Origin: Actinomycetes bacterium
GTDB lineage: Bacteria > Actinomycetota > Acidimicrobiia > Acidimicrobiales > SZUA-35
Direction: 5' to 3'
NCBI GenBank assembly: GCA_024276425.1
Contig: JAJRXF010000041.1
Coordinates: 1 to 44,482 of the forward strand
DNA length: 44,482 nucleotides
This document shows, piece after piece, positions 1 through 44,482 of this stretch (the first letter of the stretch is position 1; every line of letters starts with the position of its first letter). The notes beneath the pieces are model-generated. The model saw nothing but the letters and a program-made list of their open reading frames with translations, ran no database searches and had not been told where the DNA came from. Position numbers and translations under genes: made by a program.

Positions 1-127
1 CCACAATGTCGGCCAGGCCGCCAGCCACCGAGTGAGCCTCGGCCACTCCGGCAATGGAGGCAACCTGGGGAGCAAGTTCGGCAATCGCATCCGCCGCTGC
101 TTCAATCAGAACAATCGCAGTAACCAC
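1..127 (-). CDS. Lrp/AsnC ligand-binding-domain protein (partial, N-terminal part only)
   Basis: The 42 visible codons begin VTAIVLIEAAAD and continue with a pattern (IAELAPQVASIAGVAEAHSVAGG, then DIV) typical of the stand-alone RAM domain of the Lrp/AsnC family, which forms oligomers and binds amino acids or related small molecules. No helix-turn-helix precedes it, so it is not a complete Lrp regulator. I chose the GTG at 127 because a GAGAGG-like ribosome site lies just upstream; an ATG at 146 is out of frame. It follows the RidA-like gene by 30 bp in the same direction and may be the last gene of that operon. The reading frame leaves the window at position 1. These proteins are usually about 75-80 residues. 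The family call is fairly sure, the ligand unknown. Confidence 0.7.
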   Translation of the reverse strand, partial: MVTAIVLIEAAADAIAELAPQVASIAGVAEAHSVAGGLADIV

Positions 128-157
128 AACACCCTCTCTCGTTCATCTTGGCCGACT

Positions 158-580
158 CTAGCCCTCTCCGGTGGCCACAACGGCGGTAGCAACGATCTCG
201 ACCATTGCCGCTTCCTCAAACAACTCGGTCACACCAAGCATGGCCATCGCTGGAAAGTGTTTCCCTACGTGCTTTTGATGTGCGGCCCCGACCCCTCGAA
301 GGTCGGCCCGATAGGCGGCCATATCGGTGGTGTAGACCACCAGAGAAACAATGTCTTTTGGCTCTCCCCCGGCTGCGGTTAGTGCGGCCACCACGTTCTG
401 TAATGCAAGGTCGTACTGCTCGGCCAGAGTGTCCCCGATGACCATGCCGGTGGCATCACAGGCAATCTGGCCGGCCAGATAGATGGTCTTGCCATCGGCT
501 GGCACCACGGCATGCGCAAAACCTTTGGCCGGAGCCATGGTGTGAGGATTAACCATGCGGTGTTCGGAGGTGCCTTCCAT
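158..580 (-). CDS. RidA/YjgF-family protein lacking the canonical arginine
   Basis: A 140-residue protein with the Rid fold signature: IYLAGQIA (33-40), the helix AEQYDLALQNVVAALTAAGG (53-72), and VEIVATAVV (127-135). Classical RidA hydrolyses enamine/imine intermediates using an arginine in the motif FPARS (Arg105 of E. coli RidA). Here the matching motif is FPAMAML (109-115), so the arginine is replaced by methionine. The start overlaps the stop of the upstream crotonase gene by one base (TAATG), which implies translational coupling. In 2-aminobenzoyl-CoA pathways the product of ring reduction is an enamine, so a Rid protein here makes sense, but the missing arginine argues against standard RidA chemistry. 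The family is clear; the activity is not. Confidence 0.85.
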   Translation of the reverse strand: MEGTSEHRMVNPHTMAPAKGFAHAVVPADGKTIYLAGQIACDATGMVIGDTLAEQYDLALQNVVAALTAAGGEPKDIVSLVVYTTDMAAYRADLRGVGAAHQKHVGKHFPAMAMLGVTELFEEAAMVEIVATAVVATGEG

Positions 581-1440
581 TACTGGCCCGTCCAGTTCGG
601 TGCCTCACCGGCATTGAAGGAGCGATGAAACTCGGAGTGGTCGTCGGTTTTCATCAATAACGCCTGAGTCATGGCCTCGTACTCGATGGCCCCGGCCAAG
701 TCCATGTCTGCTTCCTTGGTAATCAACAACTTGGTCATGGCGTAACCGAGCGAGGGGCCATCGGCAATTCGCCGGGCCAGCGCATTGGCCTGGGTCATCA
801 GGTCCTCGGGCTCAACTACCCGGTTGGCCAAGCCAATGTTGACCGCCTCCTCGGCCGTCACCGCGTCGCCGAACATCAGAATTTCCGTGGCCCTGCCTTG
901 ACCAACAAGGCGGGGAAGGAGATAGGCCGACCCCATGTCGCCCCCGGATAGGCCAACCTGAGTGAACAAGAAACGGAACTTGGCCCGGGGGACACACAGC
1001 CGGAAATCCGAAGCCAACGCAATGACCGCCCCGGCTCCCGCGACCGTTCCGTTGATGGCGGCGATGATGGGGGTTTGGCACTCCCGCATGTTCTGGATGA
1101 CCGCGCCGGTCATTCGGGTGAACTCCAGCAGTTCCTTGGCGTTGAACTTCAGCAGTTCGCCAATGATCTCATTCACATCCCCACCCGAACAAAAGCCTCG
1201 ACCTTCGCCGGTAATGATGACGGCGTCGATGTCGTTGCGCAGCGGGATCTGTCGAAAAGCTTCCCGCAAATCGGCATAGACATCAAAGGTCAATGCGTTG
1301 AGCTTTTCGGGCCGGTTCAGGGTGATGGTGGCTACCCGGTCATCGATCTCGAAATCGAAATGCTCCCAATCATCAACAAAGATGGGGGTAGCCCGAAAGG
1401 GCTTATTCTGCCGATAGCTGTCGGCACTGCGATCACTCAC
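580..1440 (-). CDS. Enoyl-CoA hydratase/isomerase (crotonase) family protein
   Basis: A 286-residue crotonase-fold protein that should act on an acyl-CoA in the cytoplasm. The fold is shown by VATITLNRPEKLNAL (36-50), the oxyanion-hole segments GFCSGGD (82-88) and GTVAGAG (131-137), and GLSGGDMGSAYLLPRLVG (163-180). The two catalytic glutamates of classical hydratase appear to be absent: position 139 is Val and the second site falls in a Phe/Thr stretch. An aspartate at 168 aligns with the catalytic Asp of dienoyl-CoA isomerases. It may thus act as an isomerase or as a ring-opening hydrolase on a cyclic substrate rather than as a simple hydratase. It starts with GTG at 1440, overlapping the upstream SDR stop by 4 bp (GTGA), and its stop overlaps the RidA-like start. 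Confidence 0.85.
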   Translation of the reverse strand: MSDRSADSYRQNKPFRATPIFVDDWEHFDFEIDDRVATITLNRPEKLNALTFDVYADLREAFRQIPLRNDIDAVIITGEGRGFCSGGDVNEIIGELLKFNAKELLEFTRMTGAVIQNMRECQTPIIAAINGTVAGAGAVIALASDFRLCVPRAKFRFLFTQVGLSGGDMGSAYLLPRLVGQGRATEILMFGDAVTAEEAVNIGLANRVVEPEDLMTQANALARRIADGPSLGYAMTKLLITKEADMDLAGAIEYEAMTQALLMKTDDHSEFHRSFNAGEAPNWTGQ

Positions 1441-2189
1441 GTTGGTCCTCCGTCGAGCAGGACTTCCTGCCCGTTGTCGTTGCTGGATACCAGATCAACA
1501 ATGGCGCTCGCCACTTCGTCAATCTCAAGAATTCGTCCATGCGGTGTAGCCGTTGCCAGCTTTGCCTCGGCCTCAGCCAGGCTGCAGCTACTTCGGTTGG
1601 CGATGTTGGCGATGCTGGCCACGGTCATCTCGGTGCGAACAAAAGTGGGGCAGACCGAATTGGCGGTCACTCCCGTGCCTGTCACCTCCGCGGCCAAGAC
1701 TCGCATAAACCCAAGAGCCGCGTGTTTGGACGCGGCATAGGCGGCGATGTATGGCGCACCCTCAAGGCTGGCCGTTGAGGCCACGGTGATGATGCGGCCA
1801 AAGGACCGCTTCAACATTGCTGGTAGCACGGCCTGGGAGCACAGGAAGGGGCCGGTGGCATTCACCGCCAGGTTCTGATTCCATTCTTCGACCGTCGTTC
1901 GCCCGATCGAATTTGAGGTCGATATCCCGGCATTGTTGATCAGGACATCGATGGTTCCAAGCTCGGCAATGGCAGTGAAGACCCGCTCAACATCGTCCGG
2001 ATCGCTCACGTCACAGACCATGACACTAAGACCCATGACACCAAGACCCTCGGTCATGACTTTTGGGTACGAGCGAGCCAAGGCGATAACTCGATAGTCC
2101 TGCGCGACCAGCCGCTTGGCTACTGCGGCTCCAATGCCTCGGGTACCACCGGTCACAACGGCCAGTCTGGGGGTGGTCTGCCCACTCAT
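1437..2189 (-). CDS. SDR-family NAD(P)-dependent oxidoreductase
   Basis: A classical 250-residue short-chain dehydrogenase/reductase. The Rossmann glycine motif is TGGTRGIG (14-21), NNAG follows near residue 85, and the catalytic triad is visible as the Ser in VASTAS, then YAASKHA (Tyr and Lys). Such enzymes interconvert a hydroxyl and a keto group; within this acyl-CoA operon the best guess is a 3-hydroxyacyl-CoA dehydrogenase or a reductase acting on a cyclic CoA thioester. The start overlaps the OYE stop by 4 bp (ATGA), and the stop overlaps the crotonase start, so the three genes are translated as a coupled unit. The family call is sure; the substrate is inferred from context. Confidence 0.9.
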   Translation of the reverse strand: MSGQTTPRLAVVTGGTRGIGAAVAKRLVAQDYRVIALARSYPKVMTEGLGVMGLSVMVCDVSDPDDVERVFTAIAELGTIDVLINNAGISTSNSIGRTTVEEWNQNLAVNATGPFLCSQAVLPAMLKRSFGRIITVASTASLEGAPYIAAYAASKHAALGFMRVLAAEVTGTGVTANSVCPTFVRTEMTVASIANIANRSSCSLAEAEAKLATATPHGRILEIDEVASAIVDLVSSNDNGQEVLLDGGPT

Positions 2190-3622
2190 AGGGCGACCTC
2201 ATCCAACATGACCTCGACCGTGTTACTGACCGGACCCCGGACCCCGGCGGCGTCATAGGGCACAACCCGATAACGCAGCGATTGATCTCGAAGGGCGCTG
2301 TCATCCAGGTGTCTGGTTCGAGTACACGACGTGAGAATCTCATAAGCCCCACCATCGACCGAACGCAAGACGTCAAAACCGGTGGCACGGCCCCCGGTTG
2401 GTTGTGGCCACCGCAACCGAACCTCACCCGGTCCTATCCTGGCGACCAACGGCTCGGGGTTCTCCCAGATCATTGGGTTGGGTTTGCTTTCGCCGTTGGC
2501 TTCGTCTGGCCGGGGGGCCTGAATCTCACCCTTTGGCCACAAGTAACAGGTGACCGTTTTGAAGTTCTCATCCAGAGACTTGCAAACATTGCAGTAGATG
2601 CATTGGATAATCTCCGCTTCACGCCCAGCCTTGGCCTTGGCCGGAAGGTAGGGGTCGGCGAGGAGCCCTCTGGCCATGCCAACAAGGTCGCAGGACTCTT
2701 CGACCAGTACCTGCTCTGCCAGTTGCACCGTACCGATCTTGCCCGCACCCAGTACCGGGGTTGTGTGCCCGGCCTGTCGTAGTGCCTGGCGAATGAGGCG
2801 AACGAGCCAGATGTTGGTGGCATCGGGGTAACTGTCCCCGGGCATGCAACGGTCACCGGAATAGCCGGTGTATGGGTACAGGGGTTGCCCCTCACGTTGA
2901 ACCGCATCCTCGAACTTGCCCCCGACCGACAACGAAATGTAGGCCGCTCCAAGGTCGGCAAAACGGATGGCGAACTGGGAGGCATCATCGGCTGAGTAAC
3001 CCCGCCGGATCGACTCATCGGCCAAGAACCGCACACCGACCGGGAAGTCGCCAACTCGTTGCTTGACTCGCTGGAAGACCATGGAAGGAAGCCGCAACCG
3101 GTTCTCCAGAGTTCGGCCATAGTGGTCACGGCGTCTGTTCATTCGAGACAGCATTGATGACATGGTGTACGCGTGGGCCATGTGGAGTTCAACACCATCA
3201 AATCCGGCCTCGAAGGCTCGAACCGCCGCATCGGCGAACAAGTCGGGTAGAGCTTCCAACTCCTCGATGGATAGATCCTCAACCTTTTGGCGCCACCCCG
3301 AGCGGGCGACCTTCAAAAAGTGGATGATTTGCAAGAAGACCTTTCCGTCTCCGGCACTATGGCAAGCGTCAGTGAGACGGGCCATTCCGGGGATGAACTC
3401 CTCATCAGAGATTCTCAGCAACGGACCAGACTTGCCCCCATGAATGGAGGCAGCCTCAACAACAATGAGCCCCGATCCGCCCTCAGCGAATCGTCGATAG
3501 CGCTCGATAATGCCCTCGTTGACAAATCCGTCCTCACCGGAGAGACGGGTGACCATCGCCGGAACGGCGAAACGGTTGGGAAGCTCGATCGAGCCCAGGC
3601 TCAGCGGTTCAAAGAGGACCAT
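2186..3622 (-). CDS. Old-yellow-enzyme/2,4-dienoyl-CoA-reductase-type flavoenzyme with C-terminal Fn3-like domain
   Basis: A 478-residue protein. Residues 1-365 form an FMN-binding TIM barrel of the NADH:flavin oxidoreductase family: LPNRFAVPAM (14-23), HMAHAYTM (147-154), NRRRDHYGRTLENRLR (162-177) and GMARGLLADP (315-324). A cysteine set at 341, 344, 347 and 359 (C-x2-C-x2-C-x11-C) matches the 4Fe-4S motif of dienoyl-CoA reductase and trimethylamine dehydrogenase. The FAD/NAD domain that normally follows in those enzymes is missing; instead residues 388-475 look like a fibronectin type III beta-sandwich (RLRWPQP, TGFDVLRS, YRVVPYDAAG). It leads the operon OYE-SDR-crotonase-RidA. It probably reduces an unsaturated or aromatic acyl-CoA; the electron donor is unknown. 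The ATG at 3622 has almost no leader if the proposed promoter is right. Confidence 0.85.
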   Translation of the reverse strand: MVLFEPLSLGSIELPNRFAVPAMVTRLSGEDGFVNEGIIERYRRFAEGGSGLIVVEAASIHGGKSGPLLRISDEEFIPGMARLTDACHSAGDGKVFLQIIHFLKVARSGWRQKVEDLSIEELEALPDLFADAAVRAFEAGFDGVELHMAHAYTMSSMLSRMNRRRDHYGRTLENRLRLPSMVFQRVKQRVGDFPVGVRFLADESIRRGYSADDASQFAIRFADLGAAYISLSVGGKFEDAVQREGQPLYPYTGYSGDRCMPGDSYPDATNIWLVRLIRQALRQAGHTTPVLGAGKIGTVQLAEQVLVEESCDLVGMARGLLADPYLPAKAKAGREAEIIQCIYCNVCKSLDENFKTVTCYLWPKGEIQAPRPDEANGESKPNPMIWENPEPLVARIGPGEVRLRWPQPTGGRATGFDVLRSVDGGAYEILTSCTRTRHLDDSALRDQSLRYRVVPYDAAGVRGPVSNTVEVMLDEVAL

Positions 3623-3628
3623 ACCCCT

Positions 3629-3658
3629 AATCTATACTACGATTTTTGCTATCGTCAG
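3629..3658 (-). promoter_or_regulatory. Possible leaderless promoter with operator-like dyad for the OYE operon
   Basis: Read on the minus strand, CTGACG (3658-3653) and TAGATT (3634-3629) are spaced by 18 bp and resemble -35 and -10 boxes. Only six bases separate the -10 box from the ATG at 3622, which would place the transcript start at the start codon, as in leaderless actinobacterial mRNAs. The dyad ACGAT-N7-ATCGT (3639-3655) lies between and touches the -35 box, a good place for a repressor. The boxes are weak, so this is a proposal. Confidence 0.4.
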
Positions 3659-3714
3659 AAACCGCTCATACACACCCTGACGAAACCCCAACCCCATACC
3701 ATCGAGGCTCTCTC

Positions 3715-4857
3715 GTGATAACCAGCCAAGAATCCAACCTTCAAGCTCTGGTGGCTACCAACATCGACAACCTCCGGGCCTTGGCCAACTCCGCACCCGA
3801 GGGACGGCTCAATCGACCCCTCCTGGCCGCGCTCGGTAAGGAACTGCTTCCTCACCTCTTTCCATCTTCGGTTGGCGGGGTACACGACAACGCGGTTTCC
3901 TCCACTGAACTATGCATTCTGCGTGAGGAACTCGGTCGGCTCATGCCCGCAGCAGAAACAACCCTCGCTCTGCAAGGTCTTGGTGCCTATCCCATCCTGT
4001 TTGAGGGAAGCGACCAGGTGGTACAGGAATGGCTGCCAAAGGTGGCCAACGGCACCGCCGCCGCAGCCTTCGCTCTTACCGAAACCGAAGCCGGTTCCGA
4101 TGCCGCCGCCATCACCATGTCCGCAACTCGAGACGGCGACGGCTGGCGACTGAGTGGCAAGAAGGTCTTCATCTCCAACGCTCCCGATGCCGACATCTAC
4201 ACCATCTTTGCCCGCACCGACCCCGACGCCGGGTCACGAGGCGTAACCGCGTTCGCCGTTCCCGGCGGCCTGGAGGGCATGAGCGGGCAAGCCTATGACA
4301 TGGTCGCCCCCCACGTAATCGGCGAGTTGATTCTCGACAATGTATTTGTTCCTAACAGCCACGTCCTTGGTGAGGTCAACCGCGGCTTCCGAGTGGCCAT
4401 GGGCACCCTCGACCTTTTCCGACCAAGTGTCGGAGCCTATGCCGTCGGCATGGCCCAGGCCGCGCTGGACGCCACCGTGAGCTATACCGATCACCGCAGA
4501 GCCTTTGGGGGTCGATTGAGGGATCTCCAGGCAGTTGAACACAAGATCGCCGATATGGCCCTGGGGATTGAGGCGGCCAGGCTGCTGGTACGCAGCGCGG
4601 CTGCTTGCTACGACACCGGCGAAGACGGCTTGACCAAGAAGTCAGCCATGGCCAAGCTGTTCGCCACCGAGACCGCCCAACGTGTGGTTGATGATGCCGT
4701 CCAACTTCACGGCGCTATTGCGCTACGCAAGGGACATGTTCTTGAGGAGTTGTACCGGGAAGTTCGAGCACCCCGGATCTATGAGGGAACCTCCGAAGTT
4801 CAGCGATCCATCATCTCACGGGCGGTGTACGCACAACTTCAGGATTTGGTGACCTGA
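3715..4857 (+). CDS. Acyl-CoA dehydrogenase family protein
   Basis: A FAD-dependent acyl-CoA dehydrogenase of about 380 residues, the usual length. FAD-binding motifs ALTETEAGSDAA and KVFISNAPDADIY are present, and the C-terminal IYEGTSEVQRSIISR contains the glutamate that acts as catalytic base in the short/medium-chain family. I chose GTG at 3715 because GAGG lies 7 bases upstream; an in-frame ATG at 3646 would add 23 unlikely residues and run into the divergent promoter. It would introduce a 2,3-double bond into an acyl-CoA and pass electrons to ETF. It is divergent from the OYE operon and shares its 92-bp control region, so the two are probably co-regulated. The stop overlaps the convergent PaaX-type gene by 19 bp. 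Confidence 0.92.
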   Translation: MITSQESNLQALVATNIDNLRALANSAPEGRLNRPLLAALGKELLPHLFPSSVGGVHDNAVSSTELCILREELGRLMPAAETTLALQGLGAYPILFEGSDQVVQEWLPKVANGTAAAAFALTETEAGSDAAAITMSATRDGDGWRLSGKKVFISNAPDADIYTIFARTDPDAGSRGVTAFAVPGGLEGMSGQAYDMVAPHVIGELILDNVFVPNSHVLGEVNRGFRVAMGTLDLFRPSVGAYAVGMAQAALDATVSYTDHRRAFGGRLRDLQAVEHKIADMALGIEAARLLVRSAAACYDTGEDGLTKKSAMAKLFATETAQRVVDDAVQLHGAIALRKGHVLEELYREVRAPRIYEGTSEVQRSIISRAVYAQLQDLVT

Positions 4858-5648
4858 CGGAAGTAACGCAGGGCTTGGGGCCGCAGCACCCGCTCAAAGC
4901 TCAAGAACAACTGCCGAGCGGCCTTACCCGGCCAGTCTGAAGGCAGGGCGTCAACCGGTAGCCCGGGATCGAGATATGGCAACTCTCGCCAATGAGCGTT
5001 CTGGCCAATATAGGCAGCGAAGGCTTCCGAATCGCTGCGCTCATTCTTGGCCCAATCTTTCGCTACCGGAGCGAACGTGCCAATGTAGTCGTCGAAACGA
5101 TGGCGAATTCCCTCCAGATCCCACGAGTTGGCGACCAACTCCTCCAGATCGTCAAACCCAACATAACGACCCTGCCAGATGGTCACATAGCGGCCAAGAT
5201 CATGCCGCTGGAGCATTCGTTCAGTCTCAGCCAGCACCGTGACCGGAGCAAGCCAAGACGTGGCGGGACCCTGACCAAACCCCAACCTCTCTAACCGGGA
5301 TCGGATCAGGTATCGCTTGCTTCGCTCGGATTCCGGAACCGAGAACAAAACCACGATCCAATCGGCGCCTCCAACCGCGGGTTCGGTTCCAACATCACCA
5401 AAGATCCGGTGGCTGCCGAACTCAAGTATTTCTGTTGCCGAATCACTGAGTGCATAGCCAGCGACACCGTTACGCTTTTCGGACACCAACAGGCCCTTGC
5501 GTTTCATTCGAGAAGCGGCAGAGCGAACAGCTTGAGCATCAACCTCAACATTGGCCAGCAGTTCAATCAGGTCACCAATGGCAAGCCAGCCACCAACTTC
5601 ATGACCAAATGAGCCATAGACATCAAGGATACGATCCTTTGGTTGCAC
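4839..5648 (-). CDS. PaaX-family transcriptional regulator
   Basis: A 269-residue regulator related to PaaX, the phenylacetyl-CoA-responsive repressor. The N-terminal winged helix (RILDVYGSFG, AIGDLIELLANV, AVRSAASRMKRKGLL) is followed by a central domain (ADWIVVLFSVPESERSKRYL) and the C-terminal PaaX domain (WDLEGIRHRFDDYI, HWRELPYLDPGLP, SDWPGKAARQLF). I placed the start at GTG 5648, with AAGGAG seven bases upstream; the open frame extends 35 codons further but would overlap the divergent hydrolase. PaaX proteins bind acyl-CoA effectors, which fits a repressor for the surrounding CoA-thioester genes. A perfect palindrome lies just upstream of it. The family call is strong; the effector is inferred. 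Confidence 0.88.
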   Translation of the reverse strand: MQPKDRILDVYGSFGHEVGGWLAIGDLIELLANVEVDAQAVRSAASRMKRKGLLVSEKRNGVAGYALSDSATEILEFGSHRIFGDVGTEPAVGGADWIVVLFSVPESERSKRYLIRSRLERLGFGQGPATSWLAPVTVLAETERMLQRHDLGRYVTIWQGRYVGFDDLEELVANSWDLEGIRHRFDDYIGTFAPVAKDWAKNERSDSEAFAAYIGQNAHWRELPYLDPGLPVDALPSDWPGKAARQLFLSFERVLRPQALRYFRQVTKS

Positions 5649-5667
5649 GTACTGCTCCTTCCCCTTA

Positions 5668-5684
5668 ACCGAGGTTAGCTCGGT
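5668..5684. promoter_or_regulatory. Perfect inverted repeat ACCGAG-N5-CTCGGT, putative operator
   Basis: This 17-bp dyad has two exact 6-bp arms and sits in the 68-bp spacer between the divergent PaaX-type regulator and the hydrolase. Position and symmetry suggest the regulator binds here and controls both genes. It differs from the dyad at 3639-3655, so a second regulator may act there. Confidence 0.5.
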
Positions 5685-5716
5685 GAGAGTTTGAACATCA
5701 CCAAAAAAGGTGCACA

Positions 5717-6460
5717 GTGAGAGTCGTGGCAGCGAGAGCAGATTCAGACCCATTCACTGTTGAACCCTACGGCGACCACCCAAGCCAATACGTTGAGCGG
5801 TGGGCGGCGGGGGTGGAGGCACCGATGGCTGTCTTGATCCACGGCGGCTATTGGCGAAACCCCTACGGTTGCGACCTCATGCATCCCATGGCTGCCCGAC
5901 TGGTCTCGCTTGGATGGACGGTGCTTAACGTCGAATATCGCCGGATAGGGGAGGTTGAGGATCCCTGGCCCGCAATGGCCGCTGACCTGGTTAGCGCCGG
6001 CAGGCTGACCGCACCAGGCTCTGTTCTGATTGGTCACTCAGCCGGAGGCCACCTGGCCCTCTGGCTGAGTGGCCAATCATCGGGGCGCAATCACCAACCC
6101 TACCAAGGCGTCGTGGCCTTGGCCCCCCTGGCTGACCTAGACACAGCCGATCGGCTTGAGCTCTCCAACCATGCGACCTCTGAACTCTTTGGTTTAGATG
6201 CCGAACAACGATCGAAACGCATCCTGGCCGCATCACCCCACCGACTTGTCCCGCTTGGGGTTCACCAGCTTGTGGTCCACGGAGATGCTGATGAAAACGT
6301 TCCCCAGAGCATCTCTGACGCCTATGTCCGAGCAGCTCGAGAAGCCGGAGACGACGTCGTCTACTTCGACCCGGCCGGGGTCGATCACTTTCAGATCATC
6401 GATCCGACCACCACAATCTGGAGCGAAATTGAAGCGGTACTAGAGACCTGGAGTTCCTGA
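5717..6460 (+). CDS. Alpha/beta hydrolase, kynurenine-formamidase-like
   Basis: A 247-residue alpha/beta hydrolase. HGGYWR (42-47) forms the oxyanion hole and matches the HGG(F/Y)W motif of bacterial and animal kynurenine formamidase-like esterases. The nucleophile elbow is GHSAGG (106-111, Ser108). An acid in HGDADENVP and the histidine in VDHFQII complete the triad. If it is a formylkynurenine hydrolase it would supply kynurenine and hence anthranilate, which fits the neighbouring aminobenzoate-type CoA ligase. Other amide or ester substrates are equally possible. The GTG at 5717 follows AAGG; another GTG nine bases on is an alternative. It diverges from the PaaX-type gene across a palindrome. 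Confidence 0.85.
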   Translation: MRVVAARADSDPFTVEPYGDHPSQYVERWAAGVEAPMAVLIHGGYWRNPYGCDLMHPMAARLVSLGWTVLNVEYRRIGEVEDPWPAMAADLVSAGRLTAPGSVLIGHSAGGHLALWLSGQSSGRNHQPYQGVVALAPLADLDTADRLELSNHATSELFGLDAEQRSKRILAASPHRLVPLGVHQLVVHGDADENVPQSISDAYVRAAREAGDDVVYFDPAGVDHFQIIDPTTTIWSEIEAVLETWSS

Positions 6461-6494
6461 GTAGTCGCTGGCACAGCACTCAGCAACCCGGTAA

Positions 6495-8108
6495 CTACTT
6501 ACCTAGGGCGTGGCGTTGGAGCTTGCCGGTCTGGGTTTTGGGCAAGGGCCCAGACTCGAACACGAGAACTCTGGGGTACTTGTACGGGGCGATCGTGGCC
6601 TTGACAAAATCCTTCAATTCCTCGGCAAGTTCGTCACTCGCCATCGCCGGATCACGAAGATGCACAAAGGCCTTCACCACCGAGCCACGATCTGGGTCAG
6701 GCACCCCAATCACCCCGGCCTCTTTGACTTCGGAGTGCAACAGGAGTGCCTCTTCCACCTCGGGAGCCGCAATGTTGTAGCCGGAACTGATAATCATGTC
6801 ATCGGTGCGGGCCTGATAGTGGAAGTAGCCATCCTCGTCTCGCAAGTAGGCGTCGCCAGTTAGGTTCCAGCCGTTTTGTACATATGTCTTCTGACGGTCG
6901 TCGTCAAGATAGCGGCACCCGATCGGTCCCCGAACGGCCAGCTTGCCGATCGTCCCATCAGCAACAGGCTCGCCATCATCGGAGACCACCATGGCCTCAT
7001 AGCCAGGCAGGGGCTTGCCGGTGGCCCCGGGGCGGATGTCGTCATCGGCGGCTGAAATGAAAATGTGCAGCAGCTCGGTGGCCCCAATGCCATCGATGAG
7101 GCGTACCCCGGTAGCGGCCTGGAATGCTTCGAACACCGCCACGGGAAGGGTCTCCCCCGCGCTAACAGCGCGACGGATCGAAGACAGCTGGGACCCCTCG
7201 GCCGCTTCCAACATCACCCGATAGGCGGTGGGTGCCGTGAACACCACCGTAGCCTTCTTGTCGGCGATGAGTTTGGCCAGGGGTCCGGGTCCAGGCGCCT
7301 CACTAAAGATGGTGGATGCACCAACACGCATCGGAAACACCACAAGCCCGCCGAGACCGAAGGTGAAAGCAATGGGGGGAGAGCCAACAAAGACATCGGT
7401 GGCTTCGGCTTTCAGCACCGGCTGGAACGCATCGGCTATGACTAACAGATCGCGATGAAAGTGAATGGTGGCCTTCGGATCACCCGTGGTACCGGAGGTG
7501 AAACCCAAGAGCACGGGGTCCGACGCTGCGGTGTCGACATTGTCGAAACGGTCGGACTTCGTTTCAGCCGTGACGATCAGATCATCAAAATCGGTGGGCT
7601 CAGTTCCCCAACAAGCGATTGGCGTATCAGTTACCGCAGCCAAAGGTGCTTCCATGCCAGACTGACAAAACGCCAACGCAGGTGAACACTTTTGGTAGAT
7701 CTTGGTCAGCTCCGGTTCGCGCAACATCGGCATGGTGGCCACCGCCACACCGCCCACCTTGAGGACGGCGAACCAGGCGGCGATCATCCATGGAATGTTC
7801 GGGCCCCGCAGCAATACTCGATTGCCAGGGACTATCCCATAGTCCTCCACCATGACATTGGCCAACCGGTTAGCCCAGACTTGGAGTTCGGCGTAGGTCC
7901 ACATTGTCTCACCAATGCCCATGCACGGCTGGTCACCCCAGCCACGCTCAATGGCTAAGTCCAATAACTCCGTGGCGGCGTTGAGGCGGTCGGGATAGTC
8001 ATATGGAGGGTCAAGGGTGATTCGAGGCCACAACTCGGGTGCCGGTAACCCATCGATCACGAAGGTGTCCTGATGACTGGTTGGGATCTGTGGCATCGTC
8101 TCCGACAT
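6495..8108 (-). CDS. Benzoate/2-aminobenzoate-CoA ligase family AMP-binding protein
   Basis: A 537-residue acyl-adenylate-forming enzyme that would activate an aromatic acid to its CoA thioester with ATP. The phosphate loop is GFTSGTTGDPK (202-212). SPPIAFTFGLGGLVVFPMRV is characteristic of the benzoate/2-aminobenzoate-CoA ligase branch. Later come GYNIAAPEVEEAL and the C-terminal PKTQTGKLQR with the catalytic lysine at 529. It stands alone on the minus strand, convergent to the hydrolase and 84 bp downstream of the desaturase-type gene. Together with the OYE, crotonase, SDR, RidA and dehydrogenase it supports an aromatic acyl-CoA pathway. I am confident about the family; the exact acid (benzoate, anthranilate, salicylate or another) cannot be told from sequence. 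Confidence 0.88.
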   Translation of the reverse strand: MSETMPQIPTSHQDTFVIDGLPAPELWPRITLDPPYDYPDRLNAATELLDLAIERGWGDQPCMGIGETMWTYAELQVWANRLANVMVEDYGIVPGNRVLLRGPNIPWMIAAWFAVLKVGGVAVATMPMLREPELTKIYQKCSPALAFCQSGMEAPLAAVTDTPIACWGTEPTDFDDLIVTAETKSDRFDNVDTAASDPVLLGFTSGTTGDPKATIHFHRDLLVIADAFQPVLKAEATDVFVGSPPIAFTFGLGGLVVFPMRVGASTIFSEAPGPGPLAKLIADKKATVVFTAPTAYRVMLEAAEGSQLSSIRRAVSAGETLPVAVFEAFQAATGVRLIDGIGATELLHIFISAADDDIRPGATGKPLPGYEAMVVSDDGEPVADGTIGKLAVRGPIGCRYLDDDRQKTYVQNGWNLTGDAYLRDEDGYFHYQARTDDMIISSGYNIAAPEVEEALLLHSEVKEAGVIGVPDPDRGSVVKAFVHLRDPAMASDELAEELKDFVKATIAPYKYPRVLVFESGPLPKTQTGKLQRHALGK

Positions 8109-8192
8109 CGAACCTGCTATCTCAGTTTGGCGACCGTCGATTCCACGATATATCCGCCTCGGATCCCGCTCAAGGTGAACATGGTTTCTTCC

Positions 8193-9215
8193 TCAGGACG
8201 GGTACCGACTCCACTGACCAGTCTCGAAATCGTGCAACTTGCAGTTCTTGGTTGAGTTCAAATAGTCGGAGAGGCTGAGTCGCCGCTCAACCACATCATC
8301 GGGCCGGGCCTCCTTAATGGCCCGGGCAGCTTCAGGTAAGCGGTAGCAAGGGATAGCCATATCCACATGGTGAGGCAAGTGAACCATGATCCAGTGAAAG
8401 AAAACCTCAAAACCCGGTGGTCCCCACAAAACGGTTGTCCCCTCCACTTGACCCCGATAGCGATTCCACTCTCGTCGGCCCCACCAGCGAACGTCCGGTG
8501 CGATGTGGTGAACATAGACCGCCCACCCAATGGTTTGGCAAAATAACAGAAAGGGTATGACAAGCAGTTTGACGAAAAGCCAAAGGCCCCCAGCGGGTCC
8601 GGCAGCAAGGAGTGACAGAACCAAAAAGACAAGAGCAAACGCGCCAACCAGTGCCCGATCTCGGTGCATGGCTTTTGCCCATCGTTTCGGTGGGGCAAAC
8701 CTCACCATCTTGTTCCACCAGACCTGACGGCTGTAGTAGGTGCCAGATCCAAGCATGCTCCACTCGAGGCGATGACGAAGACGGGCCAGCTTGGAAAAAT
8801 CGGCGTATTGCTCGAGGGTTACCGGGTGCCAGACAAAGTCCATGCCTTGGCGAAGGGTGTGACCATGGTGCACCCGGTTGTGGCCAAAGATCCACTGTTC
8901 AGTTGCATGCAAGGATGGCAACATGGTGACTCGCGCCACCACCGCATTCAACTTGGCGGAGTTGAACAGGGCGGAGTGAGCCGCGTCGTGGCCCAAGATG
9001 AACAGGGCCGACGTGGCCAGACCCGCAAGAATCCACAACGGGATAAGAAAGTAGACCTGATTGGTTGACGCCAAGCCAATCAAGGCCAGGCCATAGAAGG
9101 TCAAGTCCCGAGCAATCAAAAACAACCCTCGCCCGGTCGAGCGCGTGTAACAAGAGTCGGGAATAACATCCAGCACCGGCCTTAGCCCGGTCGGTTTCTC
9201 CATCACAGAGGTCAT
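8193..9215 (-). CDS. Membrane fatty-acid-desaturase-type di-iron enzyme
   Basis: A 340-residue membrane protein with the three histidine boxes of the FA desaturase/hydroxylase superfamily: HDAAH (76-80), HNRVHH (112-117) and HLPHH (279-283). Hydrophobic spans lie around 38-75 and 187-235. Members use a di-iron centre and O2 to desaturate or hydroxylate acyl chains or other hydrophobic substrates. It is upstream of the CoA ligase on the same strand, with 84 bp between. It could modify membrane lipids and be unrelated to the catabolic genes, or it could be an oxygenase of this locus; the sequence does not decide. No fused ferredoxin or cytochrome b5 domain is present. Confidence 0.85.
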   Translation of the reverse strand: MTSVMEKPTGLRPVLDVIPDSCYTRSTGRGLFLIARDLTFYGLALIGLASTNQVYFLIPLWILAGLATSALFILGHDAAHSALFNSAKLNAVVARVTMLPSLHATEQWIFGHNRVHHGHTLRQGMDFVWHPVTLEQYADFSKLARLRHRLEWSMLGSGTYYSRQVWWNKMVRFAPPKRWAKAMHRDRALVGAFALVFLVLSLLAAGPAGGLWLFVKLLVIPFLLFCQTIGWAVYVHHIAPDVRWWGRREWNRYRGQVEGTTVLWGPPGFEVFFHWIMVHLPHHVDMAIPCYRLPEAARAIKEARPDDVVERRLSLSDYLNSTKNCKLHDFETGQWSRYPS

Positions 9216-9267
9216 CTGACCATGCTAGTGAGGCCAAAGCCCTGCTACTGAGGCGGAAAACGAAAGG

Positions 9268-9307
9268 TGCCTGGTACGTCGACCTCTCCCAATCGTCGTA
9301 CCAGGCA
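9268..9307 (-). terminator. Rho-independent terminator after livF
   Basis: TGCCTGGTACG (9268-9278) and CGTACCAGGCA (9297-9307) form a perfect 11-bp stem. On the minus strand it is followed by CCTTTCGTTTTCC. It lies 10 bp after the livF stop and closes the ABC importer operon. Confidence 0.75.
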
Positions 9308-9316
9308 GCAGAGAGC

Positions 9317-10051
9317 CTAGTGGCTCGCCGCATCTCCGAGGTAGGAGGCCCGCAATTCCGGGTTTTCCAGGAGTGCGTCCGCAGTGTCGTCCAAGACCAC
9401 CTTGCCGGTCTGTAGGACCCAACCGCGGTCAGCGATCGAGAGCGCCATGTTGGCATTCTGTTCCACCATGAAAATGGCAACACCCTCCGAATGGATCTGC
9501 TGAATCAACTCGAAGTTCGTCTCAACCAGGGCCGGAGCCAAGCCCATCGAGGGCTCATCCATGAGCAAGACCCGGGGGCTTGACATCAGGGCACGCCCCA
9601 TAGCAACCATCTGCTGCTCGCCCCCAGACAAGGTCCCGGCTCGCTGCGAGAGCCGCTCCTTTACTCGGGGAAACATGTCATAGATGCGCTCAAGGTCCTC
9701 GGCAACCTTGGCTCGATCGGTGCGCAGGTAAGCCCCGAGTTCAAGATTCTCCTTAACCGACAAACGCTTAAACAACCGCCGGTTCTCCGGCACCATCGTG
9801 ATGCCCCGCTCGACCCGATAGCTGATGGGTTTCTCGTTGACCACCTCGCCATCGAGCACCACTTCACCAGAACTGGGCTTCACCATGCCAAGCAGTGTCT
9901 TGAGCGTGGTGGACTTCCCGCTGGCATTGCCCCCAAGCAGGCACACCAACTCACCAGGATAAATGGCCAGGTTGACATCCTTGAGGATGTGGACGGCCCC
10001 GTAGTGAGTGTTGATCCCTCGGAACTCCAACAGTGGGGTTTGCTCGCTCAC
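9317..10051 (-). CDS. livF: Branched-chain-type ABC transporter ATPase LivF
   Basis: One of the two cytoplasmic ATPases of a hydrophobic-amino-acid-type importer. Walker A is GGNASGKST (40-48), with Asn-Ala in place of the commoner Gly-Ala seen in most LivF proteins. The Q-loop region is VPENRRLF, the signature LSGGEQQ (141-147), and Walker B VLLMDEP (161-167). The length of 244 residues is normal for LivF, and ENRRLF is typical of the LivF branch. The start overlaps the livG stop by 4 bp. It is the last gene of the five-gene set and is followed by a terminator hairpin. Substrate may be a branched-chain amino acid, urea, an amide or an aromatic acid. Confidence 0.92.
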   Translation of the reverse strand: MSEQTPLLEFRGINTHYGAVHILKDVNLAIYPGELVCLLGGNASGKSTTLKTLLGMVKPSSGEVVLDGEVVNEKPISYRVERGITMVPENRRLFKRLSVKENLELGAYLRTDRAKVAEDLERIYDMFPRVKERLSQRAGTLSGGEQQMVAMGRALMSSPRVLLMDEPSMGLAPALVETNFELIQQIHSEGVAIFMVEQNANMALSIADRGWVLQTGKVVLDDTADALLENPELRASYLGDAASH

Positions 10052-10830
10052 TTGTCTCCTGCCGATCGGCCAAGGTAGGCCTCAATCACATCCGGGTGGG
10101 TGGACACATGGTCATAGGAACCCTGGGCGATGGTTACTCCGTGGTCAAGTACAACAACACGGTCAGAAACATCCCGGACCAGACGCATATCGTGTTCGAT
10201 GATGACGATGGTGAAACCCCACTCACTTCTCAACTTGCCGATGAGTTGGGTTAATTCGGCAGTTTCCATGGGGTTCATTCCCGCCACCGGCTCATCCAAC
10301 ATTAAAAGGCGGGGTTGGGTGGCCATTGCTCGGGCGATCTCCAGGCGGCGACGATTGGCGTAAGAGAGCACGAAGGCCGGCTGGTGTAACCGATAGCCGA
10401 TGAGTCGAGGACCGAAGAAGCCAAGTACCTCCTCAGCATTCTTGCGTATAAGAGCCTCTTCTTCCTTGTAGGCCTTGGTGCGGAATAACGGGCCCCAGAT
10501 TTTCTGACTAGTTCGACAGTGCTGGGCCACCATGACGTTCTCAAGAATGGTCATCTGAGGGAACAAGCGCACATTCTGGAAAGTTCGACCAATGCCACGG
10601 GCCGTGATTTCGTTCGGATCCAGACCAATGATTGATTCGCCCTCAAAGTTGATTTGGCCATGATCGGGACTGGCTAACCCGGTAATCAGATTGAAGAACG
10701 TCGTCTTGCCAGCACCATTGGGACCAATAACTGAGACGATCTCTCCCTCCTCGACATGGAAGTTCAGATCATCGATGGCTGTGAGTCCGCCAAAACTGAT
10801 GGTGACGTTCTTGATGTCCAAGAGGGTCAT
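10048..10830 (-). CDS. livG: Branched-chain-type ABC transporter ATPase LivG
   Basis: The second ATPase of the importer, 260 residues. Walker A is GPNGAGKTT (36-44). The segment GIGRTFQNVRLFPQMTILENVMVAQH is diagnostic of LivG. The signature region reads LSYANRRRLEIARAMATQP, a LivG-style variant without the canonical LSGGQ, and Walker B is LLMLDEPVAGMNP. The C-terminus (GVTIAQGSYDHVSTHPDVIEAYLG) matches the LivG tail domain. The gene overlaps both livM and livF by 4 bp, so all are translationally coupled. Confidence 0.93.
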   Translation of the reverse strand: MTLLDIKNVTISFGGLTAIDDLNFHVEEGEIVSVIGPNGAGKTTFFNLITGLASPDHGQINFEGESIIGLDPNEITARGIGRTFQNVRLFPQMTILENVMVAQHCRTSQKIWGPLFRTKAYKEEEALIRKNAEEVLGFFGPRLIGYRLHQPAFVLSYANRRRLEIARAMATQPRLLMLDEPVAGMNPMETAELTQLIGKLRSEWGFTIVIIEHDMRLVRDVSDRVVVLDHGVTIAQGSYDHVSTHPDVIEAYLGRSAGDK

Positions 10831-12635
10831 GCTGTTGCCACTGCCTCGTCATCGTCGCTACCGGGTTTTTCGCCCTTAAGCCAGGCGTCCTGCAAGGCCT
10901 CCTCCAGATGAAGTTCTCGGGTTCTGGCCGCGTTGGGAATGAGACCTTCGGGTCTCTTCAACATCATGAAGACCAGCAAGGCCCCGTAGATGAGGAGCTT
11001 GAACTCGGAAAACTCGGCCAAGAGTCCGGGCTGCTTTGGCCCGCCAAGAATTCCGATAAGAACAACCGCTCCGACGATGACGCCGGGGATGTTGCCCATT
11101 CCGCCCACAATGACCACCACCAAGATGATAATAGAGACCAGCAGGAGGAAACTGTTGGGGAAGGTTGATCCAACCTTGGCCGCGAAAATGGCACCAGAAA
11201 ACGAGGCCAACACCGCGCCGGTTACAAAGGCAAAAAGTTTGGTGGTGACGGTGTTGATTCCCATGGCTTCCGCAACTGGTTCGTCCTCACGAATGGCCAT
11301 CCAGGCCCGGCCAATGCGCGACGTCTCCAACTGATGAGAGATGTAGATGGCGAGGGCGACAAATACCGCCACCAACCAAAACACTGCCCGTGGGTCGGTT
11401 CCGTTAACCTCAGCAATCCCGATGTCTACACCAGGAATGTTGCGAATTCCCTGGGATCCACCGAGGGTCGGTGACAACCAGTCAGACAGGAAAAGGAGCC
11501 GAATTATCTCGCCAAAGCCCAACGTCACGATCGCCAAGTAGTCGCCTCGCATCCGGATCACCGGCGTACCAATTAAGAGGCCCACAAATCCGGTGAGCAC
11601 AACCACGATCGGAAGCGCAACTAACCACGGCAGAACAGGCAACCATGAGAAGGCCGTATTGGCGAATGTGTCATTGAGACGCCATGGAGCCTCCGGAGTG
11701 GTCAGGACCGCCATGGCGTAGGCGCCGACTGCGAAGAAGGCCACATAGCCAATGTCCAAGATGCCGGCCCGCCCAACCACAATGTTGAGGCCAAGGGCTA
11801 ACAACACAAACAGGCCAATATTGGCCAATAGTTCGTTGACAATTTTGCCTAAGAAGATGGGGAGAATAATGGCGGTAGCGATCGTGGCGAACATCATGTA
11901 GGTGTTGTACTTTTTTTGTTCACCCTCATCCATCGCGTCGTATTGGTTCTTGAGTTCGGTGCCTTTGCCTTTGAATCCCAGCGCTAACGCCGTGGCAATC
12001 GCCACCACAATCAGGGCGGGTACAAAGGCGAGGCCTCCCCCCGAGGCATAGAGCAACCGGGCGAGTGACTTGAGGCCGATCTCGCCCAGAAAATCATCGA
12101 CGACCGCTTCCAAGATGGCAAGGGTGAGAACTGATACGCCAACAATGGTCAGCAAACGTTTGGCCTCGGGCTTCAAGACATGAATGCCGCCACCGAACGC
12201 CCCGAGCACCGCCCCCACAACCAAGCTAATCACGATGCCCAGTCCCACACCCTGACGAAAAGAGAACAGATCTAGCAACTGGTCTCCCCAGCGGGGCATC
12301 CATTCCGACAGGTCAAACCGATTGAGAACGACAAGGAAGAGGCCGACCACCAAACCTCCGGCCAAACCAGCAATTCCCCCTGCCAACAGATCCCGACTAC
12401 CTTTTTCTGGTTCCTCCATGCCTTCCAACACCACCTCATTGGCGGCGACAAAACCAGCAACGAAGGGCACGGTTAAAACAAAGAGGTAGCCAAGACTCAG
12501 AATCGGATCGATCAACATGCGTTCATTGAGACCAACCCCGATCCCAACCAGACCCATAAAAACCACGGTGCTGCCAGCAATAAGACCAATGTAGGTTGAC
12601 CGCTTGGCGTCGATATCGGTTGCGGAACGACTCAT
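10827..12635 (-). CDS. livM: ABC transporter permease LivM with long N-terminal membrane extension
   Basis: A permease of 602 residues, well over the usual 320-420 for LivM. The C-terminal half, about residues 265-580, is the conserved core: LALGLNIVVGRAGILDIGYVAFF, RGDYLAIVTLGFGEI, AWMAIREDEPVAEAMGIN and GGMGNIPGVIVGA. The N-terminal 260 residues contain about six further hydrophobic spans (VFMGLVGIGVGL, LAGGIAGLAGGLVVGLFLVVL, GLGIVISLVVGAVLGAFGGG, FVPALIVVAIATALALG), with a short polar linker before the core. The extension has no function I recognise. Some LivM proteins carry smaller extensions of this sort. The gene overlaps livH and livG by 4 bp each. Confidence 0.9.
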   Translation of the reverse strand: MSRSATDIDAKRSTYIGLIAGSTVVFMGLVGIGVGLNERMLIDPILSLGYLFVLTVPFVAGFVAANEVVLEGMEEPEKGSRDLLAGGIAGLAGGLVVGLFLVVLNRFDLSEWMPRWGDQLLDLFSFRQGVGLGIVISLVVGAVLGAFGGGIHVLKPEAKRLLTIVGVSVLTLAILEAVVDDFLGEIGLKSLARLLYASGGGLAFVPALIVVAIATALALGFKGKGTELKNQYDAMDEGEQKKYNTYMMFATIATAIILPIFLGKIVNELLANIGLFVLLALGLNIVVGRAGILDIGYVAFFAVGAYAMAVLTTPEAPWRLNDTFANTAFSWLPVLPWLVALPIVVVLTGFVGLLIGTPVIRMRGDYLAIVTLGFGEIIRLLFLSDWLSPTLGGSQGIRNIPGVDIGIAEVNGTDPRAVFWLVAVFVALAIYISHQLETSRIGRAWMAIREDEPVAEAMGINTVTTKLFAFVTGAVLASFSGAIFAAKVGSTFPNSFLLLVSIIILVVVIVGGMGNIPGVIVGAVVLIGILGGPKQPGLLAEFSEFKLLIYGALLVFMMLKRPEGLIPNAARTRELHLEEALQDAWLKGEKPGSDDDEAVATA

Positions 12636-13729
12636 GCTCGGTCCTCCGCCGCTAGTCGCTCACCGAATAGCCCCGTTGGTTTGAATAGCAAGATCAGCAC
12701 CAGAACGGCGAAGGCGACCGCATCTTTGAGTTGAGACACCGCCGGAATCCCAAGCGGCTTGAGGATCACGAGCGGGGCCACGCTTTCGACCAAACCCAAC
12801 AGCAGACCGCCGGCCATCGACCCACCAAGGTTTCCAACGCCACCAATGACAGCGGCAGTAAAGGCTTTGATGCCGGGCAAGAACCCAGTGAGGGCAGAGA
12901 CACCCCGGAAGAGCAGGCCCCAGAGAACTCCGGCTACTCCGGCCATTGCTCCACCAACGGCGAAGGTGGTGACAATCGTTCGATTGACGTCAATACCCAT
13001 CAGGGCGGCAATCTCCTTGTCTTCGGCCACGGCTCGCATGGCCTTACCAGTTTTCGTTCGCTCAACGAAAACCCAGAGTCCGGCCATGGAGACCGCCGCG
13101 ATGACAAGCACCAGGATCTTTGTGCCCTCAATCCTCAAGAACGTGTATTCGGCGCTCATCCACGGGGGCGGGGCCGGCAAGGTTTTGGACGCTGGCCCAA
13201 ACAGGCCAAGAACGGCATTCTGCATGAAAAAGGAAACACCAATTGAGGTAATTAAGGGAATCAACCGAGGCGACTCCCGCAATGGGCGATAGGCCACCCG
13301 CTCAATCAGGATGGTGGCCAGAGTCGAGACAATGACGGCGATTACCAAGACAATGAGCAGGGCAAGGACAAACTTTGCCTCACCTTCCCACATGCCATTC
13401 TCGAACAAGATGGTGGAGGTAATCCAGCCAGACATGGCACCAGCCATGAAGACTTCGCCGTGGGCAAAGTTGATGAACCCGAGAACGCCATAGACCATGG
13501 AGTAGCCCAATGCGATCAGGCCATACATGGCTCCCTGGGAGATGCCGGTGACGAAGAGCCCACGAATTGCCCCACCGGTTAAGCCTTCGCCACCGGCCTG
13601 CTCAAGGACGAATGCCAGCAAACCAACGCCAATAAAGGCCATGGCTCCGATACGAATGGCGGTAAGAAAAAGGTCGACCCAGTTATTGGTCTTCCAAACC
13701 TTCTGCGGTTTCCGCTGGGTTGCGGTCAT
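12632..13729 (-). CDS. livH: ABC transporter permease LivH
   Basis: The partner permease, 365 residues. The LivH signature GLIALGYSMVYGVLGFINFAHGEVFM lies near residues 71-96, and ERTKTGKAMRAVAEDKEIAALMGIDV forms the cytoplasmic loop that meets the ATPase. The N-terminus has an extra hydrophobic span (AIRIGAMAFIGVGLLAFVLEQ) before the core, so it is somewhat longer than the usual 290-310. It pairs with LivM to make the channel. It starts 158 bp after the binding-protein gene, a gap that contains a strong hairpin, and overlaps livM by 4 bp. Confidence 0.92.
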   Translation of the reverse strand: MTATQRKPQKVWKTNNWVDLFLTAIRIGAMAFIGVGLLAFVLEQAGGEGLTGGAIRGLFVTGISQGAMYGLIALGYSMVYGVLGFINFAHGEVFMAGAMSGWITSTILFENGMWEGEAKFVLALLIVLVIAVIVSTLATILIERVAYRPLRESPRLIPLITSIGVSFFMQNAVLGLFGPASKTLPAPPPWMSAEYTFLRIEGTKILVLVIAAVSMAGLWVFVERTKTGKAMRAVAEDKEIAALMGIDVNRTIVTTFAVGGAMAGVAGVLWGLLFRGVSALTGFLPGIKAFTAAVIGGVGNLGGSMAGGLLLGLVESVAPLVILKPLGIPAVSQLKDAVAFAVLVLILLFKPTGLFGERLAAEDRA

Positions 13730-13805
13730 ATCGCTGGGTCCTCTTCTTGCATGAGCATCAATCCCTTTTGGGCCCGGCTCAGTCGGCGGAGGGCCCCAGA
13801 TAGCT

Positions 13806-13839
13806 ACGTTGGGGTACCCCTCTCGAGGTACCCCAACGT
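13806..13839. terminator. Strong intra-operon hairpin between livK-type gene and livH
   Basis: ACGTTGGGGTACC (13806-13818) and GGTACCCCAACGT (13827-13839) make a perfect 13-bp stem with an 8-base loop. The T-rich flank lies on the plus-strand side, so in the direction of transcription (minus) it lacks a downstream U-tract. It is better read as a leaky terminator or 3'-end stabiliser that lets the binding protein be made in excess over the permeases. Confidence 0.6.
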
Positions 13840-13887
13840 TTTCGTTTCTAGATCGTCACAATCACGATTGTGACCATCACGCCCAAA

Positions 13888-15153
13888 CTAGGGAGCGTAG
13901 GAATAGACAACGTTCTCCTTGCTGGCCGCAATGTCACCCGAGTTCTCATGGAGAATTAGGGCAATCTTTTGGGCACCGCAGTCACCGAATTCATCACAAG
14001 AAAGTGAGCCGGTAATTCCGGGAACACCGCTGACCTTGTTCAGTTCGTCACGTAGGGCCTGACGATCAATGAACAGTGAGCCACCGCTCTCGACCGCAAC
14101 ATTGTCAATGGCGGTAAGCAGCAACACGGTGGCGTCATAGGCGTGAGCCCAGAACGCTGCGCTCGGCTCTTCGCCATACTTGGCGTTGTAGGCGGCGAGG
14201 AAGTCCTCAGCGCTCTTGCCAGTGGTCGACTTGTTGGAACCGTATTGGAGGTCCGGACCGGAGAAGTACATACCCTCCGACTCGGGCAGTTCCATAAAGT
14301 TGTCAGTCAACAAAGCGTCAGCCCCCATGAGCTGAACATTTTCCAACCCGGGAACGCCAGCGACCTGTTGGGCGATGAAGCCACCCTCAGGCATAAAGAT
14401 GGGGAAGAACAGAAGTTCTGGGCTTTCTGCCCCAACTTCGGTGAGAACCGGAGTCATGTCCGTATCACCCTTGTTCACCGCGGTGAAGGTGGTGACAGTT
14501 CCGCCAAGCGCCTCGAAGGCGTCGGCGAAGGCCTGAGCCAGCCCGTTGGTGTAGGGGTCACCATCATGAATAACGGCTGCCGTCGTCAAGCCCAGTTCTT
14601 CAAAGGCGAACGTTGCGGCACCACGACCCTGGAAGAGGTCGTTATGAGCAGTGCGGTAATAGCCAACGTTGTAGTCAGACCCTTTGTTTCCCTCAAGATC
14701 AGAGGTTAGGGCTGGTGAGGTATTGGATGGCGAGATCATCACCATTCCAGCGTTGGAGATGAGGGGCATTGCTGCGGTTGCCGCGCCAGAACACGAGGTT
14801 CCAATCACTCCGACAACATCCTCATCCGCAGCAATAGTCTGGGCTGCAGCCTGACCACCATCTGCGGAACAAAGATCGTCGAGGCTGGTGCCAACGTCAA
14901 CGTCAAAGCCCTTGATCTGGCCATAGTCTTCCACGGCAAGTGCGGTGCCGCGATCGTTGGGGATACCCAAGAAAGCAACATCGCCGCTGATGGCTTCAAG
15001 CGAGCGGATCTGGATCGATTCGCCTTCCTTCACCTCCACGGCTCCCAAAGCACCTGCTTCGAATTCCGGTGCATCAGAGCCACAAGCGGCAGCCGCGAGT
15101 CCAAAGGCCACACCGAGTGCTATGCCTCGGGACCATTTTTTTGATTTGTACAT
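13888..15153 (-). CDS. ABC transporter substrate-binding lipoprotein, LivK/branched-chain type
   Basis: A 421-residue periplasmic-binding-fold type I receptor. A lipoprotein signal runs from Lys-rich residues 3-9 through a hydrophobic core to the lipobox LAAAAC, with Cys24 the predicted lipidated residue. The ligand domain shows DVVGVIGTSCSGAATAAMPLISNAGMVMISPSNTSPALT, the usual Peripla_BP_6 core. The ATG at 15153 is preceded by AGGGGAGAG. It is the first gene of the importer and is separated from livH by a hairpin, which fits high expression. The ligand is unknown; location next to the aromatic acyl-CoA genes makes an aromatic acid or amino acid plausible. Confidence 0.9.
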   Translation of the reverse strand: MYKSKKWSRGIALGVAFGLAAAACGSDAPEFEAGALGAVEVKEGESIQIRSLEAISGDVAFLGIPNDRGTALAVEDYGQIKGFDVDVGTSLDDLCSADGGQAAAQTIAADEDVVGVIGTSCSGAATAAMPLISNAGMVMISPSNTSPALTSDLEGNKGSDYNVGYYRTAHNDLFQGRGAATFAFEELGLTTAAVIHDGDPYTNGLAQAFADAFEALGGTVTTFTAVNKGDTDMTPVLTEVGAESPELLFFPIFMPEGGFIAQQVAGVPGLENVQLMGADALLTDNFMELPESEGMYFSGPDLQYGSNKSTTGKSAEDFLAAYNAKYGEEPSAAFWAHAYDATVLLLTAIDNVAVESGGSLFIDRQALRDELNKVSGVPGITGSLSCDEFGDCGAQKIALILHENSGDIAASKENVVYSYAP

Positions 15154-15371
15154 TCTCTCCCCTTTTCGCTTCGAGGTGTGTCCTCGAATTCCAGGTGTGG
15201 AAATTACTGACGAAACTTATCGGATATGAGGCCGATGTGCCCCAGGTCACGTCAGTTTCATCACCGGCCCGAGATGGTACCCCGTCATTTTCGGGCACGC
15301 CCAGCCACTGCGTGAAAGTCAGCAAACTATGCTCAACTCGAAATATTGCGACATCCAATTGGAGCAATAAT

Positions 15372-16955
15372 CTAGGCGCTTTGGCTTCGCGCTTCGGCCA
15401 CCAGGCGTTGTTTGAGATCCCAGAGCTCCGACGTTAACGAAACGTGATAGCGGTGAGGGTTGACCAATCGACGAACACCGGGATCTAAGCGTTCGATGTC
15501 GGCCTCGCGGCGAGCGGCGAACGTCTCCAGTCCAACTGGTTCGTCCACTCGTGTTCCCTCGACCAGGACGTCGACCAGTAGGGGTTCAATCTCGGAAACC
15601 TCTGAGTGCCGCAGTGTCCGACGCGAGTGGGGTTGGATCGGATGACGCAACTCCACGGTTTTGGCCGAACCGAAACCCGATTCTCCAGAATCGGGATGCC
15701 CGAAATCTGAGTCTTTGGCCACCATGACGTCAGCGGTCGAACGACCTCGGTTGTCATACACCCGCACGACATCCTTGTCGCCCGGATTGGGTGTCTTGGC
15801 TGGGGTTTCTGAAACCTTGATGGCTGGGACCCATGCCTCACCTGCCATGGGTCGCAAAGCCATCAGTTTGTAAACCCCATCGAGATAGGGCTGTCCATCG
15901 GAGGTGGCGAGCTTTGAGCCAACACCAAGAACCAGACGACCAATCAACCGGCCAGGATCGATGCCATAGCGTGGAGCTTCATGATCGATCTGGGAGAGGA
16001 TCTGAAAGATCACCAACTCGTCGAGACTGCTGGACAAAACGATACTGGTGTTGTTGTAGCCAGCCTCATTGAGCATGGCGGCAGATTGGATGGCCAGGTA
16101 AGCCAGGTCGCCGGAGTCGAGCCGAATACCGACTGGCTCATGGCCTTTGGACCGAAGCTCATCAAAAACGGTGATGGCGTGGGGGATACCGCTCTTCAGT
16201 GTGTCGATGGTGTCGACCAGTAGCAGGCAGTCGTCCGGATAAACATCGGCATAGGCTCGGAAGGCTCCCAACTCGCCCTCACCCAGACTCATGAAAACCT
16301 GAACCATGGAGTGGGCGTGGGTCCCTTTCGGTTGAACGCCCATGACATGAGACATGCCGACATTGGATGAGGCCGCGGCCCCGCCAATAAGGGCAGCTCT
16401 GGCCGCGGCGTTCGCTCCCTTACCGGCCGAACGACGAAGGCCAAACTCCAAGACAGGTCGACCACGAGAGGCCTCACATACTCGGGCCGCTTTGGTGGCA
16501 ATCAAGGTTTCGAAATTCAGATGATTGAGGAGAGATGTTTCCAGGATCTGGGCGACGGCAAGTGGCCCGGTAACAACCGTGAAGGGGGCATTCGCATGAA
16601 CGACCCGGCCCTCTGGCATTGAGCGCAACGACAAGGAGTCAAAGGAGCCATTTGCCCGAAGCCAAACCAGGAAGTCCTCATCAAATACCCGGCGACCGGT
16701 GGAGTCAACTTGGGATCGAAGGGCCTCAATGTCAGCGTCGGTGACCCTGGAAGACTGCATCCAGTCCAACAGACTCTCTAGACCGGCAGCAATACAGAAA
16801 CCAGCCTGATGACTTCCGTAGTCGGGGTAGCGCCGGAAGTAGTGTTCGAAATGCGCCTCGTGTTCGTGCAGACCCATACGAAAATAGATCTGACTCATCG
16901 TCAGCTGGTATTGATCGGTAAAGAGGATTCCATCGGCCAACGATCGGCTGGTCAT
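15372..16955 (-). CDS. pncB: Nicotinate phosphoribosyltransferase
   Basis: The enzyme converts nicotinate, PRPP and ATP to nicotinate mononucleotide in NAD salvage. Family motifs are [15 protein letters not shown] near the N-terminus, [32 protein letters not shown], the [15 protein letters not shown] strand and [11 protein letters not shown], and a C-terminal R[12 protein letters not shown] region. At 527 residues it is somewhat longer than the 440-490 typical of bacteria, mostly in the C-terminal part. The gene stands alone on the minus strand, 218 bp from the binding-protein gene and about 52 bp from the M23 gene stop. Confident call. Confidence 0.92.
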
Positions 16956-17007
16956 TGGCTCAGTCTAGATCGCGGCAGTGAGAGTCACCGCCGACGACGC
17001 CATACAA

Positions 17008-18273
17008 CTACCGAGCGAAGAACGTGGTGGCTACCTCGGCAAAGCTCTGAGTTCCACGGCCCAATTCCCAGGCTGCAAGTTCGGACACCGTTGGCATTCT
17101 TCCTTCTAATAACAGACTCATCGCCACCAGCTCGCTGCGAGCCCCCGCGATTCCCCTGGCTTCGGTTCCTTCGCTGAAATAGGAGACGAGCGTTCCGGGG
17201 GTAACCGGATCGTCGGGGTCCTCCAATCGCTGAAGCCAGTAAGCCTTTCCTTCTTCATCGGGAACCCGACTGAACATTTCCTCATAGATCTGGTTCAGCA
17301 GGTCGTTGTAGTTGTCGCTCCCGAACCGGGTCTTGAACTCATCAGAGGTAGCAAAGAACTCTGAGATCTCGGCCAAACTCTTGTTGTGGCCTTCCCCCTG
17401 TATCCAAAACTTGTATCCCTCCAGGTCCGGTATGCGGTTGAACACCGCAAAGTACAGTCGGTCGATGGCCGCCGCCTTTGTGTCCGCATCCACGAAACCA
17501 GCCAGGGCGCTAACCATTCCATCCTGGAGAACCGCTTGAGCCAGCGTCTCGCGTTCGGCCGCCGTTGCCGGATGACCGACCAAGGTCCCATACACACTGG
17601 TCGCGAAAGCATCAAAGCTCTCAAAAGGGGCAACGAGTTCAGCGGCGACATCGGTTTGTCCGATCTGAGCCAATGCGCTATCGACGCTGAGAGCCGGATT
17701 GATGTTGCGTCCCTCGGGATCTTCGATCTCAAAATGAAGCTGTGAACCCGAGAACTCGGCGTTGCCCGAGTCGCCCATGTAACCAATGACTTGACCGGCG
17801 CGCACCTGGCTGCCAACTTCGATATTGGGTGCAAAGGCTTCGTTGTAGTTGTTCGCTCCATCGTCGGTGCCGGGAGTGTCATTGTTCAGATGGATGTACC
17901 AGTATTGCCAACCCTGGGAGTCGGTGATAACCAGCATGTTGTTGCCGTTCGAACGCATCCAGGTGACCTCACCGTCGGCTGCGGCCACCAGGGGTGTCAT
18001 CTTCGGTCCAAGTATGTCAACTCCAATATGGCTGCGGCCACCAGAACGCGGAGCGCCCCAGGTGTCACTCCAATACACGTCCTCGATTGCACTGGGGGCA
18101 ATGGGGAACACGATGGGGCGAACCTGCTGAGCGGTGAAGGATGCCGTTGGGGTTTCGGTCCCGGTGGCCGAGGCCGGGCCTACTCCTGCGAGAAATGAGG
18201 CGGCCAGGGAGATCACAACGGCAAGCACCGCGGCGAGTGAGTTAGGTTGGTGATGAGTCTGACGGCGCTTCAC
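17008..18273 (-). CDS. Secreted M23-peptidase-fold protein with C-terminal DUF4214 domain(s)
   Basis: A 421-residue exported protein. Residues 1-37 form a signal peptide (KRR, hydrophobic stretch, cleavage near ASA-TG). Residues 65-195 are a LytM/M23 domain: zinc ligands His82 and Asp86 in HIGVD, His128 in YIHLN and His180 in LHFE are present. The first histidine of the usual HxH motif is replaced by Gln178 (SQLHFE), so peptidase activity is doubtful. Residues 240-400 contain two DUF4214-like units (IDRLYFAVFNRIPDLEGYKFW and IYEEMFSRVPDEEGKAYWL). GTG at 18273 has GGAGG seven bases before it. Likely a cell-wall-binding or envelope assembly protein. Confidence 0.85.
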   Translation of the reverse strand: MKRRQTHHQPNSLAAVLAVVISLAASFLAGVGPASATGTETPTASFTAQQVRPIVFPIAPSAIEDVYWSDTWGAPRSGGRSHIGVDILGPKMTPLVAAADGEVTWMRSNGNNMLVITDSQGWQYWYIHLNNDTPGTDDGANNYNEAFAPNIEVGSQVRAGQVIGYMGDSGNAEFSGSQLHFEIEDPEGRNINPALSVDSALAQIGQTDVAAELVAPFESFDAFATSVYGTLVGHPATAAERETLAQAVLQDGMVSALAGFVDADTKAAAIDRLYFAVFNRIPDLEGYKFWIQGEGHNKSLAEISEFFATSDEFKTRFGSDNYNDLLNQIYEEMFSRVPDEEGKAYWLQRLEDPDDPVTPGTLVSYFSEGTEARGIAGARSELVAMSLLLEGRMPTVSELAAWELGRGTQSFAEVATTFFAR

Positions 18274-18502
18274 GAACGAGCCTCCAATTGGTTCGTCACA
18301 TTATCGTCATAATTGTCGCAGGACTGTAGTAGGTCAAATGCCCTAGTCTGTTTAGGTCTGCGCTTGGTTGAGGGTCTTTGACCCTGTCAGAGGGCGACAC
18401 ATGTTGTGACCGATGATCGGGGCGCTACCCTCTGTTAGCCGCCGCGAGCCGTCTGCTCCGGCCTATCCGCTACTTCTCCGCTACTTCGTACAGGTGTTTT
18501 CC

Positions 18503-18739
18503 ATGTCGATGGTCTGCCAGGTCACTGGCCGCAAACCCAGTTTCGGTAACAGCATTTCTCACTCCCACCGGGTGACGAAGCGCCGTTGGAACCCGAATAT
18601 TCAGGTCCAGCGTTTCTGGCTACCCAGCGAGAAGCGTTGGATTAAACTGAACGTCAGTGCCAAGGGAATCAAGACAATCAACAAGAAGGGCATCGAATCG
18701 GTGGTGGCCGATATGAGACGTCGTGGGGTGAAGGTTTAA
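18503..18739 (+). CDS. rpmB: 50S ribosomal protein L28
   Basis: A 78-residue L28 starting [16 protein letters not shown], with [12 protein letters not shown] and [22 protein letters not shown]. The long form without a CxxC zinc motif resembles the proteobacterial type. The open frame extends 30 codons upstream, but homology starts at the ATG at 18503. The stop overlaps the start of rpmG by one base (TAATG). The divergent spacer of 229 bp upstream holds its promoter, a short AGGGTC/GACCCT hairpin (18371-18385) and nothing else I recognise. Confidence 0.95.
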
Positions 18740-18906
18740 TGGCGAAGGCAAATTCCAAGCGACCAATCATCAAGCTGCGGTCTAGCGCCGGAACCGGCTT
18801 CACCTATGTGACCCGGAAAAACAAGACCAATACACGTGAGCGTCTCGAACTGATGAAGTACGACCCCGTCGTTCGCAAACACGTCCCGTTCAAAGAAGAA
18901 CGGTAA
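18739..18906 (+). CDS. rpmG: 50S ribosomal protein L33
   Basis: A 55-residue protein too short for many ORF finders. It begins [20 protein letters not shown] and contains [22 protein letters not shown] followed by HVPFKEER, a clear L33 of the type lacking the zinc-binding cysteine pairs. It is translationally coupled to rpmB. A terminator follows 45 bp downstream. In many actinobacteria zinc-free L28/L33 copies are induced under zinc limitation, but I see no clear Zur operator here. Confidence 0.95.
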
Positions 18907-18951
18907 CAACCCGCTAGAGCAGCAACTCGACCGGATAACTGAAAGTTCTCA

Positions 18952-18985
18952 CAAGGCGCGCCTTACGGGTGCGCCTTGAGTTTTT
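18952..18985 (+). terminator. Rho-independent terminator after rpmB-rpmG
   Basis: CAAGGCGC (18952-18959) pairs with GCGCCTTG (18971-18978), followed after AG by TTTTT (18981-18985). It ends the two-gene ribosomal operon. Confidence 0.85.
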
Positions 18986-19003
18986 CCTTCCTACTGTCTA
19001 GGT

Positions 19004-19972
19004 ATGTTCGCCACCGACCTTACCGAAGCCTGCGGCCCTGACCCGGCGACTCTTTGCCGGCTCGTGTTCGAACAAACCGACAAGGTTTGGCTGGCCTGGA
19101 TTGTTGACGGGCCGCTAGCCATCGTAGCCATCGTGGTCTTGTCTTGGATATTGGTTCGGATCGTGCGGCGTCAGATTCCCCGAACGGCCAAGGCCTACAC
19201 TGCGGCCAGAGAAGCTGAGGATGCCAGGAACAGCAGACAGGACCTCAGCAAGGACCAACAAGTTTCGCGAGCCCTTCGCCTGGAACGCTCTCGCCAACGG
19301 GCACAAACCCTTGGTTCGGTTGTGGCCTCGCTCCTGGCCGGCTTGATCTGGTTTGTCGCCTTCCTCTTCGTTCTTGATCAATTTGGCGTCAGCCTGGCTC
19401 CTCTCCTGGCTGGTGCTGGTGTTCTTGGTATAGCGCTGGGCTTCGGCGCCCAACAGATGGTGAAAGATTTCTTAGCTGGCGTCTTCATCGTGATGGAGGA
19501 CCAATATGGGGTCGGCGACATCGTCGATCTTGGAGAGGCGAACGGAACCGTTGAGCGGGTGAGCCTGCGGGTGACTCGCCTCAGAGACATCAATGGTGTC
19601 GTTTGGTACGTGCCAAACGGGGAAATCCGACGAGTGGGCAATAGTTCCAAACTCTGGTCGACTGCGCTATTGGATATCGACGTTAGCTACGAGACCGACT
19701 TGGAGCGGGCGGGACAGATTCTCAAGGCGGTGGCCGACCAACTGTGGGGGGAACAGAACGACAAGATGACAATCATTTCCGAACCCGAGTTCGTAGGTGT
19801 TCAGAGCTTTGGAGCTGATGGAATCACGCTTCGGCTCAGTGCACGTACCGAACCAGCCGAACAATGGGCGGTTGGACGGGAGTTGCGAAAGCGAATCAAG
19901 CTGGCCTTCGACGAGGCACAAATTGAGATTCCGTTTCCACAACGAGATATCTGGCTACACAATCGGGACTAG
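19004..19972 (+). CDS. MscS-family mechanosensitive ion channel
   Basis: A 322-residue small-conductance mechanosensitive channel homologue. Three membrane spans are visible around residues 28-50, 103-125 and 128-150; the last carries the glycine/alanine-rich pore helix LLAGAGVLGIALGFGAQQMVKDFLAG. The beta domain signature FIVMEDQYGVGDIVDLG and RLRDINGVVWYVPNGEIRRVGN follow. It would release solutes during hypo-osmotic shock. ATG at 19004 lies six bases after TACTGT (18992-18997), so the transcript may be leaderless, though no good -35 box is seen. The spacer to the next gene is only 19 bp. Confidence 0.92.
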   Translation: MFATDLTEACGPDPATLCRLVFEQTDKVWLAWIVDGPLAIVAIVVLSWILVRIVRRQIPRTAKAYTAAREAEDARNSRQDLSKDQQVSRALRLERSRQRAQTLGSVVASLLAGLIWFVAFLFVLDQFGVSLAPLLAGAGVLGIALGFGAQQMVKDFLAGVFIVMEDQYGVGDIVDLGEANGTVERVSLRVTRLRDINGVVWYVPNGEIRRVGNSSKLWSTALLDIDVSYETDLERAGQILKAVADQLWGEQNDKMTIISEPEFVGVQSFGADGITLRLSARTEPAEQWAVGRELRKRIKLAFDEAQIEIPFPQRDIWLHNRD

Positions 19973-19991
19973 CCTCAACTAACCTCGACAG

Positions 19992-20873
19992 GTGCCATTA
20001 TCAAAGCAAGAGGTTCTCATTCGGGTCACTCCGTGGGCTAGGCGGTTGAGAAACTCCCTACCGACGCCGATCCAGGAAGCCGTTGAATCCACTCGTGTCC
20101 GGATCCAATCCCGGTCAGATGATGCACGCGTGGCCAGCACACCAACGAGGCCGACCGCCACGGCCAACGAACAGATCGAGGGCTTTGTCGATCTGATGAC
20201 CGGGGCGGACAAGAACCACCGATACGACGTCCAGACCGCGGCCATCATCGCCAAAACCATGGGACCATATGACTTCGCCATTGACATCGGGTGTCATGAG
20301 GGAGCCATTCTGGACCATATGATCAGCGCGGCACCAAAAGTCCGCCACCTTGCTTTTGAACCTCTCCCCCATCTGGCTAGAGAACTACGCAAAAACTACC
20401 CAGGAATCGAACATCATGAACTGGCATTGGTAGCAGAACCCGATGGCTATATCGAGTTTCACCATGTCGTTTCCAACCCTGGCTATAGCGGAATCCGGGA
20501 GCGCCGTTATGACCGAGAAGGCGAACAGGTTGACATCATCCAGGTGGCAACTGCTCGGCTCGACGATGTCGTTCCACCCTCAAGAGACCCCGTGCTGATC
20601 AAAATCGATGTGGAGGGGGCCGAACTCGGGGTTCTCCGAGGTGGCCGGACGACAATAAAACGAGCAAAACCCCTGGTGATCTTCGAGCACGGGTTGGGTG
20701 GAAGCGACCGCTATGGAACAACTCCTCAAGCAATCCATGAGTTCTTCTCTTCTTGTCAAATGCAGGTTTCGCTTCTTGGAACTTGGCTTGAGGACGGACC
20801 GCCGCTTTCTGTGGAACAACTCCAAACCCAGTACGAGCACGGGCTTAACTACTACTTCGTCGCCCATCCTTGA
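19992..20873 (+). CDS. FkbM-family SAM-dependent methyltransferase
   Basis: A 293-residue methyltransferase. The SAM motif is FAIDIGCHEGAIL, the acidic strand 2 region is HLAFEPLPHLARELRKNYP, and the family-specific stretch IKIDVEGAELGVLRGG is followed by PLVIFEHGLGG. FkbM enzymes O-methylate sugars, polyketides or lipids. The start is GTG at 19992, since no ATG with a better ribosome site is near. No polysaccharide genes adjoin it, so the substrate cannot be guessed. It follows the MscS gene by 19 bp and may be co-transcribed. Confidence 0.88.
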   Translation: MPLSKQEVLIRVTPWARRLRNSLPTPIQEAVESTRVRIQSRSDDARVASTPTRPTATANEQIEGFVDLMTGADKNHRYDVQTAAIIAKTMGPYDFAIDIGCHEGAILDHMISAAPKVRHLAFEPLPHLARELRKNYPGIEHHELALVAEPDGYIEFHHVVSNPGYSGIRERRYDREGEQVDIIQVATARLDDVVPPSRDPVLIKIDVEGAELGVLRGGRTTIKRAKPLVIFEHGLGGSDRYGTTPQAIHEFFSSCQMQVSLLGTWLEDGPPLSVEQLQTQYEHGLNYYFVAHP

Positions 20874-20927
20874 ATGCACGCTCCCACCGTCCGCCAAACA
20901 CAATCCCCAAAGTGAGAAACTGAGTCG

Positions 20928-21668
20928 ATGTCCGCCAATAGCTCACTGGACCACCTTCATCTACTCCGTGTGGAACTCGCCCGGCTTGCCCAGGTGCAGG
21001 CAGGGAATCTGAGCGACCCGATTCCTCACATTGACGGCTGGACCGTGCATTCCACGGTCGGGCACACCGGTTGGGTCACCCGCTATGTGGCCGCTGCCTT
21101 GGCCGCCGAACCCGATAGTCCGCCGTCGCGTTCGACCATACCGGAGCCGCCGGCTGGAGAAGAGGTTCTGGCCTGGTTCGATGAAGGCCAGAAGAACCTG
21201 GTCAAGATTGTCGAACAGGTTGCCCCCGATCGCCTTTGCCCAACCTTCGTCGGACCTCGGCCAGCCAGTTGGTGGCTGCGACGACTCTCCCATGAGGCCT
21301 CGATGCATCGCTGGGACGCCTACTCAGCCTTTGGGAGCCCCGAGCCAATCGATGCCGCGCTTGCTCGTGACGGAGTTGATGAGGTCTTGGACGTTTTCGT
21401 CCCGGCGCGGATGCAACTCGACATCTTGGCAGGAAAGGGGGAGATGCTCCACCTCCACGCCACCGATATCGACAATGGCGAATGGATGTTGCACCTTGAA
21501 GCAGACGGCGTGAGATGGGAACGCGGGCACGCCAAGGGTGACGCGGCGGCAAGAGGCCCGGTTTCAGACCTCTTGCTTTTACTTTGGAGTCGGATACCGC
21601 CCAGTCGTCTCGAGGTATTTGGCGACACCGCACTTCTAGACCGGTGGCAAGCCGCCGCAAGCTTCTAG
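20928..21668 (+). CDS. Maleylpyruvate-isomerase-family mycothiol-dependent enzyme
   Basis: A 246-residue protein of the DinB-like mycothiol-dependent metalloenzyme family. The N-terminal four-helix domain shows DGWTVHSTVGHTGWVTRYV (metal-binding His) and LSHEASMHRWDAYSAFG, where HE and H-R-W-D are the typical ligands. The C-terminal domain ends with HATDIDNGEWMLH and LLLLLWSRIPPSRLEVFGD. Such proteins use mycothiol, which supports an actinobacterial host. The exact reaction is unknown; most members are uncharacterised. It starts 55 bp after the methyltransferase gene and converges with the sigma-factor gene. Confidence 0.85.
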   Translation: MSANSSLDHLHLLRVELARLAQVQAGNLSDPIPHIDGWTVHSTVGHTGWVTRYVAAALAAEPDSPPSRSTIPEPPAGEEVLAWFDEGQKNLVKIVEQVAPDRLCPTFVGPRPASWWLRRLSHEASMHRWDAYSAFGSPEPIDAALARDGVDEVLDVFVPARMQLDILAGKGEMLHLHATDIDNGEWMLHLEADGVRWERGHAKGDAAARGPVSDLLLLLWSRIPPSRLEVFGDTALLDRWQAAASF

Positions 21669-21705
21669 CGCCAGAACTTTCCTTACCGAGCCTCAGAACC
21701 TTCCA

Positions 21706-22641
21706 TCACGCCGTGACACTAATGACGGGCAGCAGAGGCTCTTCTGGCACGTCATAGTCGGTGTCCCACCGAGCGAGGCGGTCCTTCCAGTCAGACTTGG
21801 CTCCGACAGAGTCGGAGTATTGAGCCTGACGCTTGGCCACCCGACCAGTCGGTTCCGGACGCTCATCTGTGCTGTATTGGGCTTCGATCCCGATCTTCAG
21901 ATTGCGGAGGGCTTCGGATCTAAGCTGGGAAATTCGGGATTCGGTGACATCAAGAAAGGCGGCCAAGTCTTGGGAGGACTTGCCCTCAAGGAAGTAGCCA
22001 ACAACGACCAAGCGCTGACGCTCGGGAAGAAGTTGAACGGCGTCGCGCAGGTAGTTGTGAAGTTCACGGTTTTCAAGAGCCTCACTTGGTTCAATGGCTG
22101 ACCGGTCAGTGAGAACATCGACCAGGGAAAGTTCCTCGTCCCCATCGTCGCTGGTCTCATGGTCAAGGGCTAACACCACTGACCGGAAAAGCCGGTCCTG
22201 AAGCTTGGCTAGTTCTTCAATAGAAACGTTCAACTGCTTGGCCATCTCGGGCAGGCTTGGGACCCGACCAAGTTCGGATGCCAACTGCTGCTCAGCAGCC
22301 TCAAGTCGGCGAGCCAACAGGCGCACCGAACGGGGGGCCCAGTCTGCTGCGCGGACTGTGTCAAGGATCGCTCCTCGAATTCGCTGAGCAGCGAAACGCT
22401 CAAAGGGAACACCCCGAGTCTCGTCGTAGCGACGGGAGGCCTCCACCAAACCAAGAGCCCCGGCCCGGGCCAGTTCCTCCCGGTCAACGTGGCGAGGAAA
22501 GTGCACCGCCACCTGGAACACGACGTGCTTCACCAGGGGAAGATGGGCCTCGATGCGTACGTTGACTTCTTTCGAGTTTTTCTCGATCATTGAATTGTTC
22601 GCCCTTTTCGTTTTCTCCATCACGACAACAGTTCTCGACAC
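21706..22641 (-). CDS. RNA polymerase sigma factor, FliA/WhiG type
   Basis: A sigma-70-family protein of up to 311 residues. Region 2 contains LPLVKHVVFQVAVHFPRHVDREELARAGALGLVEASRRYDETRGVPFERFAAQRIRGAILDTVRAADWAPR, which is diagnostic of the FliA/WhiG group. Region 3 is LASELGRVPSLPEMAKQLNVS; region 4 is LPERQRLVVVGYFLEGKSSQDLAAFLDVTESRISQLRSEAL. A polar C-terminal tail of about 55 residues follows. The start is uncertain: GTG 22641, ATG 22620 and ATG 22590 are in frame, the last preceded by AAGGGCG. No flagellar, sporulation or anti-sigma gene is nearby. An AT-rich 146-bp spacer upstream probably holds its promoter. Confidence 0.9.
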   Translation of the reverse strand: MSRTVVVMEKTKRANNSMIEKNSKEVNVRIEAHLPLVKHVVFQVAVHFPRHVDREELARAGALGLVEASRRYDETRGVPFERFAAQRIRGAILDTVRAADWAPRSVRLLARRLEAAEQQLASELGRVPSLPEMAKQLNVSIEELAKLQDRLFRSVVLALDHETSDDGDEELSLVDVLTDRSAIEPSEALENRELHNYLRDAVQLLPERQRLVVVGYFLEGKSSQDLAAFLDVTESRISQLRSEALRNLKIGIEAQYSTDERPEPTGRVAKRQAQYSDSVGAKSDWKDRLARWDTDYDVPEEPLLPVISVTA

Positions 22642-22787
22642 GTTGGAAGAAATACTTGAGCAAAAAATTCAAAGAAATCTGGCAATCTGATATTCGACCA
22701 CTCTGCGTAGCAACTTTAGGAAAAGATTGCACTCTTTGTGTTGGCTAGCTGCTCGTTATTCGCTAATCCGATCACGAGTTGCCAACT

Positions 22788-23783
22788 CTAAAACTCGGCT
22801 GTCCCTTTAAACCGAGCCACTTTCACTCCACGACGATGCAGTTCACCAAGCAGCACAACCGGTTCAGGCACCTCGCTCAGTCCGAACGACCCGTGGGGAA
22901 GATCACCCCGAGAGAGACTGAGCGCAACAATGGCGGCGACGGTACCAGCGGCCACCGAGGGGTGGTCCATTACCCCATAAGTCAACGTCTCATAGGAACC
23001 AGCCTTGCGGCCCCGAACCTCGACCCGTACCGCACCGGGGCCACCGTCACGATGAGGGGGTCGCAACATCGGGAGCCGAGAGGTAAGTCGATCACGCCTA
23101 GTGGCCGACACTCGCGCCGAGATGCGATTGGCTTTGGGGTAGCGTCGCTGCAAAAGGGTTGGGCTGGGCAAAGCGCCGCGATAACAATCGCGGGCACCAA
23201 TTGGTCCTGGGAACCAGGCCAGTTCGCGCCCGCTACCCCCACGCCTCGTCACCCACTTCTCCTCGATCCAATCTCGACCCTCAGATTTCAACGCAGCGTG
23301 ATGTTGCCTCGCGCATGACGGGCCGGCGGTGCCCGCCTTCGAAACTGCAATCTCTTCGACCACGTCGAGAGAATCTCCGGCGAACCGGGCCAGCAAACAG
23401 GTCAAGCCGGGGGCGAAACCCGCCCCAACAACCACTGATCTCTGGACACTGGCCGCGTAACCATCAAGAGCTAGAAGATCATCGACGTCATCGGGGCTGT
23501 CGCTGAGTGAAACCACATTGACCCCACGGTCTAGCAAGAACTTCGCTTGTCGGCCATGGTCACCCGATGATGAAGCTAAAACCACGACGGATGCCCCACT
23601 CAAGGAACTGGTGCCACCACGAATGGCGAACCCAACCGCCACCACGAGATCGCGTTGACGTTTGGGGTCTCGATCATGCACCAGAATCTCTCGCTCATCC
23701 AAACCTTCCTTCGCCGTTGGACGAAGTTGTCGGACAACGTTGGCGCCGGTAGCGCCGAGTCCAAGAACACCAATGGTGATCAT
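22788..23783 (-). CDS. Rossmann-fold NAD(P)-binding oxidoreductase, saccharopine/homoserine-dehydrogenase-like
   Basis: A 331-residue protein with an N-terminal dinucleotide-binding motif GVLGLGATGANVVRQL and HDRDPKR after the second strand. ASVVVLASSSGDHGRQAKFLLDRGVNVVSLSD and VVVGAGFAPGLTCLLARFA resemble saccharopine dehydrogenase-like and diaminopimelate-dehydrogenase-like proteins. The C-terminal part is basic and ends with YGVMDHPSVAAGTVAAIVALSL. The substrate is unknown. It is the last gene of a four-gene operon; its ATG overlaps the stop of a 46-residue ORF (ATGA). Confidence 0.75.
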   Translation of the reverse strand: MITIGVLGLGATGANVVRQLRPTAKEGLDEREILVHDRDPKRQRDLVVAVGFAIRGGTSSLSGASVVVLASSSGDHGRQAKFLLDRGVNVVSLSDSPDDVDDLLALDGYAASVQRSVVVGAGFAPGLTCLLARFAGDSLDVVEEIAVSKAGTAGPSCARQHHAALKSEGRDWIEEKWVTRRGGSGRELAWFPGPIGARDCYRGALPSPTLLQRRYPKANRISARVSATRRDRLTSRLPMLRPPHRDGGPGAVRVEVRGRKAGSYETLTYGVMDHPSVAAGTVAAIVALSLSRGDLPHGSFGLSEVPEPVVLLGELHRRGVKVARFKGTAEF

Positions 23784-23920
23784 CGAAGGTCGAACTCGGT
23801 CACCTCACGCCATCCCTCGGTTTGGGGCGGAACCCCCCCAGTTCCGCGAACCCGAAAGAAGGCGGCAACAAGGCCAGCCATCGAAAGTGCGCCAGCGACC
23901 CGGCGAGCCAAGATAATCAT
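23780..23920 (-). CDS. Small 46-residue protein with hydrophobic N-terminus
   Basis: This short frame reads MIILARRVAGALSMAGLVAA then FFRVRGTGGVPPQTEGWREVTEFDLR. The ATG overlaps the FetB-like stop by 4 bp (ATGA), and its own TGA overlaps the ATG of the Rossmann oxidoreductase by 4 bp. Such exact coupling on both sides supports real translation. The first 22 residues form an amphipathic or single membrane-anchor helix with two arginines; the rest is polar. I do not recognise a family. It may be a small membrane partner of the ABC exporter, or a coupling ORF needed to translate the next gene. Confidence 0.65.
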   Translation of the reverse strand: MIILARRVAGALSMAGLVAAFFRVRGTGGVPPQTEGWREVTEFDLR

Positions 23921-24696
23921 GGCACCACACTAGTTCGGCGCAAACGAAGATCGTTCGTGAACAAAAGTCGCCGCAAGCCAAGCCCGAGCACCGTTGTGCT
24001 GATAGAAACCGAGCCGAGCACCATATACATCACCGTCACCTGGACCGCTACCGCAATCTGGGGATCTGTTCCACCGAGGATTAGACCAACCATTGCACCG
24101 GGCAAGAAGATGATTCCGACCGCCTTGGTGGTCTCGACCTGGGGAATGAGGGCCGTTCGCAAGGCACTACGAAGGCAGGGGTTCGATGCTTGGTTTCGGG
24201 TGTGACCCAGAGCCAACCTCGCTTCGATCTGGGAGCGTTGTTCTTCAAAGGAATCGATAATCCTCCTAGCCAACAAAACCGTTGCGGAAATTGAGTTGCC
24301 AACCACCATTCCTCCAAGGGGAATGAGAGTCCGAGGGTTGAGCGAGAACACCCCGAGGCCAAATAGCAAGCCGAGGGCAATCACCGCCGCGCTGGACAGA
24401 CTTAGGGTTGCTAGGAATGCCATATTTGGGACTTCTGGTGCCCTGCTTCTTGCCGTCCATCCGGCAAAGGCCAACATCACCACGATCCAGGCAAAGGCAA
24501 CCACGAGGGGAGTCTTGGGGTCTAGCAAGAAGCTCAGAACGAATCCGACACTTAAAAGTTGGAAAGCGGCTCGACTGGCGGCCCAAATCAGAGTCCGGCC
24601 GAGTCCAAGCTGTTGCCAAGCCGAGATGGCTACGGCCACACATACGATGGTGGCCGATGCCGCCAACCCAACGACACTTATACCTTCCTCGCTCAT
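23917..24696 (-). CDS. ABC transporter permease, FetB/UPF0014 type
   Basis: A 259-residue integral membrane protein of the UPF0014 (YbbM/FetB) family. Six or seven hydrophobic spans are visible. Family motifs are SRAAFQLLSVGFVL near residue 40, IPLGGMVVGNSISATVLLARR near 125 and IEARLALGHTRNQA, RSALRTALIPQVETTKAVGIIFLPGAMVGLILGG. E. coli FetAB exports iron and protects against oxidative stress; here the substrate is inferred by family only. It overlaps the ATPase gene and the small ORF by 4 bp each. Confidence 0.88.
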   Translation of the reverse strand: MSEEGISVVGLAASATIVCVAVAISAWQQLGLGRTLIWAASRAAFQLLSVGFVLSFLLDPKTPLVVAFAWIVVMLAFAGWTARSRAPEVPNMAFLATLSLSSAAVIALGLLFGLGVFSLNPRTLIPLGGMVVGNSISATVLLARRIIDSFEEQRSQIEARLALGHTRNQASNPCLRSALRTALIPQVETTKAVGIIFLPGAMVGLILGGTDPQIAVAVQVTVMYMVLGSVSISTTVLGLGLRRLLFTNDLRLRRTSVVP

Positions 24697-25343
24697 GAGT
24701 CAATCTCACAGAAGGCAAAGACATGATCACAAACCCGCTCAACCTGGCGTTCATCGTGGCTCACCCAAATCTGAGCCAATCCGTCTCGGGCTAGATCGCC
24801 AAGTAGCGTTTCGATCACGAACACCGACTCGGCATCAAGCGAGGTGGTTGGCTCATCGAGCAGCAGAACCTCGGGCTCGACTAGCAAAGACCGAACAATG
24901 CACATCCGCTGGGCTTCACCGCCAGAGAGTCGATTGGCCTCTCGATCGCCCAACTCTGCCATCAGCCCGACCTGACTGAGGAGTTCACCAATCCTTGACT
25001 CGGTTAGGTCTGGTCTGGCAACACGGAGATTGTCGGCGACAGACCCCGGAAAAAGAGCTGGCCGTTGAAAGACCATGCCAACGCGACGACGAAGTTCCGT
25101 CACCTCGAAGGTAGAGATGTCCTGTCCGCGGAACCAAATAGAGCCTGAGTCTGGGACCTCAAGACGGTTCAGTAGACGGAGTAGAGAACTCTTGCCGGAT
25201 CCAGAAGGGCCAACAAGCGCCGTCACTCCCCCATCGGGAATGTCCAGGGAAAAATCTCGGAGAACCGATGCGGATTCGGAGGTCGCCTTGTCCTGTCCTT
25301 CAAAGGTGAGGCTGACATGGCGGAATGAGAACAAGGCAGTCAT
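24693..25343 (-). CDS. ABC transporter ATPase, FetA-like
   Basis: A 216-residue ATPase partner of the FetB-like permease. Walker A is GPSGSGKSS, the signature LSGGEAQR, Walker B VLLLDEPTTSLD and the H-loop WVSHDERQVERV. The frame stays open for 67 more codons to 25544, but that stretch covers the duplicated 57-bp repeats and the tRNA end, so I start at ATG 25343 (MTALFSFRHVSLTFEG). It heads the operon ATPase-permease-small ORF-Rossmann protein; no clear promoter is recognisable in the repeat-bearing leader. Confidence 0.88.
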   Translation of the reverse strand: MTALFSFRHVSLTFEGQDKATSESASVLRDFSLDIPDGGVTALVGPSGSGKSSLLRLLNRLEVPDSGSIWFRGQDISTFEVTELRRRVGMVFQRPALFPGSVADNLRVARPDLTESRIGELLSQVGLMAELGDREANRLSGGEAQRMCIVRSLLVEPEVLLLDEPTTSLDAESVFVIETLLGDLARDGLAQIWVSHDERQVERVCDHVFAFCEIDS

Positions 25344-25384
25344 CGCCCCGTTGACACTATGCCGACAGGTCAAGAAACCCCCAA

Positions 25385-25441
25385 GCCCTGGCGCCGAAAC
25401 TCCGGTTTGAGCTGTCCCGAAGGGATTGCTCAATACGTGGG
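25385..25441. repeat. 57-bp direct repeat, copy 1
   Basis: Identical over 57 bp to 25459-25515, with 17 bp between the copies. It contains the hairpin TTGAGC-N2-TCCC-GAA-GGGA-N2-GCTCAA at 25407-25433. Together the copies fill most of the spacer between tRNA-Ile and the FetA-like gene. Confidence 0.95.
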
Positions 25442-25458
25442 CTTTTGGATGTTTGGGC

Positions 25459-25511
25459 GCCCTGGCGCCGAAACTCCGGTTTGAGCTGTCCCGAAGGGAT
25501 TGCTCAATACG

Positions 25512-25515
<4 letters not shown>
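25459..25515. repeat. 57-bp direct repeat, copy 2, overlapping the 3' end of tRNA-Ile
   Basis: The right end (GTGGG) includes the last bases of tRNA-Ile. Its hairpin at 25481-25507 is correctly placed to terminate or process the tRNA transcript on the minus strand, although no U-run follows. Copy 1 carries the same tRNA-end bases, so the duplication includes part of the tRNA terminus. Confidence 0.95.
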
Positions 25516-25585
<70 letters not shown>

Positions 25586-25635
25586 GCGATCGAGATGCAT
25601 ACGTTAGCGCCTCGGCCACGACCCCACTACTTCGA

Positions 25636-26973
25636 CTATTGTTGTGATCGCTTTGCTGGCAATCTCACAGTCTCTTCTTCGAGCACCGTCACGCGAATTC
25701 CGCCAACGAGATCCGAAATAAGATTGAAAACCACGCACAGCAGAACACTTAAGATGGTCGATGCAACGGTTAGGATCCCGGCTATAACGACAGCGGCTCG
25801 GAACAAAACGTCAGCGTTTATTTCATAGGTCTCATAGTCGCCAAGCGCGATGATGAAATCCTCGATGTTCACGACCATGCCGCTCGCTTCCAGCGACCGC
25901 CACACAAGCACGCTGGCCAACAGAAATGCGGCATAGACCGCCAGGTGAAACAAGAAGCTGAAGGTCAGGACAGACCATGGATCGATGTGACGAATAACTC
26001 GCCGAGTTTTCTTGGCCCGAACTCGCTTTCGCCGGAAGGATCTCTTGGCTGGAGGACTGCCCACCGGGGCGGGCACTGGCTTTGTAACCTCCACCGGAGG
26101 AGCGCCAAGATCGGCTTCAGCCTCAAGGCCAAGCTCGCTAACCGGCAACTCGTCCAACCCAACCACCACCGGCTGAGTTAACAATTCCCGATCCTCACTG
26201 TCTGCAGAAGGCTGATCGTCCCGCAAAGCCGGAACGTCCGGAAAGGCGCTCCCTAAGACGGTGGACTCAGCCGGCGAATCGCCGCTGTGCGCTTCAGTGC
26301 TGTCGGTGCTGTCGGTGCTGTGCGCTTCAGTGCCGTCGGTGCTGTGCGCTTCAGTGCTGTCGGTGCTGTGCGCTTCAGTGCCGTCAATTGCACTCTCATC
26401 GAACAAGCCTGGGGCACTAGTTGCAACCGCCTCGGCTTCTTGGTGTTCCTCCGAAATGATGCGATCACCAAACAGGCTTTCCACCGTCTCCGCGCCAGCA
26501 ACCTCATCGCCAAGGTCATAGCCCTCGGCTACCACCTCCTCAGCGGAAGACTCAACGCTGACAGCCATTGTGTCATCAGAGTCACCCAGGATGGCCGCGG
26601 CAATGTCACCAGCCACCGGGTCACCAGCCTCGACCGGAGTGACCTCACCCAGAATCACAACACCCTGCTGGCCGTTCTCCTCCACGGAAGAATCTGAAAC
26701 GTCGTTCTCTAGCTCGTCGGCGACCCCAGCGTTCAGACTGGCGGAACCAACCTCATCAGGAATCTCCGAGGGCGATGCATCGTCTGTGACGACCGCGTCG
26801 TCACCCGCAGCAATGCTCGGCGAGGATCCAACCAAATCAGTTTCGGAATCGTTTCGCCCAGCTATCGCTGACGGCTCGGCCTGTAGCGGCTCAAAACCCA
26901 GTGCTTCCACCAGATCTTCGTCGATTACCGCCGAATCCCTCGACGAGGCATTATCTCCAGACATATTCCCCAC
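25636..26973 (-). CDS. DUF3566 membrane protein with long acidic, repetitive N-terminal region
   Basis: A protein of about 445 residues. The C-terminal 125 residues are a DUF3566 domain: RRVIRHIDPWSVLTFSFLFHL, a first membrane span (AVYAAFLLASVLVWRSL), a loop with YEINADVLFRAA, a second span and LISDLVGGIRVTVLEEETVRL. The N-terminal 300 residues are acidic, Ser/Thr-rich and probably disordered, with four copies of an EAHSTDST-type 8-residue repeat. The homologue Rv0007 sits at the same place after gyrA in mycobacteria. Function is unproven; an envelope or division role is possible. The frame opens with GTG 26973, but ATG 26964 is an alternative start. Confidence 0.85.
   Translation of the reverse strand: MGNMSGDNASSRDSAVIDEDLVEALGFEPLQAEPSAIAGRNDSETDLVGSSPSIAAGDDAVVTDDASPSEIPDEVGSASLNAGVADELENDVSDSSVEENGQQGVVILGEVTPVEAGDPVAGDIAAAILGDSDDTMAVSVESSAEEVVAEGYDLGDEVAGAETVESLFGDRIISEEHQEAEAVATSAPGLFDESAIDGTEAHSTDSTEAHSTDGTEAHSTDSTDSTEAHSGDSPAESTVLGSAFPDVPALRDDQPSADSEDRELLTQPVVVGLDELPVSELGLEAEADLGAPPVEVTKPVPAPVGSPPAKRSFRRKRVRAKKTRRVIRHIDPWSVLTFSFLFHLAVYAAFLLASVLVWRSLEASGMVVNIEDFIIALGDYETYEINADVLFRAAVVIAGILTVASTILSVLLCVVFNLISDLVGGIRVTVLEEETVRLPAKRSQQ
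26284..26386. repeat. 24-bp in-frame tandem repeat in the DUF3566 gene
   Basis: Four near-identical copies of a 24-bp unit starting GCTGTGCGCTTCAG lie at 26284-26307, 26317-26340, 26341-26364 and 26365-26386 (last slightly short). A 9-bp piece (GCTGTCGGT) is inserted after copy 1. They encode the EAHSTDST repeats. The near-identity at third codon positions points to recent expansion by slippage or unequal recombination. Confidence 0.95.
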
Positions 26974-27042
26974 AGTCTAAGCCGGGATAGCCACGCATAA
27001 TGGTCACCACCCAAAGTGATCTGCATGACGCCGATCAACCAT

Positions 27043-27411
27043 CTACGGAGAAAGTACCAGGGATCGTTCAGCTTCGGCCTTTGCTCGAACCCCGTCGAAC
27101 TCAACCACGACCGCCACTGAGTCCCCAATCGAAGAGAAACTGACCAACAGGCCGCCATTTTCGATCGCCAGAGCCTCGGCTGCGGTTCGGCCTTCGGCTG
27201 CTCCCGCCAGGGCAGCAGCATCAGCCGCTGCCTGAGCCTGCGAACGGGCGAGAACCCGTCCGCCCAGCATGGCCAAGGTCAACGACATCACCATGACCAA
27301 ACCTAGGCAAAAGGCCACAAAGGGCAAACTCGACCCCCGCTCCTCCGCCCGCCTACGCCCATCTGAGGCACAACAGCTCACTCCAGTCATCTTCCCACCT
27401 TCTATAAACAT
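27043..27411 (-). CDS. TadE/TadG-like pseudopilin-type membrane protein
   Basis: A 122-residue protein with a basic N-terminal segment, then RGSSLPFVAFCLGLVMVMSL (one membrane helix) followed by LGGRVLARSQAQAAADAAALAGA. This is the usual pattern of TadE/TadG-like proteins from Flp-pilus systems. No other tad/flp gene is present. The start may be ATG 27411 or ATG 27390. It lies 44 bp after the gyrA stop on the same strand and could be co-transcribed with gyrBA. Confidence 0.75.
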   Translation of the reverse strand: MFIEGGKMTGVSCCASDGRRRAEERGSSLPFVAFCLGLVMVMSLTLAMLGGRVLARSQAQAAADAAALAGAAEGRTAAEALAIENGGLLVSFSSIGDSVAVVVEFDGVRAKAEAERSLVLSP

Positions 27412-27455
27412 CTGTTCTGTTCGGGGGAAGGAACTACCAACGAGCGTGGGGCGAA

Positions 27456-31963
<4,508 letters not shown>

Positions 31964-32009
31964 TCAGCGTTTCCTGATTCTACCAGCAGGGGGTGACGAA
32001 GGGCCCCTC

Positions 32010-32312
32010 TCAGCCAACTCGTAGCTGGATTCTGACAATCACAGCCCTGCCCTCAGCCCCACCGAAGATTTCAGCGAAGCGTTGCTTAATCTGGGAATCC
32101 ATCCAACGAATCTGCGATGCCCATCCACCATCATCGCAGCCAACAACCAAGACACCATCAAGCAACTCGATCGGACGGGTCCGACCGGCCAACGCTGGAC
32201 CGACAATTTCTGACCATCTCGAAGTCAGACCGGAAAGCGTCTCTGGGGGAGGGGCTCCCATTTGAGCCAAGAATCGTTCAAGCGTGCGACCAATCTGTTC
32301 CGGATCCGTCAC
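32010..32312 (-). CDS. dciA: DciA-family (DUF721) replicative helicase loader/operator
   Basis: A 100-residue protein with the DUF721 core: LTSRWSEIVGPALAGRTRPIELLDGVLVVGCDDGGWASQIRWM. DciA is the common bacterial partner that helps load DnaB, and the gene lies between recF and gyrB in many actinobacteria. It begins with GTG at 32312, overlapping the recF stop by 4 bp. The protein is shorter than the mycobacterial form because it lacks the long N-terminal extension. Family and position agree. Confidence 0.9.
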   Translation of the reverse strand: MTDPEQIGRTLERFLAQMGAPPPETLSGLTSRWSEIVGPALAGRTRPIELLDGVLVVGCDDGGWASQIRWMDSQIKQRFAEIFGGAEGRAVIVRIQLRVG

Positions 32313-33442
32313 GATTTTCCCACCAAATCCCCGACTCCATCCTCCCCCACCAAATCCCCGACTCCATCCTCCCCCACCAAATCCCCGCCCTTGTGCACGA
32401 GGAGACGGTCGGGAACAATGCCTTCGGGTAACTCTGTGGCACTGGTCATCACGGTCTGGCTTCCGCCAAGGCTATTCAGAAGTGCTCGTGCACGGCCATC
32501 ATCAAGTTCGGACAGCACATCATCAAGCAGCAATAAGGGTGGCTCTCCTAGTCGCTCTGTAAGCAACGCGTGGCCCGCTAGCCGTAGAGCCAAGGCCAAC
32601 GTTCGCTGCTCCCCCTGTGAGGCCTCCGTGCGGCTATCAAAGGACCCCAAGAGAAGGCTGATGTCATCACGATGGGGGCCAACAGTGCTGACCCCACGAC
32701 GAATATCGTTGACACGAGACTCAACAAGAGACTGGGCGAGGGTGTCCGCGCTCCAAGAACGGACATATGTGGCGACAACCTCGACCATTTCGCCGCTAAG
32801 GCGGCGATAGGCCTCCGTGACCCGAGGCATTAGATCGCTCAGTAGATTCTCCCTCCGAACCGTCAGGTGCTCGCCCACTGCGGCCAGTTTGGAATCCCAT
32901 ACATCAAGGGTTGCTTCGGCCGAGTCATCCAGACGACCCGCTGCCTGTCGCAACAACGCATTTCGCTGCTTCAGAACTCTTTCCAAGTCCGAACACACCG
33001 CGTCAGCCTTTGGATCCAAGGCCACGATCAGGTCGTCGACAAGGTCTCGACGAATGCCAGGTCCCTCCTTCACCAGGGCCAAGTCGTCGGGAGCGAAAAT
33101 CGTCACCCGTAACGCACCCAACAGGTCCCGTGTTCGCGACAGTTTCTGACGATTAACCTGAGCACGGGTTCGGCCCTTAACCAATTCAAGTTCGACCAAT
33201 ACTTCTCGACCATCCCGCAGGCCATCGGCTCGAACGATTGCCCGATCTGCGCCGTGACAAATGAGGTTCTGGGTTGGGACACCGCGAAAGGACTTGAGCG
33301 TCGAAAGCAAATATATGGCCTCCAACAGATTCGTCTTACCGACGCCGTTTGGCCCAATAATGGCCGTAAACCCGGGGTGGAGGGAGAGTTCGAATTCGCT
33401 ATAGCTCCGAAAGTCCTTCACCCATACGGTGCGCAACTGCAT
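32309..33442 (-). CDS. recF: DNA replication/repair protein RecF with repetitive C-terminus
   Basis: A 377-residue RecF, an SMC-like ATPase that acts with RecO and RecR at gaps. Walker A is IIGPNGVGKTNLLEAIYL (29-46), the signature EASQGEQRTLALALRLA, and Walker B PPLLLLDDVLSELDDGRA. The last 30 residues are unusual: after VPDRLLVHKG comes GDLVGEDGV twice and GDLVGKS, encoded by a 27-bp tandem repeat. The gene lies 13 bp after dnaN and overlaps dciA by 4 bp. Confidence 0.96.
   Translation of the reverse strand: MQLRTVWVKDFRSYSEFELSLHPGFTAIIGPNGVGKTNLLEAIYLLSTLKSFRGVPTQNLICHGADRAIVRADGLRDGREVLVELELVKGRTRAQVNRQKLSRTRDLLGALRVTIFAPDDLALVKEGPGIRRDLVDDLIVALDPKADAVCSDLERVLKQRNALLRQAAGRLDDSAEATLDVWDSKLAAVGEHLTVRRENLLSDLMPRVTEAYRRLSGEMVEVVATYVRSWSADTLAQSLVESRVNDIRRGVSTVGPHRDDISLLLGSFDSRTEASQGEQRTLALALRLAGHALLTERLGEPPLLLLDDVLSELDDGRARALLNSLGGSQTVMTSATELPEGIVPDRLLVHKGGDLVGEDGVGDLVGEDGVGDLVGKS
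32319..32387. repeat. 27-bp tandem repeat in the 3' end of recF
   Basis: Copies start at 32319, 32346 and 32373 with CCCACCAAATCCCCG; the first two are complete and identical over 27 bp, the third is identical over its first 15 bp. They encode the GDLVGEDGV tail of RecF on the minus strand. Confidence 0.95.
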
Positions 33443-33455
33443 GGAGCTTCGAGTC

Positions 33456-34544
33456 CTAGGAAACGCGAACCGGCATCAGAAGATAAAGAAACTCCTCAAC
33501 ACCAGCAATACGCACCAAGGCCGGCTTGAGTTCGTCAATGGTAGACAGCGTGATCTGCTCGGCCTTTGCCACCTCGATGCCTTCCAATAGGTACTGAGGA
33601 TTGAAGGCGACCGTCAAGGGTGAACCGACGTAACTTCCCTCGACCTGTTCGCGCGCTGTACCAACATCTTGGGTGACCGCAACCAACTCCAACCCTTCCT
33701 CCGACATCTCAAGACGAACCGGTGTCGTCTCTCGAGCCAGTAGTTTCACCCGCCGAAGCGCGTCCAAAAGCTCATCCCGACTGACCGTCAAGACATTGGG
33801 GTGAGTATCAGGAATCAGCCCCCGGTAGTTGGGAAATTCACCCTCAATAAGACGCGTCACCAACTTGACCGAACCAACTTCAAAAGAAGCTTCGCGTTCG
33901 CCAAGCCGAAGCTCAACCTTGTCAGCCTGCCCCAAAATCCGATTCAACTCATTGAGTGCACGAGATGGAATGAGAACGCTTTGGCCCTCAGCCAGGACCG
34001 AGACACCGGCAACATCTCGCATTGATAACCGATACGAGTCGGTAGCCACTAGCCGCAACCCATCTGCCTCCGCTGCTAACAACACCCCGGTCAAGATTGG
34101 TCGAGAATCATCACCACTGGCCGCCGGAATGACCTGACGCAAAGCTTCAGCCAACTGGTTGCAAGACAGGGAAACAGATTCTTCTGGCAAACCAGCAATT
34201 TGAGGGAAATCATCGGCCGCGATGAGACGAATACTGAAATTGCTTCGTCCAGCCGAAATGCTGAGTTCATCAGCCTCAGCTGAAATCGACACTGCTCCAG
34301 GTTCAAGGGCTCGAACAATGTCTGACGCCAGCCGAGCGGGAACTACAGCTACCCCGTCACGCTCACCGGCCACGGTCACATCAATCGTGATGGTCAGATC
34401 GAGGTCACTACCCGTCAGAGACAACTGATCCCCGGCTAACTCAGCCCGTACACCAGAAAGACCAGGCAGACCACCCCGACTGACGGCGCGTCCGGAGATC
34501 CCGAGGGCCTCCACCAATACATCTCGCTCACAACGGAACTTCAC
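33456..34544 (-). CDS. dnaN: DNA polymerase III beta subunit (sliding clamp)
   Basis: A 362-residue beta clamp with three clamp domains: MKFRCERDVLVEAL, GRSNFSIRLIAADDFP, LTGVLLAAEADGLRLVATDSYRLS and the C-terminal LDALRRVKLLARE and YLLMPVRVS. It encircles DNA and tethers polymerase III. The start is GTG at 34544 with GGGAG nine bases upstream. It lies directly after the oriC spacer and 13 bp before recF. Confidence 0.97.
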   Translation of the reverse strand: MKFRCERDVLVEALGISGRAVSRGGLPGLSGVRAELAGDQLSLTGSDLDLTITIDVTVAGERDGVAVVPARLASDIVRALEPGAVSISAEADELSISAGRSNFSIRLIAADDFPQIAGLPEESVSLSCNQLAEALRQVIPAASGDDSRPILTGVLLAAEADGLRLVATDSYRLSMRDVAGVSVLAEGQSVLIPSRALNELNRILGQADKVELRLGEREASFEVGSVKLVTRLIEGEFPNYRGLIPDTHPNVLTVSRDELLDALRRVKLLARETTPVRLEMSEEGLELVAVTQDVGTAREQVEGSYVGSPLTVAFNPQYLLEGIEVAKAEQITLSTIDELKPALVRIAGVEEFLYLLMPVRVS

Positions 34545-34861
34545 CGCTGGTACTCCCGGTAATTGGCCAGAGTCCGATTTGAACTCTGGAGGTTGGTTGT
34601 CCAGATCGCACAGTTATTGGATCTGAGGATTTCTTTTGAAAATAGTAGACCTGGTAGTAGGGCCTGTGGATTGTGGATGAGCAAAGAGAATCCCTGTTGA
34701 GACAGCATTTGTTCATCCACCGGTTGACGGTGACTATCCCCAAGCATCGGACCCTTCACCCTCGCGGCTGGGGATGGACCAGTGATAATCCACGGGCCTT
34801 CCCCTTGTTGTACACAGACCTGCACACAGGACAAGCTAGTGGATTGTGAACCGCATGCGTC
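34545..34861. other. Probable oriC (dnaN-dnaA spacer, 317 bp)
   Basis: The spacer holds AT-rich DNA (34627-34645), TAG trinucleotides at 34643-34648 and 34655-34660 in the same register, then GGCC (34661-34664) and two DnaA-box-like sites TGTGGATTG (34665-34673) and TGTGGATGA (34672-34680). More degenerate boxes occur: CATCCAC near 34714-34720, CTATCCCCA near 34735, TAATCCACG near 34787, TTGTACACA near 34807 and GTGGATTG near 34849. Boxes match the TTATCCACA consensus at 7-8 of 9. Genes diverge around this region, as expected of an origin. Confidence 0.75.
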
Positions 34862-36427
34862 CTAAGCCGCATTGGCCTGTTCCCGAACAGTCTTGTCCAA
34901 GGCCGTCACCTGGTCATAGATTTGAGAACGTTCTTTCATCAGAGCTGCAATTTTGTCGCAGGCATGCATGACTGTGGTGTGATCCCGGCCGCCAAACTCT
35001 CGGGCGATCATTGGGAAACTAAGGTCGGTGAGTTCCCGGCTAACATACATGGCGATTTGTCGAGCAATGACTAAGGGACGGCGCCGGGACTTGCCGGTTA
35101 GATCCTCGATACTGAAGTTAAAATGCTCAGCGGTGGCCGTCAGGATCATCGACACCGTGATCGGCCGTGGTTGTCGATCGGCAATAAAGTCACGGAGGGT
35201 ACGCTCGGCCACCGCCTCGGTCATGGGGACTTGATTGAGGTTCGCAAACGCCGTGACTCGGTTAAGCGCCCCCTCAAGTTCGCGGATGTTGGTGGTGATG
35301 TTCGTGGCAATGAACTCGCTGACCTCATTTGGCAAGAAGTAGCCATCTCGGTCGGCCTTTTTTCCAAGGATTGCCATTCGAGTCTCGATATCCGGCGGCT
35401 GGATGTCGGTGAGAAGGCCCATCATGAATCGGCTGCGCAGTCGATCCTCAAGTGTGGGAATCGCATCTGGTGGGCGATCTGACGACAGAACGATTTGTTT
35501 ACCCGCACTGTAAAGCTCGTTGAAGGTGTGAAAGAACTCCTCCTGTAAGCCATCTTTGCCAGCAATAAACTGTATGTCGTCTACAAGAAGAACATCAATA
35601 TGGCGATAGCGTCGCTTAAAGTCTGCACCCTGAGATGTCTTGATGGAGTCGACAAATTCATTTAGAAAGGTCTCGGTCGAAACATAGCGAACCTTCATTT
35701 GCGGATAGACATCGTTGACATAATGCTCGATCGCCTGAAGAAGATGAGTCTTTCCGAGTCCGGCATCGCCATAGATGAAGAGTGGATTGTAGGACCCTCC
35801 AGGACGCTCGGCTACTGAAAGAGCAGCCGCGTGAGCGAAGCGATTGGATGGCCCTATGACGAAGCCATCAAAGCTGTACCGGCGAGGAAGACCAACTGCT
35901 TGTTGCTCGTTCTGAAGGGTAGATTCAGAGCTCCAAACCGAGGTGCCTTCGGAATCTTTTCGCGCGGTGGAAGGAAATGGAGCGTGTGAAGTTATCTCAT
36001 TTGTATCTACGTCTGACAGTCGGCTATTTAACTTATGCAGATCAGCATCTGAAAGATCCATTGGATCGATTAAGGGAGAACCCTCAGCGTCATCAAAAAG
36101 TGTCGGTACGGGAATCTCGAACTCCACCTGAAGGGAAGACCCATGCGCTTCGGCTACGGCATCTTCGACCAGAGGCCGGTATCGACTGTCCAGCTTTTCG
36201 CGGACAATGGCATTAGGAACGGACAAAAGAAGCTTGTTATCGTTCTGGTCCACGGCGCCAATGGCAGCAAAGGTACTGTGCCAGACACCATCGGATATCT
36301 CGTTCCGTAGGAGGGCTGCGGCGAGTTTCCAGAGATCGGATCCCGACGTCATTGTATGGAGCCACTCGTCGGAGTTTGGTCCGATCGGCGGCGGGTTGCC
36401 GATCGAAACTGGGAGGGGATGGAGCAT
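34862..36427 (-). CDS. dnaA: Chromosomal replication initiator DnaA
   Basis: A 521-residue DnaA. Domain I begins around residue 30, and a variable acidic domain II covers about 110-180. The AAA+ domain III has Walker A GDAGLGKT (220-227), Walker B VLLVDDIQFIAG and the sensor SSDRPPDAIPTLEDRLRSRF. Domain IV ends with REFGGRDHTTVMHACDKIAAL, the DnaA-box-binding signature. ATG 36427 gives 25 extra residues of low similarity; ATG 36352 (MTSGSDLWKLAAALL) is the more likely start by homology, though its ribosome site is weak. Confidence 0.97.
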   Translation of the reverse strand: MLHPLPVSIGNPPPIGPNSDEWLHTMTSGSDLWKLAAALLRNEISDGVWHSTFAAIGAVDQNDNKLLLSVPNAIVREKLDSRYRPLVEDAVAEAHGSSLQVEFEIPVPTLFDDAEGSPLIDPMDLSDADLHKLNSRLSDVDTNEITSHAPFPSTARKDSEGTSVWSSESTLQNEQQAVGLPRRYSFDGFVIGPSNRFAHAAALSVAERPGGSYNPLFIYGDAGLGKTHLLQAIEHYVNDVYPQMKVRYVSTETFLNEFVDSIKTSQGADFKRRYRHIDVLLVDDIQFIAGKDGLQEEFFHTFNELYSAGKQIVLSSDRPPDAIPTLEDRLRSRFMMGLLTDIQPPDIETRMAILGKKADRDGYFLPNEVSEFIATNITTNIRELEGALNRVTAFANLNQVPMTEAVAERTLRDFIADRQPRPITVSMILTATAEHFNFSIEDLTGKSRRRPLVIARQIAMYVSRELTDLSFPMIAREFGGRDHTTVMHACDKIAALMKERSQIYDQVTALDKTVREQANAA

Positions 36428-36947
36428 TGATGGGCTTGTTCAATCATGGTGTCGCCTTTGGTGCATTCTGGTTCTTTCCCCAGCTCCCACAGACTTTTCC
36501 ACAATCAACAACAACGACCAACCTACAAATATCCAAGAGACAAACGCCTATTGATCTGAGCGGACGATAGGCGCCCATTGGCTGGCATGGAAGCCCGGAG
36601 TCGTGCACCGGAGACCGTGTGGGGACTTGAGCAGAGAAGATGAGCAGAGAGGATGAGCAGAGAATATAAGCAGAGACGGCGACGCTACCAGCACTGGAAG
36701 AGGGCTTGCACGTTCGCCTGTGGAAAAGTCCGGCCGATCCCACCACCCTGGTTGTTCCCTGGTGTTTGTGCCCCTAGTCTAGCTCCTGCATGCTGCCCTG
36801 GTCGCCGCCGTGAATACGGCCCTGGACGGCCTCCAGTGTGCGTGATGATTCTGGCAAGACGCACACAGCCAACAAGTACGGACCGAGCAATGGTTCTGTT
36901 TCGTTTGGGTCGCAGATCGGTCAGGACTTACATCCGAGGAGAGCTTA
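36428..36947. other. dnaA-rpmH spacer with inverted DnaA boxes and 13-bp iterons
   Basis: This 520-bp region has no supportable gene. It contains two TTTTCCACA boxes in opposite orientation (36495-36503 plus, 36719-36727 minus) on either side of four 13-bp direct repeats (36629-36680), and a weaker box-like TGTGGGGAC at 36618-36626. Promoters for dnaA and rpmH must also lie here. It may be a second part of a bipartite origin or a DnaA-autoregulation region. Confidence 0.6.
36629..36680. repeat. Four 13-bp direct repeats, consensus GAGCAGAGARGAT
   Basis: Copies begin at 36629, 36642, 36655 and 36668. The first two differ by one base; the third has ATAT at its end; the fourth starts AAG and is degraded in its last four bases. 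Exact 13-bp spacing places them on slightly more than one helical turn per unit. Confidence 0.9.
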
Positions 36948-37082
36948 ATGAAGCGCACGTTCCAGCCAAACAATCGAAAACGAGCGATGAAGCACGGTTT
37001 TCGGGCTCGCAAGTCTACTCGAGGCGGTCGGGCGGTGCTTCGGTCGCGCCGTCTCAAGGGTCGTAATAAGCTGAGTGCGTGA
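36948..37082 (+). CDS. rpmH: 50S ribosomal protein L34
   Basis: A 44-residue L34: [20 protein letters not shown] then [24 protein letters not shown], a full and typical sequence. It is shorter than common ORF cut-offs. ATG at 36948 follows GAGGAGAG. The stop overlaps the GTG of rnpA (GTGA). It stands at its usual place opposite dnaA. Confidence 0.97.
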
Positions 37083-37441
37083 TCGGTTCGGTAACCCGGC
37101 GAGCAGAGTTCGCTTCCCTTCGGATTGCTGCAGAACGGGTACGAGTAGGGCCCCTACGAATGAGTTATGTGCCTGCCCCCAAAGGCAGAGGCACGTGTTC
37201 GCACCAGGTGGCCTTTGCCGTCAGTCGCAAATTTGGAACGGCGGTAGAACGCAACCGCGTGAGACGACGCCTCAAGGCTGCATTTGTAGACAGTCAGCGA
37301 CAAATAGCAGCCGACTCAGCCTTGTCCCCTCCGCCTGGCCTGTACCTTTTGATTCCCGGTCGCGTGCTTCTCGATCTTCCCTATCCAGAGGTTGTAGCCA
37401 CTCTGCAGGCTTGCTATGGCCGTCTCACCCCACCGAACTAG
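37079..37441 (+). CDS. rnpA: Ribonuclease P protein component
   Basis: A 120-residue protein subunit of RNase P, which processes tRNA 5' ends with the RNA subunit. The RNR motif is in [24 protein letters not shown], and the N-terminus [24 protein letters not shown] is typical. GTG at 37079 overlaps the rpmH stop by 4 bp. The order rpmH-rnpA-yidD-yidC is conserved across bacteria. The RNA partner is not in the window. Confidence 0.95.
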
Positions 37442-37451
37442 TGGGTTTGTG

Positions 37452-37685
37452 ATGGGTCGAATTGTTCTTGGTGCCATCCGCTTGTATCAACGTACTGCGA
37501 CGGTGCGACGGCCGAGATGTCGTTACATCCCCACCTGTTCTCACTACGCCGTTGAGGCTATCGAGGTGCATGGAACTGGACGTGGGATGTGGCTGTCGTT
37601 GCGCAGGTTGGCCCGCTGTCAGCCCTTTGGGTCCTTTGGCTTTGACCCTGTCCCCGGCACGGAGAGTGAATCATGTTCGAACTAG
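37452..37685 (+). CDS. yidD: Membrane protein insertion efficiency factor YidD
   Basis: A 77-residue Yid[21 protein letters not shown], then [20 protein letters not shown] and [12 protein letters not shown] followed by GFDPVPG. The cysteine pattern and the PTCS motif are diagnostic. An ATG at 37416 is in frame but would overlap rnpA by 26 bp and adds residues with no similarity. The end overlaps yidC by 13 bp. Confidence 0.92.
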
Positions 37686-38794
37686 TTGCTCGAGTTCTAG
37701 AGTTCTTTTACGGTCTCCCGGTTGTTGGGGGGAGCTATGGCTTTGCCATCATCCTTTTGACGTTTGCCGTGATGGTCCTTTTGATGCCGCTGACGCTTAA
37801 AGCCACGCGCTCCACCATAAAGATGCAACAAGTTCAACCCGAACTGAAGCGAATTCAGAAGAAGCACAAGGGTGATCGGGAAGCCCTTAATGCCGAGATG
37901 ATGGAGTTGTACCAAGATAACGGCATCAATCCGGTCGGCGGTTGTTTGCCGATGCTGGCCCAGATGCCTGTGTTCCTCGTACTGTTCCGGATCCTTAGTG
38001 GCCTCACTCGTCGGGCTGATGAGGTTCCGTTCTATGATATTGGAGCCTTGGCGGCGCGGCGGGCCGGTATCGAGCCACAGGTTCCGTCGAGCTTTAGTCC
38101 ACGATACTTGTCGACAGACAGTGCCATGTTCAAGGATCTCAGTCACTCCACAGATATGCAGTTCGGCCCCTTCGACCTCGCTGGTAAGGCGCTCGACGTA
38201 CTCAAAGACGATTTCGTTGGTGCGCTCCCCTATATCGTCCTCATTGCCTTTGTGGTGGCCACCAGCTTTTATCAACAACGTCAGGTGTCGGCTCGACGAA
38301 CCGATGACGATACGACCGTTGTCAACTCCCAGCAGCAGGCCATCCTCAAAGTGCTGCCGCTCATGACGGGAATATGGTCGTTCGTCTTTCCCGCAGGATT
38401 GGTCCTTTATTGGGCCACATCCAACGTCTTTCGAATTGGGCAGCAGGCCTACATCACTCACCAGATTTATGGCAAGGAGGGGGCCAGTGAAAAAATTGCT
38501 GAAGCAAGGCACAAGACCAAACTCGTCGACGACGATGCCAACAGCAAGGACGCCAAAAAGAAGAACAACAAGAACACCACCAACAAGAACACCACCAACA
38601 AGAACACCACCAACAAGAACAGTGACAAACCGGGATCGCAGTCGAAACGCATGAAGAAGCAGGCGGCCTCCGAAAAGGAAGCCGCCTGGCAGAAGAAGAG
38701 AGAACAGAAGGCCAAGGCGAAACCACCAACGGCGAGTCGTGTGACCCCGAAGGGGACCGCCCCAAAGGCAAAAAAGAGGAATCGGAAGAGGTAG
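37673..38794 (+). CDS. yidC: Membrane protein insertase YidC/Oxa1/Alb3
   Basis: A 373-residue insertase of the Gram-positive type without the large periplasmic domain of E. coli. After a first span near residues 15-40 comes [67 protein letters not shown], with the hydrophilic groove arginine in the first cytoplasmic stretch. Later spans lie around 180-205 and 225-255. The C-terminal 110 residues are strongly basic, with repeats of NKNTT, probably for ribosome binding. It overlaps yidD. Confidence 0.95.
38567..38620. repeat. 15-bp tandem repeat encoding NKNTT in yidC
   Basis: AACAAGAACACCACC occurs at 38567-38581, 38582-38596 and 38597-38611, followed by a partial copy to 38620. The units are identical, indicating recent expansion in the basic tail of YidC. 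Confidence 0.95.
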
Positions 38795-38796
38795 CA

Positions 38797-39741
38797 ATGA
38801 CGGAATGGATCGAGACAACATCCAAGACGGTGGATGAAGCGAAGGAGTTGGCGTTGGACAGTCTTGGCATAGATAATGCCGACGCGGAATTCGAGATCGT
38901 AGAGGAACCTCGCCAAGGTCTTTTTGGTCGGACCCGTGGTCAAGCCAGGGTGCGTGCCCGCATTGCGCCACAGAGTACTCGAGTGAAAGAAGAGCGGGGC
39001 CGACGCCGACGCAAGCCTCGAAGCTCGAACGCCGAAGAGAAGCAATCAGAACATGGCTCGGGATCTTCCCGCCAAGGTCAGAGAGAGTCCAAGGACTCCA
39101 CCCGTCGTGACACTGACTCAAGTCGAGATGGTGGGGGTAAGGCCCGCGAATCCAAACGTCAGCGCCAACGAACCAAGTCACCACGGTCCTCCTCCAGGAA
39201 GAGATCTGAGTCACCCAAGAAGGAAGATGCATCCATGGAAGAAGTAAGCGCCTGTGTCGAATCGTTCTTGAGCGGTCTTGTCGACGCCTTTGACATTGAT
39301 ACCAATGTTGTGATCGATACCTCAAATGATGAGATCAACGCTCAGATCGAGGGCAAGCATGGTTTGCTTCTTGGTCCGAAGGCAAGGACACTTGATGCCA
39401 TTCAAGAACTGACCCGAGTGACGGCTCAACGGAGTGTTCCGTCCTCCATTCGAATCAAGGTTGATGTGGGTGAATACCGACAACTTCGGCGAGCATCTCT
39501 CCAAGGATTCGCTCGCGATGCGGGGACCAAGGCACTTGAGGATGGCGTCGAGGTGGTTCTGGAGCCGATGTCCTCAGCTGATCGAAAGATCATCCATGAT
39601 GAACTAAATGAGTTCGACGGTGTTCATACGCGGTCCGCTGGTACAGACCCCCGACGCCGGGTCGTTGTCGTTCCTGACGCGCCTCGTAGCGAGGTTGAAT
39701 CTGATGAAGAAAGCAGCGATCCTGTAGGGGATGCCGACTAG
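38797..39741 (+). CDS. jag: Jag/KhpB-family RNA-binding protein
   Basis: A 314-residue protein with an N-terminal Jag_N domain (MTEWIETTSKTVDEAKELAL and EEPRQGLFGRTRGQARVRARI), a very basic Ser/Arg-rich linker (about 68-145), a KH domain (NDEINAQIEGKHGLLLGPKARTLDAIQELTRV) and an R3H domain (SSADRKIIHDELNEFDGVHTRSAGTDPRRRVVV). It probably binds RNA and affects cell-envelope synthesis, as KhpB does in firmicutes. The ATG lies 2 bp after the yidC stop; the end overlaps rsmG by 11 bp. Confidence 0.92.
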   Translation: MTEWIETTSKTVDEAKELALDSLGIDNADAEFEIVEEPRQGLFGRTRGQARVRARIAPQSTRVKEERGRRRRKPRSSNAEEKQSEHGSGSSRQGQRESKDSTRRDTDSSRDGGGKARESKRQRQRTKSPRSSSRKRSESPKKEDASMEEVSACVESFLSGLVDAFDIDTNVVIDTSNDEINAQIEGKHGLLLGPKARTLDAIQELTRVTAQRSVPSSIRIKVDVGEYRQLRRASLQGFARDAGTKALEDGVEVVLEPMSSADRKIIHDELNEFDGVHTRSAGTDPRRRVVVVPDAPRSEVESDEESSDPVGDAD

Positions 39742-40375
39742 CAGCGAGATCGAGAAACAACTTCACTCCGTTCTCGAACGGGCCCGGACTGCTGGTTTCC
39801 TCGGTCCGGGCCCGTTGCGCGTCCACACTGACCATGCCTTCGCCTTCGAGCGCCGAATCCCACACCAAGCAACAGAAGTACTCGATCTCGGGTCGGGTGG
39901 GGGAGTTCCCGGAATCCCAATCTTGGTTCGCAACCCATCACTTCATGGGATACTTCTTGACGCCTCAGAGAAGCGTTGTGCCTTCCTGCAATGGGCTGTA
40001 GTCGAACTCAACTTGGCCTCTCGGGTATCGGTGGTTCGGGGCCGGGCCGAGGACCTTGCACACCGACCAGATCTTCGGCGTCGATTCGACGCTGTGACTT
40101 GTCGAGGGTTCGGACCTCCAGCGTCTACGATCGAGGCAGCCGTTGGGTTTGTCTCCCCGGTGGGCGTCATCATTGTCAGCGAACCACCGAGGGGCCGTTC
40201 GTGGTCGAATGATGGCCTTGACGTTGTTGCTCTAGAAGTTCAATCGGAGGAGCCAGTGATTGAGGAAATGGCTTCGGTCGCAAGTTTCCGGCCCACTGGA
40301 GAGCTAGCCGACATTTACCCCCGACCGCTCCGCCAGCAGCGCTCAAAGCCGCTGGCGGTGCTCACATCGGCGTGA
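39731..40375 (+). CDS. rsmG: 16S rRNA (guanine-527 N7)-methyltransferase
   Basis: A 214-residue SAM methyltransferase. The motif VLDLGSGGGVPGIPI is the SAM site; LLDASEKRCAFLQWAVVELNLASRVSVVRGRAEDL is the family core, and CRGFGPPASTIEAA carries the RsmG signature. It modifies G527 of 16S rRNA, a site linked to streptomycin response. It overlaps jag by 11 bp and is the last gene before the parS spacer. Confidence 0.95.
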   Translation: MPTSSEIEKQLHSVLERARTAGFLGPGPLRVHTDHAFAFERRIPHQATEVLDLGSGGGVPGIPILVRNPSLHGILLDASEKRCAFLQWAVVELNLASRVSVVRGRAEDLAHRPDLRRRFDAVTCRGFGPPASTIEAAVGFVSPVGVIIVSEPPRGRSWSNDGLDVVALEVQSEEPVIEEMASVASFRPTGELADIYPRPLRQQRSKPLAVLTSA

Positions 40376-40480
40376 GTTTCAGAAAGAGACGAAATACAGA
40401 CAAAAGTGATCTTCCGGGAAATGATCTGGATTGCCGGGTGTGGGTGGCTAAGGTTTAGGAGATGATGGTGAGGTAGATCA

Positions 40481-40496
40481 CGTTTCACGTGAAACG
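40481..40496. promoter_or_regulatory. parS site (ParB-binding palindrome)
   Basis: CGTTTCACGTGAAACG contains the perfect 14-bp core GTTTCACGTGAAAC. The consensus is TGTTTCACGTGAAACA. It lies between rsmG and parA, close to the origin as usual. A further half-site GTGAAACG follows directly (40496-40503). Confidence 0.95.
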
Positions 40497-40586
40497 TGAA
40501 ACGTCGGTCATTAAGCCGCAAATGTGTGCTTGGTGTTGTCCGCGCTGCTTGTTCGGCCAATACTCACGGAGAATCGAGGAGATTAC

Positions 40587-41567
40587 ATGAGCGGATCTGA
40601 GGCTGGGTCACGGGTGCCTTTACCCCTAGACTCGACGCCTTCCAATCCGAAAGGCGATGGCATGGGACGAGACTCCATGCGGGGGACTGGGTCTGTTTCG
40701 GATTTTGAAGATGGGAGTCTACCCAGTTCAGACCAAGGCCTTCCAATCCGATCGGTTCATGGGGCGCCTAAACCAGAGCCGGCAGAACAACCACGTCAAC
40801 GCGGTCCCAGAGTTGTGGCCATTGCCAATCAGAAGGGCGGCGTGGGAAAGACAACGACGACCGTCAACCTGGGGGCAGCGGCGGCTGAGTTGGGGCATCG
40901 TGTTCTTGTGGTGGATCTTGATCCACAGGGAAATGCCAGCACGGGGCTGGGCATCAATCCACGTGGACTTGAGTCGTCGATGTACGATGTCTTGTTGCAC
41001 GACGTTCCGATTGATGAGGCCATCGAGGCGGCGTCAGTCCGAAACTTGTTTCTTGCTCCGGCGAACCTTGATCTTGCTGGGGCCGAGATTGAACTTGTCC
41101 CTGCCTTCAGTCGCGAACTTAGACTAAAGAATGCGCTGGCAGCGGTAGCCGACGATTATGACCTTGTCTTGATTGACTGTCCGCCTTCGTTGGGTTTGTT
41201 GACCGTCAATGCGTTCGCAGCGGCAACCGAAGTACTTGTTCCGGTGCAATGCGAGTACTACGCCCTGGAGGGACTTGGACAACTCCTGAGGAATGTTGAT
41301 CTAGTCCAGCGGAATCTCAATGCCAGTCTGCGTTTGTCGGCCATTGTTTTGGTCATGTATGACGCCCGCACGAACCTTTCGTCCCAGGTTTCCCAAGAGG
41401 TCCGAGAGCATTTCGGTTCTGTTGTCTGCCGTTCTGTTATTCCTCGAACGGTACGTCTTTCGGAGGCCCCGAGCTTTGGTCAGCCCATCACTGTTTTTGA
41501 TCCCTCCTCTCGGGGGTCCTTGGCCTATCGAGATCTTGCAAAGGAGTTCGCCGGTGAACCGACGTAG
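40587..41567 (+). CDS. parA: Chromosome-partitioning ATPase ParA/Soj
   Basis: A 326-residue ParA. The deviant Walker A is KGGVGKTTTTVNLG, preceded by VVAIANQ. Later motifs are VLVVDLDPQGNAST and LVLIDCPPSLGLLTVNAF. The first 75 residues are a Ser/Pro-rich leader that ends in the basic QPRQRGPR. I start at ATG 40587, with GAGGAG six bases upstream; the frame opens 63 bp earlier at 40524 but that part has no ribosome site. ParA acts with ParB and the parS site just upstream. It overlaps parB by 14 bp. Confidence 0.95.
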   Translation: MSGSEAGSRVPLPLDSTPSNPKGDGMGRDSMRGTGSVSDFEDGSLPSSDQGLPIRSVHGAPKPEPAEQPRQRGPRVVAIANQKGGVGKTTTTVNLGAAAAELGHRVLVVDLDPQGNASTGLGINPRGLESSMYDVLLHDVPIDEAIEAASVRNLFLAPANLDLAGAEIELVPAFSRELRLKNALAAVADDYDLVLIDCPPSLGLLTVNAFAAATEVLVPVQCEYYALEGLGQLLRNVDLVQRNLNASLRLSAIVLVMYDARTNLSSQVSQEVREHFGSVVCRSVIPRTVRLSEAPSFGQPITVFDPSSRGSLAYRDLAKEFAGEPT

Positions 41568-42450
41568 TGGGTTAGGTAAGGGTCTCAATTCACTAATACC
41601 AACAGATGTAGGTCCACCGAGTACGGCGGAAGGTCTCATCGAGTTGGCCGTTGGCTCTATTACCGCCAACAAACATCAACCGCGAAGCCGCTTCGATGAG
41701 GAGGCCTTGGTGGCTCTGACGGACTCGGTTCGAGAGTTGGGCGTGCTCCAGCCCATCCTTGTTCGTCAGACTGGTTCGGGTCAGTACGCCCTCGTTGCCG
41801 GTGAACGCAGATGGCGAGCGGCGCGGCGGGCGGGCCTCCCGACGATACCGGCGATTGTGCGAGAGTTGGATGACCAGCGCTCGCTCGAACACGCGGTAGT
41901 GGAGAACTTGCACCGAGAGGACCTTCATGCCCTCGAGGAGGCCTCGGCGTATCAGCGCTTGATGGAAGAGTTCGGACTTACCCAGGAGCAGGTAGCGACC
42001 AGGGTGGGGAAAAGCCGCTCGGCCGTAGCAAATACGCTTCGTTTGTTTCAACTCCCAGGCACCGTACAGAAGTTGGTGGCCAATGGTGAACTCACGGCTG
42101 GCCACGCCCGCGCCCTTCTTTCCAGTCCCGACCGAAGCTTTCAAGAATCGCTGGCGGCCACGGTCATTGCCGAAGGCCTGAACGTTCGCCAAGTGGAGGA
42201 GCGAGTGCGGCAACACCTGGGTACCGCGTCCGATTCACCGGACGAATCAGCAGTTCCCACGAGGCGGATTGGTGACACGAAACCGGCCGCACTCTTGGAG
42301 CTTGAGTCTCTCCTGGGTAGCCATCTCGATACTCAGGTGCAAGTGGCCATGGGAAAGGGTAAAGGTCGACTGCTCGTAGAGTTCGCCGATTTGTCCGACC
42401 TTGAGAGGATCTATCGAGTCATGATCGAGGGTCGTCCACCATCTGAGTAG
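41554..42450 (+). CDS. parB: Chromosome-partitioning protein ParB/Spo0J
   Basis: A 298-residue ParB. The N-terminus RSGLGKGLNSLIPTD is typical, the CTPase motif region includes QPRSRFDEEAL and VAGERRWRAARRAGL, with VVENLHREDLHALEEA. The helix-turn-helix is LTQEQVATRVGKSRSAVANTLRL, which reads parS. The C-terminal dimerisation domain is about 240-298. I chose GTG 41554 with AAGGAG upstream; the open frame goes back to 41320 inside parA, which is not real. Confidence 0.95.
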   Translation: MNRRSGLGKGLNSLIPTDVGPPSTAEGLIELAVGSITANKHQPRSRFDEEALVALTDSVRELGVLQPILVRQTGSGQYALVAGERRWRAARRAGLPTIPAIVRELDDQRSLEHAVVENLHREDLHALEEASAYQRLMEEFGLTQEQVATRVGKSRSAVANTLRLFQLPGTVQKLVANGELTAGHARALLSSPDRSFQESLAATVIAEGLNVRQVEERVRQHLGTASDSPDESAVPTRRIGDTKPAALLELESLLGSHLDTQVQVAMGKGKGRLLVEFADLSDLERIYRVMIEGRPPSE

Positions 42451-42464
42451 GGATTTCCCCACCT

Positions 42465-42473
42465 TGTGGATAA
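42465..42473 (-). promoter_or_regulatory. Isolated perfect DnaA box after parB
   Basis: TGTGGATAA is the exact reverse complement of TTATCCACA. It lies 15 bp after the parB stop, about 7.8 kb from the proposed oriC, and is the only exact consensus box I found in the window. Confidence 0.6.
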
Positions 42474-42579
42474 ACCTGTGTGTTCTGTGAACTCTCACTA
42501 GAGACTTCGTCTTCGACTTAGGTATGGGGACAGAACACTGAAGTAGGACTCGATAGTTTTTCTTGTGTCGGAGGACCAG

Positions 42580-42607
42580 AGAGCCGACCCAAGTTCGGGC
42601 CGGCTCT
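42580..42607. terminator. Possible terminator hairpin between convergent parB and trxA
   Basis: AGAGCCG (42580-42586) pairs with CGGCTCT (42601-42607), and an inner CCC/GGG pair extends it past one mismatch. No good T-run follows on either side, so it may be a weak bidirectional terminator. It lies in the 183-bp spacer, which otherwise holds only the DnaA box. Confidence 0.5.
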
Positions 42608-42633
42608 TCGATGAGATATTGCGAGTTGGCGCT

Positions 42634-42954
42634 CTACAAGCCCATTTCTTCGATGAGTTGTGTCTTACCCTTTGCTCCAACGATTTTCTTGTCCAGTTCA
42701 CCATCGCGGAAGACAAGGATTGTCGGGATGCTCATCACGCCAAAACGTTGGGCTACCGCAGGGTTCTCGTCGACATTGAGCTTGGTGATTCGAACTGCAT
42801 CTCCCTGTTCAATTGCGATCTCGTCCAGGATTGGTGCAATCATCTTGCAGGGGCCACACCATTCGGCCCAGAAGTCGACGACGACGGGTGCGGAGCTTGC
42901 GTTAACAACCTCATCAAACGTTGCATCAGTGAGTGTGGTGATATGTTCGGACAT
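42634..42954 (-). CDS. trxA: Thioredoxin
   Basis: A 106-residue thioredoxin with the active site WCGPC (32-36) in [18 protein letters not shown] and the cis-Pro loop [15 protein letters not shown] start at ATG 42954, with GGAGG nine bases upstream; an ATG at 42993 adds 13 residues not found in the family. It lies next to trxB on the same strand with a 76-bp gap. The pair runs against the replication direction, unlike the origin genes. Confidence 0.96.
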
Positions 42955-43030
42955 TTGTGCGGGCCTCCATACGTGCTCGGACTTTGATAACACCGCTGTG
43001 GGTCGAGACTATTCCAGACCAGCGGCGGAT

Positions 43031-44014
43031 TTAGTGATCGTTTGCTTCGAGCCAGCGTTCGGCATCAATCGCGGCGGAACACCCAGACCCCGCCGCAGTT
43101 ATGGCCTGCCGGTAGGTGGCATCTTGCACGTCGCCACAAGCAAAAACTCCCTCGATGCTGGTACGAGTGCTTTTGCCATCAGTTATGAGATACCCGACCG
43201 CGTCGGTCTTGAGTTGGTCGGCGAAGAGTAGGGTTGCTGGCCTGTGACCAATAGCGACGAATAATCCGGTAACGGGTAGTTCGGTCACCTTGTCCGTCTT
43301 GACGTTGCGAACCTGTAGGCCTTCGACGGCGTCTTGACCGAGGACATCTTCAACAACTGTGTCCCAGAGGAATGTGATCTTGTCGTTTGCGAATGCTCGG
43401 TCCTGCATGAACTTTGAAGCTCTAAGTTCATCTCGGCGGTGAATAACCGTCACCGACTTGGCAAACTTGGTTAGGAACGTAGCCTCCTCCAGGGCGGTGT
43501 CACCGCCGCCGACAACGGCAATGTCATGGTCGCGGAAAAAGAAGCCATCACAGGTAGCACAAGCCGAGACGCCATGTCCCATCAGACGGGACTCGTTCTC
43601 AAGGTTGAGTAACATGGCAGTGGCACCGGTCGAAATGATGATCGAGTGGGCGGAGTAGGTTGGCTGCGGTGCCTCTGGATCCCCCACCCAGACTCGAAAG
43701 GGCCGCTGGGAGAAATCCACTCGGCTGGCCTTTTCGGTTCGCAGGACCGCACCGAAATCCATCGCCTGATCGCGAAATCTGGTCATGAGCTCCGGTCCAG
43801 TGATGCCCCCATCCGGAAATCCGGGGTAGTTCTCGACTTCGGTGGTCAACATTAGTTGACCACCGGGTTGATCTCCGGTGCTGGAGGGCTCCCCCTCAAG
43901 CACGAGGGGCTTGAGACTTGCTCTCGCCGCATAAATGGCTGCGGTCAGTCCCGCCGGGCCACTCCCGAGGATCAAGACATCGTGGACTGGGTTGGTGTCG
44001 ATATTGGTAGTCAC
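43031..44014 (-). CDS. trxB: Thioredoxin-disulfide reductase
   Basis: A 327-residue flavoprotein. The FAD motif is GSGPAG (17-22), the redox motif CATC (152-155), the NADPH motif [15 protein letters not shown], and the C-terminal FAD motif [10 protein letters not shown]. It reduces thioredoxin with NADPH, and trxA lies just downstream in the same direction. Length and motifs are standard. The start ATG 44014 is preceded by GAGG. Confidence 0.97.
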
Positions 44015-44122
44015 GGGAACAAGTCCTCTTCAGTTCAGTAGGTATCGATCTGATAGAACCACGAACCAGGCACGAGTGTTCCCTCCCAGGCCAACTTGGC
44101 AACCCAGTTCAGAGGTGGCTGT

Positions 44123-44455
44123 CTACCTGCCCTTTTTGCGCCAAAGCCATACCCCGGCGACAAAGAACACAAAGCTGAGGATGAGGTAGGACAACCAAAC
44201 CTCACCGGTGTCAATACCGAGCCCTGGGATTGTGGCCAGGATGGCCGTGAGACCCCGGACCACAAGAATCAAGATGATTACGAGCAGGATCGGTGCCAAC
44301 AGAGCAAGCACAAGCCCATAGACGGCAATGCGAGAGGCCAGCATTGCCTTACCGGTTGTTGCATCCCGAACGGTATTGACGTAGCCGACAACGGTGTCCG
44401 CTGCCCGCGTCGGCCAATCCTCGCTCGACTTTGTAATCGCGTCCGCGTCTGACAT
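44123..44455 (-). CDS. Small two-helix membrane protein
   Basis: A 110-residue protein with an acidic soluble N-terminus (MSDADAITKSSEDW), two hydrophobic spans near residues 43-66 (YGLVLALLAPILLVIILILVV) and 86-105 (LSYLILSFVFFVAGVWLW), and a basic end (RKKGR). Such holin-like small proteins of unknown role are common in actinobacteria near trxB. The pattern gives no function. It lies about 108 bp upstream of trxB on the same strand. Confidence 0.7.
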   Translation of the reverse strand: MSDADAITKSSEDWPTRAADTVVGYVNTVRDATTGKAMLASRIAVYGLVLALLAPILLVIILILVVRGLTAILATIPGLGIDTGEVWLSYLILSFVFFVAGVWLWRKKGR

Positions 44456-44482
44456 CGTCCTGGATTCTATCGGACCCTGCGC

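Follow-up and report, generated by a model that had tools for sequence, protein, structure and literature searches.

What does an OYE-family reductase do with a fibronectin III (FN3) domain at its C-terminus, and in which pathway does it work? The window analyzed here, a 44,482-nt contig (JAJRXF010000041.1) from a bacterium of the Acidimicrobiales, contains such a gene, referred to below as OYE-FN3 (P0001, 478 aa), at 2186..3622. The original prediction gave these coordinates correctly and left out the strand, which is minus: an open frame of 478 codons matching PF00724 runs from an ATG at 3622 to a stop codon at 2188-2186. Read in frame, the opposite (plus) strand of the same stretch is interrupted by stops. 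A chance or artefactual frame is ruled out by the 48–83% identity that is kept in 17 other members of the family. A secreted enzyme is unsupported: on inspection of the sequence by eye, the N-terminus begins directly with the barrel.

Domain architecture

Residues 1-340 (2603..3622, minus strand) are an OYE/FMN TIM-barrel domain (PF00724, E 3.6e-41), with the PF00724 match itself spanning residues 3-229 at 142 bits against a cut-off of 27. The best PDB match of the full-length model (mean pLDDT 80.7) is 2-naphthoyl-CoA reductase (6qkg; Z 44.4, rmsd 2.4, 354 aligned, 25% identity). Thus, both profile and structure matches place the FMN-binding TIM barrel of the PF00724 family in OYE-FN3. The model falls below pLDDT 50 at residues 234-260 and 344-352, the latter being the loop after the second Cys of the motif described below. 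The ene-reductase triad H147-x2-H150-x-Y152 (3167..3184, minus strand) is invariant in 18/18 members and aligns with hmahgy of the Thermus OYE (3hf3); we take the catalytic roles of H147, H150, and Y152 to be those of YqjM.

The barrel is followed by C341-x2-C344-N-V-C347-x11-C359 (2546..2602, minus strand), an Fe-S-like motif of which three Cys and the Asn are kept in 32/32 members. All four Cys are present in the window's own OYE-FN3. The position of C344 is more variable, with Cys in 22 of the 32 members, Trp in four, Gly in four, and Ala in two. Because this second Cys is missing in 10/32 members, an Fe-S cluster is unproven, and its putative site uncertain. After the motif come a short linker and ~95 residues folding as FN3; the C-terminal FAD- or ADP-binding domain of the DCR/NCR/TMADH class is absent.

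The nearest NCBIfam models of OYE-FN3 are of the BaiCD and FadH/OYE types, all far under cut-off. For example, BaiCD (NF041087) matches residues 3-363 at E 4.2e-54 with a score of 183.7 against a cut-off of 825. The model for ACMR (NF006101) gives E 9.2e-34 and 116.6 bits against a cut-off of 1078, and its best stretch covers the OYE part only (profile 536-730). The layout of ACMR, an N-terminal FAD monooxygenase followed by a C-terminal OYE, is not that of OYE-FN3. A stricter search of the PDB with the OYE-FN3 profile, at 1e-60, gave no match.

Is the C-terminal domain truly FN3? It comprises residues 385-478 (2186..2470 with the stop codon, minus strand) and was assigned by a model, Foldseek, and a family profile. 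The original prediction had named two grounds for abandoning the assignment, the lack of a beta-sandwich and the lack of homologues with the same fusion, and neither was found. Modeled alone, the domain is a seven-strand beta-sandwich (mean pLDDT 93.7), and in the full-length model it stays confident, with block means of 85–92 over residues 391-470. An FN3 domain without homologues is ruled out, as the fusion is common to 30/32 members; the profile that found them was built from 18 domains, and 12 of the 30 were not used in building it. The sequences of the two members without FN3 (L039, L091) stop at contig ends, and 16 of the 17 related loci match through residue 469 or beyond, L039 being the exception. 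Since structural alignment of the whole model covers mainly the OYE part, the FN3 domain was searched separately; Foldseek returned 21 matches at E<=1e-3 (TMq 0.67–0.79), mostly entries with FN3 domains. The family profile, searched against the PDB, matches titin FN3 (2.7e-22), chitinase A1 FN3 (1k85, 7.4e-11), and other FN3-bearing chains. PF00041 matches the C-terminal domains of 14/18 members (best 2.3e-6); the window copy is not among them, and this region of the window's protein has zero Pfam matches even at E<=10. The original description, an OYE reductase that has gained FN3 and is without a FAD/NAD domain, holds for the window protein by PF00724 and by the FN3 model and profile, and this layout is conserved in its homologues. 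We infer that the FN3 domain has no catalytic role and is a structural or docking module, one that may bind some protein.

Distribution

OYE-FN3 is a rare but widespread family. It occurs in 17 loci of genome contigs, and in a sister genome at 83% identity. The bacterial records of the 17 loci include Actinomycetota, Acidimicrobiales, Bacteroidota/Bacteroidetes, Ignavibacteriae, Kapaibacterium, and Tectomicrobia, and also Planctomycetota, Acidobacteria, Alphaproteobacteria, Rhodospirillales, Asaia, Anaerolineales/Chloroflexi, and Myxococcota. Counting the members already known, its frequency is 16/289 in an Alphaproteobacteria sample, 2/296 in its own class, and 3/395 in a Bacteroidota-centered sample. 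Eighteen members align over their length (alignment A1), with the C-terminal domains aligned apart (A3). In searches of open-licence PMC papers, none was found that names the fusion. The combination itself, its pathway link, and the split-ACMR genomes described below appear to be new, while the component parts are of known kinds.

Gene neighborhood

What do the surrounding genes say about the pathway? In the window, OYE-FN3 is followed on the minus strand by an SDR oxidoreductase (1437..2189; PF00106, 5e-52), whose start overlaps the OYE-FN3 stop by 4 bases, and then by an enoyl-CoA hydratase (ECH) family protein (580..1440; NF006107/PRK08258, 396.4 bits, cut-off 330) and a RidA-family enamine/imine deaminase-like protein (158..580; PF01042, 1.6e-20). 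Upstream lie genes for a divergent acyl-CoA dehydrogenase (ACAD; 3646..4857, plus strand; PF00441, 1.6e-47), a PaaX-family repressor (4839..5753, minus strand; TIGR02277 at 9.6e-40, under cut-off, with PF08223, PF20803, and PF07848 over cut-off), an alpha/beta hydrolase (5717..6460, plus strand; PF20434, 8.2e-14), and a benzoate-CoA-ligase family protein (6495..8108, minus strand; TIGR02262, 1.5e-96, 324 bits, under the cut-off of 375). Judging from sequence, the ligase is likely a 2-aminobenzoate-CoA ligase, and the hydrolase is possibly a kynurenine formamidase, an assignment for which we take its HGGYW motif as the mark. PaaX relatives are said to help control quinaldine degradation in Arthrobacter (PMC3534580).

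Similar genes recur across the family. At least one homologue of ACAD, ECH, ligase, RidA, or ACMR (at least 38% identity) is found in 25/32 loci, the window included, and at least two in 20/32. Relatives of the CoA ligase lie directly downstream of OYE-FN3 in 15/32 loci; an acyl-CoA dehydrogenase gene is present in 16/32 and lies directly upstream on the same strand in 10/32. The fullest clusters (e.g., L079, L082, L083, and L090) run in the order SDR, in some a MarR-size gene, ECH, ACAD, OYE-FN3, and ligase, with many loci having a subset of these. ACMR is within the same locus in 5/32 and directly adjoins OYE-FN3 in L024 (L024:1399-3729; NF006101, 1115.8 bits, over the cut-off of 1078). A tryptophan 2,3-dioxygenase-type gene adjoins OYE-FN3 in two loci, after it in L030 and before it in L038. 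L030 also has a kynureninase-type gene nearby; these matches are all under the curated cut-offs. None of the counted pathway genes is near OYE-FN3 in 7/32 loci, including the Bacteroidota-type loci, so for the Bacteroidota-type loci the pathway link rests on the genome rather than on neighboring genes. Where a genome lacks OYE-FN3, its ACMR locus can have the order ACMR-SDR-(MarR-size gene)-ECH-ACAD-ligase (L106, L108, L109), and the annotation of Thalassospira marina has the same ACMR-SDR-ECH-ACAD-ligase order plus MarR, kynU, kynA, thioesterase, and RidA.

Co-occurrence with ACMR

The genomes themselves link OYE-FN3 with ACMR. In the sample of 289 Alphaproteobacteria, ACMR occurs in 53, OYE-FN3 in 16, and both in 15; that is, ACMR is present in 15/16 carriers of OYE-FN3 versus 38/273 non-carriers (Fisher 2e-11, ancestry not corrected). 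In the window's own order, 2/2 carriers have ACMR versus 2/59 others (4/61 genomes in total; p 0.003). The window's own genome encodes ACMR (G000:C62:11444-13741; 1054 bits, just under the cut-off of 1078) and a kynureninase over cut-off (G000:C3), and the aerobic 2-aminobenzoyl-CoA gene set (ligase, ACMR, SDR, ECH, ACAD, RidA) is present in it. ECH (NF006107) is over cut-off in 15/20 carriers versus 0/14 controls, and kynureninase is found at E<=1e-20 in 18/20 versus 3/14 (over cut-off in 9/20 versus 2/14). ECH was not found at 1e-60 in G064, G069, or G263, nor kynureninase at 1e-20 in G065 or G263. Such absences are soft, as the 17-locus set consists of MAGs and completeness is not given for locus-derived genomes. 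It is very probable that OYE-FN3 belongs to the aerobic 2-aminobenzoyl-CoA pathway.

Carriers differ in how much of ACMR they have. At 1e-100, 12 of 19 carriers have full-length ACMR, three (G063, G064, G076) have the monooxygenase half only, and four have none. At 1e-15, one of these four, G069, has a monooxygenase fragment on a cut contig, and the other three give only OYE-type matches. The carriers G065, G067, G077, and G263 have no monooxygenase part at E<=1e-15. At E<=1e-10, PF00724 matches nothing but OYE-FN3 in G063, G064, G069, and G076. In the one genome scanned, the neighbor of the stand-alone monooxygenase gene encodes a D-Ala-D-Ala-ligase-like protein, not an OYE. Two loci of the Bacteroidota sample (L178 and L179, both new) have no monooxygenase within 19 kb.

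Has the OYE half of ACMR decayed where OYE-FN3 is present? Loss of its active site is ruled out: H-x2-H-x-Y is kept in 14/14 full-length rows of alignment A2, including 12/12 carrier rows. The ACMR of L052 differs elsewhere in the OYE barrel, not in the triad. In a tree built from 33 ACMRs (22 carrier sequences, with 11 non-carriers picked from more), the carrier label changes 5 times versus 9.3 in shuffles, and 0/500 shuffles are as low. A single origin of the carriers' ACMR is rejected, as carriers are clustered on the tree but do not form one clade.

Proposed function

Which step could OYE-FN3 catalyze? The reading that we favor, tentatively and at somewhat less than an even chance, is that it is an FMN ene-reductase for a CoA thioester of the 2-aminobenzoyl-CoA pathway, one that replaces the reductase half of ACMR, or backs it up or follows it; its substrate, its electron donor, and the role of FN3 are parts that we infer. 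The pathway would lead from tryptophan through kynurenine and anthranilate to anthraniloyl-CoA. Anthraniloyl-CoA would be hydroxylated at C5 by the ACMR monooxygenase half or, in Bacteroidota-type genomes, by a stand-alone monooxygenase. OYE-FN3 would then pass hydride from reduced FMN to the ring so hydroxylated, or to the keto tautomer of that ring. Tyr152 would be the proton donor and His147 and His150 would bind the carbonyl oxygen, roles presumed from YqjM. NAD(P)H, acting in the same active site, would be the simplest reductant of the FMN, with no need for a new partner. The product would be a non-aromatic 2-amino-5-oxocyclohexene-carboxyl-CoA, to be processed by the SDR, RidA, hydratase, and acyl-CoA dehydrogenase.

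The two groups of carriers bear differently on this reading. The split-ACMR genomes suggest that the reductase step is supplied there by OYE-FN3; it would stand in for the missing OYE half in Bacteroidota-type genomes, and elsewhere it would back up or follow ACMR. For carriers whose ACMR is full-length, the intact triad argues against simple replacement, since a second reductase is redundant there unless it does another step. In those carriers, OYE-FN3 may either salvage the hydroxylated aromatic compound or work on a C=C at a later step. Most ACMR genomes are without OYE-FN3 (38/53 in the Alphaproteobacteria sample), and so is an annotated complete type-A operon. A bolder version, which we consider distinctly unlikely, is that OYE-FN3, as a new kind of aryl-CoA reductase with a single flavin, dearomatizes 5-hydroxyanthraniloyl-CoA in trans to the stand-alone monooxygenase of some Bacteroidota-type, split-ACMR genomes, with FN3 docking to the monooxygenase and three-Cys members holding an open-site Fe-S cluster. 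If so, FN3 docking would hand over a reactive dearomatized intermediate, and the reductase of ACMR would have been replaced by a non-orthologous, FN3-tailed OYE.

Could OYE-FN3 instead act after ring cleavage, working like FadH/DCR in beta-oxidation on a conjugated CoA ester (2,4-dienoyl- or enoyl-) rather than on the ring? This is rather unlikely. It would fit the BaiCD- and FadH/OYE-type models that come nearest in NCBIfam (all far under cut-off), the appearance of 1ps9 (DCR) within the ten best solved matches in three comparisons, the 10/32 loci with an acyl-CoA dehydrogenase directly upstream, and the coexistence with an ACMR whose triad is intact (12/12). However, type-A operons presumably handle the same intermediates without OYE-FN3, and where ACMR has lost its OYE half, the sole PF00724 match is OYE-FN3. 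Quite improbable is a dehydrogenase or amine-oxidizing enzyme of the trimethylamine/histamine dehydrogenase type, passing electrons via an Fe-S center to ETF. The C-x2-C-N-V-C-x11-C spacing is much like that of the TMADH type as generally understood, both TMADH and histamine dehydrogenase are high-ranking structural matches (Z ~42), and acyl-CoA dehydrogenase, commonly an ETF user, is present in 16/32 loci; but 10/32 members have W, G, or A in place of the second Cys, the ADP-binding domain is missing, and the invariant triad (18/18) is that of an ene-reductase.

The original prediction suggested that the FN3 domain may recruit an electron-transfer partner. Such a partner would be a dedicated ferredoxin, flavodoxin, or reductase, an idea that we regard as very improbable. 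FN3 domains commonly bind proteins, and the Fe-S-like motif lies just ahead of this one. Against it, no carrier-like family was recognized among the neighbors (ORFs of at least 90 aa) recurring in at least 3 of the 32 loci, several unlabelled families of which are not annotated. A motif scan for ferredoxin-like small frames gave 22 pattern matches in 15 of 35 loci, all judged by eye to be shadow frames, and an OYE can take NAD(P)H directly. One of the unlabelled recurrent families has 438–479 aa and occurs in four loci.

The preferred reading, that of an ene-reductase in the 2-aminobenzoyl-CoA pathway, concerns a route whose steps after ACMR are poorly known, and OYE-FN3 is a conserved candidate reductase for it. 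A paper on pathway curation names tryptophan degradation by anthraniloyl-CoA monooxygenase/reductase as one of the pathways “omitted due to a lack of knowledge” (PMC9007349). The findings also give a named operon type, and the split-ACMR genomes are a natural test case for what OYE-FN3 reduces.

Comparison with known enzymes

ACMR (NF006101, bifunctional salicylyl-CoA 5-hydroxylase/oxidoreductase) shares its pathway and genomes with OYE-FN3, and it too has an OYE with H/H/Y, as its C-terminal half. The two are only distantly similar in this part (25–30%, four ACMR rows); OYE-FN3 is without the monooxygenase half and has the Fe-S-like motif and FN3. In three Bacteroidota-type genomes, the OYE half of ACMR is absent and OYE-FN3 is present. 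The likeness to 2-naphthoyl-CoA reductase (NCR; 6qkg/6qkr), an OYE-type aryl-CoA reductase, lies in an OYE barrel followed by a Cys motif. NCR is described as having, besides a [4Fe-4S] cluster, an FAD domain plus an additional alpha/beta domain, with a low-potential donor assumed (PMC6502838). The C-terminal domains described there are absent from OYE-FN3. NCR shows that aryl-CoA rings can be reduced by OYE barrels; the analogy is limited to the barrel, given the FAD, the Fe-S cluster, and the low-potential donor assumed for NCR. FadH (2,4-dienoyl-CoA reductase) and BaiCD-type Fe-S OYEs presumably share CoA-ester chemistry with OYE-FN3, which unlike them lacks the FAD/NAD domain and has FN3 instead.

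The best PDB sequence matches are class III single-domain OYEs (YqjM, Thermus scotoductus OYE; 3hf3, 5nux). They share H-x2-H-x-Y, are without FN3, and match OYE-FN3 only to about profile position 333 in the alignments shown; the segment from about residue 93 to about residue 117 is shorter in OYE-FN3, by some 22 residues. In YqjM-type single-domain OYEs, the FMN receives hydride from NAD(P)H directly, so loss of the FAD domain alone demands no new donor. Hence, the earlier argument that the electron input must differ does not follow.

Did FN3 take the place of the FAD/NAD domain, as had also been proposed? Such a swap is not supported by an NADH:flavin oxidoreductase of Limnohabitans pTEGF4 (WP_281891465.1, P0002). 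Of the relatives found that have no FN3, this one is the closest (its FN3 profile E of 0.14 is not significant), and it is likewise without the FAD/NAD region. It is 36.5% identical to OYE-FN3 over residues 2-370, shares the GGKFEDA and YPYTG motifs, and stops soon after its Cys motif (CRYSNYC-x11-C); it has a 57-residue insert after about residue 108. Because this relative lacks both regions, FN3 may have joined an OYE already without the FAD/NAD region, or it may have been lost in the Limnohabitans relative. When P0001 was compared with plasmids, all 1564 records were below 60% identity, with 36.5% for the top-ranked one; the Limnohabitans protein is the sole plasmid record at E<=1e-30. A tryptophanase gene lies two listed genes from it.

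Genomic context of the OYE-FN3 cluster

The 2-aminobenzoyl-CoA monooxygenase/reductase (ACMR) of the window's own genome lies on a different contig from the OYE-FN3 cluster (C62; locus L092, 11411 onwards). There it adjoins an acyl-CoA dehydrogenase gene and another PaaX-like gene (32% to the one in the window), an arrangement that suggests that the ACMR locus and the window cluster form a co-regulated split regulon. Next to the window cluster, at 9317-13729, lies a set of genes that by sequence resembles a branched-chain amino-acid transporter, with two ATPase-like genes of the ABC kind and a permease-like frame of 602 aa; it is a possible uptake system for a pathway substrate. A fatty acid desaturase family gene (8193-9215; PF00487) sits between the benzoate-CoA-ligase family gene and these transporter-like genes.

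Related loci in other genomes

In genome G409, from the same class as the window, PaaX-like, ligase-like and OYE-FN3 genes are consecutive on one strand (L175:5625-9629), with proteins matching those of the window at 42%, 48% and 66%, respectively. This row of three genes is a compact form of the window cluster. A Limnohabitans plasmid encodes an OYE of the same wider family that lacks the FN3 domain (L168:8923-10410), close to tryptophanase and 3-oxoadipyl-CoA thiolase genes, and this locus may mark a related tryptophan/indole route. The ACMR monooxygenase half also occurs alone, as a protein of 376-391 aa, in Bacteroidota/Ignavibacteriae-type genomes (L053:1498-2631, minus strand; L054:1501-2631 and L055:1501-2676, plus strand). 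It adjoins a D-Ala-D-Ala-ligase-like gene in L054, and a frame equal in size to that gene (355-356 aa) in L053 and L055.
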